Shown piece after piece: positions 1 through 64,000 of a stretch of 64,000 nucleotides of DNA. Source of the DNA: Tubulanus polymorphus (lineage: Eukaryota > Nemertea > Palaeonemertea > Tubulaniformes > Tubulanidae). The stretch's first letter is position 1; every line of letters begins with the position of its first letter. Where the stretch lies: assembly GCF_964204645.1 (NCBI RefSeq), contig NC_134032.1, positions 12,890,275 to 12,954,274 on the forward strand, in the 5' to 3' direction. Under the pieces are notes generated by a model. That model saw only the letters and a program-made list of their open reading frames with translations. It was not told where the DNA came from and did not search any database. A program made the translations under genes and the position numbers.

Positions 1-200
1 AAGAGTCCAGCTAGAAATCAACGAATCATCTAAAATCTACCAATGAGATCATCCTACAGAAGAGTTCAGCTAGAAATCAACGAGTCATCTCAAAATAATC
101 TACCAATGAGATCATCCCCCAAAAGAGTCCAGCTAGAAATCAACGAGTCACCTAAAAACTACCGATGAGATCATCCCCCAAAAGAGTCCAGCTTGAATTT
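1..200. repeat. Minisatellite, ~60 bp unit
   Basis: About three and a half tandem copies of a unit of about 60 bp begin at 1, 60, 121 and 180. Each starts with AAGAGTYCAGCT and continues through AATCAACGA to GAGATCATCC. All three forward frames contain stop codons (for example within the ATCTAA and CAATGA parts of the unit), so it is not a coding repeat. The array is cut by the left edge of the window. Confidence 0.85.
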
Positions 201-244
201 AACTCATCAGCCTACTTGAAGATCCGGTCGATATTGAACCCAGT

Positions 245-1255
245 AATCTTGAAAGGTAAGCTGATTTTTATGGAAATTATTGTTATTAATTCTTATTGAA
301 ATATTGTGTGATTACAGGATATCTTCTTTTACTACTTTCAGCTGAATACCAACTATATGAATGAGCCCAGCTGGAGATCAACGTGTCATCTATTATGGCA
401 ATTATTATGATTCATTTTTAAATGAAATATTTTCTATTTACAGGTTATCTTCCTTTACTCATTTCAGCTAAAGCTTATCTATAAGAAAGAGCTCAGCTTG
501 AGATCAACTAGTCACCTAGAATATACTGATGAGAACAGCCCACCTCGAATTGAACTCAATCTACTTGTCCTGACCAATACTGAATGTCATCTATGAGAAA
601 GACCCCATCTTGGCATCCAAGAGTCATCATAAACTACCGACAAGAACAGCCCACATACGAATCCAACTTGAGACAAGAACAGCCCACAGACGAATCCAAC
701 TTGAGACAAGAACAGCCCACAGACGAATCCAACTTGCGACAAGAACTGCCCACAGACGAATCCAACTTGTGACAAGAACAGCCCACAGACGAATCCAACA
801 TGGGACAAGATCAGCCCACAGAAGAATCCAACTTGAATTTAACCCACTAACCAAGCACTGAAAAGATCCAACTCGATATTAAACCCAGCAAACCTTTAAA
901 AGGTAAATTGATATACATGGAAATGGTTATGATTAATGCTATATGAAGAATCGTGTGATAACAGGATATCTTCTTTTATTGGTTTCAGCTAAATCACATC
1001 TATAATGAAAAAACCCAGCTTGAGATCAACGTTTCATCTAATACCTACCACATAGAACGGCCCGCAGATGAATCAAACTCATTAACCAATTTGAAATATC
1101 CTAACAGATACTGAACCCAGTAATCTTGAAAGGTAAACTGATATACATGGAAATGGTTTTGCTGCTATACTAATTACTGCTATATCAAGAATTGTGTGAT
1201 AACAGGATATCTTCTTTTATTCATTTCAGCCAAGTCTTATCTATGAGAATTAACC
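245..1255. repeat. Dispersed ~110 bp repeat with splice-site-like edges, four copies
   Basis: A segment starting near AGGTAARCTGAT and ending GGATATCTTCTTTTA..TTTCAGC recurs at about 250-360, 395-480, 897-1000 and 1130-1235. Each copy looks like a miniature intron: AG|GTAA at one end, a pyrimidine tract and CAG at the other. It is followed by a block related to the ~60 bp minisatellite (CAGCTTGAGATCAAC). I found no frame that joins the intervening blocks into a protein, so this may be a higher-order repeat or the exon-intron ladder of a non-coding transcript. Confidence 0.6.
640..838. repeat. 33 bp tandem repeat, open in several frames
   Basis: Six copies of a 33 bp unit of the form ACAAGAACAGCCCACAGACG plus AATCCAACTTG occur in tandem. 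Because 33 is a multiple of three and the unit lacks stops in several frames, apparent 60-80 codon ORFs appear on both strands, such as an 11-residue repeat in one frame. No start context, signal peptide or splice partner makes any of them convincing as a gene. Confidence 0.85.
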
Positions 1256-1284
1256 TAGCTTGAGATGAGAGTAATTAGTGCAAG

Positions 1285-1575
1285 GGCAACAGGGACAATG
1301 CGTATCTTATAAACACTTATTCAGGAGCAGCAACGACAATGCGTACCGGTATCTTATAAACACTTATTCAGGAGCAGCAATGACTATGCGTATCTAATAA
1401 ACATTTATTCAGGAGCAGCAGAGACAGTGTGTATCTTATAAACACTTATCAGGAGCAGCACAGACAATGTGTATCTTATAAACACTTATTCGGATTATCC
1501 TATAAAACCTGGATTAAGGAACAACAGAGACAAAAGTAAATCTCATAAACGCTAATTTAGGAGCAGCAACAGGAG
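1285..1575. repeat. ~45 bp minisatellite
   Basis: Five to six degenerate copies of a 41-49 bp unit built on GTATCTTATAAACACTTATT followed by AGGAGCAGCA. The last copies (about 1480-1575) are diverged and interrupted by a short insertion around CGGATTATCC. Confidence 0.8.
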
Positions 1576-2780
1576 ACTTCATAAAATAGTAAAGTATTGA
1601 TTATTTTTACATATCGCCCTTTCCAAACTTGGGTTTACAAGATTTATTCATGGCAGTCTATTTGGAGAGGCGGATTAGATTTGAGAAAATAAGCTTTTTC
1701 AAGTTAAATATGAAAATTGAAGTTAGATAATTAGGGTTCTGTAGTCTTAGAAGGAACAATTTATGCTTGAATATTTCAATTAAATGACATCCTCCTAATT
1801 CTTTATATTAATTAGGCAAACTGTTTTCGATTTGTAAACAGATGAGTCATGTCCTTTGTTATGTGACAGAAAGTTCCTTCTTGGAGTCTCATAAAATCTA
1901 AGCTCCATTAATTCATGGTATTGATCGCGTTCAGCATCTCAGTTCAACTCGTAGGTCATTTGAAATACACTTAAACTGAGATATAATATCAACAGGATAG
2001 TTCAGATAATCTTCATCGTTAAACATAGCTTTGCATGATTTGTAATAATGTTATAGTTCATTGGTGTTTATTCGATTAATCTTAGAAATAGTGATTCATT
2101 TTATATTTCCTGAGAGTGAAAATGATTTGCATAGCCTAAATGCTCAAAAGGGAGAGCGTAGTCAGTTAAACGGCTTCACCTTTAATTTGGTACGTAATTA
2201 GTTCGGACTCCTGAACTCGCCCGGCAAGTTTATGGGCTTTGAATGAGGATGTTTTAAAAATGAAGCCTTGACCAAAAAGTGAAGGGCCAGAGGCCTTCAG
2301 CACAAACTGGCTACGCCCTCGAATAGCATCACGTAGTTAAGAAAAACATAGACTATAATGTTAGGCAGTGTTCTGTGTACAAATAATAATACCAAACTGT
2401 TGGTATGTATTTTTTGATGGCATTAACTTTTTTCGATGTGCCATAAAAGCGATTTCATTAATGAATCTAATATCTCGGATTTTTACATAGTTTTATCATT
2501 GAGCTTCCATGTAGATTATCATAGCTAGGTATATGAAAACTTATATAAGAGACGTTTAGCTAGGATTAATGTAATATAAATAATAAAAGATAATGGCCAG
2601 CAATAATTTTGAACGTTTTAATTTTGTTTATAGCTGTTTTGACTTCTTTCATTATCATCCATATCATAAGGTTGAGTGGCTTTCAATGATCACTTAACTT
2701 CAAATCAGGGTGTTTTATAACAAACGATTATTTAGGTGCAGCAGTGAATTTGTAGCACTTCTTTAAAGTGAGCCCATAAT
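1576..2780. other. No gene recognised
   Basis: AT-rich sequence with stops in all frames. I see no splice-bounded open stretch, RNA gene or repeat that recurs elsewhere in the window. Confidence 0.5.
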
Positions 2781-2782
2781 TT

Positions 2783-3083
2783 CGCCAGTAAATTCCTGAT
2801 GATGTAGATAATAATAAATAGTACAAAATAAACAGTTTAAGATAATAAATTAAAAAATACAAATTACACAAAATAAATAATAAGAAAATACAAATAATAA
2901 AAAAATAGGCCTACAAATTACACAAAATATTTAAAAAAAAAAATAAAAATAATAAAAAAATACAAATTACATAACAAAATAAATAATTTAAAAAAAACTA
3001 AGTAATAAAAATAAATAAATAAACAAAACCAACAAACAATTAGTTAATATTAAATATAGGCCTTCATCATCAGGAATTTTTTC
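2783..3083. repeat. A-rich tract bounded by an inverted repeat
   Basis: AATTCCTGATGATG near 2783-2800 is repeated in inverted orientation as CATCATCAGGAATT near 3064-3080. Between them lie about 250 bp of almost pure AATAAA/TACAAAT low-complexity sequence. The arrangement suggests a short inverted-repeat element whose interior expanded as A-rich simple sequence, but only the edges are distinctive. Confidence 0.55.
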
Positions 3084-3489
3084 TTATCAACTTAATCTAA
3101 TTAGTAAAGGTTGTTCTTTCATCGAACAACCTTCTCCGTGTTTCCCAACCTCTTGAGATCTTTTCTGTTGTTATTTTAAGCGTTCTATCGGCTCAGTGAT
3201 AAACAAAACAAATAACAATAAACCTTAACTAAATCAAACACACAAATATCTGATTCGATAGAGTGCTTCAAATAACTGATGAAAGATCACCCGCCCAGTT
3301 ACCTATATCACACCCTTTCACTGCTGTTACTCTTGATTGTTTCAGGGCTAATATCTGGGAGATACATTTTACTCTTTTTATTTTACTCTTATTGAGAAAG
3401 AATGTTAAACAGCTATAAACATGATTAGTTATCGGTATTGAAATTATTGTCATGTTTTCCTTGAAATAACGTATCAAATGAATTAAATG

Positions 3490-4415
3490 AGCGAACTGAT
3501 GTTTGAAAATCTTTAGTTTAGACGACGGGAAGCAAAAATTCTAGTTTTCTTGTAAAAATGATGCTAATGAAAATGAAATTTAGAACGATAAGGTAATATT
3601 TCAAGCTTTCCAGAGTGAATTTGTAGGTTTTGTCTCTAGTTTAAATGCTTTTATGTTGAACTGTTTTTGAAATACAGTTCATGTGTTTGTTAATGAGGAA
3701 CATACATGGTGATTCCTCGAGTACATAAGAACCTGTCATTTAGGTGTAATTGTTGTCATGAGAATAAACAGTTCATGTTCATTATTCACGTTAAATCTTT
3801 TCAATCATTAAGTTTATAGCAACAATTTCACTGTTGGTGTTTTTCAGTGGTTCATGAAATAACGATTTGATTTCAAGGTCTCTTGATAAATGAGGATATC
3901 AGAACAGCGCGTTCTTGATCTCTTGTGGCGTCATTTGAATAGTTGATATGATATGATAGAATGCTCACTAAGTGTTGCATGATGACTTGGTGAATTCTTT
4001 GGTCAGTCTGATTACTCCAAGAAGGTAAATCGTCAAACTCAGGGTCTTACATTTCCTAAGTTCAATTGTCGGTATTTCATGGATCACAGATAACAATTCT
4101 TAGTGTGATTTACGATATGTTTGACTTGTAATTTTGTTATTTTCCCATTGATTCAAAGTGATAGTGGATGTATTTTTGTAGATAGATAATCTTGAAATAC
4201 TTTGTATGATATAACACTACATAGTGAATTCTTAAGTTAGTGATTTCGTTGTCGGAAAATCTAAGTCGTATAATAAAAGAATTGATAAAGTGTTTGAACG
4301 CATAGTGGTTAAAAACATTTTCTTTGGAGGATTGAATAATTTGAAAATCTTTTGGTGAAATTAATGTCGTTTGTTTGAATTTTAAGCATGATTGTAAGTA
4401 TCATCGATAGGCCTG
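3490..4415. repeat. Copy A of a ~0.9 kb duplicated unit
   Basis: This stretch aligns co-linearly with 5130-6000. Shared landmarks are GTAGGTTTTRTCTCTAGTTT, GAACTGTTTTTGAAATACAG, the block TTTATAGCAACA, a TTTCATGGATCA block, and a 3' end at GATAGGCCTGAAAT (AATAGGTCTGAAAT in copy B). The copies are strongly diverged and carry many indels, so the duplication is old. No reading frame is kept open across it. Confidence 0.7.
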
Positions 4416-5129
4416 AAATTGTTTTGAGGATGATATCTGGCAGTTTGACTTTTTCAAAAAGAACAGGGTACCCTCATGCAATGATGCACGTAGAAAGATA
4501 GGATATTCTGCTAGAAAACAGAGGACCATAGCAAATAGATAGGACAAACTGTTTTTATACAGCAACCTGCTGCATCTGCAACCTTGGTTTACACACCTAA
4601 AAGTATCAAGATAAAACTTCAAGCTCAAGTTCGTATACGTCATATTTATCTCCAAATTGTTTGATGAAAGCAAGTATAATCCTCATCTTGCTAAGTTTCC
4701 CCTAATCCCACAATCATCGGGGAATTTGAAATCCTCTATCATGAGATTGGAACTTACCAGAGCAGATGCAGCAGAAAGATCTTAGTGTTGTGAAGAAGGG
4801 AATGTTTTGCTCGGGATAAAATGAAAAGAAATCAAAGAGATTCTTGCTATAATTGTTCAAAATAACCATAGAATTTCTACTGAAAGCATGTCAAGAATGT
4901 GAAAATGATGATAATATAGGAGTTTTAGCTTTTTGATAAATATAGGAAAATATAGGAGAATCTCATGAAAATAGGAAAATATAGGAATATGAAACTGGAG
5001 GATGCCCTGAAAGAATGTGAAACTGCCATAAACTTAAGTTGTCAATGATATTGATTAGTTAACGATAGTGTGATTATTTTGATGTTTTCAAAGCTGGAAG
5101 AAAAGAACACCAGCGAACTTTGTATTAAA

Positions 5130-6000
5130 TGTGACATATGAGAAAAGAAAATTAGCGAACTGATAATGTTTGGAAATCTTAGGTTAAGACAAGTTGAAGT
5201 TCTAGTAAAAATTATTAGTGAAAATAAAGTGTAACCGATAAGTTAATACAAAGCTTTCCTAATCAAATTTGTAGGTTTTATCTCTAGTTTTATTGCTTTT
5301 ACGTTGAACTGTTTTTGAAATACAGTTCACTTGTTTGTAAATGAGGAACTACATGATAATATTATGGTAATACATGTCATACATGTTCATTATAAAACGT
5401 CGATCGTTTTGTTCGAGGTTTATAGCAACAGTTTTTCTGTTGTGCTTTTCGTGGTTCATGAAATACCGATTTGATTTCAAGGTCCTCCTGTCGTAAATAG
5501 TCTTGCAGTTTCTTGATAATTGAGGATATATGAACCGAGTATCCTTGATCTATTTTGATGTCATTTGAATATTTTGATACCAATAATCAAATATGACTAA
5601 GTGTAGCCTGGTAACTAAGTGATTCAGGGTTTTAGATTTGCAATGTCCAATTATCGGTATTTCATGGATCAAAGATGACAATTCTTTGTGTTAGTTATAA
5701 TATTTTTGTGTAATTTTGTTATTTACCTATTGATTCAAATTGTATGAATCAGTTAAGAGTGGAAATGTTTTCGTAGATAAAATCCTCGAAATGCTTTGCA
5801 GAATATAACTGTTTGTGTTATCAAAAGTTAGTAATTTTGTGGTCGGAAAAATCTAACGCCATATAACTAAAGAACTTATGTTGAAAACATTTTCTTTGGA
5901 GGATTGAATGGTTTAGAATCTTAAGGTAAAATTAATGTAGTTTTTTTGAATTGAGTATGATAGAAATTATTATTATTATTATCAATAGGTCTGAAATATC
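5130..6000. repeat. Copy B of the ~0.9 kb duplicated unit
   Basis: Direct-orientation partner of 3490-4415, with the same order of landmarks. Immediately after the duplicated part ends, 5990-6120 holds an open stretch bounded by TCAATAG and GTAAGT that could be an exon; this is treated as a finding rather than a gene. Confidence 0.7.
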
Positions 6001-6179
6001 CACGCTCCGATTTCAGTTCCCACCTGATTCGGTTGATAAGTTATTGTCCAAGCTATGTGTCAGTCAAACTATATGTCCAAATGAAGATACTCAATTCATT
6101 CTAATCAGATATGTCAAAATAGTAAGTATTCAATGTAACATTTGAAAATATTAGTATGGAACTCTATGATGAGTTCTGT

Positions 6180-6640
6180 GATGTAAGTTGATAATGTGTG
6201 ATAGATAATTTCTCAAAGAAAGGCAAAGTTTGCAGAATTTAAGCTCTAGAAATGATAATTAGATTAAGAATGTTATGTAGACTGACTTATAGTTAATCTT
6301 ACGCTTTCCAGAGTAACTGGCCAGGCATATCTCTGGTTTTAGTGCGGGGAGCCATGAACTCTTTCTTGCATTTAGAGTCCATGGTTAGGCCAAAGACTTT
6401 TTTTGTTTTAGAGTCTATGGTTGGACCATGGGCGTATAAACTCTGATTAATAGTTTATACGTCCATGGTAGTTGGACTGTTTTTGAAACACAGTCCACGT
6501 GTTCGAGGAACTTATGTTATTTTCAATTACTCGAGCACTCACCTGGTATTCTGTTTATTTGTTATATTAAAATAAATATGATTGATTTTGAAATTTTTAT
6601 TCGTTTAGTTAAGTCTATAGCAACTCTTAACGTGGTTAGT
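6180..6640. repeat. Partial copy C of the duplicated unit
   Basis: It shares GCTTTCCAGAGT, TCTCTGGTTTTAGTG, GACTGTTTTTGAAACACAG and GTCTATAGCAACTCTTA with copies A and B. An extra inserted block (about 6345-6470) repeats AGTCCATGGTT and GTCCATGGTAG in a partly palindromic arrangement. Confidence 0.55.
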
Positions 6641-7117
6641 TTACCAGTATCACCTAGTGGTTGTTTAAATTCAAATTTAGAGGATAGTAAAAGTCGCGGA
6701 ATTGGCGATCTTGGTGACATCAGTAGCCATGGACCAAAACAGGCTTTCAACATATTGCGACTTTGGCGGCAGCGCTGAGGCATGCGATGGGAGAGACTCC
6801 AGACCAGCACTCCACCACCAGGGCGAACTTCGTAGCTAGTCTAGTGGAACTAATAACCGTAGGCGCTATAGTTGGGTCTTAACGCATAAATCGACCATGC
6901 TCAATCCCGGTAGAGTATTTCAGGACCAATAATTCGGACTAACTGACAAACAGTCGACTATTAACTGTGATAACCGAAGTTCGCTCTAAACTGCCGCAGA
7001 ACGGAATAGATTGCTGAAACGACGCTTCTTCGATTTTACAAATGATCAATACCATTTCAGCTCCCTCCATTACAGAAAACAAACATAATCGACACTGAAA
7101 TATATGAATGCTAATCT

Positions 7118-7127
7118 TTTATTTATT
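7118..7127 (-). terminator. Poly(A) signals of the 7.2-8.6 kb gene
   Basis: Two overlapping minus-strand AATAAA hexamers (read as TTTATTTATT on the plus strand) lie about 120 bp past the stop. A third is closer, at 7198-7203. Confidence 0.5.
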
Positions 7128-7243
7128 TACAAATCGTTCGAAAGCAATTCGACCTGTATCGCATGAAATTTCATTCTCTTTCAGAACTGATCCTTGTTTA
7201 TTAATCAAGTTTTTTTTTTCTAGAAAATACGGGCACGAATGAT

Positions 7244-8635
7244 TCAAATCGTGGACAACGCTACCTGATCACCAGACTTCTGAATGACATCCATGTGAAT
7301 ATCGACGCTGTCGACCCACGATTTGATGCGATCCTTTTTCTTTTTCGGCATCAGTTCGTTGTCTTCGATGTATTCGGACACGTTTTTGTAGGCGTAAGAT
7401 TCGTTTTTATCGCGCCACGTTCGCCACGTTTTAGCCGACGTCAACCTGTCGTTCGGCGGCATCAGAGGCGGCGATGCTGTTATCCGCTCACTGCTCTCAT
7501 CGCCGATCGAAGTATCCACTTTCGTGTCGTTCGCGGCTGTCGTTTTCTGTACGAGCGCGTTCTCTTCAGCGTCGCGGCTGAATTCCGGATTGCTTAGCTC
7601 GGCGCTTTTCAGAAGCGCAGCCGGTTTTGACTTTTCGATCGTCGCTACGATCTCTTTCGTAAATCCCATCGATTTTTCGTCATTTTGACGATAATTTTCG
7701 ATAGCGGTTTTGTTTCTATCGAGTCGTTCCTGCCTCGCCCCGGGGCTATATTTGCGAATCTTTTCACCGTCGTTCGCTGATTTGTTCGCTAGTTTATTAA
7801 GGGCGGTTTTCGCGTGTTCGCGTTCGTGCCATCTTTGAAATATCTCGATTTTGTCTTTGAAGAGATTCGGCTCTCTGTGACCGCGGGCGTGTTTCTTATT
7901 ATTCATCGAATGGCTGTAGGACAATTTCGGTTTCTGCTCCGGACGCGCGTGAAAATCGACGTGATTGCTTTTCAAATGAATCTGTTTCGTCAGCTCCCGT
8001 TTCTGATTCATATACTGCGACAACTTGCTCTGATATTTCTGCGGTATTTCGCCCGTTCGCGCGAGTAAAGGCGGCGATATCGCGTGGGGATTGTCGTCGA
8101 TTTTCGACGTAGTTCTCGCCTGATTAGGAACCATAGTTTTAAAGTTGCTAGTACGATAGGATTTACTTTCTAACGGGCTCAACGGATGCTTACTCTTCCC
8201 CAGTCTATAACCACCCCCTTTCACGAAATCAATACTCGCGCTAAACGCCATATTATTTTCATCTGCGTCCGGCTTTTTCGACGATCGATGTTTCGGCGAA
8301 AGGCCTTTCATTTCTGACTTCGTCGTCTGTCGTAACCAGTTGCTCGAAGGCGGCGTCTTCGAGCTAAGCGGCGGTAGGGTGCTCGTACGGCCTCGTGACG
8401 ACAAATACGGTACCGAATACCTCATCCTTTCTTTGTTCAACGCATCATTGTGATCAGTTGTAAACGGGTCTTTAGCGTCGGTTTCGCCGATGCTCTGATC
8501 GGCTCTGGAGTTGTCATTAACGACGTCCAGCGTACCATCGGGGCGTATCAGTTTTAGCACGTCGTTGCAGTTCAATTTCAACACGTCCGATGCGTTTTTG
8601 TTATCGTTTTCTGCGTGATGGCGATCCGCTGTCAT
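7244..8635 (-). CDS. Uncharacterised basic, disordered protein (463 aa)
   Basis: I do not recognise the family. The open frame reads on upstream to 8770, but a good acceptor (CTATTTCCAG) lies at 8642 and the first ATG after it is at 8635, six bases into the exon. I take that ATG as the start and 8642-8817 as a 5' UTR intron with a GTAAGT donor at 8818. The protein is rich in Lys, Arg, Ser, Asn and Asp, with no signal peptide and no membrane segment. Its middle (about residues 220-330) is strongly basic and helix-prone. The last 50 residues form a more ordered, conserved-looking tail with Trp, Tyr-Ile-Glu-Asp and a Lys-rich patch. Such composition suits a cytoskeletal, ciliary or nuclear scaffold protein, which is inference only. 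AATAAA signals follow the stop on the minus strand (7198-7203, 7118-7127). Coding-like codon use across the whole frame supports a real gene. Confidence 0.75.
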   Translation of the reverse strand: MTADRHHAENDNKNASDVLKLNCNDVLKLIRPDGTLDVVNDNSRADQSIGETDAKDPFTTDHNDALNKERMRYSVPYLSSRGRTSTLPPLSSKTPPSSNWLRQTTKSEMKGLSPKHRSSKKPDADENNMAFSASIDFVKGGGYRLGKSKHPLSPLESKSYRTSNFKTMVPNQARTTSKIDDNPHAISPPLLARTGEIPQKYQSKLSQYMNQKRELTKQIHLKSNHVDFHARPEQKPKLSYSHSMNNKKHARGHREPNLFKDKIEIFQRWHEREHAKTALNKLANKSANDGEKIRKYSPGARQERLDRNKTAIENYRQNDEKSMGFTKEIVATIEKSKPAALLKSAELSNPEFSRDAEENALVQKTTAANDTKVDTSIGDESSERITASPPLMPPNDRLTSAKTWRTWRDKNESYAYKNVSEYIEDNELMPKKKKDRIKSWVDSVDIHMDVIQKSGDQVALSTI

Positions 8636-8819
8636 CGCCTCCTGGAAATAGTAGAATAGTTTTCTGATAGCACTCGGACGTTGATTATATAAATAATGAA
8701 CAAATTTAAAAGATTCAATACTATATATTTGGTACAGGTTCATCGATGTCAATGCAAGTTCGAATCCCATCCACCGACAAATAAGAGATACAATGTGAGC
8801 CGTAAGGGCTGTACTTACA

Positions 8820-9711
8820 AATAACGAGACACTGGACCCATTGATAATTATATGTAGTATACCCTGTATTCAGGGTATTAGCTTAACAATCTTTGAATCG
8901 GTGAAGCAGTAAAAATGATATTCGTCCACTTCAAATTACCAAATAAAGGGCTGATTTTGACAATTTCTCTAACCTATTAGCTAACTTATCAGAAATTAAT
9001 TCGGTTGACCACCATCCAGGTTAGAGTAAACACCATACAGTCTATAAACCGGGCCTCGGTCGTCAAAAATGTTTCCCGATCGTTTTGAGAAACTGTGTAA
9101 TTACATTATAATTGGGCGTGAAATCTAGATTATTATACCAACGTTCGTGGTAGTGTGACTTCGGTAGTAAGATTAGGTTCTTTCCATAAAGCTTCACGCT
9201 TGATGATATCTATGTGACCTCGGTCATCCATATGCGGGAATTCTGCTTTAAAAGACTAATTTTGGAACAATAAACAAGCGCTCCTATGTTTTAACGGTTT
9301 GTATGTTGTTTGGAAAAACATTTCTTGTTTTCTCTCGAAACGACTTCGACTTTTAAAAAGTATTCAAAAAGTTAGAATAAGTTAACGTAAGCCTAGTGTT
9401 AGAAACGTCCTACTCAATGTTGTATGCTATTAATCGATGAACTAGTATGCAGCAGCAGAATTAGTGGTCAATTCATTGCCCGAATTTTTCTTCAATTTCG
9501 ACTTCAGAATTTGTGAATAAACAGTATTCCCGCCATAACTACATAATATACGCCCATAGATTCGACTATTTTACGATGGACAATAAGGAGAAACAATATT
9601 AGTTGAAACGACCCATTAATCATTCTTGCGCGGAGTCATGACGATCCATTTTGCCAACCAAAAAGTTGTAAGTTAAAATTCGACTCGACAGTAAAAATAA
9701 GTTCCATTTCT
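8820..9711. other. Intergenic, little recognised
   Basis: Contains a short remnant of the CCCGGTTT fold-back family near 9035-9060 (CAGTCTATAAACCGGGCC). No other supported feature was seen. Confidence 0.5.
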
Positions 9712-9840
9712 GGGGTCAGTTGCTCAAAAGTTGGTTAAAGATAACAAGTGGATAGATACCATAGTAACAATGAACTTTAGATTGTCACTATGTCAACTGT
9801 CCACTGGTTAACTCTAACCAACCTTTGAGCAACTGGTCCC
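9712..9840. mobile_element. Fold-back element, GTTGCTCAAAAG family, copy 1
   Basis: An imperfect hairpin of about 129 bp. The left end reads GGGGTCAGTTGCTCAAAAGT and the right end TTTGAGCAACTGGTCCC. Inside, TTGGTTAAAGATAAC pairs with the GTTAACTCTAACCAA part of the other arm. Two further copies in this window (43958 and 60850) share the ends and interior. There is no coding capacity, so it is a MITE-like, non-autonomous element. Confidence 0.75.
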
Positions 9841-10670
9841 TGCTGATGTTTTAACCAAAATACAAAGTTCGGTCGAATTTGAACACAGGACTGTATGTCT
9901 AATATGTGGTGCTCGTAGTCCTTTTGTTAGTACTATCTCCACGATCACGAGCGGAAGAATTGTGATAAACTATCAAATGTCTGAAGGGGTTAAAGCAGCA
10001 GATTGATATCGGCACTGATATTATTTTCACGTACCGGAATGACAAATAGAGAAATTAGTAAGAACACCTACCGTTTGACACTTGCAATGTAAATCTTTAT
10101 GTTGTTTTCCTGTTTTCCGTTACCATGTACAAGGTATATATCGAATGTAAATGTGAATAATAGCGATTAAGTCAATGGTCTAATAATTTGTGTATGGTCG
10201 CCGTCACGAGCGGATAATTCTTATTGCTGGATTAATCCCGTTAAAACCGACCCTTTGCTACGGAGATCCCAGTAATTATGAGGATTATTTCATTCACGGT
10301 ATATTTATTACTGATTTCACAGTACATAATTTGTCAATCGTGATAGGAAGGAGTCCGATTATTGTATCGCTGCCTCCAACTCGGTACCAAAACCTCGTCA
10401 ACGAAGTCATAAAGAATCCTCGGTCTTACACGTAAAACAGCACAAACCGTAGATTTATAGTAATTTGCTTCTTTTTTTATTCATACCCCACTCAGTTTGT
10501 TGAGGAACTGAAAAGCTATTATCACTGCATGGTAGCTATATTTGTAACCAATTTGAATTAATTCAGAATCAAATTCAAGTGTCGATAATATTTTGAAAAC
10601 ATTTTTCTTTTTCACTTGCTTCAGCCAATCGTTTTACGCCGGGAAACTCCGTTAGCGCCGCCTTGCGGCT
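9841..10670. other. Intergenic
   Basis: An 81-codon open frame at 10190-10435 (+) lacks a recognisable domain, signal peptide or splice signal, and I do not call it. Nothing else is supported. Confidence 0.4.
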
Positions 10671-10673
10671 ATA

Positions 10674-10679
10674 TTTATT
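10674..10679 (-). terminator. Poly(A) signal of the Death-domain gene
   Basis: Minus-strand AATAAA about 230 bp downstream of the stop codon at 10908, the nearest good hexamer. Confidence 0.4.
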
Positions 10680-10907
10680 ATAAACTTATAAAAAATCATC
10701 CAAAAAACCAAACAGCTTTTTACGTTTTGAATACTTCTTTTGACTTCTTATCTTCGTTATGTATTCATTATTAATTTGAATTAATTATATTGATTTAAAT
10801 TGATTATATTGATTTTTTATGACGTCAGCATACGTGTACAATATCGTATTATGCATTAATGATCCTATAGATGTATCTATAAATCAGAACTTTTGGATTG
10901 ACTATTT

Positions 10908-13737
10908 TTAGTTAATGACCGGTAGTAATTGGGCCCGATTTTGGGTTTGGTGTAAACTGTTCGACTGTCTCCTTTGCCGATTGAGGAGTTTCTGTTGTTT
11001 TTTGACGGTCTTCGGTATCAACGCTAAGTCAATTTCGTTCACGATATCCGCTCTCTTGATCGCGAGCAAAGCGTTCTTCAAATCGGCCATATTGGCGCGG
11101 GTATGTAGGCGGCGCCAGCGTTCTAAACTCTGTCTGGCCAGATCGACGGTTATGCCTCGGAAATTCGACTGATCTATATCGGCGATATCCGAGCTCAATA
11201 GCTCGTCCCCTCGGGTCGGAAAGAAAGGCAGGCTACGGTACAAAACGATCCAGTCCTTGTCGATGAAGCGAGCAGCGACGCGAATAGCCCGATCCAAAGC
11301 ATCTGAAAACAGAAAAAAATTCTCAATTATGTCTACAATATTGAAGTAGTGAAAGACTGCCAGATTTCACCACTGACAGTTCGTCATCATTGATAATTGA
11401 TTTACTTAATAGAGAAGCAAGGTCTCTATGAAATGTAATGGGAATTTAAGCGCTTATATAGTAACTGCTAGCGAACCTCGCGGATCCTAGCGAAATCCTC
11501 TGTTATTACAGTAGCAGTGCCATTATTGACCTAAGTATCTACATTGTTACTTCGTGAAATATCAATCTCATACAAACTACAAAGCAGCTCATTTTTTATT
11601 ATCCTTTTTGTTGAGATTATTAGTAATCATTTACCTATCTTTTTTCTTGAGCCTGGCGATTGATGTTTCGAATTGAGCAATGGTAAACCGTGGAATATTT
11701 TCTTCAACGTTTCGGGATTCGTTTTCAGAGTGTATACACGTTTCAGCGAATTGACGCATGCCTCAATTCGTTCCAGTTCGACGCACATTTTCCTGTATTC
11801 TGAGCGATTTTGTTTTAGTTCTTTGATTACTTCGTCCAATTTCTTTCGTGCGGCTGTGCCTGTGGAGAAACGATTAGACAGTGTTTCTCTAAATAAAGTC
11901 ATTAGTAACCAGTGGAAAGGTTTATGTAGGTATCAATCTGCGGTTTGGATAAACCCGCTTCAGGCATTCGCTGTTGTAGTTCCCGCCTGGACGATCGGTT
12001 AATGAAATTGTTCTGATAAAATATCTGTCTAAGGCCAAAAAAAATTGATACCTTGTTTCTCCGCTCTGCTGAGCTTAAATGTTGACCCGGCCGGCCGCCT
12101 ATCTACCCTATACATTACTTTTTTTTAAATCGTGATCAATTTCACCATAACAGACCCGGCCGCTATAGAAATGAACTGTTTATAAATTTTATCATATTTT
12201 ACAAAAATGACCCGGCCGCTGCGAAGAAACAAGGTATCATTTTTCTTTAGCCTAATTATCTGGTATTTTTAGTTTATTTGCGTTTAGAAATGTCTCGGAT
12301 GAAGTTCTAAACAATCACGTGATGTGTGTATAAACTGTTTTTGAAAGTGTGCCGATGAAATGTCTAATGTCTGGTGTTGATAGTTCATTTTCAGTTAAAA
12401 ATGTCTCAGGCGAAGTCCTGAACATGCGAAGTGTACACGATCAGTTTTTAAAAGTGTTCCGATGAAATGTATGGTGTTTGTAATCTATTTTCAATAGAAG
12501 ATATCTCATATGAAGTCTTGAATGCGAGTACGACCCAGGTAGCAGATTGATACCTGTATACTATACGGTTACGTTGCCATTTACCTCTATCTCTCTTTTC
12601 GTTTATCCAAACTTGTTTCGAATGGATATTCTCGACATCTCGACGAAAAGACTGAAGCTTTACTTTCATGTTCTTTATTTCCGAAACGAGCCGATCGTGT
12701 TGTTCGTTGTACTCGGCGGGCGACATCGAATCCGCGTTCTTTTTGATGTCGGCTTTACGCAATACTTTCACGTCCAATTCTAACTTGATGTTGTTTTCGA
12801 GCGCGACGGCTCGCGCCTCGTCGTCCATCAGTTTATCGTTTTTTCGAAGCAGCCTCGTGATTTCCTTCTCGAGCGCGGAATGTTCGCGTTTCGCGGCTTG
12901 AAATCTGTATTCCATCGCGTAGATTTTGTCTTGTTCTTCGCGTACTAGTTTCGCTTGTGCGGCCAGCTTCTTTTCCAGTTCGGCCAAATCGAATTTGACG
13001 AAACTGGCGTACGAGCTATCCAAATCGATCCATTTCTTCAAAGCGGCGCAGGCGGATCTGACCTTTTCGACGCATTCGGGAAAAATAAGCAGGAATGGAA
13101 TCTGAGCCGTTTGAGTTTTGTAACCTAGTTCTTGGACACTCGGCGAAAAGTCTCCGAATCTTAAACCGGTCGTTTTGAACTTCGGCGCCAACTCGCCGAT
13201 TCCGTCGATACAAGCGCGGATTTTTTGAACGAATCCTTTCCGCGAGGAGTCGTAATGCAAGGCGCATTCGACGTACGGATCGTTCAACTTCGAATTGCAG
13301 AAACTCAAACAGTATTTCGCGGCGTATTTCAGAATATTTTCGAGAGCTTGAATGCAACCGTCGAACGCGGACGGTACGTTCAACATAACCTTAGCTACGG
13401 CGTCGCCAGTCATGTGCACGTTGCTGATGTTCACCAGCGGTTGTTCTCCGGGTATGACGACTTTCTCCTCCATGGCGTCTATCTGCCACATCCAATTAAT
13501 CTCGGTAACGCCGGCCGCCGCCATGACACTCGTAATAGCGTGGCGCCAGTGTCGTATTTCCGTTTCCGGCTGCCCGTTGCCGTAGTACAGACGTTTGACG
13601 ACATCCAGCGCGCTCTCTACGTCATCGACGGCTTGCGCGAGGACGCCGTGTACTGCCTGCAGCGACTGGGGTCGTTCGTTTCCCAGACTGGACAGAGTCT
13701 GTCGTTTACGCCAAAATGACAGCGTTGTCGGAGGCAT
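10908..13737 (-). CDS. Coiled-coil Death-domain protein, 590 aa, three coding exons
   Basis: Exons read on the minus strand are 13737-12585, 11859-11635 and 11302-10908. Both introns are GT-AG, both interrupt the frame in phase 1, and the joined length (1773 nt) is an exact multiple of three. Residues about 1-240 are helical with conserved Trp and Cys. Residues about 250-440 are a long Lys/Glu-rich coiled coil. Residues about 463-553 match a Death domain: helix 1 ends in D-K-D-W (W477), the ISxxDID-like helix 2-3 region follows, then L-E-R-W (W522) and the terminal A-L-L-A-I-K-R-A-D-I-V helix. Death domains form homotypic signalling assemblies, so an adaptor or scaffold role in the cytosol is likely (inference). 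No kinase, caspase or Toll domain is present. A 5' UTR acceptor lies at 13762 and a matching GTGAGT donor at 14898. A poly(A) signal lies at 10674-10679 (-). Open sequence past 12585 on the minus strand is intron read-through. Confidence 0.85.
11924..12562. mobile_element. Inverted-ended repeat with internal ~105 bp units, in intron 1 of the Death-domain gene
   Basis: The left end GGTATCAATCTGC and right end GCAGATTGATACC are inverted repeats, each flanked on its outer side by TGTA, a possible 4 bp target duplication. Inside, at 12290-12545, are about two and a half tandem units of roughly 105 bp containing TGTCTCAGGCGAAGTCCTGA and ATGAAATGTCTAATGTCTGG. The same unit recurs at 20280, 23380, 38850 and 45820. 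A second small element is nested at 12030-12252. Confidence 0.6.
12030..12252. mobile_element. MITE-like element, GATACC terminal inverted repeats, copy 1
   Basis: The terminal inverted repeats are TGATACCTTGTTTC and GAAACAAGGTATCA, extended outward by AAGGCCAAAA and TTTTCTTTAGCCT. The interior contains CCGGCCGCCTATCTACCCTA and CAGACCCGGCCG, both shared with the copy at 14287. There is no coding capacity. Confidence 0.75.
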
Positions 13738-13761
13738 CCTTGTTCGTTCGGTCGATATTCA

Positions 13762-14286
13762 CTGAAAATTAATGACTGGCGTTATAACCATTGATGAAAT
13801 ACTCTGAGTCCGAGTTGTTCAGATAAAATGAAATCCAACAATGAACGAGTCAGAAATGTTCCCTCGAGCTATTTGTATTCGACGTTTTGACTATGCCCTA
13901 ACAGCCATCTTCTTCGGGAATACCGATGTTCTTGGTGCAGCATTTCCGAAGATGATTAGTCGAATAGCTCGTTCATTCGCGAGTCGAAGCTCTAAGAAAC
14001 ATTTCAGACACTTTTCATCCTTGGTATTTGTATTTTTACTCAGTAGCTACAAATTAGTTTTTCGGGAGACGGTTTGTGATTATGTTTTCGCATGAACCCT
14101 CGTCTCATCGCTACGGGGTTCACTGACCTCTCATTATCCAGAATGACGCAAACGTCAGTTTATATCCTGTAATCAGGCTAAATACGTAAACTATTATATA
14201 TAATGCTTACTCGATTAAGCGCTATCAACCCATTGATTGGTAAGAGCTACACTTCGGCTTAAAAATCTACGATTATAAATCATGTT
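13762..14286. other. 5' UTR intron of the Death-domain gene; decayed hammerhead-like repeat
   Basis: Around 13880-13935 the minus strand reads CCGAAGAAGATGGCTGTTAG and then ATAGTCAAAACGTC. This is recognisable as a decayed relative of the hammerhead-like repeats at 34.0 and 57.4 kb but lacks the intact core. Confidence 0.4.
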
Positions 14287-14494
14287 AGGCTAAAAACGAT
14301 ACCTTTCTTATAATTTCTACTGAGCTTATTAAACGTTGAATCGGCCGCCTATCTACCCTGTACATAACGTTTTTTTTTTCAAAATCGGGATCAAGCTAAC
14401 CACAACAGACCCGCCAGAGAAATGAACTGATATCAAAAATTTTGCGGTTTACGAAATGACCCGACCGATTAGGAGAAGCAATGTATCATTTTAG
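14287..14494. mobile_element. MITE-like element, GATACC terminal inverted repeats, copy 2
   Basis: Diverged copy of 12030-12252, with ends GGCTAAAAACGATACC and GTATCATTTTAGC and an interior with CGGCCGCCTATCTACCCTGT. Both copies lie in introns of the same Death-domain gene. Confidence 0.7.
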
Positions 14495-14897
14495 CATTAG
14501 TTTTAAAAGCAGATCAGATCAGTAAAACTCCAGATACATGCTGCAATGCTCAGCCCAAGTCGATTTAACTTGTTTCAAATCAATACAGAACACGGTCGTA
14601 AACTTATTTATACGTGTAGTTCTATTATTTCAGAAATCCATCATCATTATTAACTTCAACCGGATTTTTTTTCAAGGGGTCTGAACATCCATAGTTATCG
14701 CACAGCCTTTATGGCTGTGTTTATCAACAATTGGCTATATCCATATGATGAATGTTTGTAACCTAAGTTGAATTGATGATGAAGTGAAGATTATTATCAT
14801 CATTATCATTAGTTGTACATTCATTCACAAAACAAATTTCTAAGAAGCGATAACAAGAAAACGGTTTGTTACCAAATTATTTTCTCGAATACTCACC

Positions 14898-15010
14898 CCA
14901 ATTTAACGCCTAAATCGACGGCAATGTTTGACAACAAGTCGGCGGTCAATGGATAGCGATATGTATATTAATATATCAACTCCTACTCGTTTCTATATAA
15001 CCAGTACTCG
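14898..15010 (-). promoter_or_regulatory. Possible non-coding first exon and promoter of the Death-domain gene
   Basis: A minus-strand GTGAGT donor at 14898 is preceded by about 100 bp that includes a TTATATAG motif near 14993-15000. It pairs plausibly with the UTR acceptor at 13762. No transcript evidence is available. Confidence 0.35.
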
Positions 15011-16729
15011 CGTATTGTTTCGCTTCAACCGTACAGTTTTACCGAATTAAGCTTCTAAGAACGTTTCGGACACGGATGGTTGTTTATGGGGGTTGAAACT
15101 ATTCTTCCGAGGAAGTTTACTCAGCGTATTGACTGAATGTAAAATGGTCACTGTATATTAACACGCTATTAAAAGCGCGCGTACGCGTAAATGAATCGAA
15201 CTTAAGAAATTAGGTTGAAGTATAGAATACGATTTAGTTGTTAGAGTTTATTTTTCAAGAGATATTAAAACAAATGTTCATGCGTAGAATATCATAAAAC
15301 TATAAAACACTTCAGTCAACAAGATGTTGGGAAGCCCAGGAAGCATAAATACGTGTATGAAATAATCAGTCATCTTGTTCTGTGGACTGAAAGTAAAAGT
15401 CAAGTCGTCTTTATTTTCATGTTTACTTCATTCTCTTCGTTATCACCGATAACGTAGTTTTGCGAGATTCAAATTCGAATGTTTGAAAATATATGGACTG
15501 ATCCATCAGATCCATCGACTTCGATAACGGTTCATTAATGCAATCTGATTATTAAACGCACGTATAATACGGCCGTTTGATTAAATATTTCTTTTTTTTC
15601 GACAATTTTTCAGTCATTTCTATTCAATTTCGAACTTAAATTCACTACTTTATCATATAAGTATAATGTATATTCCCACAGTAACTTTGCTTTTGAGTTG
15701 TTTGGTCTGTAACTGCTTTTTGCTGTATACTACTCTAATAGTTTGTATTACCTAAATGTTCTCTTTGTTCTGGAATATATTATCTCATAATTCTGTTTGA
15801 TGACATTTAGTATTCCCGAAAGACGACTATTAGGATAAACTCGAAACGCTGAATAAATATCAGCTCGACGAAGCGATTCGCGAACAAAGTGATTCATCAA
15901 CGGTTTTTAAAAAGAAGATTCGATATAATCCTTCTCACTGGCGATATAAATGATTTAGTTACAATACTCGGGTCGACATGATAATTATAGGCATACTTTG
16001 CGATGAAAACAAATATGCGCGTCACCCGTACGACCGTTTCACGCAAACAATAACAATAATTCAACTTTTTCATCATCGCATAAACGAGCTGTAATTTTGT
16101 TTGATTACCGGCAGTAATTCGGCGTCATTCGATCAGGAAAAAATGTCTATTGACGAAACTCATTGTGTGTGATTGTTCTTTGAAGTGGATGTTATATCAG
16201 AGGGGTGTTACACATATGAGGCGTCAAATGAAGTTCGGTGTTAAGTTGTGTTAGAACTGAGCAATTTGAAGAACTAAAAAGAGGTGAGTGTTTTGAGAAT
16301 ATTGTGTTCAACGGGATATCTTCTTTATATCTTTCTACCGAATTGTGCGTGGTGTTACGTGAAGGAATATGCAACTCACAAAACGAAGAGAAACCTATAA
16401 TCAAAAAGATTAAACTAAGCGAGCCATTTCCGATATAGTCACCACTCGCTTTAGGTTATCTTTTTCTTTCTAAATTGTGGGTTTTCTTCAATTCAAAAAT
16501 AGACTGTCACTAATTGTCAATGGCCCAATTGCTAATAGGCTAGTTGCGTAGTGACTTTTGCATAACTTCTGTTTTCAAACTTTCCAATGTACTTTCCGCT
16601 GCCTTAAAAGATACGAAGAAAATAACATGATGATGATCGCTTTGAGCTTCATATTGTCTGTGAATCGATTTCGAGAGAGGTTTCACATCAAACGCATTTT
16701 GATAATATTCATCATGTTTCTTATTACAG
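15011..16729. other. Intergenic
   Basis: AT-rich with short remnants of the CGAAACG..GAATAAA repeat near 15805-15860. No gene is supported; the short ORFs at 16192-16438 overlap on opposite strands and lack features. Confidence 0.45.
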
Positions 16730-16748
16730 TCGTATCCATCCCTCGGAA

Positions 16749-17918
16749 ATGATGACGTACACCATATTCTTCGCAGTTTTTCTACTGGGGATTTCCTGCA
16801 CCCAATGTGCCGTTATGCAACTACGCCCAGGTATGGTTTCACTGAATCCCGTCATATTTTCTATTATTCAATTGCAGCGCTAGCTTTTGCAGCGGACGAC
16901 AATACGAGCGCCCAGTCTAACATCAATTTTAATCAACTTTGAACTGGACTTAAAGTATTCTCATTTGATATAAGTGGAATCATCTATTGCCATTGATATC
17001 CTCACTGGCCCCAAGTAGAGTCCTCTATTGCACACTAGCGACACCTGGTGGGTCCTCGCTTGGCACACGTGGAATCCTCTATTGCCAGAGTAGCTTTGAT
17101 GTTTTCCCTTTCTTTCATTGAATTCAATCATCGTCTTCAGGTATGTGTGCAGAAATGTTTGCGGACCGTTCGGAGTTCAATGAAGCGACGCGACAATTCG
17201 AACGCTACAACCGCACGAGTTGCACGACTTGTTACTGTGACGAAGACAAGTCCGGTGGCGAATGCCATAGGTACGTTTAGTTTTAGATGCCTATAATTTC
17301 TATGTATTGCGGTTGAGCAGAACAATAAGGCAGGTCAACGAGGGGTGTTTTTGGTTTCGTTCTAAGTACCTGACGACAAAAATGCAGTAGACTCTGCTTG
17401 AGTCTAACCTTTTGCAGGCACATTGTGTGATACGAGAATTAATTACATGTTATAGTATAAACGTTTCAATGTTTAAAAAAAAACTATTCCAGGACAAACC
17501 GGGAAAAACGGTTATTTCTAAGTTGATCAGATCGAATATTCATTTTTCGAGAAATAAGAGAGTTTGCGTAATCAGCCCTAAACTAAATACCGCTTTCGCA
17601 GGCACGCAAATAAAGCGCATTGTCCAGACGACCAATAGAACCACTTGCATCCACTTGGATAGTGCTACGAGCAATCAATTATTTGAATTTTTTAGCTGCG
17701 GACAAGTAGCATATATGCAGCCACCTTGCGAGGCTTTGCAGTGGTCGAAAGAGGGCTGTTATCTAGTCGATCCATACGTCGTTCGCGAGACCCAAAGCGA
17801 ATGTTGCTCCCATCAGAAAGTCTGCTCGACAGGAAAATACTCGAAATACTTCGACCGACAACGATTCGAGCTGATTAAAACGCAGGCTGCTAAATTTTGT
17901 AGAAAAAATGGAAATTAA
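16749..17918 (+). CDS. Cysteine-rich secreted protein, 144 aa, three exons
   Basis: Coding exons are 16749-16830, 17141-17270 and 17696-17918. Donors are CAG|GTATGG and TAG|GTACGT; acceptors are TCTTCAG and TTTTTTAG. Phases 1 and 2 match, giving 435 nt. A 5' UTR acceptor (TTATTACAG) lies at 16729. Two adjacent ATG codons open a signal peptide of about 20 residues (hydrophobic core F-F-A-V-F-L-L-G). Exon 2 carries a Cys-x2-Cys-x-Cys cluster followed by Gly-Gly-Glu-Cys, reminiscent of von Willebrand factor C-type modules. Exon 3 adds eight cysteines, including Cys-Cys. The mature protein is therefore a disulfide-rich extracellular polypeptide, possibly an immune or shell/mucus-type factor (speculative). 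An alternative acceptor at 17601 would give a shorter product ending after about 11 residues. AATAAA follows at 18207. Confidence 0.65.
16955..17095. repeat. Single diverged copy of the ~75 bp CCTCTATTGC repeat
   Basis: Within intron 1 of the cysteine-rich gene. It shares GTGGAATCCTCTATTGC and ACACTAGCGACACCTGGTGG with the tandem array at 36190-36420. Confidence 0.7.
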
Positions 17919-18206
17919 GTTCGCCTACTCTATCGTAGATAGCGGACCTCACCTGCGGCCTGTATGTGCGGTCAAGGCATAGGTCTGAGGTCGGTTTAAG
18001 AATCTAATAGTTCTACAACTAATTTTGAAATTTATCACGGCAAGTTTATGATTTTTGAGACCACTTTTGGATTTTTGGAGGTAAACAGGTCAAAGCTTCA
18101 CGAATAAGTTAAACTCATATTTTTCGTTTAGTTGCTTTTAATTTGGTAGTTTACTACATATATTGCAGTTGTACAGAGCACAATCAATTGATTTCATTAT
18201 TATTGT

Positions 18207-18212
18207 AATAAA
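18207..18212 (+). terminator. Poly(A) signal of the cysteine-rich secreted gene
   Basis: AATAAA about 290 bp after the stop at 17918. Confidence 0.45.
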
Positions 18213-18339
18213 CCGCAATTATTATGGTAAAAGGATCCACTATATTTTCTCTTCGTTATTCAATGAACCTCTGATCTCGACTTTTCATTTCCCCTCTCAA
18301 CAATCCTGACACGTATGTTTCACGGAAATAATTCGATGT

Positions 18340-18430
18340 ATCGATAAACTGTGAGTCAGCCGCTATCAGGATTCGAACCATCATTCGAGGTCTTTACGCA
18401 TTACGCCATCGTTCCTATTATCGAATAATC
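18340..18430 (-). repeat. tRNA-related SINE fragment
   Basis: The minus strand reads GGTTCGAATCCTGATAGCGG, a good RNA polymerase III B box, preceded by degenerate sequence. No cloverleaf can be drawn, so this is a SINE-type remnant and not a tRNA gene. Confidence 0.45.
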
Positions 18431-19519
18431 GTCAAAGCGATATGAAGCCTTCATGGCGAATCACTGAAACTATGCATACGCCGCGACAGATACTGCGGTG
18501 AGGTGACCAGATGCTTTCTCGATTCGCCGTTGTCGTGTTTACACACCTGACACATGCTTTTTCACTTGATTACTTCTATTAGATTTCAATATCTGCTGCA
18601 CATGGTTAGAATGTCGAAGATCGCTATATCGAATTACGTTTATATACGTGGAAATAATTATCTAACATCATCGTTAATCGGATTATCATATAAAGTCAAC
18701 CTCCGATATACCGCAAAACGTCCCCAACAACTTACAAACTTCTAAATCCCTGAGTGAACTTAAATATAAATTCAAAAATAACACAATCTCTCGCTATATG
18801 ATTTAGTGTTAATGATTCGCAATTTTCTTATTCATTATTATTATGAATGCTGCTTGCTGAGTGGTCGAGTTGTTCTCATAGCATCCACTCCTTCTTAATC
18901 GGAGAAAGAAACCCCGATCACGCTAATAATATATTAAGCGCTGCTCAGCGGTTCGGGAATGGAGAAAACCTGACGCGCGATTAGCTCGGGTCAATCGCGC
19001 CGTGCCAGACACTGACCAATTCAGCACGAACAGGGCCGTATCTAGCATTTGAATGTTGGGAAGGCAGAGAAACCCGAAAAAAGGACAGTTGCCTTCAGTC
19101 AAAAACCGATAAAACGATTCTTCTTTTCACGCTCTCAGAAAAACTCTGTTTTAGGCCTATAACAAAATGCTTGTCAGTCACAAATGAAGGATTCTACATT
19201 GAATTTCTATGGGATTTAACAATAAATTTTTTATAAAGGGCAATTTGCCGAAATTACTGGGTAGAACTGTCCCCGCCCAACGGTGTGGCCAGCGTATCCG
19301 CGGCGCCAGTGTGCCACACAGTCACAGTCGAAAAGGAACCTTCGATATGAATATGAATTTGTCAACATTCCTAACGTCCGAATTCGTCCACACGATGCGC
19401 TTACTCGTGAACACCTGTTGCTTTAACGATCATGTCCGGTTTGTTTAGATTCGATTGTTTAATGAGTGTCCTATCCCCGAAGCAAACAAACACACGTGGC
19501 CATCCTCGCCCAGAAAGCT
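18431..19519. other. Intergenic upstream of the fibronectin type II gene
   Basis: Short ORFs at 18554 and 19209 lack supporting features. The segment ends at the TATA box of the next gene. Confidence 0.4.
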
Positions 19520-19588
19520 CTATAAAACCTGGTCTTTCCTTGGACATTCAATTGAAGTAATTGTCACGTACGGAACTGGCAGATTGAG
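19520..19588 (+). promoter_or_regulatory. TATA promoter and non-coding first exon of the FN2 gene
   Basis: CTATAAAA lies at 19520-19527. About 25-30 bp downstream, near 19550, is a likely transcription start (CATTCAATTG). The short leader ends at GAG|GTGAGT (19588/19589), and the acceptor CTTTCAG at 19972 joins it to the coding exon, whose ATG is at 19979. TATA box, spacing, leader and splice sites fit together as one promoter. Confidence 0.7.
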
Positions 19589-19978
19589 GTGAGTAAACTG
19601 TTAACTAGGCAAGTACCTCCTCGCATCTACCTAATACAACTAATCTGTATTAGGCAATTTGAACTTGACTTAGAATGTGCTGATAATTGTTTTTTTGTTT
19701 GTTATTTTCAAGTAATTTTGTATTTTCTAACTAAGTGTTTGCCGATATCTCATATTCCGATCTCGAGAGGTAGATTTTCGTACCGTGGCAGAGTATCGGT
19801 GCCACAACAGGTTCAGATTCTGCTGGGGGAGGTGTACTAATCTTTGATGCCGCTGACATTAGCTTGGTAGCTGCGCACGGCAAGCAAGTGCGCGATGAGA
19901 TTTCAGAAACAGTTGATTTTGTCCTGGGACACCCGTAGTATCAATGATAACAAGCTACACCGTTTCTTTCAGCGCAAA

Positions 19979-22390
19979 ATGAAGCTGTACGCACTCACCG
20001 TGTTTTGCTGTGTGGCACTCGTGGCCGTAGTTTCTGCCGCCAAGTCTTATGGTAAGTTATATAGATTTTGAATTTGCATTTGTTAGCATTCGAAGAACGC
20101 TCCTGTAATAAAAGTGTATATGGATCAATCTGGGGCCATTTGCTTAAAAAAAGGTTAGAGAGAAAGCTAAAAGAAAAATACCACGGTAACGATTCCACTG
20201 GCTTACTCTTATCAACTTTTGATGAACTGACCCTAGCCGCATATAGAACCATCCCTCAAAAAATCACTATTACAGTGCGTTCTTCGCAATCATTTGGTGG
20301 GGTTATAAAATGTCTCATGTCTGGTGGCATTTCTAGTCTATTTTGTACGTTCATTCTCAATCAAAAATGTCTCGGGCGACGTTCTTCATCAATGCGATCG
20401 ATGACGATAAGAATGGTTGATGAGATATCTAATGTCTAATCGCAGGGTCCAGGCTGCAGATTGATAGCCGCAAGAATTCAAATACTCTGTAACCAGTAAT
20501 TATGTTTATCGAGATAAATTCATAGGTTATATTATTCATGTTTCTCTTCGACAGTCACACAAGGCGGTAACGCAGGCGGTGCAATGTGCAGGTTTCCATT
20601 CACCTTCCAAGGTAAAAAGTATTACAACTGTACCCGTCTTTTCTCCAACAACGTGCCCTGGTGCGGAGTAACTTTGGACTACGACACGGACAAGAGATGG
20701 GGATACTGTGGTAAGTGTTTGATTCGAAAGTGTGTTTTTTTCACAATGTCCACAACTAATGTTATCGATGATACACAACACGCGCTTTTTGCGAAGTAAT
20801 CGTTCCAACTCCTCTCTCCTCGGGCGATTGAACATCCAAGCTACAATACTCACTTCGAATTGATTCGGAAGAAAAGTTATGAGAACAAACCGCCAATACT
20901 AAGGCAACGCAAGGAAAAAAACATCAGTTAATACTATTATTCAGCTGACGTTTTGTAGCCCATCTTGGAGTATCAATTCTGTAAAGTATTTCTCAATGAT
21001 TGGACGTGATGTGCCCAATAAGTCAGCTGAATGACCATATCATATTAGTATACTTTCAAAAATACACAATGTCTTATTTTCATATGATGTACAGTTTGAC
21101 GCTTTCAGGGAATGACCCCCATGTGTCAGGAAAGATATATATTTTTTTCCTATATGCCTCCAGTATAAGCGATATGGATAGTATTTTGCCTAGGGACACT
21201 ATTATATATGGGGTTTGATAAAAAATCCCACAAGAAAAGGAGTTCGAAATGTTTCCTTGAGCTCACGGTTAATTCGACGGTAGGATTTAAGGGAAATCGA
21301 AACGTTGAATAAACCATCAGTCCAAGGAAACTTTTCGGACTTTTTTCCTTTCAGTTCAGTGCTTGGCAATTTCCAAGTACAGCTCCAAAGGCTCCCGCTG
21401 GATACATCTTCAAACATCTCATATTTTGACTTGCAAAATAGCCTATTTAAAATGTAGTAAAATAAAGATGAATTCAATATGTTCATTATAATTATCATCG
21501 TTATCTCTAATTCTAGTTCAAGACGATGAATCTTGCGACTGCAACTACAGCAATGGTGGTTGTTACGTGGTTAAAGCCGCCCCGTGGAACAAGGCTTGTA
21601 AATGCCGCTACAGAGGAGCGTGGACTTGCAGCGGTTCGGTGACCACGTGCATGCGTCCGGGCAGTCCTGAATGTCAGAATCCGACTAAATCGTTCGCATC
21701 ATGCTTGAACGGTGGCGGTGACTGTCAAGGTAATTATGATGATTACTGTTATCATCATCATCATCATCATCATAATCTTTTACTGTGATATGCAGTCGAT
21801 GTTCTATGATAGGTTTACTCCTATCGTAGTCAACCTCTTAACCAATTATTTTCGGGTTCACACGATACGTTGTCTTTTTTGGTGCCGGTCGCCACATCAG
21901 ATTCGAATCCCGTCATATCAAAATTTTCCATAATTCCCGTTCTTGAACGTGGTCCATCGGTGCAGAAAACCCGTTATCGGTACTTTGCTGCCATATTTGA
22001 TTTAGGTATCATCATTAACTCTGTGATATCGATGCACCGTGCGTCTCCCAGTGAATACATTCTGCTGACTTGCTCTGGCACCCTTGTAATTTATGTCAAA
22101 ATCAAAATTTCATTCATGATCATGTTATGTTAAAGTACTATTATCATAATAATTATCATCTTTGTTATCATCATTAAGGTTACAAATGCGATTGCGATTA
22201 TAAACGCGGCGGCTGTAAGATCAGCTCGGTTCCGACCAGCGGATCGGCGTGCAAGTGCATATACAAGGGCTTCTGGACCTGCCGCGGACAGAGCGTGAAA
22301 TGCAAGAACGAAAAAGACGCTAAGTGCATAAAACCAGATTTTTCATATGCCACTTGCAAGTTAGGCGGTGGTGATTGCGGTGGCTATTAG
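19979..22390 (+). CDS. Secreted fibronectin type II protein with two cysteine-rich repeats, 217 aa
   Basis: Coding exons are 19979-20051, 20555-20710, 21517-21729 and 22179-22390. All junctions are phase 1 and the sum, 654 nt, keeps the frame. Residues 1-21 are a signal peptide. Exon 2 is one fibronectin type II domain: Cys36-R-F-P-F, Y-Y-N-Cys50, W-Cys61, then Y-D-T-D and W-G-Y-Cys76. Exons 3 and 4 each encode a paralogous module of about 70 residues with the order C-x-C-x-Y-x3-GGC, CKCxYxGxWTC, a spaced Cys, and a closing G-G-G-D-C-x-G. The modules are an exon duplication within the gene. FN2 domains bind collagen or glycans; the repeats resemble short secreted proteins annotated in bivalves as IDLSRF-like peptide (from memory, unchecked). 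Poly(A) signal at 22420. Symmetrical phase-1 exons fit exon shuffling. Confidence 0.9.
20280..20480. repeat. 105 bp-unit repeat fragment in intron 2 of the FN2 gene
   Basis: Contains TGTCTGGTGGC, AAAAATGTCTCGGGCGACG and the terminal GGCTGCAGATTGATA. It is the same family as 11924-12562. Confidence 0.6.
21240..21350 (+). repeat. Decayed hammerhead-like element in intron 3 of the FN2 gene
   Basis: Contains AATCGAAACGTTGAATAAAC followed by CTTTTCGGACTTTTTT, the same tail as the palindrome at 57.4 kb, but the CTGANGA box is lost. Confidence 0.5.
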
Positions 22391-22419
22391 AATGCTAATT
22401 ATCTATCAGTTCGGGTCTG

Positions 22420-22425
22420 AATAAA
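22420..22425 (+). terminator. Poly(A) signal of the FN2 gene
   Basis: AATAAA 30 bp after the stop codon, ideally placed. Confidence 0.7.
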
Positions 22426-23170
22426 TTCGTTGGTGATATATTCTACACTTTGTAGTTCTGTATTTTGTTGTTTTTGCTATGATTTTGGATGAATTTCAAC
22501 TGAAGTTGTGATTGGGATAGAAAAATCAAGCACGTCTTGTAAACGGCGAACTTCGTGAAATGGAAAAGAGAAAAACGACCAACAAATAACTATAGATAGA
22601 GAGAAGATTTTTGAAATTTAACGATTTAGATAAAGAGAGTCTGTTTATTCAAGTTATCTGAAATTCGACGACCTGTTCTTCGTGCCATTTGCGAGGATTC
22701 AAAATCTGAAAAATTTTTAGAAAAAGAATGTTTCTAATACGTAGCGAAACACCTCATATACAGGAAATGAATATCGGATCACAACGCGCCATATTGGACA
22801 TCAAGCGGAAGTAGTATATAACTGCTGTGATTAGTAACCAGTTGGTTCAAGTTGCGTATTGACAAATATTGTGTATTTTCTAACTCACATTTCATCCTCT
22901 CCAGCAACACGGTGGAATTTCAATACAGTCGACTCCAGATTCTGGGCAGCAACACGGGCTGCACTTATCGACACAGCCGAATGCGTACGGTACTGGACGT
23001 ATGTCATCAGAAGGAATTTTAAATGCTGCAAAACGTAAATATCTATTGTATTAATCTGACTGGTAATGCAGGTATCAGTCTGCTGACTGTACCCGCCCAC
23101 CGATACAGTATCGCATTTCTTCTAATTTGTGATCGTCGCAGTTCATATGTTTTCAGCAGATATATATATT

Positions 23171-23620
<450 letters not shown>

Positions 23621-24399
23621 AGTAGGCATCGATAATACCCCAACGCCTGTTGGTGAATCGTCATAACGAATGAGATGGCGTTACGATAAGACCTTCTTAC
23701 CTTCGGATTGTACAGAGCACAAAACCAACAGTAATAAAACTATTTTCATAGCAGTCATCGCTAATAACGGTGTAGAGATAAACGAAAAACGGTGCTGGTA
23801 CGGCGGGACGCTGATTTATATACCACGTGTCCGGCATCGAATGTTGCCGTCATAATGAATTCGCGATAAGATAATCAAATCAGCGAGACATTTTAAGGGA
23901 ATTTTCACTCACAGATTTTCACTACCGACGACAACAGTTTTGATAAAATATCAGTTGTCGAATCATTTGGTATCTACAACTAAATGGCGATTCGTGATTT
24001 GCATACGTAATCAGATCAATTCGAAGTTGTTTGTCCTTTTACGAAAAGCCTAGCGACCACAAATATTCATCGATTGTTTGAACTATTATACAGTTTTTTC
24101 TTCGTAAAAGATATTTGAGAAAAAGAATTTAGAAAGATTGATAAATGCGACGTTTTTCGTGGAGGTGAATTGGACTTTAAAATTAGAACATTTGAAAATG
24201 AGACTGATGATTCAAGGTCGTTTCGCTCTAGAATTCGCGTTATACGTTTAATTAAAAATGTCTCGGGTGACTTGCCTAGAAACGTGTGAAGCATCGACGA
24301 TAAAACAGGAAATTGAAAGAATACCGATGAAGTTTCGAATTGGTCTAGGATCCCGTTCCACAGTAATATGAGAAAGAAAGAGTTAACTCTAATTAGAAT

Positions 24400-24620
24400 G
24401 AGCCTGTTTTCAGTGATTCAACTCTCAGTCAAAAACTGAATCCAGTTCCGCAATGTGAGTTGGAGTTCTGAGTTCTGAATAAGTTCATTTTCAACGAGTT
24501 AAGTCTTGAGTTAAATCAAGTAGATCCAGTTCCACACTAAAGAATTCGAGTAAACTCTGAATTACAGTTAACTCTGAAATACAGTTCATTTTCAATCAGT
24601 TAACTCTGAACAAGGTGTTG
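24400..24620. repeat. AGTTCCACAGTT fold-back family fragments
   Basis: Alternating CAGTTCCAC, GAGTTAACTC and TTCATTTTCAACGAGTTAA motifs belong to the same family as the palindromes at 60.4-60.6 kb. A further degenerate stretch lies at 24945-25075. Confidence 0.55.
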
Positions 24621-25089
24621 ATTGATACGTTCCCGTGTTAGTAATTCAGAGAATACGGTTCTTGAATCATCAGCGCGACGCCAGGTGTCACTCGATTCCT
24701 CTTGGCAGACGAACGTGTGAATTCCTGCGTGGATGAGATCGGCTGCACTAGTGCGAAAACTTAAAAACTGCACGAATAGCGAACAGGATGAATTATGAAC
24801 TACGAAACGGATTTCGCCGCGAATACAGAACTCCACGCGATTAGGAAGTGCGACAAGCGAGTGACTGCAATAAGGTGAGATGCTTTTTTCTAGCTTCGAA
24901 TAACGGACAATGTATATACATCGATTCATTTGTGAATTTGAGTTAACTCCAGGTTGAAATCGGATAGTTAGTTTAATGAATCAAATCTCGTTTCAGGATT
25001 CAGTTCATTTACTCGGAAGTTTGGGTAAACTGTGAGTTATATATGGTTCCTACTCAAAGAGTTGACGCCGATTCAAAATCTCATTTCAG

Positions 25090-26214
25090 AACTGCGAAAC
25101 CAGAGCCCTGGTATATATCGATGATTCGATAGATTATCTGACACTAGGCATCGCTGTGTTTGTCATCATGACCGACGATGCAGATACGAAATGGTTCGAC
25201 ACATTGATGGGTGTCGAAGGTACGGATATCGCCGGTGATTCTATCGTCAACGCGTCGTCGCCAAATGCTCTAGAAAAACTTCAGGTAAGTATCGATTTAT
25301 CTCGTTAATTAGATAACATAATATTACAGGGGCGGATCTATGAATTCTGGATAGGGGGTGGCAAAAACCGAGAGCGCTGTACACACAAAGCCCTCAAGGG
25401 GTTTGGTAAATTTTGAAATGCTGCAGATATTTCAAAGCTTACGGATCTGACAATTTCTACATGTATCTAAATTCCCTCTGCAGAGAATCAGTAAACTTGT
25501 AAAAGTCAGGGCCCGGTTTTACAGTTTGGTGTTTACTTTTACCCGGGGGTTAACTCAATTGGAAATGAATTGAGTTAACCCCCGGGTTTAAGTTAATGCC
25601 AGTCTATAAAACCGGGCCCAGGTTGATAAACTTGAATACAAGTGTCATTATTCATTGTATCCTTATTTTTTCCCCCATAATTTTACCTTTTAAATTACGA
25701 ATAACTCGAAATCACAGCATTCGCGATGTATAGTTGAATGTTTCGAGACACATATGCTGGAACTGTCTGGTGAATGACTTGACCATTTTGCTAAAATGCA
25801 GAAAATGTTTTGAAAAAGATACAAAAATGTAAAAAAACGACGTGACATTGACCTCATCGGGGATCGAAGTATGTCTCATACGCCTAAGGCGAGGGTGCTG
25901 ACCAGTAGACCAATATTGACCGTTCGGTTGAACAGCTCGTCGTTTTCGCGTATCATTTTTCATTAGAAATTGACAATTAGCGAAAACACGGCGATCGTAA
26001 GTAGGATCTTCGTACTGGTTCAATCCACCACGGACATTTCTCATCTTCTCCCTGCGATATAGCCGCGTTATTCCCGTCAATCACGATAAGGCGATTAATA
26101 CGAAGAATTCCCCATCAATATCCTATAAATATTATATGAACGACTTCGTAAAGAATGAATTCGTTCGATCCGCAGGAAAACCGCCACACTGCGCGAGCGA
26201 TCGACGAGAATTAA
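25090..26214 (+). CDS. Von Willebrand factor A-type domain, C-terminal part (partial gene)
   Basis: Exon 25090-25284 is bounded by TTTCAG and GTAAGT and is open for exactly 65 codons. Its translation fits the second half of a VWA domain: a hydrophobic strand L-G-I-A-V-F-V-I, an acidic D-D-A-D-T turn, I-A-G-D-S, V-N-A-S-S and the closing A-L-E-K-L-Q helix. A possible terminal exon, 26176-26214, has acceptor CCGCAG, keeps phase 0, adds 12 residues and stops; AATAAA follows at 26294. I could not find the exon with the metal-binding D-x-S-x-S motif, so the N-terminal half is either far upstream, unrecognised or absent. Asn-Ala-Ser is a possible glycosylation site. VWA domains usually mediate extracellular adhesion. 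The first exon is well supported, the second only tentatively. Confidence 0.55.
25508..25622. mobile_element. Palindromic fold-back element, GGGCCCGGTTTTA family
   Basis: The left end CAGGGCCCGGTTTTACAG and right end CTATAAAACCGGGCCCAGG are inverted. The centre TTAACTCAATTGGAAATGAA plus TTGAGTTAACCCCCGGG is also palindromic. Relatives are at 33087-33244 and 60335-60661. Confidence 0.8.
25850..25930 (-). repeat. tRNA-related sequence
   Basis: The minus strand reads TTGGTCTACTGGTCAGCACC (A-box-like), then CGCCTTAGGCG and TTCGATCCCCGATG (B-box-like). The spacing is tRNA-like, but the acceptor stem does not pair, so a SINE head or tRNA pseudogene is more likely than a working tRNA. Confidence 0.4.
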
Positions 26215-29200
26215 TGGATATTTCATTCAAGAATTTTTGAATCGCAGACCTTCGAATTGCGTCCGGGCTTTGTTCCGAGATCGTAAAATTATCAATAAAG
26301 CCAGTCGTATAATCTCGTCAAATTGGTGTTTCAACCAGAAGTTGAAAGAGGACATTCCACAGTTTGATAATTTACGATGTAACGAATTTATTTCCGTGCA
26401 ATCAATTCAACAGTTTGGGAAACCGATATGGAACCGTGAGAACCTTTCCAGTGTCGCGCATATAGCGGGGGTGCGGGGGATGAAGAATCCTTCACTTTCA
26501 ACTGATAAGCATTTCATTCTTGGCCTAACAGCCTAACAAGTCAACTGCCCTTTTTGGATTTATCTGCTTTCCCAAATCCAAAAGCTAGGCCCTGCTTCCA
26601 CAGTAATTGCTTTAAGATTTCAACCCAGGGTTAATTTATTGAAAATGAACTAACTTTTCATTGGCCTAACTAATCCGAGACCTACAGTTCCGTGTGGCTT
26701 AGAAACAAGATTTGAGCAGGGTCCAATGAAATGATTTCAACTCGATAGCCGAACCTTACTCGGAACCCAGTTCAGTTCCATATGGTTGTGAGTGAGGAGG
26801 TAATTTTACGAGGAATTCGTCCCGGGCTGCTGCTGCTGATTGATATCTCGCAAAGAAATCTCAGCGGCAGTTTTGTCGTTGTTAATAAGGTTTTAGGAAT
26901 AATTGGGTGTTATTAGCGCGCGCGAAAGTGTTCATCTCGTTACCGTGTCGACGGTTAAAATGGCACGCAACGTTTTGTGCGTGAAGCATCCCGTCGAGCT
27001 TTTCGAGTGGCACGTAACATCTGAGCGTATCCGTGCCTAATGGTCGCCATCGCTTAGAAAACCGCTAATAAGTCAGTTAAAGTGACCGACGCGTGCATGC
27101 TCAACGAGCGAAACGCCGTCGATGTTCATTTCGTCGATTAAATTTGCATTGTTTTTGAAACACACACACACCGGCAGACTGCGTTAGTTATTGGATATGT
27201 CCTTAACGAACCCTTCACATCTGCTGGAAAGAGAACCGAGCTTTCAAGTCAAATTTCGCGTTCAACCGTATAGAACGGAACCCCGAGTTAGGTTTTAATA
27301 TATAGTTTTAAGATAATCAGTTATCAATGAAAAGTACGAAGAAAACTTCGCAGCAAAGGCAATATTGTATATTTTGCAGGCTTGTATGATCGGCTTTCGA
27401 TTTAGGAGGTAGTAGTATTCAGTTAGTATTAGCCAATTAACCAATTAGTTATTAGTATTCAGTAGAATGCAAATGAACGTGGGACCGACTCTAATTCACG
27501 CCATCTGTTGGGATAGCTGGTGTTTTGGTTGCCCTTATTGGTGAAAGCTATTCCAAAACAACGAGTAGAAGAAGAGTCAATCATTTGGATGAATTATTCA
27601 TGTGTTCAGACTTGATTGAAAATGAATCTAATCAAATATTGCATATGGTAGCTATGCGGGACTCGAACTTCTGATCCACCAGGTGCAAGTCTTGTGCTCA
27701 ACTACGACCCACTGTTGGTCACTACATCTGCTGGTACGGCTCGTTTTGGTCATTTCCTTATGGTCGTCACGTATTGGTTTGTCTTTCTGTAGACAGAGCC
27801 ACCTGCGTTTTCTAATGAAAATCTCACGATTATCCGCAACGTTGTCAGATTCAGAATTGTTATTCGTTCTTTTCTGCTTATAACGCGGACGCTAATATTA
27901 TTACTGAAATCACCTGCCTGGTGAAATCAACCACTAGACCGTGCCTGGGGCAACTGTGGTTGCAGCTGAATGAGTGTAATTCTCCTGGCGCGTGGTTGAG
28001 ATCGGCTCGGATATTGCGATCTTTTTCTCTGGATTCAGTTCCAGAACAAATTAAGTTCAGGTCTCTTTTATATCTTGAGACAGATGTCATAGATTTTAAA
28101 ATGATCGAAGACGCGTTTCTTGAAAGAGTTTTATCATCGCCGAATAAACTTTCTTTAAATATAATGGCATCATAGTGCATCACATTAGACGCCAGGCACA
28201 AGCGGCTTAATGAAGTTATAAGTCACAATTTAACGGTCTTTGGTGTTGGCCGAACGTATTTCGCTGTGAACCAAACCTGCAACTTCCGTGTCTAATAGTA
28301 CGAGTGAGCCTGTGATAAATGCCGCTAATTTTCCCATGCATATTACATCCTTTTCTTGAACGATCGTAATTTGTTGGTGATAAATGTTTTTACCGAGAAT
28401 GTAACAGGAAACACTGAGTCATGGTCATTAGTTGGTCACTCCTCGGTACACTTCAACAGGTTATGTAGTCACAGCTCGTTATAAACACGCATTTAACAGA
28501 TCGGTTACCATGATCACGCGTCAGTCACCGTGTGGGTAGCGGTACTGTAATCAGTTTGGGAGTTCGAATCCTGATTTTTTTCTTCGAAACATTTCATTTT
28601 CTCTGATTAGAATTGCTACTAAAGCCATAAAATGATTGATCTATTCGTATCTAAAATCTAATGAAGACCATAATACGTGTCTGCAGAAAACCCGTTATCG
28701 CTGCTTTGCGCAATACTGCCATCTACGTCCATTATGACGTGAACGATGCATTTCTATTCGAGTACTTTTCTTCGTCTTTGGCTGAATTCATCGTGGGATT
28801 TCTCAGATTCATCTCACGCGGACATAGTGCATCTTCTCTCGACTTTGCATATCGATAGATCTACGCCACGATGAAACGACTTGGAATTTTTTCAATGACT
28901 GTCACGCATTGACAACGTCGTTAAATGTCACCGAAATCGACGTTCTTTATTCGCAATGATGACCGTGTAATTGGTAACACGACCGTTTATTATTTCTTAA
29001 ACACCGCAAATAACGTATTTCGAAACCCGACGATAAAGCCCACACACAACTCCGCAATTCGTGTATAGATGGATTATATTGGAGGTTAAACATGTGACGT
29101 CATATTGGCCGTCAAGCGCAATTGGCTTACTCGACAAAAAGTCGCAGTCGACTGCCGCCTTATTCGACGGCAAAGTAATGATGCGTGCGAACGATAGAGG

Positions 29201-30751
29201 GCGCGCACATGATGTCATAATCGACAGGAGACTCGTCTCTGGCCCTCTGCCGATGAGAAAAAGAAAAAGCCCCCTGATCAGCTAAACTGAGATCACGCTC
29301 AAATCGGCTTCATTATCCGGATCCACCAATGCTGAAAAAAATATCTGATTCACAATGTGTCTCCTCTTCGGCGTAATATCATCCATCACACCTGGCGACA
29401 TTTCAAAGGTTCTGCCGACAAAAAAACGCGGTTGTTTTTTTTTCCCGTATCAGAAGTGCTCTCGTTTGATCAGGTCCTGGTTCGAAAGCTACTGTCAACG
29501 AGTTCCTGCATAATTCTCTCGCATGTCTACTCAAGGGTGAAGGCGAATCGACACGAAAACACGTTTGTCGTTATGGATTGTCTTTTTACTGTCTTTTTCT
29601 CTGATCGATGACCGGTTAACGGAGGAACTTCTGATTGTCAGCGGTACAAATTAGATTCGAGAAATCGTTTGAATATGCGGGAACGTGTCCGGGCGCATTT
29701 TGTTTTTCGCTGTGTTATCCAACCGCAACAACCTAATAAGAAAAAATCTAATTATTTCCGATGTCTTTGGACGTGTTTTACAGAACCAGGGCAATTTCGG
29801 CGAGTAACGATTATCAGGACTCGAACCTGACACCGAGCACATACTGGGACTCGAACCTTATATATTACACTTTAATGTTATAATGATGTAGAAACTGCTG
29901 ATATCTGCCATGTAAATGTGGATATGGAAATGGGAATGTAGAAACTGCTTCGATCTTCTGATGCGCGCAGGTTGGTTCGTCAGAATGATAGGTGCGATTA
30001 CGTGGTAATTTGCGCTGATTATCGCCACGTGACACGGTGCTTACCGTGTCACGATCAAACAAATCAAACAATGCACGCACAAAATGGAAATTAAAGACCT
30101 TACGCCCGATTCATTGAACAAGCGCGGTCGCGATTAATCAGGTATCATATAGATACCATCTCTCTCTCTCGACGATTTATCGCCAACTACGTTCAGGAAA
30201 GTAGTCCTGCGTCGGATCTGGCTAGATATATTGCTTTCAGGCCACGGGGAAACATTAGTGTTAGAATAGATAGCGTTTATCTACTTCGCGGTTGAGCACG
30301 GGGACTGAATGGATCTGTTAAACCGGGTAATAACTGAACTCCGCTGTGAGCCTATTCTTTTTTTTCGGACAGTCAGACGTACGTGAACTTCCAAACCGAA
30401 TTGTTTTTTTTTGTTTCGACTCGATTTTATGATCCATCTTTTGAAAAATAACAATCCTAAGTTAATTCATTTCGACGGTTCGAACCAATTCTATGAGCCA
30501 TTTCAAGAACTAAGAGAATAGTGACGTTTCGACTCTCAATGGAGTACCTGCAAAACCAGCTATCCCGCCAAAATCAGTTCATTTTCAATGAACTAAGAAC
30601 TGAATTTTTAGACTCCCGAATCTATATATTATCACACAATTAGAAAATAGTGACTTTTTGACTTAATTTTGTGAGCAATTTTCAAAACTATGAGAGTAGT
30701 AACGTTTCGACAGTTTTGAAAACCAAAGTATTTCTGTTTTTGGTGGTCATT

Positions 30752-30835
30752 CCACATGGAGCTGTTAGCGAACAGCCGAAACGTTGTGGCTTCATTTCAA
30801 TAAATTCTATCCGATAGAAAATTGTGGGATTTTCT
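30752..30835 (+). repeat. Decayed hammerhead-like element
   Basis: Reads CCACATGGAGCTGTTAGCGA then ACAGCCGAAACGTTGTGG and a tail ending GTGGGATTTTC. The stem (GCTGTT/AACAGC) and the outer CCAC/GTGG pair are kept, but the CTGATGA box is deleted to ATGGA, so it should be inactive. Its tail matches the 34.0 kb element. Confidence 0.6.
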
Positions 30836-31959
30836 TCTTCGTTTTTCTTCACAATTGTGGATTTTTTCTTCGATGTTTATAAACGTAGTATTTGTAGTAG
30901 GGAATCGTAATTATTTCGAAGTATTTCGATCACGTCGTTTTTTTAAGGATAGATTGCGCCCGGAACGAACTAACCAGCTCAACGAGCCACCCTCATTACA
31001 GCTCTGATATCTACCCGGCGCGTTAATGGGTATTTTACGATGCAATTAGCATAAAATAATGGATTGCATATGTTTTGATTTCGAGCTGTTGTACGTACGG
31101 GGCGACAGAGCTGTCTCTAACCGACACAAAGGTTAATTCGTGAAAAAGCAGTAAACACCAATCGTGCGTATAGAGGCGGCTTTAGGTCGACTGCCAGCGA
31201 CTCGTCGCGACCCGAATGTCGTCTGCGACGGCCACGACCATCCAACCCACGCAACTGCCAGCAACGCCATAGTAACACATTTCTTCTTTCTGTTACACGA
31301 CTCAACACTTGCGCTCCCAGTCGCAACGTACCTACTTACCCTAGCGACTGCCAGCGCAATGTAAGCCGGATGAGCGCTCAATTTGCAGGAAAAGGTTAGG
31401 TCCAATCATTTCTTAACATTTTCAAATCTATTCCCGTCCCAAAGTTGGAAATTCATAGCATTTTTCGTGGTCTTTAAGTCTTAACGGATTTACCCAGTAG
31501 GTGTCCTTTTGAAACATTGTGTGATTTTTGGTGGACGGAATGATAAGCTGCGCTCATATGAAGTAGAAATATTATGTAATAAAATGAATGAAATATTAGG
31601 TTAAAAACGAGAGCTCTCAATTAAACTTATCTCAGTAATGTGGGTTCTCGGGGCGTGCTCACCTCCGGTTATGACAAGCGCCACCTAGTGAGGAGGTATG
31701 AAATGAGTATGTTCGAAATCGCAAAGCTACTCTGTGTCAAACGAGGGTCCGCTAGATTCGCTCAGACACTCAGCTTCTTCCATATTTCATCATATGACAT
31801 TTCATCAAGGCTTGTACGATAGTACTGAAAAAATTGAAAAAAAGATGTAGTTCAAAGTTTATCGGAAAAGACTTAATTTCTTCAAGGTTCGACCGCAGTG
31901 ACATATCGGTGAAGACCAATTGTTTGTGGATGATTGCTGCTGGTGGTGCATATTTCCCA

Positions 31960-32025
31960 ATTCTGAGAATTGAACCAGACGGCAGCCACTGTTACGTGCA
32001 CCTGATAGCATCGCGCTACTGATGC
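31960..32025 (-). repeat. tRNA-related SINE head
   Basis: The minus strand reads CATCAGTAGCGCGATGCTAT (A box) and CTGGTTCAATTCTCAG (B box) with tRNA-like spacing, but no acceptor stem. Confidence 0.45.
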
Positions 32026-33086
32026 GGCGGCGTCTCACTTCGAAACGACAAATCACGATATCTTCTTCGGTAACGTTCGTTGTCTCGAGACGCGAAGAGC
32101 GCGAAAATCAGCGATATTTACATCAAAAAGCGATAACTTATTGTGAACTCTTCTCCTTCGAATTAACGGTTCATTTCATTTCCCGCGAGAATTGCCACGG
32201 AAAGTCTGAGTATATTTTCCATGGAGACGATTTTTGGATTATGGCGGCCAACATGAGCAGAGCGGATACATTGACCGTAAGTACGTGCAGAACTATTGAC
32301 TATGGGGTAACAAGAAGCCATCTTAGAAAATGGCCTCTAATATTGGCAGATTTCATTATCAAGTAACTGATAATGATTATAAATAGACGGGTGAATAGAA
32401 ACGAAATAGAAACGAAATCGATCGTAATTCTGACAGAAATAATGGCTGATTGCTTATTCATTTCAATGTACCAGTTTAGAAAATGGCTCATAGAAGCGAG
32501 TCGAATACTCTTGTAATTTTTCTTCATATTCTTGATTTCCTTCGGTTTCGATAGAAAATCTCGAAATGGGTGTTTCCGAGTATAGTTGCGGGTTGCTACC
32601 TGCGTAAAATGGGTTAAATCGGGTAGTTATTGTGTCTTGGAGCAATAATGAAATATTAGGTCCGCCTGGTGTCGATTGAGTCAGCAATGAAGCCAGTTAA
32701 CGCTGTAACTAACATGTACGTACTAAGTTTAGAAGCTTGTTAGTGCACGTTAACGAGGGAGCTGTGTGGCCATAAAGTACCTAGTATTCAGTAATGGTGT
32801 ACCAGTCCCGACAAACTGGGTAAGCACTTTTTACCATACGCCATGGTAATCGACCTAGTTTTCATCGTCGTATAAGCACGGACAAATTCTGAGTCAATAG
32901 CCACGAAAATTGGCATCCGAACACTTCTATTCTAAAAAGTAGGCCCAACGAGGCAACACGATATCACACTTGTTTTATTACTTTTAGTCTAACCATAACC
33001 CAAACCCTGACCCCCTGGACCATGAATGACGTAACCGTCTAGACTCTAAAATCCTATACCTTAGAACCTACGATAAACCTAAATTT

Positions 33087-33244
33087 CAGGGCTGGGTTTC
33101 ATAGAGATGGAAGAACTGGGAAAATTTTGAAATTTGTCTGTTATAACCATGATTTCTCATTGTTACTATGGTGGATGTCACCCAAATTGAGGATTTACCC
33201 CTAGGGATTAATTTGATACTCAGTCTATGAAACCGGGCCCTGCA
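33087..33244. mobile_element. Fold-back element, GGGCTGGGTTTCATAG family
   Basis: Inverted ends CAGGGCTGGGTTTCATAGA and CTATGAAACCGGGCCCTG enclose about 120 bp. It is a relative of the element at 25508. Confidence 0.7.
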
Positions 33245-34020
33245 GTTTAAAGCGCCGCCATTTTGTTTTTGTTACCACGCTTCAAAGTCTTACTTATTTC
33301 GACTACGATAAGATATTCGACCTGACAACGTCACATTGTATATCGTGAAAGTGCTATGAAAACACGATCGTAGTCACGCCATCTGGTGGTGTTTGTTCGG
33401 CGGTACCTCGTTGACGTTCGATGAAGAACATTCATTGCCTTCCGTCAATCTTGTATACCGAATGATTCGTTCCCCGTCAGGCGTGATGACACCCATCTCA
33501 AACAAACAACATCTAACACCGCATGATATAAGATTATCACCAGCGTTTGATGTCTTACATCACGTACGTCGTGAAAGAAAGTGACAACGTTTAATTTTTT
33601 GCTAGCATTTGTGCTGTATATCACATCAGTGATTGTGGGTCTGCGCTGGAGACATCACTTCCGATCAAAATACAGGAAATCTAAAGGCCACTGTTAGGGC
33701 GCACAATTGATCGGTCAGTCAGGGAGTTAGCCGGCTATATTTACGAGTTATCAGTTAGTCTGAACTTTAGTCGGGAAATATAGTGAACGATGCAACCAAG
33801 CACCGGGCCTAGTTCCGAGATGGCCGACACTGCGAAATGCGTGAACAAGCTGTGCGTTGAAAAGCAAAGTTCGCCCTAATCGTCGAATAGGCATTGCTAC
33901 TGTGCCAGTGTCGATGTTTCTTTGAGAATCCACCAGGTTCGATAGACGCAAGGCGTTGATAAATGAAGAAATCCCACACTTCGAATTTGAAATTATACGA
34001 TCAAATTTATTATTATGAAA

Positions 34021-34064
34021 CCACAACGTTTCGGCTGTTGACTAACAGCCATCATCAGGTAGAA
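34021..34064 (-). ncRNA. Hammerhead-ribozyme-like motif (-)
   Basis: Mirror copy in the left arm of the palindrome. On the minus strand it carries CTGATGA (34058-34052), a fully Watson-Crick stem GGCTGTT/AACAGCC with loop AGTC, GAAACGTT and GTGG. The same single extra U precedes the stem. Stem I is one pair weaker than in the right arm (CTAC instead of CCAC). Confidence 0.55.
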
Positions 34065-34088
34065 TGCCATCATCATCATCAGCCATCA

Positions 34089-34134
34089 TTCCACCTGATG
34101 ATGGCTGTTAGTCAACAGCTGAAACGTTGTGGTT
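34089..34134 (+). ncRNA. Hammerhead-ribozyme-like motif (+)
   Basis: CCAC (34091-34094), CTGATGA (34095-34101), stem 34103-34109 with 34114-34120 closed by loop AGTC, GAAA (34121-34124), self-complementary ACGT (34124-34127), T, then GTGG (34129-34132) pairing with the first CCAC. This is the order CUGANGA, stem II, GAAA, short stem III, UH, stem I expected of a type I hammerhead. The self-complementary ACGU suggests stem III forms between two copies (dimeric form). One extra U (34102) sits between the CUGAUGA box and stem II, a departure from the consensus. Confidence 0.55.
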
Positions 34135-34192
34135 TCATAATAATAAATTTGATCGTATAATTTCAAATTCGAAGTGTGGGATTTCTTCATTT

Positions 34193-36189
34193 ATCCACAG
34201 TATACACGGATTATAGTGTTTATTCGACAACTAACAAGACGTTGAATTCCTGAGGCACCGATGCGCTACTTTGGCAATTTAGGATTCTCCGAGGATCAGC
34301 CGGGTTCGTTAGTATCGAATAAACATTTCTCGAGGGAACCTGTTTATGAATGAAAACAATATCAAACACCACGTTGGATACAGGTCTATCAATGTTACAT
34401 CTTTTGGTGGCTCATTTTACTGCACCAAGTTCAAAAGATATCAGCATGGGCATCAACATAGGGAATCGGGGATGCGGACGACCCCTCTACCGCTGTCTTA
34501 AGTTCCAATCATTCTTTTTCATATTCCGGAAATTTTATGAATATTTTGCCATAAAAAGGTCGAGAAAACGTCACTCTCAAGCTTCGAATGTCAAAGATTA
34601 TGACTTTTTAAGAACATTTAACCGATTTCAAGGATTCAGAAATGTTCGTTTGCCATCAGCGATCGGCGAATCATGTTGCTATATGCCATGTATGGCATAT
34701 CGTTTCGATCGCTGAAATAATGCCGATACAACAACGGACCACGTACAGACCGTTTTATGAAATCACTCGTGATACCTCTTATTTGAATACACTAACACTG
34801 ACTACATGTTGGATGTCTACACGTAGAAGGTTCGATTATAATTATGTATTCGTCAATGGCAGCCTTATGATTGAAATTGCCGTTGGTCATCAGCTGTCTG
34901 TCACGAATAGCTGCGGCTACCGGGCCTGATATTGATTGCTCGAATGATGGTGGTCCGATGGGAATTATTAATCAAGTGTAATTTTCATACCTCTCAGAGC
35001 AAAACCACTTTTATTGTTGTTTGATGACCACACATAAACGCTGCATTGGTCCAGTGGGCTAAGGCAATTGGTGAAAAATACATTTCAGAGCACCTAACCA
35101 GCTCATTGTTTTGGCAACATAAGAATGATCATATTCTTGCATTTCATGGACGTGTCATAAACCTAACGCATACGACCCCTGTTTTTGCCCCAGTGGGATA
35201 AGGCATGATGTTGTTGCATTCATTTCAGCGCTGGGTAGCAAGTTAGTTAGAGTCCTGCTTGTCGCTTAAAGTGTGCGGGCAACACGTCAAAGGTCGTCCT
35301 ATCGCTAAATTAAATGAACAATCCAATATGTGTAGCCTTGGGAAACAAGATCTAAACGGATTAAATGTAAATCAAAACAAATAGACCCATAGTTCAATTC
35401 GATGGAACGTGCGCAACTCGCAGACCCTGTTAAGCTCCTTGTTTTTTACAACATATGCGACTCGTACTAAGCACAGTAAAATCTGCCTACTTTTGGTGTT
35501 TAGCATTTGCACGGAATTGGCTAAATCTGCAACAAAAGTATGCTTGGAATAACACACATTCGTTGTTAAAGCCACATACGAAAGATAATGTCTTGGTTTA
35601 CACGGCTTTACACAGATGCTATCGAGTAATTGTCTTTGCCATCAGATCTTCTTTCTTCATTCTGTCGTTCATGTCACATAGCTGACGCCTAGTCATTTGT
35701 CTCGTGTTTTGCCTATGCGTGTCGACAACCGATTTGTCGATATCTATAACAAGTACTGAGTACACGGACATCTTTCCGACGGATTTGAGTCGTATTTGTA
35801 TCACCGGTGCAACGACAAAAATGCGTTTGTTACACGGTAATGCCATTTCGTCGGCGATTGCTCGCGGAAATCGAGTTCCGTTTTTGAACATGCTAGTCTG
35901 TCATCGCCGAGCAAATTAACCCGACGCTAAAATGTCTTCATTCAACGGAACGATATCGTGACAGACATTTCTGCCCGACATTCCACCCAGACAGACGTAA
36001 TCGTCGCGTATTATCAGCATCAGCTCAGCCCCATCTCTTTGGGACATTCAGTCAACGTGAATATGAGGTAACGTAAAACGAAAATGGGAACCACGACGTC
36101 GTGTTAACTACGGCGCGCGTGGTTGATGATAACTTGCCAAAAGTGCAACCAACTAATGCCGGGTCCTAAGCTGCGTCCTACTGCAGACA
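34193..36189. other. Intergenic; SINE-like pieces and a coding-like minus-strand stretch
   Basis: 35050-35075 and 35188-35275 contain the A-box-like CCAGTGGGATAAGGCATGAT and a weak B box. On the minus strand, 36050-35920 is open for a 45-residue sequence starting Met-Ser-Gln-Arg-Asp and 35891-35619 for 90 residues; together they look coding but are separated by stops and have no clear splice signals. ORFs at 34350-34929 show no features. Confidence 0.35.
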
Positions 36190-36420
36190 GGGTGGATCCT
36201 CACTTGCCACCAGTGGAATCCTCTATTACCACAGTAGTTGATGTCTGCACACTTGCACACCTGGTGGATCCTCACTTGCCACAAATGGAATCCTCTATTG
36301 CTGCTGTGGTTGATGTCCTACTGCACACTAGCGACACCTGGTGGATCTTCACTTGCCACAAGTGGAATCCTCTATTGCTGCTGTAGTTGATATTCTGCTG
36401 CGCCATTGCACACCCAATAG
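36190..36420. repeat. Tandem ~75 bp repeat, three units
   Basis: GGTGGATCCTCACTTGCCAC recurs at 36190, 36263 and 36340, each followed by GTGGAATCCTCTATTRC and GTRGTTGATGT. A single diverged copy lies in an intron at 16955-17095. Confidence 0.85.
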
Positions 36421-38830
36421 ATCGTCGCCAACTACACGGTAGCTTTGACAGAAGAGCCCATTTTATGTAAACACATCGTTATTGATAATTCGAAAGCACC
36501 CAAATGAAAGGCTATCTTTGCCTCTACATCACGTCCAACGCGCATTCGTTCTCATTCGTCGATTTTGTAATTATTCCTCGAAATAGAGATTTTATCCTGA
36601 ATAATTCATAAACCTTTAAAACAACGCACTGAACGGCTTGTTATGCGGCACAAATCAAGATTTTCGCTGACAATTTCGCTATTCTATACTCCGACAAACG
36701 CATTTCTAAACGGTGAATCGAAGTGCATTTCTCAGAACAGATGAGGCATCGCACCCAGAATATTCATCACGATTCACGACGAATATTCATGACAAAGTTG
36801 CGATTGATGGGGCTTTGATAATAGTCTGAATGTTAATGATAATCTATTTTAAGTCGTCCATAAAAAGAAACACAATATGATAGAACATAAACGTAAACTT
36901 GATTTTGAAATCGGTTTACGAGGGATGCAGCGCGCAGGCCAGCAGGCTGTACGTGCGTTATTCAGAAATTGGGGCACTCGGGATCCCTTCACGCAGTCTT
37001 GGACGGAAGTGGATGAATCCACGGTTATCTGCGTCGATCGATACTAGTATACCCAACAGATTGAGCGAAACCATAGAACTTGTCAGAAATGTAATTTGGC
37101 AGCAACTGGAGACGAATTCCATTTTCTTTAAGTATGTCCCTTTTTTCAAAGCCTGAGAAGCAAATTTATACCTAGTTACTACTGGCGACATCCCAATGAA
37201 AATACCCTACATAACCTTTTCTGTTCGAGAGGTAAAACTTTGCTCAATCTGGCGATATTCATTAAAAAAGGTATCAAATCATTTACCTAATATAGTGTAT
37301 AATTATCGGATCTCGATACTACAATTCCGCCTCATCTTTTACATTAAAATTTCATTATAATTATAATTATTATTACTATAAGTATTATATTATTGCTATC
37401 ACAATTATTATTATTATTTTCCTATTATCGTAATTGTTATTATTATAAATATAATTATTATTAATACTATCATTATATTTTTGTAATATGCTGTAATCTA
37501 TGCGCTACTTTTGTGCTCTGTGCAATGTTATTATAACTTGTGGAGTGAATAAACTAAACTGAAACTGAAACTGAAGCATTACACCAGATACCTCTGGAAT
37601 ATCAGGCAGGTTCTTGAATATCCAATCAGATTCTGTTTCTCAAGTTCATTAAATTCTGTTTCCTGAGTCTTATGTGTTTTCCAGGTGCTTGCGTAAAGCC
37701 TTCTTGTTTTTATTTACTTTTTTGCTTGTTTTTTTCGCAATTATATATTTATTCCTTGTATCAGTAACGTACGACTTGTAACGTTTATGCCGAAAAACGT
37801 TTGATTTGAATTACTGCGGCACGCGAGTAATAGGTTAGTTCGCACTTTCGCCGCTAATGGTTAATATAGTGGCAGCACGCGACGGTCGAGATCTGACACT
37901 AATCGACGACGTCACACTTCAGTTCCAACTTGTATAAAAGCCCCCCGCCCCAAAAAAACCCTCAAATATCAAATTCTTGTATAGCTATAAAACAATTATA
38001 GTTTTTTTTTATATCTAGAAATTGTGGGGTTCTTTGCTATACATGGAATAAATGCTAGAGCCAAACTTGAACCGAAAATGTGAAACTGGGTCCCGATTAT
38101 TGCATATCTACCTTCACATTACCACGAGAAGTTCAGAGAGTTCACTGGTTTAATATACGGCAATCAACATTTCCATGATATCACGAACGGACTTTTTCCT
38201 TACGTTCGTGTTAAGCCTATTGTAAAAAAAAGAATCATGAATTTTTTATGATGGACGTTAATACCCATCCCGTGCCTGGCACAAATCCTAGGATTTATTG
38301 GACGCGTTATTTCGTTCGGAACGATGTATTTAACAAACTATACTCTGATCGAACATTCTGATACGAAACATACTCAGGAAATCACGCGCGCTCGCTTCAT
38401 ATTTGCATAAAACTTGTTAATATTGTCCTCGATTAACGCTGATGTGAATCTACCTCGTATGAAGCGTTATTGCCTTTTAAAAGACAGTATGAATATGGAA
38501 TATATGATTTCTGATAATGAAATTAAAACCCACTTCAGGGGTTATGCATCAAGTGCCTTTCCACGTGACTACACTGTATTGGTTGGCGAACGCAATAAGT
38601 GTTTTTGATGCCAGTCCCTCAAAGTTTGTAAATCTCCTTGTTATGAACGGCAAGTCTCCGGTACTAACTATAGTGTATAACGACAGCACGGCTATGCAAA
38701 AAGCATATGCACAAATTTGAAAGATAGGAAAAGGAAATTCATATATCGAAAATCAAAATTAGAAACACGACGTTTCGAAATTTCGTGTAGATCATCGGCT
38801 GTTCGATTGATTTAAGTTCTGGTGTTTGTA
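36421..38830. other. Intergenic, AT-rich
   Basis: Low-complexity ATT-rich sequence at 37340-37480. Two nearby GAATATTCAT motifs (about 36760-36790) form a direct repeat. No gene is supported. Confidence 0.45.
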
Positions 38831-38839
38831 GTTATTGTT

Positions 38840-38995
38840 AGTCCATTTGCAATTAAAAATCTCCAGAGCGAGGTCCCGGACATGATGCGAAGCCTGGATG
38901 ATGAAAGATCTGGAAGAGTGGTGATTAAGTATCGAATGTCACGGAGTGGGTGGCTCCAGGCTGCAGGGTATTGATACCTAGGCGCGTCAGAAATG
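38840..38995. repeat. 105 bp-unit repeat, single copy with end
   Basis: Contains TTAAAAATCTCCAGAGCGAG and the end motif GGCTCCAGGCTGCAGG followed by TATTGATACC, as in the family member at 11924-12562. Confidence 0.55.
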
Positions 38996-38999
38996 ATGT

Positions 39000-41900
39000 A
39001 TCGCCGTCGAGATGCGAATCCCTTGTGAATACTGACCGCATCTTCGTTCGTACGGACGTGTTAGGTCGAATAGTTCGCTAAATGACCTGGTTCGCAGACG
39101 ATGGACAACCGGAAGACACGAGAAAAAACACCGAAATCCCTGTTTACTGCAAAACAAGTCAAGGCAACAAATCTATTCACATTACAGATGATGAACTAGG
39201 CCTTATACAGAACAGCACAAATAAGACCCAGCAATACCATTACAAACCTAAAGGCTAACTGTGACATTTATTTCAAAATACGACGTATTTTATTGACCTA
39301 TAAAAGAATCTGAAACTGTCGTGTTCAAATACGTTCAGCTTTGGAATATTTCGTGATTTTGACGGGATTTTTTCGACCTCATAACGCGTTTCATTTTTCG
39401 GTCACGCGTTTATGGAACAATCAGGCGCAGGAGCGGATCCATAGACCTACCTCTGAAATGGAAGTCTTATGACACATGCAGAAGGGCATTTCCGATCATT
39501 GAAGATCGTATTGGAAGATACGTTAGCAATTGAGACATTTGTGGATTGATGAGATGCATCTTATAGCATTTCCGAGAACAATAACCTTTCTTTATCCTGC
39601 TAATTATGCAAGAAAGCTTATTCTATGTAAGACAGTAAAAAGTAAAGAAGAGCTCATTCAGGAGCAGCCGAAAACATTTAAGGGTCTTGTACAGGCTACA
39701 ATATCTATTATACAGGATTCAGACTTGTGGCTACGATTTACCACAAGGCGCGGTGCGGAAGAGCTTGCGGTCGAATAAAGTTGAAACGTCTCTCGGGTGC
39801 CATCACCACTGTAACCATGTCATGTCACAATTTATAACAAACGCACCATAAAACGTCATCATCAAACGGAAATTGGATATACATTCAAAGCGTTCGCGGT
39901 GAACCAGTCGCGGCGCGAGTCCCGGACATCTCTATCGGACTGATTGATGTGTGATATCACCCGTATTCACGAAGTAAATTCCAAATGGAAATGAATTTTT
40001 TTTCAGATGTTTTCCTTGAAACGAATCGAATGTTGTTCTCTCATTTACATTTGAATTTACATTTGTGATTTACGAAGTGCAAGGTTTGTCAGTTCGGTAA
40101 TTTTCCAATAAATGGATCGTTCCATATTGATGATGATAATTTACTACCATGTTTTCATATAATTTATGCTCTTTGGCCTACAAATGAAAACGTGAAATGT
40201 GTACGATGCACGAATGTGAAAAACAAAAATAGTACCAAAGAATAAATAATTTGTCTATACTTTTGGCAACGCCAATATCTAAGCGAGGAGCATAGTGAAC
40301 ACACTCCCTGCAGTTCTGCGGGATGAAGGTATGATTCCCCTTGGTAAAAATCCCCAATTCTTCAAAATAGGTAAAATCATTCGACGAATAAGTTACCGAA
40401 TTCCGCCTAAATGTATCAACCTTTGTCTTCCGATTCCAATCGCAAGCGGAATTATACGGCGAACGATTCGCCAAGTCTATCGCAAGCTAAACTTTTTTTA
40501 ATCGAAGGCTCGATTTCTGCCACCAGGTTCTAATTCGTCTTGACAACGAGAAGTCGACTTGATTCAACAAGAAGTCGTGTTCTCGTCTCGGCGTCGACGC
40601 GCGACAGGGGAGTCATTAAATCCGATCCAGACGCTGAAATTGAAAGCAATGCGCTCCTCACGTTGCGTTCACCTCGTAAAAATCTGGTAAGCGAACATTT
40701 CTCGCAGGAAATGAAATTTTCATCATGTAACTAATCGTTCATTGACTCGACGCGGTTAGCGGCGAGACGTTTTCAATTATATTGCCATCTCAGTTATCTC
40801 GACACCTGCCTTTGCTGAACGCCCGGTTTTACAATCGCGTTTCTTCAAAACTCCGGTGAGACTCCATTGCAGCTTTTCTGATTCGTTCGCTTCTAGCTGT
40901 ACCCAATAATACAGCTCACGTGGCAGTTCCATATACGCCCGTCGATTCCATAGTCGAAATCAAACTCCAAACGTGGTATTAAAGCTTAGGATTGGCTTTA
41001 GAACTATATCGGTGTTTGACTGAGCTAACAAAAACAATAAACTGAATGAAGTGGCCCAATTTGTTTAGCCCCCAGTTTAAGTCCCCTTTAGGACCACTTG
41101 CCGCTTCGCTACATTGTCACTACACCCCTTTCTCATTTCTCCTCTTTCGTCTCAACCCGTTTCACACTTAAAGCAACATATCTGAAGCCGGTTCCATGTC
41201 CAAAAGTGGTCTTAAATCTCACTAAGACCCGTCTTAAGTTGATAGATTAACCTTGGTCTTAATCTGGTCTTAAGTATTAGCCATGGCTATGGAAGCGTTC
41301 CCCGTATGTTTTCATTACAGAATATGAAAGTGGGTGAAATTGGAAAAAGCGATGCTAGTTCGGAGCAGGCGAAAAGTATGATGATGGTTGAACTGGAATT
41401 TGGACGAAACACGAACGGGCCGAAATAGGAATGCATAGGAATACGATAATACATTCGTCGCCTGGAAGCAAATTGATTTCAAAATCTTTCCTTCGCTTCC
41501 CCTGGGACACAAGCGCGTGAATCTTTTTTTTTATCTCATTAGAATAATGGTCGAGCAGTATGCAAACATGAACGTAACTAGCCACAGGTGAATTCAGTCG
41601 AAAGCAAGGTAGCTTAGGAATACTTTTTTTAAATAATTTGTCTTGTTAACACGTGTGGACTGGGGGCACGAACCGAAGGGATTATGATAGCACATTAGCG
41701 CACGATGGTATCATAACCGGATAGAAGGTTGAAAACGAAGTCGACGCGCGTTTTGTCTTGTAAATCGCAAATCAAAAACAGCTTTTTGAAAATCAAGTTC
41801 GAAGATTAACAACGAAAAATCATTTAAACCGACGTTTCAGGTTTTTTTTCTTCAAATTTCTGAATAAATTCCTGAAGATGAATAAAAACGTTCTACCCGA

Positions 41901-43300
41901 AACTAATGGTGAACTAATTTTCGTAGTCGAGGCCTTTTTGGATTACTATACTCGGAGAATGGAATTCCTTCTTTTTGATTTGAATATTTTCCACGCAGTC
42001 CATCCAACGTTACATATACAAAATACAAAATGCTCGAATTATATAAAAAGATTTTTTCCGCAAATTTTTTCATATTTCACTTTTTTCAAATCGCCTGCAG
42101 AGGACGTCTTCTTTTATATTCACTATCTCTTCCATCCGCCCTTTCATTCCGTACCCGCTACAAGTAATTAGCAAAACGCCTACTCCTCGATATCGCGGGC
42201 CTTCTATTATAAAGGGAATTTGCAATCGCCGTTGCGCGGTTAATAACCTCGCGGATAATGATAAAACCATGTTTCTTCGGCGCGCGTGTAGGTGACGATT
42301 CCTAATAGATTTATCGCAGTTCGTGTATTAATTAATTAGTCATTAAATTCGTCCTTGAATTTTCAAGTCTCTTCGCGTCGAATGTTCACACGACGCGGGA
42401 GCAGGGGTTCGTACGGCTCAGGGGGTTCGTTAAGCGAGTACGACTCCGGTTTGTCCGGGCAGCGTTGTCCCCACTGGATTGGAGATTCATTAGTTCGCGA
42501 TATCCCCTGGCGCACGATACATTAACCAGCGTTTGTTACCGAAATCGACTCGGGACTGAATTACACCCAACGCGTTTCACGTGAAGCCCAATTACCCGCA
42601 GTGTTTATTCGCGTCGACATCGATTCAACATCGATAAAGTTTCATAATTTTCTGAGAAGAATTCTCAGCGTTTCTTTTTTATCATAAATAAATTAGCTAT
42701 CCGGGGTATTCCCGCGCCTTCCTTTGGTTCGCCGACTCGCAGCGGCGCTTTCAAGCTTTGTCGCCCACCAGTTACCCGGATTGGTTTTGTCAACGTTTTA
42801 AATGCAACTATAAAAGTGTTTGTTTTGAAGTTATCGAGGGGAAGTCGAGATAATTTCCGATGATTAGATTTGTCTTACACAGATTCATACATGCTGAATT
42901 GTGTTAATAGATAGGGAGAGTCTGACAAGGGATCAATCCCGATCAGTGTAACAATGAGCCACGGTCAAAGTTGAGTATCGATGTAAATATTCTTCTGACC
43001 GAGTTCATATATCGTTAAAATCATCAGGTGCATTTAAACAAAGTTACGCAGCATAATCGGTTCAACTGACTCGATTCCGAAGCATGGAACCATGTCTTGT
43101 GGCTTCGTGCAGGTATTCAACAGGGGTGGCTCCGACAATATGCAAATAACGGCGACCGGAGGGACTGGCTCGGAGCTCCGAGTGTAACGAGCGTAGAATA
43201 TCCTCGTCAGAGGAAACTTTGTTTCAGCTATAATTAGATACATCTAATTTCCATCGCTTCAAACCTTCATATCGTGTATATGTATATAATGAATCCATGC
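39000..43300. other. Intergenic; possible regulatory block
   Basis: Open frames at 39530-39778, 40295-40501 and 40540-40734 lack domains. 41160-41290 holds repeated CTTAAG/TCTTAA motifs of a fold-back repeat. 42290-42640 is unusually GC-balanced, lacks repeats and open frames and contains TTAATTAATTAGTCATTAAA, so it could be a cis-regulatory element. Confidence 0.35.
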
Positions 43301-43320
43301 GCACCAGGCGTAGTTCTCTA

Positions 43321-43524
43321 GTTCTCCGCCGAGTCATCGAATATGCCTTCAATCGTGGTCAGGGTTCGGCATTTGAAATCTAGTAGGAATTCCCGAATTG
43401 AATTGATAAGATCATCATCGATGGATACTCTGAAGTACGGGTAAGTATCGGTCTGTTCCTCTATGATATCTCTATCTGTTCTCTTGGCCCATAAGGTCAA
43501 TTTTTCAATTTTGTGTTGGTCCAT
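43321..43524 (-). CDS. Short coding-like ORF, possible terminal exon (67 aa from the internal ATG)
   Basis: From ATG at 43524 to the stop at 43321 on the minus strand the frame reads as a charged, soluble sequence with well-mixed codons (K-L-T-L-W-A-K-R, then I-D-D-D-L-I-N-S-I-R-E-F-L). It does not look like random AT-rich read-through. I do not recognise it. It could be the last exon of a gene whose other exons lie upstream on the minus strand, or a retro-copied fragment. No signal peptide, membrane segment or clear acceptor fixes its start. Confidence 0.35.
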
Positions 43525-43957
43525 CGATAATCGGGTCGCAGAGCAGGATTTCAACTTTAGCGAGGGATAAACGGTGCAGGGTCTAGTTTCACGTCAATCT
43601 TCAAACTTAAACGGTTAAGGTTTACTCGTTGATCTGTTTGAAAACATTGATTGACCGATTGCAGGTTAACCAAAAATTTGAGTTTGAGTCTTTCTGGAAT
43701 CTGGAACTATATGGTCGGCTTCATAAAACGCCTTAAGTTTCATTAGTTTTCATGAGTAATGGAGCTTGTTTTTTTTAAACGGTCCCTGATTCAAGGTTTT
43801 CTAGTTTTCAACTACGTTATTGCGTACGTGCTCAGCAATAATAATACAACGTTTCGTCAAAGAAATGTGTTAGTTTCACGAAACAGTGATTCACGAAATA
43901 AGAGCCTTGCACCGCACTATATTTTTATTTCGTATGTTCGCTTTAGCTTAAAAGTCT

Positions 43958-44086
43958 GGGCCGAGTTGCTCAGCATCTGGTAAAAGATAACCAGCGGATG
44001 AATACCATAACAATGACCTTTTTCATTTTCATTATGTTAACTATCCACTGGTCAACTCCAACCAACTCTTGAGCAACGAGGCCCTG
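43958..44086. mobile_element. Fold-back element, GTTGCTCAAAAG family, copy 2
   Basis: Ends GGGCCGAGTTGCTCAG and CTTGAGCAACGAGGCCC, with the interior matching copies at 9712 and 60850. Confidence 0.7.
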
Positions 44087-44311
44087 ATTGAAAACTAAGG
44101 CAACATGTTGGTTTCATAATAATCAGTGTTTCTTGTTCAGGGGCGCCGCCCTGCTCCGCTTCGCAAAAAATAACCGTTCTCTCTTTCGCGACTATGTGCG
44201 CCAAGCTTAAAAGTCTGTTCGAAAATTAATTTGGCTCCGATTTCGTAAGTTTTTTTCCTAAGAAGTTATGACGACGTCTCTCTGTTTGTTGTATGTTGTT
44301 CGTCTGAAGAG

Positions 44312-44335
44312 CGCGGCGGCGGTGGCGGCGGCGTG
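44312..44335. repeat. GGC microsatellite
   Basis: A short GCGGCGG/TGGCGG run in an otherwise AT-rich context, just upstream of the 44.5 kb open frame. Confidence 0.7.
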
Positions 44336-44519
44336 CATTTCTCGCGGGCAAAATCTTAATAAAGGCAATCGACACATGAACCTAAACATTTCTGGAAAGT
44401 AATTAAAACGCCCGGAATTAATCAGTGTGATACCGCAGGATCGGATTGTAACAGATCTCTTTGCGGTCGTGTGGTTTTGCTTAGCTCTCTAATAACAACT
44501 AAGCAACCTATCAGTCTAC

Positions 44520-44804
44520 ATGAAAGTAAAGTCCATTATGACTGTTATTGTTCTGTGGGGCGCAGTAGCAAATGGCTTGTCATTTGCCATTCGCTGTGTA
44601 TATCGTCCGCATTGTAATAATTGCGTGGAATTGAATTTAAAGCATAAAAGACTTACCCATTTATTTGAATATTCTAGCGCCGATATTTTGCCAAGGCGCA
44701 TTGAAATAAACAATTCGATAGTCATCGTACATTTCATGGAAAGCACCGAAATAAGAAATACACATCGAACAAGGTTGGCCGAAGGTTTGGCAAAATTCGG
44801 GTAG
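44520..44804 (+). CDS. Possible small secreted protein, 94 aa, single exon
   Basis: Begins with ATG at 44520 and a plausible signal peptide (M-K-V-K-S-I-M-T-V-I-V-L-W-G-A-V-A-N-G). Next come a Cys-rich stretch with three cysteines (C-V-Y-R-P-H-C-N-N-C), a Lys-Arg and an Arg-Arg pair, and an Asn-Asn-Ser glycosylation site. AATAAA at 44876-44881 lies about 70 bp after the stop, giving a compact intron-free unit. No family is recognised. An overlapping 127-codon frame on the other strand lacks these features and is taken as its shadow. Secretion is inferred from the N-terminus only. Confidence 0.4.
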   Translation: MKVKSIMTVIVLWGAVANGLSFAIRCVYRPHCNNCVELNLKHKRLTHLFEYSSADILPRRIEINNSIVIVHFMESTEIRNTHRTRLAEGLAKFG

Positions 44805-45689
44805 AAATCGCTCGAAGAATAACGAGAACTTTTAGCTAGAGTTTCAATACGTAGTACATCAATTATTTCGAGTAAAATAAAGTCAAAATATTGAAACATT
44901 AAAATTCATTTAATGGACAAGGGGCAGGGGGTTAGTGTTTACGCACATTATGTGTGTGTAAAGGGTGTGTAATTTAGACAAAAATCTTTATTAAAAAAAA
45001 GAAACAAACGCGAGCACAAATACTTAATTAACCAAGCAAAGCGCCTAAGTGGCATTATATGCAAGGGTGAGTGTAAAAAATAAATCATAAGGGCCCACAA
45101 TTAAACAAAAACTATGACCGATGGTTTTCAACGTGATACTACAAAATGAAAACTGAAAATTTTGTCGGTTTGGTAAAAATCGTTGGCTTTACATAACTTT
45201 ATGAACCCGTATTTCTAAACTGAGGAATCGTTGGCTATATTACATTTAGAACCCGTATTTAGAAACTGATAATACATGGGAATCGCTGGCTTTGTATTAC
45301 TTTTAGAACGTCATGTGTTTTATTGCGGTAGATCAATTCGATATTGCGTACAATATGAGTATGTATTGGATGGGTAACTCGAGACAGGAGAGTAGAGTAT
45401 TCCACATCAATTTACATGCATCATTTTGGTGTCGTGGTGATAACGTATGTACATACAACAAAACGCAATAAACCTCGTAGAGAAGCCGTTGTTAATTGAT
45501 GCTATATCGATATCGAAGTAGCGATACATGTATTCACGTCGAGGAAGATGGAAAATGTTAAATTTCGTCGGTATGATTGGGATCGTTGGACACGACGATC
45601 GTTATGCAGAGACTAACTTTGACAAACCGTGCACACATACGAATTCTACGGCTTGATTCTATATTCATACGCACAAACCCATTGTGTAG

Positions 45690-46240
45690 GCGGTACCAAT
45701 CTGCAGTCTGGACCGGACACCGCAAACTTTCATCACTTCCAATTTCCGATCCTTTGTTACAACATTCTTCCGATTCGTACCTGTCTAGACTCTTCGCGTG
45801 TTAGGAACTTCATCTAGACATTTTCAATTGAAAATGAACTACAAACACCAGACATCAGACATTTAATCATCGCACTATCAAAAACTGATCATCCACACTT
45901 CACATGTCATCAGGACTTCGCCAGAGAAATTCTTATTGAAAATAAACTACAAACAACAGACATTAGACATTTCATCTGCAGAATTTGAAAACCCCGAGAC
46001 TTCACACGGTGTTCAGTAAATTGATAATGTAATTTATTGAAAAATGAACTACAAACACCAGACGTTAGACGTTTTATCAGCACACATCCAATTAAATCAG
46101 CCAGGATCCACGAGCTTCTGCACTTCACCTTTTGGAAATGAGCGACGTACGAACAAACACCAGGCAATAGACATTTTATCAGCAAACGTTGAAAAGAAAT
46201 CGTCTAAGCCTCATATGTGTTCAGCCGATCGAAGATGAAC
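45690..46240. repeat. 105 bp-unit repeat family, four tandem units with end
   Basis: The left end GGTACCAATCTGCAGTCTGG is followed by four units (about 45822, 45929, 46034 and 46148). Each contains GAACTACAAACACCAGACAT and ACATTTNATCAGC. This is the longest array of the family in the window. Confidence 0.8.
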
Positions 46241-47011
46241 TAAACGGTTCAAGTCAGACATATTGTCTTACTTCAAATGATTGCAAAAATGAAATCACGA
46301 ATTACCGTGTGAAATGGCATATGCCAGGCTCAATACTCATATGAATAATTCATCGCCTTTGCAGGATTACTGGATGTATACTCCTTATCTGCTCAAATGC
46401 GAAATTGTTCAAATTGTAAAACCTTCTCAAAATGCCATCACACGTATACAATCGACTCACTTTATCATCGTATTCAAACGAAGTTTCGAGATCGTATCAG
46501 TTAGTGATGAGTCTACGTACATTAGAGGACGATAATAAAAAATGTAAAAACACCACCGATGTCTATAAGAAGAGTTCCGACGTCAATGGCCAAAAACACG
46601 TCTTAAACTGCGAAAGACGAGAAAAAAATCGTTCGCGCGACTAAAAGTGCGGCAGCTCAGGAAAGCCTAGCTGTAACCCGAGCGGAGAGACAATTTACTA
46701 ACGGGCTAACGCAAATAATAAAGAAAGCCTTAGAAAGAAAACAACCCGGCAACGATCATTAAAGGTTATGTATGGATTCGTTGCGGAACAGAAACAAGAG
46801 AACAAAGCAAAGCTCACCGCACCGCGCGCGAACTAAATACTTTAGTCTTCGGAAAATCATTATTTTCTATTATTTCTAGTTTGAGTTTCCGTGTCAGAAT
46901 ACGATTACTAAGTCGTTATGCTGAACATAAGAACCTCACGCAATTCAAAGTAGAAATGGGATTCTGAAATTTCGTTGAGCTTATATTTCATTAGAGCTGT
47001 TTTCTTATAGT

Positions 47012-47192
47012 CATATTTCTTCAGTTACTGAAGATGATTATTCGGATATAGTTACAATGCGCTATTCTATTCTAATATTCATCTTTAGTTACTGAAAATG
47101 AATATTAGGATATATTAACAATATACTAGTCTATTGTAATATTCGTCTTCAGTTACAAAAGATGATTATCATGATGTAGTCGAAATATACAA
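47012..47192. repeat. Tandem 63 bp repeat with decayed hammerhead-like units
   Basis: Three units, at about 47013, 47076 and 47140, run from ATATTCNTCTTCAGTTAC through CTGAAGATGATTAT to GGATATAGTTACAATG. Unit 3 ends GATGTAGTCGAAATATAC. Parts of the CTGAAGA..AGTCGAAA core are visible but no unit is intact. Confidence 0.55.
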
Positions 47193-47475
47193 TATCAGCC
47201 GAAGGCAACATTTCTCCATTTTCATGCGCAATCGTACGTTTTTATATCATCGTTAAAACACGGACGAATTGTTTCATCTAGGTATAGAAATAATCATTCT
47301 TCAATTATTTGGCGTACGAGGATTTCGGATTCGGTATAGATTGATATTCGGGTGCCGCTCTCGGGTCATCTGTAGGGAAGGAAAGGGCAAGGAAATAGAA
47401 GGCGTGAACTGGTAATGATGATTTGGCCGGGCAAAATACGAATGGGCAAAATAAGATGATTACGTTGGGGATTGG

Positions 47476-47919
47476 ATGCGGCGAAGGCATCCGTATTTTC
47501 TATTTTTTTATTTCGTTTTTAGACTTGTAGACCGAATCGTGTTTGTTCAGCCGGTTCTGGCGACTTTTGATGAGTTTCGATCGGTATCGTATACACACGC
47601 CGCCGCCGCCGCCGCCGCCGCGGTGGCAGTGGTGTGTGTACTTGCCCGTATAGGCAATATCGGTATCACACACGATTTCAGAGCCGCAACCGACGTGCGG
47701 CGAGGAAATATAGCTCAGGGGCTTCATCATCATCATCGCCGCCGCCGCGATAACACCGAAATTATGAATTCGAATGATACTTTAAAATCCGAGCAGCTGT
47801 TTCAACCGATTAACGTTAAGTCCAATCGACAACAACGTCGATCGCGACGCTCACGGGTAGACCGCGTAGATCGGGGTGTGTACGGCAAACTGCCGAAAGA
47901 CTCACACGCAGCGATTTAG
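47476..47919 (+). other. GC-rich open frame of uncertain status, 147 codons
   Basis: Opens with ATG, a short hydrophobic N-terminus, then an Ala run encoded by a GCC microsatellite (47597-47621), His- and Arg-rich patches and a basic tail. AATAAA lies 32 bp after the stop. The composition is low-complexity and a frame is also open on the other strand, so this may be 5' non-coding sequence of the receptor gene that follows rather than a protein. Confidence 0.25.
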
Positions 47920-48367
47920 CGCACACGGGAAGATACGAAATATGGCTTATAATAAAACGGGTTATGGCTTATTTTGTCCGTTCATGAAACACACTCATTG
48001 TCCGCCTCGTTAGCGATAATACGAAATCCCACATTTAGAAATTAAATCGTCTGAAAGCTAACGATTCGATTCAAGCTTCGACTAGATCATATTAGGACTA
48101 GGATGTATATTTACTTCCACAAGCAATTTGGATTCAGGCAAAGGATTGTTTTGACTGTTTCAGTTCTAGTTGCACATCGAAATATCTAGGACATATATAT
48201 TATTCAACTAGAGTTTTAAAGGTATTTAATGATATTCTTTGCAGCGACGAAGACAACCGAAGTTAATTCTTCAACTTAATTGCAATATTTTACTCAATTC
48301 GGGACCAATCTATTTTCGTAGATAAAACTATAGTTCCACCTGGTTTTTTTTTCGTTTATATTTTTAG

Positions 48368-51197
48368 ATGGACCTAACCGATGAATTGGGCGGACCGCTT
48401 GAATTGTTTGTGACCAGATATCCAAACAACATGAACGAGACTGTCAGCAGGTATTTGAATCAAGGGGTAAGTATAACGATATACCCATCCATACTAAATG
48501 CGGGTAACTTCACGCATGGCGCAATCAGAGGGCAGACTGTAATTCTCTATATTGAATTGAATTGAGTAGCTCATTGGGATAAGGCGTGATGTTCTTTAAT
48601 TTCTGAGCGACAAACGACGGCTGAGTGACTAATATGGGTTCGAGTCCTGCTATAACGACTTAAAGGCCAGTTTCGAATGGACGTTCGGCTAAAGAATAGC
48701 AATTTCTTATTACATGCTGTCTGTTATTTCAATCCGGAATAAAAAGAGCCATAAGACTAGTACATGTATAAGCGAAAGGGAAGGCCGACTCCTCCTCAAA
48801 ATTCAGCTAGGTACCGCTAGTAATCTTGTCTTTTGATCAGCGCCCTCATCGTTAGCGATAAACAATGAATTCTTTAGACTGGTTGCCGGTCTCTAGGTCT
48901 CTATTCTTAATAAGCGTTTTTCAGAACTTGTTCAAGTCTTAAAACCTTGAAGAAAACGCGATCCTTAATTATTATACTCGTGGAAAAAAAATACTAAATT
49001 TCCGGGAATGTATTGTTTTTTTTGCTGACGATGAGGGCGCTTATCAATTTCGAAGATCGCAAAGGCTAATGAATAGTGACGTCACAGAGTCGGCGCTCCT
49101 TTAGTTTATATTTCTATAGTAGAGCGTATATTCTGGATGGAAAGAATTCCAGAATCGGTAGTAACAAATCGAAACCGGCCTAGATCAATGGCGCTTTTCA
49201 CTTCGCCCGCTGCATCGGTTTTCGAATTCAAAATCTCGTGCCCCGGTTCGGCGAGATCTGTGAGCCCGTAATCCTACCTCGTTACGATCAATCTCATCTC
49301 GAATGTCGAAGAACGTAAGTATAATTACACACACACAAGACATCAGCGTTCAGACGAACGAGCGAGGGCGTAGGAAACAAGAGATAGAGAAGTGTGGCTG
49401 ATTAGTTGTAAACATGGTTTTCCTGACACAATCAACAACGCACCGATGATTCCGGCAATCAGGCATCGGGCATAATCCATCGTAACGTATTCCTTTCAGT
49501 TAAATGTGCGTTACGTTTGGTTATGTTCCGTTGCTAGTTTGCATATACAACACCATAAAAGGCGAACTGTGACCCGAAAGGTTGAGATGACGTCATTATT
49601 TTTTGTGCTTTTTTCTGTTTTTCTAATTCCATGTGAATGTTATCATAGTTTGAAGTAACGAATGAATACTGATTAATAGATATGAAATGATAGTAAAAAA
49701 GTAAGATTTGTATCCTTAAACTTTACCGATTCTGGGGAGTATTAATCCACTGTCTAGAACCAGAAATATGTTTCAAAACGAACTACAAACATCAGGCATC
49801 AGACCTTTGATCCATACGGTCCACACTACAGTGGTGAATGTCAGACGGGGGGATTGTTCTAGGCAGCATATTGAAATCTACGTCCGATTCTACAATAACC
49901 ACTCGAATTTTTTCGTCCTTTTCAGTCGGTCAATGTAAACTGCATAAACAAACTCATTCAGGAATATTTCAAAAACGAAACCCTGTCGTCGAAAGGCAAC
50001 TGTACCGTACAAGATGTCGACGAGCCGTTTGTATTGAAGTTCGGCACGATGTTCTACGCGTACGTGACGCCGCTGATAATCATTATCGGACTCGTCGGCA
50101 ACAGCATCAGTTTGAACGTGTTCACCTCGAAACGCATGAAGCGTCACAGCGCCAGTTGTAGTTACTACCTGGCAGCCCTTAGCGCAGCTGACCTTCTCGT
50201 ACTTATCGTTTACGTACTAGTCGAATGGCTCAAATCGGGCCTGCCCGACTTGCCGGGCAATCTGCACCTGGGCATCGTCGACGTGAAAGGCGCGTGCCAT
50301 ATATTTTTGTATCTGTCGTACGTTGTAAGGTTCATGAGCGTGTGGCTGTTGGTGATCTTCACGTTCGAACGCTATATCGGCGTCTGCAAACCGTTGCAGA
50401 AAAAGAAGATCTGCACGCGAAAGAGCGCCCGCCGTATTATCAGCGGTTTGTTTTTGTTGGCCTTGTCCGTTTCGATATTCCGGCCGTTGATGAGCGGCGT
50501 GTACGAGGTGCTACCCGACTCGGGGGTCTACCGATGCGTGATGAGTCCGAACCTTCACCTGGCGTCGTTTCTACTCGACAGCATTTACGGTATCTGCGTG
50601 ACACTGATCCCGTTTATCATCGTTCTCGTGTTCAATATGATGATCGTACGGAAGTTGTTCCGGCGAACACGTCGCCACAATCGATTTCAGGGATTCATTT
50701 CTCAAGAGGGACGAATACGAGTTGAGTTCACCGTGATCTTGTTGGCTATATCTACCTGTTTCATTACTCTGAACTCGCCGTACTTCGTGGCTATGTGCTA
50801 TCAACGTTACCAGGCCCACTTCGGCGAACACCTATTCATCAACCATCTGTCGATCGAAACTTTCTCGTTAGTCGACTTCAGAGCGTTGATCGGCATTCTG
50901 AAAATCACCAAGACGATATTCTTCGTGAACTATTGCATCAACTTCTTTTTGTACTCGATCACGGGCGCGTACTTTCGCCGCGAAATGCGAATGGTGTTTT
51001 CGTACAAGTTCAAACGGACCACGGAGCCGCGCGCGTCCAAATCGCAGTCGGCCTCGAGGGATCAGGAAAATAACCACCGACACGTACCGGAGCAGCCCGC
51101 CAGTGCGCCGTCACGTGTGGCGGTAAAAAACACGACCGCTTCGACGCCGCCGACGACAAATCACTCGGGAACGCGCCAGGCTCGATCATGGGTGTAG
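48368..51197 (+). CDS. Rhodopsin-family GPCR 1, peptide-receptor-like, 456 aa
   Basis: Coding exons are 48368-48466 and 49926-51197. The donor GGG|GTAAGT and acceptor TTTTCAG are both phase 0. The ATG directly follows a 5' UTR acceptor (TTTTTAG). The extracellular N-terminus of about 75 residues has three glycosylation sites (N-E-T twice, N-C-T). Seven membrane segments follow: TM1 with G-L-V-G-N, TM2 with A-A-D-L-L, a Cys at the start of TM3 and one in loop 2, E-R-Y at the end of TM3, TM6 N-S-P-Y, TM7 N-Y-C-I-N-F-F-L-Y-S in place of NPxxY, and helix 8. The last ~55 residues are a Ser/Thr/Pro-rich cytoplasmic tail. This resembles invertebrate FMRFamide- or thyrotropin-releasing-hormone-type receptors, but the ligand is unknown. 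A possible alternative first exon starts at 49303. Confidence 0.85.
48565..48675 (+). repeat. tRNA-related SINE in intron 1 of GPCR 1
   Basis: A-box-like GTAGCTCATTGGGATAAGGC and B-box-like GGGTTCGAGTCCTGC are spaced about 75 bp apart, longer than in a tRNA. The sequence is similar to 35188-35275. Confidence 0.55.
49077..49084. promoter_or_regulatory. Canonical CRE, TGACGTCA
   Basis: A perfect palindromic cAMP-response element about 225 bp upstream of the possible alternative start exon of GPCR 1. A second perfect TGACGTCA lies at 49588-49595 in the same intron. Confidence 0.45.
49303..49314 (+). promoter_or_regulatory. Possible alternative first coding exon of GPCR 1
   Basis: ATG-TCG-AAG-AAC is followed immediately by a strong GTAAGT donor in phase 0, so it would splice in frame to the exon at 49926. 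It lies downstream of a CRE and in GC-richer sequence. The resulting receptor would have a shorter N-terminus. Confidence 0.35.
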
Positions 51198-51401
51198 AAT
51201 GATTTGAAAATAGCATAGTATCTCAAATTGATATTAGGGTATGACTGCAGTTTAGGTGTCCCTAATGGTTATGTACCTAACCTTACCATAACACTATTCT
51301 TTAATAACACTTGCGCCACCCAGTGGAAAGGTGACCCAAACTGCAGTTAGACCCCAGCGGCGCTTTTGTGTGGCAATGGAGGTCAGATCCATAGGGTAGG
51401 A

Positions 51402-51523
51402 CCACAGGGACCTGACAAAAAAAATTTTTGACCCAGTATTCTAGGTACTTTAAATAAAAAAATATTTTTATATATAGTACCTAGAATACTGGGGTCAAAA
51501 ATTTTTTTGTCAGGTCCCTGTGG
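51402..51523. mobile_element. Near-perfect hairpin element 3' of GPCR 1
   Basis: CCACAGGGACCTGACAAAAA on the left is mirrored by TTTTTTGTCAGGTCCCTGTGG on the right. Arms of about 50 bp surround an AT-rich loop (about 51448-51472). The arms also share ACCCAGTATTCTAGGTAC. An AATAAA within the loop (51453) could serve as poly(A) signal for GPCR 1. Confidence 0.8.
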
Positions 51524-54360
51524 GTAGGACACCAACCCCCTTAAATTTTCTGAGTGCCCTTCTTTTTTTCTTGCCCCATTTTTTACGTGTTTATAAATAT
51601 ATATTTATAGTTTCAATGATTGCTTGATTACGTAGATCATATTGAGATCAGAGATGCAATGAAAGGTCACTTGAATATAAGTCTAGATTTTCGAAATCTT
51701 TTGGAGGAGGACCCCCAGACCCAGTCAACCCTCCCCATCCCCCAAACGCGAGCTTCGCACCTGAGATTCCTGCACAACGCGGGCTATGATGAATAGTTGC
51801 CCTCTTTTCTGCACACCCCGTTTTAAGAAATCCTATCCGCCCCTGAGTAAGCGACGAGGATCAGCCAGGTTTACAAATCTGGTTAGTCTCACATATTTAT
51901 GGGGGAAAGGCACAATCTCTACGCCCAATTTGCAATTCAGTGAAATAAGTGTTATATATCACGGACATCGTATGGAGACGTGCCCATTAAGTCTATCATC
52001 TCACACGCTGTTTAGTACCACCACTATGTTGTGGTGCCTCGATGCCATCAGGTTTGAATCCCTGCTGAGAAGGACGGTTAAAGACTAGTCCGGTACCTTT
52101 TTCACACGATGTTGTTTTCGATATAGCCACCGCACGTCAATCAATTGCCAGGTAATCTTTCGGTGGCCTTGTTCTCGGGGCTATACGTCGAGATTTTCAT
52201 TTCCAAGAACCGTGTAAACTAACAGTGTTTATGATAAACACACCAGATGTCAGAAAACCGACGACGAATTGGCTTTGATTCCTCGTAAATCAGTCAACCA
52301 CCGGAGGGAGTTAAACCAAGCTACTTAGCCTAGTTTAATAGTTTTAAGTTAGGTTCTTGTAGTTGGGAGTTGAAATTAATTACGTCTCGCCCCAAGGTTT
52401 GAAAAGGATGACTCTAACCACCCGATATTTTCGTTAACGAATTTTACATTTCTATATATGTATTATGACTGGTATCGTTTTGTCCGACTGTATAAATTGA
52501 AGGTTTATATAAAAAGAATTCAGATCCTAAAAGGAGTAGATTTAATGACAATAAATTCCAATTGCTTTATCCTAAACAGTTAATGTTCTTTATAATACCT
52601 TCTTTATTTTGGGACCATTAAAAAACTTTGAGTAATAATGACTTTTGCGTCAGAAAGAAAAATGTCTCTGAAATATGTTGGCGTTTAGTGTGAACAGTGG
52701 CATTAAAAAGGAGGATGACAGCAGCGTTATAACGGGTTTTGACTGTAATAGACTCTGAATGCATTATCACGAGTGTTATGAGGTTTCGATGTCGTTTTGA
52801 AATCGATGGGAGATACATATTTGTCTACTATTCACCTTCGAGTGTAAGATAAATAAGGCTCGAAGCAAATGCAAATATAACCAATTTCGTTTATCGCGAT
52901 ATTCTTTGAAGAAATAATTACCAAAAGATGAGTGATTGTTTCGAAATGTAAGACAATTAGTTACGAGCGAATTGTGTGTATTAAAAATGAATATATAGAG
53001 ATGTTCCACTCTCATTGCAAATGTATCCGCAGCCTGGACCGTCTGCCCCTTCAGATAATCGATACTTTATCACCGTTCGTCCAAATTGAATTTCTGTTCG
53101 CCCAGGCTTCACGTGCGTTCAAGATTTCACAATAGAATTTCTTATCCAACGTGAACTAACAGTTACAAATCTATAGCAGCCATCAGGTCATTACCGATCT
53201 TTTCCACTATTCGATCATATTATAAGATACTTCAAATTGAACGCAAACCGCAATTAATGATTATAAAGATACCGCGGACCGGCTGCTTATAACTTGGTTA
53301 ACTCCAAGCATGTCGTTAAATCACTTGTAGTTATTTCCTTACGAAACCACAGGTTCAGTTGTACAAACGTTAATCGTGTCTCGTTCCTAAACCATTCGTT
53401 CAATGCAAGCAACCTCCTGTATTCACGTTAACTCCTTAAGGCCACTATTTCCTTCGATCAGCATGCAGCGAGCTTTTTGATGAAAATTATGATAATTTGG
53501 ACGTTACTCGGAGATACGTAGATTTCCGAGCAACCGGTTGGTCATACTTTTCCACCGGGAATATTTTAAAATGGTGATCATCGAGACTTCAACCGAGTCT
53601 TAATTAAGGGGCGGTTCATGGTTGCAAAATCGGCACTTGCACAAATGTAACCATGTGTCCTGTAAACAGTTACTGTATATAGAATATTGTTTATCGCTTG
53701 GTGTATGGTTGTATTATCGCGTTTACGTATTTTAATTATGATCTTTTGTAAATAGGACGTATAATATTGGAAAGAGTCGAATCAAGATGTAAGAGTCGTT
53801 TCTATTGTAATCCGTCGTTTACTTTGCTGGACGACACAAAAATAATGTTGTTGTTGTTGTTGTTGCCTCTCGAATGTTGAAAGAATTGATTTTTGAAATA
53901 TATACCAGTAAATATAAAAGGCACGTACGCAATCTTTTTGTTCTGATCGCTTGTTTTATGGGTTCGAGATTTCATCCAAAATAAGTGAGGAAAGGCTTGA
54001 ACTAGAGAAGTGTCGTCCAAAAAACCATCCAGCCACCTGCATGGACTCCGAGCTGCCTTAGATGAATCGTTGACCAAAGGATTTTCCACTTTCCGTTGCC
54101 AGGGTTCGACGACTGCACCTTACGGACAACACGGAGCAGTTTATCTGCCTGTAATTTATGTTTCAAAAACACGAAATGTTCCGATAATTACGTGCGCGGT
54201 CGTCCTCTAAGCAGCTTACCAGGAAACATCAAATAAACAATAAACCTAACCTCGCTGGCCAGTGTCCTATTTCCTCCGCCCGAAGCTAACATCATCATGC
54301 AAAACAACCGTAAATACACTATGACAAAACGATTTCTTCATCTTTTCGTAATTCGGATGT
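51524..54360. other. Intergenic between GPCR 1 and the peptide gene
   Basis: A B-box-like GGTTTGAATCCCTGCTGAG near 52050 suggests a SINE piece. A short GTT microsatellite lies at about 53846-53863. Short ORFs on both strands lack features. Confidence 0.4.
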
Positions 54361-54366
54361 TTTATT
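54361..54366 (-). terminator. Poly(A) signal of the peptide-precursor gene
   Basis: Minus-strand AATAAA 60 bp past the stop at 54426. Confidence 0.55.
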
Positions 54367-54425
54367 GAGCACAAATTTTTGAAACGTAATTCGGCTCTAT
54401 TTTAGATGGTAACATTTCTGTTTCA

Positions 54426-55870
54426 TTAACACGATACGGGTGATACACAATCACCAGGTCCATCCTTGAAGGTTTCAATGGCGCCTGCAAAAAATAACAT
54501 TGGAATTGGAATTACTTTCGAGAATTTTAGATAATACGTAATTAGAAAAGTAGAGCTTATATTCTTCGGAGTTCATTTCGAGATCTCAAATCTAAATCTC
54601 ATCTCCACTGAAACGGTAAATGTAGAACAACATTCAAGTACAGAATTACCGTTCCTTTGATGACGGAGATTAAGATAAATCTCGAAACTCTCGGATAAAA
54701 AGTCTTTGAAATGTAATCATTGTGGGATTTTCATCACCGGGAAAGCATCGGTTAATCCATCAAAGCTGTGATTCAACACGGTATAATCCAACATAAGATA
54801 TCTCATGACATCTCATGATACAAGGAGGAAAAACGTTTCGACTTTATCCGAAAAGTCATCTTCAGGCATAACAGTCATTTTCAATATTCCTGAAGATGAC
54901 TATTATAGTATATAAACGATATTTTGAATATAAACTATACAGCTAAAAGACACTTTTGGGCTCGTTTTTCTCTTTTAATTTTTGGATTTTCACCGTTTCA
55001 TCAAAATTCCCAGATTAACCATAATATTAAGTGTCGTTGATACGTACGCTTGGCCATGTCAACATCGTTCAGTTTTTCAATCTCATCCGCATCTACAACA
55101 CGAAAATATACAAAATCCTGCCTTTTATTAAAAGCTGCGAGTAAAATTCTACTTCAATCGACAAAGTTCCCCGACTGAATTTCAAGCATCGCTGGTTGTC
55201 TAATTCACTTCACAGAGATTTGTCTAGATTACAGAGGCGCAGAACACCACGTCAATGTAAACCCATATTATGCCTTCAGCTTCAGACATAATTTGTTTGG
55301 GTAAGTTTTTTTTACGATTGCCATACAACTAGACCACATCATGTCGCGGGCCGATAGTTTCGTTTTTTTTCTATCTAATGGTGAGGCTATCTAGATATGG
55401 AACATGTATTCTGCGAAAAGTCGGTCAAAGTTAGAACTAGCGAACTGAGCAGCATAATCCTCGATTGCCACAGTAGCGTTGGTCATAGCCCATGTAGGTT
55501 ACGCAATGACGCCAAACGAATGTTTACACGGGTCATATCTATTGGACGTATGAACTGTGACCTTAACGCGTCATTTTGGACGTAAAACCCAACACACACG
55601 ATGCAGGGAAACACGAAACACGTAATCAGTTTCCGTATTTCCTTTCGTCATGTGCGTCGGGTTTTTCTGCTTACGCTTGACGTCCAAAATGACGCGCCAC
55701 CGTGACTTCGGTTGCATTACTTCTACCGGTATACCTGTTTCATTCTAAATGGCCAAACCAAAAAGATTCTTACGTAATGCTTTCCTTTCAACAGCAGCAT
55801 CAGCAGAAATGCTGAACATGCCGACAGCAACGAGAACAATCATCAGGCATAGGAGTTTCGTTTGTGACAT
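54426..55870 (-). CDS. Small secreted peptide precursor, neuropeptide-like, 66 aa, three exons
   Basis: Exons on the minus strand are 55870-55774, 55092-55048 and 54484-54426. Donors are GTAAGA and GTACGT; acceptors are TTGTTGTAG and TTTTTTGCAG. Both junctions are phase 1 and the sum (201 nt) is in frame. Exon 1 gives a signal peptide of about 25 residues (core L-L-C-L-M-I-V-L-V-A-V-G). Residues 26-46 are an acidic spacer, followed by Lys47-Arg48, a prohormone-convertase site whose Arg codon spans the last splice junction. The final 18 residues form the predicted mature peptide, ending in G-D-C-V-S-P-V-S-C, with one possible disulfide. There is no amidation glycine. One C-terminal peptide behind a dibasic site is the layout of allatostatin-C/somatostatin-type precursors, and the P-V-S-C end is faintly similar, but the ring is smaller; homology is unproven. 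A short secreted effector is the alternative. Poly(A) signal at 54361-54366. Confidence 0.7.
54826..54870 (-). ncRNA. Hammerhead-ribozyme-like motif in intron 2 of the peptide gene
   Basis: On the minus strand: CTGAAGA, one extra T, stem GACTTT/AAAGTC with loop TCGGAT, then GAAACGTT. This is the same architecture as the 34.0 and 57.4 kb motifs, with different stem bases, so the pairing is compensated rather than merely copied. A decayed plus-strand partner starts at 54889 (CCTGAAGATGACTAT). The motif has the same orientation as the host gene. Confidence 0.5.
55517..55746. mobile_element. Fold-back element in intron 1 of the peptide gene
   Basis: GCGTCATTTTGGACGT near 55568 is mirrored by ACGTCCAAAATGACGC near 55680. 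The outer parts (CCAACACACACGA and TCATGTGCGTCGG, GTGACC and CCGTGAC) are also inverted. No coding capacity. Confidence 0.65.
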
Positions 55871-56229
55871 CTACAACAAAAATAACGGAATTTACCTGAT
55901 TGTGACCATCGGTTTTTTAGTAGAAGTCAAAATTAAAGTTGAATTTTCAAAATGTCATTTTTGGATTCAATATTGGTCGCAATTCAATGAAAAAAATTGC
56001 CACCACTTTATGCGCACTAAAAGTGCTGAAAAGTGCTTACTTATGCATAATCCATACAAACCGTATGCAACACATTTACTTAGAACGTCAGTATCTAAAC
56101 GGAAATCGCTCTGGGGCCCCATATCGGAGCATCAAATTTTTAAAACATTTTAACAGGGGAGGACCCCGGTTCATCAGATGAGTTTGATCAAATTTAGAGC
56201 GAACCCACCCGCATGGTCCTCACGTTACG

Positions 56230-56540
56230 GGCCTGATTTGAAATCGCTGATCTACAAGATCCAGTATCACAGTCGTCAACTCAGAGTTAACATCGCTTCA
56301 TTTTCAACGAGTCAACTCTACTTATTAAATCTTATCTCACAAAACTGTCGAACTGGCTCCATATCTACAGTTCTCAGTGGAAAATTAACTAATTTCAACT
56401 CGGGGTAAACGCCGTGACGCAAAACTGTGGATCTAGATCCAGTAATCCATTCTAGACTTGATTCGTTGAAAATGAATTGTAATTTAGAGTTTTCTCTTAA
56501 TCACAACTATGGAACCTGATCCAGAAAGTAATTTTACAGG
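56230..56540. repeat. AGTTCCACAGTT fold-back family, diverged copies
   Basis: Contains CAACTCAGAGTTAACAT, TTCATTTTCAACGAGTCAA and AACTATGGAACCTGATCCAG, the characteristic pieces of the palindromes at 60.4 kb, in degenerate form. Confidence 0.55.
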
Positions 56541-56874
56541 AAAGAGATATCGATTTACAATAGTGATGAAATGTCAAATTAGAAAGCAGTTTCAGTCCAG
56601 ACACAAATAATATTACCTTGATAGCTGTGTAACACGTCCGAATATCTTCGCGCTGAATAATGATGCCTGGTCGTTTTAGCCCTAGTTTATACTTCGGGAT
56701 GCGTGATCGCAAATAATTTAATCTTGTAAGTCATTAAGATAAAGCAATCGAAAAAATATCGTTATCAGTGAAAAACCGTGTTTTTGAATTTTTAATCTGT
56801 GTATAAGCCGCCAAAGGCGCTCGCCGGAAGCTCTATTTAATTAAGTTAATCGCGCGAAGATAACGTTGAGATAA

Positions 56875-56990
56875 AGCGCTGCGTATGCGCTAGGCCATAT
56901 CCTTCATCGGCAGGATTCGAACCCGATGGCACGGAGTCTCGCGAGGCCATCGATCGGTCAACTCTAACCAACGCGCTCGCCCTTAAAAAA
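56875..56990 (-). repeat. tRNA-related SINE head
   Basis: The minus strand reads GAGCGCGTTGGTTAGAGTTG (A box) and CGGGTTCGAATCCTGCCGAT (B box) at near-tRNA spacing. The ends do not pair into an acceptor stem and the D-loop region is unlike a functional tRNA, so SINE or tRNA pseudogene is preferred. Confidence 0.5.
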
Positions 56991-57362
56991 TGAAAACCAG
57001 TCGCCGGTAAAGCGAAAGAGGATTGTCTTATCATTGCACGCTCATAACTTTCTCAGATCTCAACTCCCGAAACCGCCTTAAACCCACGACTAAGAAATTT
57101 GATCCAGACGAATTGAAACTCACGATATTGTGGAGTTGAATATCTAGCAGAATCGATAACATTACCTTTACGTTATTCCATATGCCCTTTTAGCAAGTTT
57201 CTAAAACCAACCTCTAATCGATTGGCAGATATGATTTCTCATGACCCCAACAAATAAAAAAAAAATATATCCAAAACAGATATTGATTTGTCATAAGGGA
57301 CCCAAATGAACTGAAAAAATAAATATGGGGTATGCCCTACTGCCAAAAGTATGTTTGGGCTT

Positions 57363-57560
57363 GAGGAGAGAATCCCACAATGATAATAAAAAGTCCGAAA
57401 AAGAAACCTCGAGATAGTAGTTTATTTCAACGTTTCGACTATATCCTAATAGTCATCTTCAGGAATAATGTAATTAGGATATAGTCGAAACGTTGAAATA
57501 AACTACTATCTCGAAGTTTCATTTTCGGACTTTTTATTATCATTGTGGGATTCTCTCCTC
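57363..57560. mobile_element. 198 bp palindrome with a hammerhead-like motif
   Basis: The left end GAGGAGAGAATCCCACAATG is mirrored by CATTGTGGGATTCTCTCCTC on the right. The arms of about 90 bp share CCGAAAAAGAAACCTCGAGA in slightly diverged form. The left arm carries one complete hammerhead-like core. The right arm keeps the AGTCGAAACGTTGAAATAAA part but has lost the CTGAAGA half at the centre. Confidence 0.85.
57424..57470 (-). ncRNA. Hammerhead-ribozyme-like motif
   Basis: On the minus strand: CTGAAGA (57462-57456), one extra T, stem GACTAT/ATAGTC with loop TAGGAT, then GAAACGTTGAAATAA. The following GAA can pair with the TTC just before CTGAAGA as a weak stem I. Confidence 0.5.
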
Positions 57561-57792
57561 ATCGCGTCAACACGGATATAGTGTTCTACCAATCGTGATG
57601 TTTGGGCTTCCCAGGGTTAAAGAGAAATAAATTCTAAAATAGCGAACGACTCTGGAACACTGTACAGAACACTATGCATTCACCTGTCTGTCAATGGATA
57701 GAAAAGTGGTAAGGGTATAGTATATAATTTTCTTCAACACACCGTATGAAATCCTTCTCTACAATTATAGTCATTTCCCAACATCGCATTTG

Positions 57793-58782
57793 ATGGAAAT
57801 GTTAAACGCTTCAGTTGTGCAGAAATGTTTCCCTCGTAGTCGCGTCATTTGGAATCTGATCGCAGTATCTATGATAGGACCGATTGGTTGGTTTGGTCTG
57901 GTATCCAATTCCGTTACTATAGCTGTGCTTTATCGGCTCCACAAGACGAATAGCTCCACGACTTCGCATTTCGTTTTATTGTTATTAGCCGTTTTCGACA
58001 TCGTCTGTTGCGTCGCGATCATCATCTACAACCATTTCGTTTGGGTTTTGAAATTGATTCGCCACGGAAGAACCGGACTGTATTTAGACATGGGTTTAGG
58101 GGCCCCTGAACTTTACATAACGGGTAATTTAATCTCAAAATGGGGTTCTTACATTCGCAACGGCCTGACGCTTTTAGTGACGTTCGACCGAGCATTTAAC
58201 ATTTGCTTTCCACTCAAAGCTAAACGCTATTGGGGGTTTAAACATTGTTATATATTTTCAGCCGTTTGCGTAATCGTATGGACTGCCTTGATGTGTGACC
58301 GCGCGCAGAATCGAATAGTTGCGTACGTCAACGCGACGTGTACATACGGCTTGTCAATCCGCGACGTAAAAACTATTTTTCAACCTCATAGAAATAGTTA
58401 TGTATTTGAAGTCATATCGACGACGTATTTACCATTCGCTCTTATACCGCTACTGAATACGATCATGATAATTAAACTACGAATTCACGCGAGAAATAGG
58501 AAGAATCTGACAGGCGCTGATACGAGTAGAAAAACTAAACAAGATGGAACCGGCCACAGAATGGTGTTTGTTGCATCCGCTTTATTTATGGTGTCTGTTT
58601 TTCCAGATATGGCATTCAACATTCTGTTCATGTACTTGTCATGGTCTGTTGTGTGGCCGGTTTTGCTTTTGAATGATGTTTTTCAAGCCCTGAATTCATC
58701 TGTGAACGGTATATTCTATTATGTATACAGTAAAAACTTTCGACAAGAAATAAAGTCGTTGCGCTTCCAAAGAACAGTCTAA
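57793..58782 (+). CDS. Rhodopsin-family GPCR 2, 329 aa, single coding exon
   Basis: The open frame is preceded by an in-frame TTG, but the first ATG is at 57793. A 5' UTR acceptor (ACAATTATAG) ends at 57770. An N-terminal glycosylation site (N-A-S) precedes seven membrane helices: TM1 G-L-V-S-N-S-V, TM2 F-D-I-V-C, TM3 ending V-T-F-D-R-A, a loop-2 Cys preceded by N-A-T, TM6 with V-F-P-D, and TM7 L-N-S-S-V-N-G-I-F-Y-Y-V-Y instead of NPxxY, then a short helix 8. The usual TM3 cysteine is not evident, so the conserved extracellular disulfide may be missing. The sequence is divergent from GPCR 1. Type is peptide/chemosensory-like orphan; ligand unknown. The short tail and intronless frame fit a tandemly or retro-expanded receptor family. 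Confidence 0.85.
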   Translation: MEMLNASVVQKCFPRSRVIWNLIAVSMIGPIGWFGLVSNSVTIAVLYRLHKTNSSTTSHFVLLLLAVFDIVCCVAIIIYNHFVWVLKLIRHGRTGLYLDMGLGAPELYITGNLISKWGSYIRNGLTLLVTFDRAFNICFPLKAKRYWGFKHCYIFSAVCVIVWTALMCDRAQNRIVAYVNATCTYGLSIRDVKTIFQPHRNSYVFEVISTTYLPFALIPLLNTIMIIKLRIHARNRKNLTGADTSRKTKQDGTGHRMVFVASALFMVSVFPDMAFNILFMYLSWSVVWPVLLLNDVFQALNSSVNGIFYYVYSKNFRQEIKSLRFQRTV

Positions 58783-58828
58783 ACTCTTTCATATATTATT
58801 TGATGATTTTACCTATAGTGTAAAACAT

Positions 58829-59150
58829 TTAAGTGAAGCTGGCGTACACGGGTCGATCATGAGCATTCACAAATTGGCGACCCTCACAGTCGAAAATGAA
58901 ATGCGGCCATATTGTAATCACGTGGCACCACTTCACGGCCTGTGATCCATCTTCGCTTGCCAGGGTTAGATTACCACCTATCGGGGCCCTCACGTCAACA
59001 CAAACCCTGCCACAACCCTTCATAAAATGGATATGTAACACGAATGGAACTACCCGAATCGACGACAAAAAGGTCACCTTGAGTGATACGATAATACTGA
59101 TGAAACGAAAGTACTGTAGCGACCCATCCGCCACCTATCGGATTACCCAA
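58829..59150 (-). pseudogene. Coding-like fragment, probably frameshifted
   Basis: On the minus strand two adjacent frames look protein-like. The first (about 59144-59000) reads through N-P-I-G-G-G-W-V-A-T and G-D-L-F-V-V-D-S-G-S-S and stops. The second takes over near 59015 with C-V-D-V-R-A-P-I-G-G and continues to a stop at 58829 with W-C-H, D-C-E-G-R and R-P-V-Y-A-S-F-T. The recurring P-I-G-G suggests a duplicated extracellular module. A single-base shift near 59010 would join them, so I read this as a decayed exon of a secreted or surface protein; family not recognised. An overlapping plus-strand ORF (58896-59162) is less protein-like. Confidence 0.35.
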
Positions 59151-59188
59151 TCATTGGAATAGACTACCAAAGCTCAATACAAATCAAC

Positions 59189-59194
59189 TTTATT
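59189..59194 (-). terminator. Poly(A) signal of GPCR 3
   Basis: Minus-strand AATAAA about 115 bp downstream of the GPCR 3 stop codon at 59308. Confidence 0.5.
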
Positions 59195-59307
59195 TGCGAT
59201 TAAAAATCGATTGTAGTCAGGGGGCTCGACACCTCGCGACGCATTGTATCGAGACCTTATTTAACAGATGCAAAGCCTACGTCATGGAAAAAAATTCCCA
59301 AGAATGT

Positions 59308-60288
59308 TCACGATCTAGTGATCGCCGCGCGCAAGTCCTTCTGGAATTGTTGACTGCTAGCCACGTAAACGAACCCGTTGATCACGTGATTCACGTCGTA
59401 TATCATTTGACCGAATTCATAGCCGAACAACAAGAACGCCCCGTACGCCGTGTCGCAATGCGTCCAGTAGTACAGGCCGGTTTTTTGAGCCGTGCCGTAT
59501 TCCAAAAACAGCAGTTCAAACAAACCCGCCGGGAATGTAGATACCAGAAATACCAAAGCCGTTGTTACCACGAGAACGGTGATCTTCCTCGACGCGTCTT
59601 GCTTCTTCGCCGTTTGCGAAATCTGTTGTTGTTGTTGCATATTCGCCGATTTTCTGACCGAGGATATGATGACGGCGTTAGTGACGGCTATAACCGGTAT
59701 CGGACCGTACAGAGAAAGTACGTTGACGACGATTTCGTAGATAAACGCTATGTTTATTTCATCGATCTGACAAGTTGTACGGATGTCGTGTTTGTGCGGT
59801 TTGAAAAAAATCGACCAAGCGAAATTGTAAGCGGCCAACAAGCAAACGGCGCCGGATATGCTGACCTTCGCTCTTTTGATGGTGCATAAAGATGCGGCCT
59901 TCAGAGGTTGAGAAACGGCTACAGCGCGATCTACGGTCATCAATACCAGAATCCAAATAGCGACCTGAGTAGGACAGACGGCGTGGAACTGTCGCAGTAC
60001 GCATTCGATCCGATTGAAACTGTATCCGAATTTGTTCATCAGCCATTGAGTTTGCATCGACACGATGGCGTATAGATCGGCCACGCCGAGAACGATCATG
60101 TAGAAGTGTCCCGTGCTTTTCGACGCGCGTTTGTAACTGCCCAAAACGACTATGACGAAACTAACGAGGCCGATGATCGGGAATATGAACGCCATGTAGT
60201 AACGCATGTCCCGGATGTGCAGCGTCACATCGGTATACAGGAGCTGAAAACACGCCGGGCTCGCAGCCGGTCCAGTGCGATTTATCAT
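59308..60288 (-). CDS. Rhodopsin-family GPCR 3, 326 aa, single coding exon
   Basis: The start is the ATG at 60288. A UTR acceptor with a long pyrimidine tract (TTTTCAAATTTTAG) lies just upstream at 60312. An N-terminal N-R-T glycosylation site and two Cys precede seven helices: TM1 has G-L-V-S-F where Asn is normally found, TM2 V-A-D-L-Y, Cys at the start of TM3, V-D-R-A at its end, loop-2 Cys, TM6 with T-F-P-A, TM7 V-N-H-V-I-N-G-F-V-Y. Intracellular loop 3 carries a poly-Gln patch. TM6-TM7 and the tail resemble GPCR 2 more than GPCR 1, so the pair, which is convergently transcribed, may be an old duplication. The missing TM1 Asn is unusual but seen in divergent receptors. Ligand unknown. Confidence 0.85.
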   Translation of the reverse strand: MINRTGPAASPACFQLLYTDVTLHIRDMRYYMAFIFPIIGLVSFVIVVLGSYKRASKSTGHFYMIVLGVADLYAIVSMQTQWLMNKFGYSFNRIECVLRQFHAVCPTQVAIWILVLMTVDRAVAVSQPLKAASLCTIKRAKVSISGAVCLLAAYNFAWSIFFKPHKHDIRTTCQIDEINIAFIYEIVVNVLSLYGPIPVIAVTNAVIISSVRKSANMQQQQQISQTAKKQDASRKITVLVVTTALVFLVSTFPAGLFELLFLEYGTAQKTGLYYWTHCDTAYGAFLLFGYEFGQMIYDVNHVINGFVYVASSQQFQKDLRAAITRS

Positions 60289-60334
60289 CACTCGATATTT
60301 TCGGTGTTATTCTAAAATTTGAAAAAAACACCAA

Positions 60335-60661
60335 GGCCCGGTTTTATAGACTGGTACTAACTTTAACCCTGGGCTAGCCCGACTCATTTTCAGTCGACTT
60401 AACCCCCAGGTTAAATAAATAGGACCCAGGGTCCAGTTCCACAGTTCTGAGTTAAGATTTGACTCTGGGTTAACTCATTGAAAATGAACTAACTTTAGCT
60501 AAGAGTTAATTCTAACTCAGAACTGTGGAACTGGGTCCAGTTCTACAGTTGTGTGTTAGAGTTAACTCTGAGTTAAAGTTAGTTCATTTTCAATGATTTA
60601 ACTCGGAGTTAAATCTTAACTCGGAACTGTGGAACTGGACCCTGTCTATAAAACCAAGCCC
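60335..60661. mobile_element. Nested fold-back elements
   Basis: Outer element: GGCCCGGTTTTATAGACTGG (60335) and GTCTATAAAACCAAGCCC (ending 60661). Nested inside at about 60429-60643 are two palindromes of the AGTTCCACAGTT family in tandem (60429-60538 and 60533-60643). Each runs from GTCCAGTTCYACAGTT to AACTGTGGAACTGGRYCC. The outer element was therefore present first. Confidence 0.75.
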
Positions 60662-60849
60662 AAGTTTAGATTTAGGGATAATTTGTTTGTCAACTATGAT
60701 TCCCATTTGTGATATAAACAAATTAGAATTAATGTTGTACGATGCATTAAAAAATGCATAGTAATAAAAAACAACGTTTGTTTTGAGATCTATCTAAAAG
60801 ACAACGTTTTCGTAATTATGAAGACCTAATGTTACAAATGATTAAAGAC

Positions 60850-60982
60850 TGTCTTGCTCAAAAGATGCTTAAGGATAACCCGCAGATAGATATCGTAGTA
60901 ACTATGAATTTTTAATTGTCACTGTGTCAACTATCCACTCTGGAGTGGTTAGCTCTAACCAACTTTTGAGCAACTGGTCCCT
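60850..60982. mobile_element. Fold-back element, GTTGCTCAAAAG family, copy 3
   Basis: Begins GTCTTGCTCAAAAGATG and ends CTTTTGAGCAACTGGTCC. The interior TTGTCACTGTGTCAACTATC matches copy 1. Confidence 0.7.
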
Positions 60983-62093
60983 GATGCTTGAGTTTCTAAG
61001 ACACTGAGTAGTTGCGCTACGTACCTCTAATCTTTCAGTAGACAATTCTTCGTGAACGGCCGTGAATACAGCACAAAACTGGAGAATTAAGAGTCCTTTT
61101 CGTAATCTTCGCGAGACTTTTAATTTATAAAGCTGATGGGTGTGGTGACGTTATGGGTTGTGGTATCTTCATTTTTTGTCGTCTGGTCATCTGAACACAC
61201 GCGATGACAAGATGCGACGGAAGTCTATTTACAAGACTTGACGTCCATCTGACTGCGGACTTCCCGTTCGGACCGAATGGTGCTTTATTGTCGTGTACAC
61301 GCGATCTTCAATAAGCTTTTATGAATTTTGAATATTGAACATCTTAACGGGGTCTCTCTCGATAACATTCATATATTCGCGTGACAAAATGTGCAGAAGA
61401 CGTTCAGCCATTTTGTGACGCGAAAGAATAGGAAAATATTGTATTGTGTTGAATTTCGTTGGATTTTTTCTTGTTTATCTGTCATTTTGCTTTCTGAATT
61501 ATACTCAAAATGTATACAACGAGCCGACACAATAACGTTGAATTTATCCCCAAAAAGCGTTTAATCGTTGTAATATTTCTGGACCCACCAGAGTTCAACG
61601 GGTAACGAGTTGACTCGGAGTTTACTCGTTGAAAATCAACTGATTTCAACTCACCAACAGTTAACTCACAATTGAAGTGGATACAAGGTAAATACAGAAA
61701 TCGTATGATGATATGAATGATTACAGGCCCGTATTTAGGGGTGGGGTTGGGGTTAAAATGCATTAAACCATCGACGCTACGTGTTATACCCTACGCTTAC
61801 AAAACGTACGCAATCTAATCTCTACGACCAGTATTTCGTCAATAGATATATCTTCTGATAGATTCTTGACATATTTCATCAATAGTATATCGTCCATCCG
61901 GATTTCTTTGAGGATTAGAATACATATAGCCATCGGCGTTTATGAAGTTATCATCGTAGTTGTTACTTGATACGTACTTAACCTGCGCTGGGACAATCAA
62001 GACTGCCCGCAGCAAAACACCACCTGGACCAGACGTAATACTATAAGGGTCTGCAATTCTGAATATACTTCTAGTAACTAGATTTGCTTTCAG
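60983..62093. other. Intergenic upstream of GPCR 4
   Basis: Contains diverged AGTTAACTC repeat pieces at about 61575-61690. No gene is supported. It presumably includes the promoter and non-coding first exon of GPCR 4, which I could not place. Confidence 0.4.
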
Positions 62094-62183
62094 AATGACG
62101 CCCGCGGGTTCAGCGATTAGTTCTCATCTTACGGTATCGGTATCGGATTCGAGACGTCGTCCTCTGTAGTAATAGTCGACCTG

Positions 62184-63137
62184 ATGTCTATTACGAACAG
62201 TACGGTCGTCGAATCGGCTCGATTTTGGATCGGGCGCGTCGTCCCGCCTATTTTCATTATCATCGGTTTGATCGGCAACGCCTTGGCCATGTTGATTCTG
62301 TCGCAATCGCATTACCGACGAAACACCACGTGTCTGTACATGCGAGTCACTTCTATCGTCGATACAGCTTATCTAATCGGCAGGTGTCTTCAACGCTATC
62401 TGTTCACTATGATACCCGCTATATTATCTTCACCGCAGATTAAGAAACCCCTTTGCCTCGAATATTTCTTCGTCTACACAACGGCCGACGATATTTCGTG
62501 CGTTCTGCTGCTCGCGATGACCGTCGAACGGTCGCTCGTACTCGCTTTTCCGTTCAAGTCCAAGCAGCTATCGACGATGCGACGCGCCTGGGTCACTATC
62601 ATCACCATCGTCCTTATAGTCGTTCTATTGAGCGCTTTCAATTTCATTCGTTCGCGTCACGATAAGTACCGCGTCTGGACGTGTCCGTACCACTTCCACA
62701 ACGGATTCGACGTCGTCTACGACACGGTGCACGCCATCATTCCGACCGGCGTGGCGTTTTTACTCATCGCCCTAAACGCGTTCATCATCGTGACCGTAAC
62801 GCGAAGTTCAAAGGCAGACGTCGGTAAGCAGGTTCAAGCGGCGGAATCGACATCGTCGGCTAGTCATATCACTCGTTCGCTGGTCGTCCTGACAACTTCC
62901 TATTGTCTGTTTCGCTTCCCGTTGACCTTGTATAAGATCATGTATTCGATGCAGTCGTACAAGGCCGGCTCCGGTCTCACCGACTCAGAACACAGTTTGA
63001 TTTTCGACGTCACTGTTTACTGTCGCTACGGATACTTCGTTTTCAACAGTTACATGTACATATTATCGTGCGCTAAGTTTCGCAAAGAACTCGGCATATT
63101 TTTCGCTGGTGGGCGATATTTGGTTTGCTTACGTTAA
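62184..63137 (+). CDS. Rhodopsin-family GPCR 4, 317 aa, single coding exon
   Basis: The ATG at 62184 lies in a UTR-plus-coding exon whose acceptor (TTTGCTTTCAG) ends at 62093. An upstream ATG at 62095 opens a 24-codon uORF that ends before the main start. The N-terminus is short with N-S-T. Helices: TM1 G-L-I-G-N-A-L-A, TM2 S-I-V-D-T-A, Cys before TM3, TM3 ending T-V-E-R-S, loop-2 W-T-C, TM6 with F-R-F-P, TM7 F-N-S-Y-M-Y-I-L and a short tail. The TM1, TM6 and TM7 motifs resemble FMRFamide-receptor-like families of lophotrochozoans. Conserved Cys are present on both sides of the usual disulfide. Poly(A) signal at 63279-63284. The uORF may damp translation. Confidence 0.87.
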   Translation: MSITNSTVVESARFWIGRVVPPIFIIIGLIGNALAMLILSQSHYRRNTTCLYMRVTSIVDTAYLIGRCLQRYLFTMIPAILSSPQIKKPLCLEYFFVYTTADDISCVLLLAMTVERSLVLAFPFKSKQLSTMRRAWVTIITIVLIVVLLSAFNFIRSRHDKYRVWTCPYHFHNGFDVVYDTVHAIIPTGVAFLLIALNAFIIVTVTRSSKADVGKQVQAAESTSSASHITRSLVVLTTSYCLFRFPLTLYKIMYSMQSYKAGSGLTDSEHSLIFDVTVYCRYGYFVFNSYMYILSCAKFRKELGIFFAGGRYLVCLR

Positions 63138-63278
63138 GATTTTTTTCAATTTGTGCCCCTTTCCGAACCTTCCAACTCAAAAGCTCCTTCGCTAAAGGTA
63201 TCCATGATCTTCTATAACCTACTCGTCGCGAATACGCATTGACTGTCTGGACTTAAAAAACCCTTGAAAAATGACCAA

Positions 63279-63284
63279 AATAAA
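63279..63284 (+). terminator. Poly(A) signal of GPCR 4
   Basis: AATAAA about 140 bp past the stop at 63137. Confidence 0.45.
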
Positions 63285-63289
63285 CGGGA

Positions 63290-63980
63290 TACGAACACGC
63301 AATCACGCAGGATAAGCGTAACGTTTTCCCACAGCGCTATCGCTGCTCGCTTTCAGAAATGCCGATTTTATAACTACATGTAGCTTTACCCTAATTAGCT
63401 ACCTTATAGTAATAAACCCTAAACCCTACCCCACCCCTAACCATAAACCCTCTTGATACTAACCCATCTGATCTTCAGAACTAGTTTCATCGATTGAAAA
63501 AGCCGCCATTGTGTGTACGACTCGGTCAGGATCTAACATTTACCAGGAATCCATCGATCAGGACTGATATGTTTTCTTTTTGGTTTGGCCTGATTTCATC
63601 CGTCCAATATTGCTGGATTAATCTAACATAAAGTGGATTTCCGGAAGGTGCCTAAAATATTCAACCTTTTGATGAGCTAGATTTCTTAATCTTATATCTA
63701 TGAAAGAAGTAATATCTAAAATCGGGGCAAAATTAAAAAGTAACATGCAGAAATGCACGCGCTCCTGTCGAATCAGAAAATTCTGGTCCAATTCCACACG
63801 AAGTTCTGGACCCAGTTGCACAGTCGTTGCACAGATTGGCCACACGAAATGTTGGTCTTAAATCTTAAGTCTTATCTTCAGGAAGTTGTTAGATTGATCA
63901 CAGAACCTGGTTGATGCTTAAGAGACTAAGCTCTCCCTGGGTGATGTCTCCTTATGTGGCAGACCACTGTTTAATTCGTA
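63290..63980. other. Intergenic with repeat fragments
   Basis: Contains CCTAAACCCT-type simple sequence at 63416-63450, too degenerate to be a telomeric array, and AATTCCACACG..CAGTTGCACAG fragments of the fold-back families at 63785-63910. Confidence 0.45.
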
Positions 63981-63981
63981 C

Positions 63982-64000
63982 CCAGCGGCCTCGGTAGCTC
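63982..64000 (+). repeat. Start of a tRNA-related element cut by the window edge
   Basis: The last bases, GCGGCCTCGGTAGCTC, look like the A-box end of a tRNA or SINE. The rest lies outside the window. Confidence 0.3.

What the first reader, a model, noticed from the sequence alone, without database searches (positions are those of the whole stretch)
33961..34192. Inverted pair of hammerhead-ribozyme-like motifs in a 232 bp palindrome
Seen directly: each ~100 bp arm contains CTGATGA, a seven-base-pair stem with loop AGTC, GAAA, the self-complementary ACGT, then T and GTGG that can pair with CCAC before CTGATGA in the right arm. Established knowledge: Penelope-like retroelements and retrozymes carry type I hammerheads with very short stem III that work as dimers. 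Inference: the self-complementary ACGU lets two copies form a shared stem III, with cleavage predicted after the U that precedes GTGG. The consistent single extra U before stem II departs from the consensus, so activity is uncertain and this may be a variant class. Opposed copies on both strands mean either transcript direction would contain one motif plus its complement.
Basis: partly seen in the sequence, partly recalled or inferred. Interest (0 to 1): 0.8.

Follow-up and report, generated by a model that had tools for sequence, protein, structure and literature searches.

The report
Palindromic Penelope insertion carrying hammerhead motifs
A short mirror-image piece of DNA turns out to be the footprint of a Penelope-like jumping element that seems to copy itself onto both cut strands of its target at once, with a small known type of RNA-cutting motif on each half.

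Summary
The palindrome and both hammerhead-like motifs are real. The unit is larger than reported (window 33949-34245): target duplication, left arm, 19-nt filler, right arm, a 40-nt tail on one side only, target duplication. It belongs to a Penelope-like retroelement (PLE): the same leader and tail flank an ORF with RT and GIY-YIG matches. The hammerhead reading is supported but untested for cleavage: stem II covaries between PLE families of this genome, and the "extra U" is nearly fixed; a review reports that U there speeds a viroid hammerhead 3-4-fold. PLE hammerheads are a published kind. The inverted pairing is best explained as an integration product. Of 30 independent copies 27 have duplications; 28 of 28 systematically sampled pairs (24 independent) carry exactly one tail; 33 of 56 usable inner ends cluster at a predicted RNA 5' end and one lies near the cleavage site; in 8 of 26 scorable copies the tail-less arm reaches further inward, which simple self-priming cannot give. 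I infer reverse transcription primed on both target strands, then end-joining. A second PLE palindrome lies at 57351-57609.

The parts
33949..33959 (.). left target-site duplication CAAGGCGTTGA
   Evidence: (11 nt, 1 mismatch to the right copy)
33960..34066 (-). left arm: tail-less copy of the PLE 5' leader, outer end at the proposed proximal RT start (TAAATG...)
34021..34062 (-). hammerhead motif on the minus strand: stem I CTAC/GTGG, CTGATGA, T, stem II GGCTGTT/AACAGCC, GAA, ACGT, T; predicted cleavage between 34025 and 34024
   Evidence: cleavage site inferred from the hammerhead consensus (recalled)
34067..34085 (.). filler of this copy at the junction of the two arms
34086..34193 (+). right arm: tail-bearing copy of the PLE 5' leader; 34088 is the A of the Inr-like TCATTCC taken as +1
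34091..34132 (+). hammerhead motif on the plus strand: stem I CCAC/GTGG, CTGATGA, T, stem II GGCTGTT/AACAGCT, GAA, ACGT, T; predicted cleavage between 34128 and 34129
   Evidence: covariation of related motifs; cleavage site inferred
34194..34233 (+). tail: stretch between the proposed proximal and distal RT start sites, present on one side only
   Evidence: tail explained in PMC11167929
34235..34245 (.). right target-site duplication CAAGACGTTGA
57351..57362 (.). target-site duplication AAGCCCAAACAT of a second PLE palindrome (another family)
57363..57560 (-). second head-to-head palindrome (arms 57362-57450 / 57473-57561, 89 nt, 98%), with one complete hammerhead CTGAAGAT...GAAACG on the minus strand at 57462-57431; the tail-less arm is the longer one inside
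57561..57597 (-). 37-nt tail of the second palindrome, on one side only
57598..57609 (.). second copy of the duplication AAGCCCAAACAT

Best explanation
The palindrome is a minimal insertion of a Penelope-like retroelement. The element's RNA is predicted to start at an Inr-like TC[A]TTCC and to begin with a small hammerhead, followed by about 65 nt, a proximal RT start site, a tail of about 40 nt, a distal RT start site and the ATG of the RT-endonuclease ORF. The endonuclease cuts both target strands with a stagger of 10-15 bp. One strand primes reverse transcription at the distal start (giving the arm with the tail), the other at the proximal start (giving the arm without). Both cDNAs usually run past the hammerhead to the RNA 5' end, and their 3' ends are joined by microhomology or with filler. 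This leaves a head-to-head palindrome with one tail and a target-site duplication. The hammerhead belongs to the leader, so each full arm carries one copy. Shown here: anatomy, duplications, one-tail rule, end positions, covariation. Inferred: RNA start, two-strand priming in vivo, end-joining, self-cleavage.
For: PLE: a 713-aa open frame beside the same leader and tail, with RVT_1 and GIY-YIG matches in its C-terminal part. Duplications: 27 of 30 independent copies versus 1 of 870 mismatched flank pairs. Exactly one tail: 28 of 28 pairs in a systematic sample, 24 independent; also 2 of 2 family-B palindromes read and the second window palindrome. Arms share source variants: within-copy divergence 4.06% versus 7.36% between copies, 0 of 20,000 permutations (23 copies). 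Inner ends: of 56 usable, 33 lie at -3..+5, 9 at +6..+10, 10 at -6 or beyond, 4 at +44..+71; a TATA-like TTTATATG starts 31 nt upstream of +1 in 4 of 6 copies printed. The same junction (TGA overlap) occurs in L014, L017, L018, which have different arm variants, and its mirror image in L015 and L016. A purified PLE protein cuts and extends both strands and starts at two sites separated by the tail (PMC11167929, parts 1-2 of 4). Hammerhead: stem II 91.0% of cells paired versus 69.0% shuffled, 5 of 6 pairs change on both sides.
Against: No RNA, cDNA or biochemical data from this organism. [quoted passage not shown] Of the 117 sampled arm ends 61 had no head-to-head partner by the exact-match scan (37 with tail, 24 without; arithmetic); these are unexplained by the palindrome model alone. 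3 of 30 copies (L002, L003, L025) have no duplication by my test. In 12 of 23 copies another element's right arm is closer to the left arm than its own partner. Ten ends lie upstream of the proposed RNA start, so some templates were longer. Rfam's hammerhead models do not reach threshold. The predicted monomer minimum (-16.2 kcal/mol) pairs part of the catalytic core; the hammerhead fold scores -14.0. The covariation is mostly the contrast between two large families, so few independent events, and two of the five measures do not exceed the shuffles.
Confidence: 0.7

Rival explanations
1. Self-priming (snap-back): a cDNA end folds back on itself, so the second arm is a copy of the first. Self-priming on an antisense template was proposed for palindromic PLE junctions in Adineta vaga (PMC3846280, passages).
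For: Palindromic junctions, and arms sharing variants, are expected. In 11 of 26 copies the two inner ends differ by 4 nt or less.
Against: A snap-back copy cannot reach further inside than its template. The tail-bearing arm must be the template, yet the tail-less arm reaches further inward by 5 nt or more in L003, L011, L014, L017, L018, L045, L060 and L076 (8 of 26 copies with both ends usable), and in the second window palindrome. In 7 others the tailed arm is longer by 5 nt or more (L004, L006, L015, L016, L044, L047, L077).
Confidence: 0.12
2. The palindrome is a self-propagating non-autonomous element (retrozyme- or SINE-like) whose hairpin RNA, with two opposed hammerheads, is itself mobilised by the PLE.
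For: Hundreds of cores and many two-armed copies of similar length. Seven copies of the L004 group share one junction type.
Against: Centres differ between most independent insertions; the shared ones (L014/L017/L018, L015/L016) are a simple TGA/TCA overlap, and L014 has other arm variants than L017 and L018. The L004 group shares flanking DNA, so it spread inside another repeat or by duplication.
Confidence: 0.1
3. A foldback DNA transposon or MITE with terminal inverted repeats moved by a transposase.
For: Short inverted repeats flanked by target duplications.
Against: The outer ends are unequal: the tail is on one side in 28 of 28 sampled pairs. The same leader and tail flank an RT-endonuclease ORF. 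One-armed and truncated forms exist.
Confidence: 0.02
4. The hammerhead-like motif is only a conserved stem-loop for protein binding or RT start and does not cleave.
For: Arms mostly run through the predicted cleavage site to the proposed RNA 5' end. Rfam models miss it. Anole PLE hammerhead mutants still insert in vitro (PMC11167929).
Against: Stem II covaries, and N7, H17 and one stem I pair vary where hammerheads allow it (the consensus is recalled). The anole PLE hammerhead cleaves when its protein is added (PMC11167929); a paper title reports that small PLE hammerheads cleave as dimers (Lunse 2017, seen only in a reference list).
Confidence: 0.2

Closest known systems
Endonuclease-containing Penelope-like elements with inverted pLTRs and tail (Adineta vaga Pen families; PMC3846280, passages seen)
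   Same: RT + GIY-YIG in one ORF, inverted pLTR, optional tail (31 bp) on one of the inverted pLTRs, short target duplications, TATA and Inr-like motifs in the pLTR
   Different: Here the tail lies just upstream of the first ATG of the frame rather than inside the ORF. Many copies consist only of two leader arms (about 200-240 nt without the tail). The one-tail feature holds in 28 of 28 sampled pairs. The inner ends of 8 of 26 copies contradict simple self-priming.
Poseidon_Ac (PAc) of Anolis carolinensis, in vitro (PMC11167929, parts 1-2 of 4 read)
   Same: Two adjacent internal RT starts separated by the tail, both target strands cut and extended, hammerhead near the start of the ORF
   Different: PAc's start sites lie inside the ORF. 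No genomic palindromes or strand asymmetry of the start sites are reported in the parts I read.
Small PLE-associated type I hammerheads, said to act as dimers (Lunse, Weinberg, Breaker 2017; Cervera and de la Pena 2014; neither text is held, titles and review passages seen)
   Same: Minimal type I hammerhead in PLE leaders, helix III nearly absent
   Different: A nearly fixed extra U between A9 and stem II in the families listed here. Whether this is already described in those papers I could not check.
CChMVd plus hammerhead with extra A10 (review PMC3705267, passages seen)
   Same: One extra base between A9 and G10.1; U there raises trans-cleavage 3-4-fold
   Different: Viroid, A in nature
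Metazoan non-LTR retrozymes (PMC7229834, passages seen)
   Same: Type I hammerheads in mobile repeats
   Different: Those are tandem repeats of about 150-450 bp; these are head-to-head leader copies of a PLE

Membership tests
Penelope-like element (EN+) | RT and GIY-YIG endonuclease in one ORF | tested here: met
   RVT_1 E 7.3e-07 (29.5 bits, just under the cut-off of 29.6), GIY-YIG E 2.4e-05 (25 bits, cut-off 22.6), same 413-aa frame of L052; the upstream piece of the frame (L051) had no Pfam match
Penelope-like element (EN+) | repeated leader (pLTR) in direct or inverted order around the ORF, with optional tail | tested here: met
   (L051+L052)
Penelope-like element (EN+) | target-site duplications | tested here: met
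   27 of 30
Penelope-like element (EN+) | placement of the RT in the PLE branch of a tree | not tested
   no tree was built
Type I hammerhead ribozyme | core CUGANGA ... GAAA, A15.1-U16.1, H17 | tested here: met
   (this locus: CUGAUGA, GAAA, ACGU, U); N7 = U, C or A, H17 = U or C in relatives. CTGANGA and GAAACG were part of the pattern, so their constancy there is by construction; for copies found by overall similarity
Type I hammerhead ribozyme | stem II formed and kept by compensatory change | tested here: met
   91.0% of cells paired, shuffles 69.0% (0 of 500), slid 23.8-46.2%; two of five measures not above the shuffles; mostly an A-versus-B contrast
Type I hammerhead ribozyme | stem I formed | tested here: inconclusive
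   CCAC/GTGG in family A, ACAC/GTGT in family B: one compensatory pair; L083 has a mismatch
Type I hammerhead ribozyme | match to Rfam RF00163 at its cut-off | tested here: not met
   (73 of 34410 candidates scored). The very short stem III and the extra base are the likely cause (inference)
Type I hammerhead ribozyme | self-cleavage | not testable with these tools
   needs RNA
Non-LTR retrozyme | tandem repeats of about 150-450 bp with a type I hammerhead | tested here: not met
   head-to-head arms
Foldback transposon / MITE | symmetrical terminal inverted repeats | tested here: not met
   one tail in 28 of 28 sampled pairs

The most novel reading that the evidence does not exclude
PLEs integrate by an obligatory paired reaction: a (probably dimeric) enzyme on one structured RNA leader starts reverse transcription on the two target strands at two different, fixed positions, one on each side of the tail. 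Insertions are therefore born as two convergent cDNAs that meet by end-joining, and inverted pLTRs are the normal product rather than an accident.
Probability: 0.48. Interest if true: 0.7.

Novelty: new member of a known kind. Interest (0 to 1): 0.52.

Why it matters
How PLEs integrate, and why their ends are so often inverted, has been open: self-priming on an antisense template was proposed in 2013 (PMC3846280), two-strand extension was seen in vitro in 2024 (PMC11167929). This genome offers a large natural experiment. The one-tail rule, differing junctions and end positions separate these models and make the question testable. The hammerheads add several PLE families of one genome in which the extra U is nearly fixed, useful for cleavage tests; Rfam's models miss them.

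Tried and rejected
Rfam scan of the window at gathering threshold, and of the palindrome and four fetched loci at E up to 10: no hammerhead over its cut-off; the high scores to microRNA models reflect the long hairpin and are below their cut-offs. Rfam RF00163 over the genome: one weak place (C10:12399595, E 0.75; 73 of 34410 candidates scored), read as L080 and judged chance by eye. A pattern without the extra base (N18): 6 places against 895 for N19; all 6 still have T after CTGANGA. HHR-cleaved RNA as template: 1 of 56 usable ends (L044, +44) lies within 3 nt of the predicted site at +41/+42. Dropped before counts: L005, L009, L010, L012, L013, L031 (same insertion as L004 by flanks); L022, L027, L033, L044, L045, L047, L060 from the arm comparison; the ends L022 right, L027 right, L028 left, L033 right, because internal deletions mimic ends. 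L063 (37th element) has no recognisable tail by the scan, a tail-like stretch by eye, and was left out. The host species was not identified. On re-checking the draft I mended: the co-fold statement (families B and E do show intermolecular helices there), the counts of unequal arms, the range of duplication lengths and the unpaired ends; confidence was lowered slightly for the unpaired ends.

Full report
OBSERVATION. The palindrome is real: arms of 112 nt, 97% complementary, 20 nt apart, each with CTGATGA, an extra T, a 7-bp stem with loop AGTC, GAAA, ACGT, T and GTGG. A search of the window's own genome (267.8 Mb, 77 contigs) with the 232 bp gave 84 matching pieces, with 721 first-look candidates of which 40 were scored. 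The 25-nt core with up to 3 mismatches occurs 322 + 341 times; the reversed control gives 0 and 0.

ANATOMY. Aligning 40 loci showed that the unit is larger than reported. One arm ends at ...CTTCATTTA; the other continues for about 40 nt (TCTACAGTTTACACGGATTATAGTGTTTATTCGACAACTA in many copies) and then meets a target-site duplication. A scan of the loci held at that point (L001-L079) found 37 two-armed elements: 36 with exactly one recognisable tail, and L063 with none by the scan but a tail-like stretch by eye. The next script required a tail and kept 36, or 30 after collapsing six that share the flanks of L004; 27 of the 30 have duplications (10-15 nt, at most 1 mismatch), against 1 of 870 pairs made from mismatched flanks. 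The window copy has CAAGGCGTTGA / CAAGACGTTGA.

WHICH ELEMENT. L051 and L052 overlap and show one insertion of about 3.1 kb. In order: an inverted leader with hammerhead, a stretch of body end, then hammerhead-arm-tail, an ATG two bases after the tail, a stop-to-stop frame of 84 aa and a later one of 713 aa, then body end, hammerhead, arm and tail; short matching flanks (CTTCCGGCACA) lie on both sides. The 413 aa of that frame held in L052 match RVT_1 (29.5 bits, just under the cut-off of 29.6) and GIY-YIG (25 bits, over its cut-off); the upstream piece had no Pfam match. A protein search found 103 matches (101 scored of 1473 candidates); 8 of the listed ones lie in open frames of 833 aa at 64% identity. 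This is a Penelope-like element (PLE).

HAMMERHEAD. An open-core pattern (CACCTGANGA-N19-GAAACG) has 461 + 434 matches, control 0. Most of the 100 listed places are of two families, GGCTGTT/AACAGCC (A, this one) and GATCTC/GAGATC (B); GGCTAA/TTAGCC and GGCTGG/CCAGTC rest on a few and on one place. A further family (E, CTGAAGAT...) includes the second palindrome of this window. On the 35 distinct listed variants, stem II pairs in 91.0% of cells versus 69.0 +/- 2.0 shuffled (0 of 500), with changes on both sides at 5 of 6 pairs; the number of such pairs and of further pair types did not exceed the shuffles (122 and 70 of 500 reach them). Much of this is the A-versus-B contrast, so it reflects few independent events. 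Stem I differs by one compensated pair between A (CCAC/GTGG) and B (ACAC/GTGT, L081), and H17 is T or C. The extra T is present in 98 of the 100 listed places. A pattern one base shorter has 6 matches, all still with the T. In two-armed copies found by overall similarity, GAAACGT is intact in 32 of 38 arms. A review states that in the chrysanthemum chlorotic mottle viroid the plus hammerhead has an extra A at this place and that A-to-U raises the trans-cleaving rate 3-4-fold (PMC3705267, passages). Reviews state that PLEs carry minimal type I hammerheads that may act as dimers, citing Cervera 2014 and Lunse 2017 (passages; those two papers are not held). Against: Rfam's models do not detect it, and the predicted monomer minimum (-16.2) is better than the hammerhead fold (-14.0). 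Co-folds of two copies gave an AACGUU/AACGUU helix in family E, an intermolecular helix across that region in B and none there in A.

WHY INVERTED. (1) One tail. Exact arm ends on C1 to C4:23.07 Mb (117 of 286 in the genome) were read with 16 following bases; 28 of 28 head-to-head pairs have exactly one tail (17 right, 11 left), 24 after collapsing shared flanks. With 65 of 117 ends tailed, independent choice would give one tail in about half of pairs; by hand arithmetic 24 of 24 has a probability of about 4e-8. The other 61 ends had no partner by this exact-match scan (37 tailed, 24 not). Two family-B palindromes (L081 tail left, L082 tail right) and the second palindrome of this window obey the rule too, read by eye. 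(2) Shared source. Arms of one copy differ by 4.06%, arms of different copies by 7.36% (23 copies; 0 of 20,000 permutations); in 11 of 23 no other right arm is closer than its own. The permutation does not remove subfamily structure, which a common source RNA would also produce. (3) Differing junctions. Centres differ between most independent insertions. The repeated centre of L014, L017 and L018 sits in different arm backgrounds, and L015 and L016 show its mirror image; both are explained by a 3-nt TGA/TCA overlap between two cDNA ends of the same sense. (4) Inner ends. Of 60 ends in 30 copies, 4 are masked by internal deletions. Of the other 56, 33 fall at -3..+5 around the A of TC[A]TTCC, 9 at +6..+10, 10 at -6 or beyond, and 4 at +44, +51, +63, +71. 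TTTATATG starts 31 nt upstream in 4 of 6 copies printed. This fits run-off at an RNA 5' end; there is no pile-up at the predicted cleavage site (+41/+42). (5) Unequal arms. In 8 of 26 copies with both ends usable the tail-less arm reaches further inward by 5 nt or more (5, 7, 7, 7, 7, 12, 61 and 82 after subtracting overlaps), in 7 the tailed arm does, in 11 they agree within 4. In the 8, the tailed arm cannot have served as template of the other.

MECHANISM. Frangieh et al. (PMC11167929, parts 1-2 of 4 read) found that the anole PLE protein cuts and extends both target strands, starts internally at two adjacent sites separated by the genomic tail, and does not need hammerhead cleavage for insertion in vitro. 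Put together with points 1-5, each palindrome is most simply two convergent cDNAs of the same leader, one from each start, joined at their 3' ends. The authors saw no difference of start site between strands; the strict pairing of one proximal with one distal start is therefore an inference from this genome. The self-priming model of PMC3846280 (passages) fails for the 8 copies of point 5 but may apply to some others.

LIMITS. One genome of an unnamed eukaryote (receptor genes in the window suggest an animal); no RNA data; first-listed places only in several searches; exact-match sampling favours young copies. In their listings I noticed no paper that states the one-tail rule or explains PLE palindromes by two-strand priming, but I opened passages or parts of only seven papers, and only open-licence papers are held.

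Noticed in passing
window 57351-57609: A second PLE palindrome of another family, with a 37-nt tail on one side, a 12-nt duplication and hammerhead CTGAAGATGACTATTAGGATATAGTCGAAACG on the minus strand.
   Followed up: partly
window 54834-54865 (-): A third hammerhead-like motif (CTGAAGATGACTTTTCGGATAAAGTCGAAACG); a stretch at 54879-54912 is the inverted likeness of part of the second palindrome. Looks like a decayed relative.
   Followed up: no
G000 C1:31204418-31204725, 31318601-31318839, 31400185-31400697: Tandem arrays of the CTGAAGAT...GAAACG hammerhead with about 69-nt spacing towards the end of C1: a hammerhead satellite with a short unit. The sequence could not be fetched.
   Followed up: no
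L041 1501-1563, L043 1462-1525, L044 1501-1642, L046 1501-1642: Tandem 38-39-nt units made of CTGATGA plus stem II plus ATCATCATTCCAC (variants) in some copies; only the last unit is followed by GAAACG (GCAACG in L044). Probably template slippage while the cDNAs were made or joined.
   Followed up: partly
L004, L005, L009, L010, L012, L013, L031: Seven copies share the same flanks, so one palindrome was spread inside another repeat or duplication; their centre is an ATC run of varying length, longest in L031.
   Followed up: no
L082 379-396, L081 91-108: The family-B tail holds a 5-bp stem ACCAC...GTGGT, reminiscent of the AC-rich stem-loop where RT starts in the anole element.
   Followed up: no
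window 49899-51197, 57721-58782, 59308-60306, 62121-63137: Open frames that look like 7TM receptors; the first, second and fourth match Pfam 7tm_1 or 7TM_GPCR_Srw, the third was not scanned.
   Followed up: no
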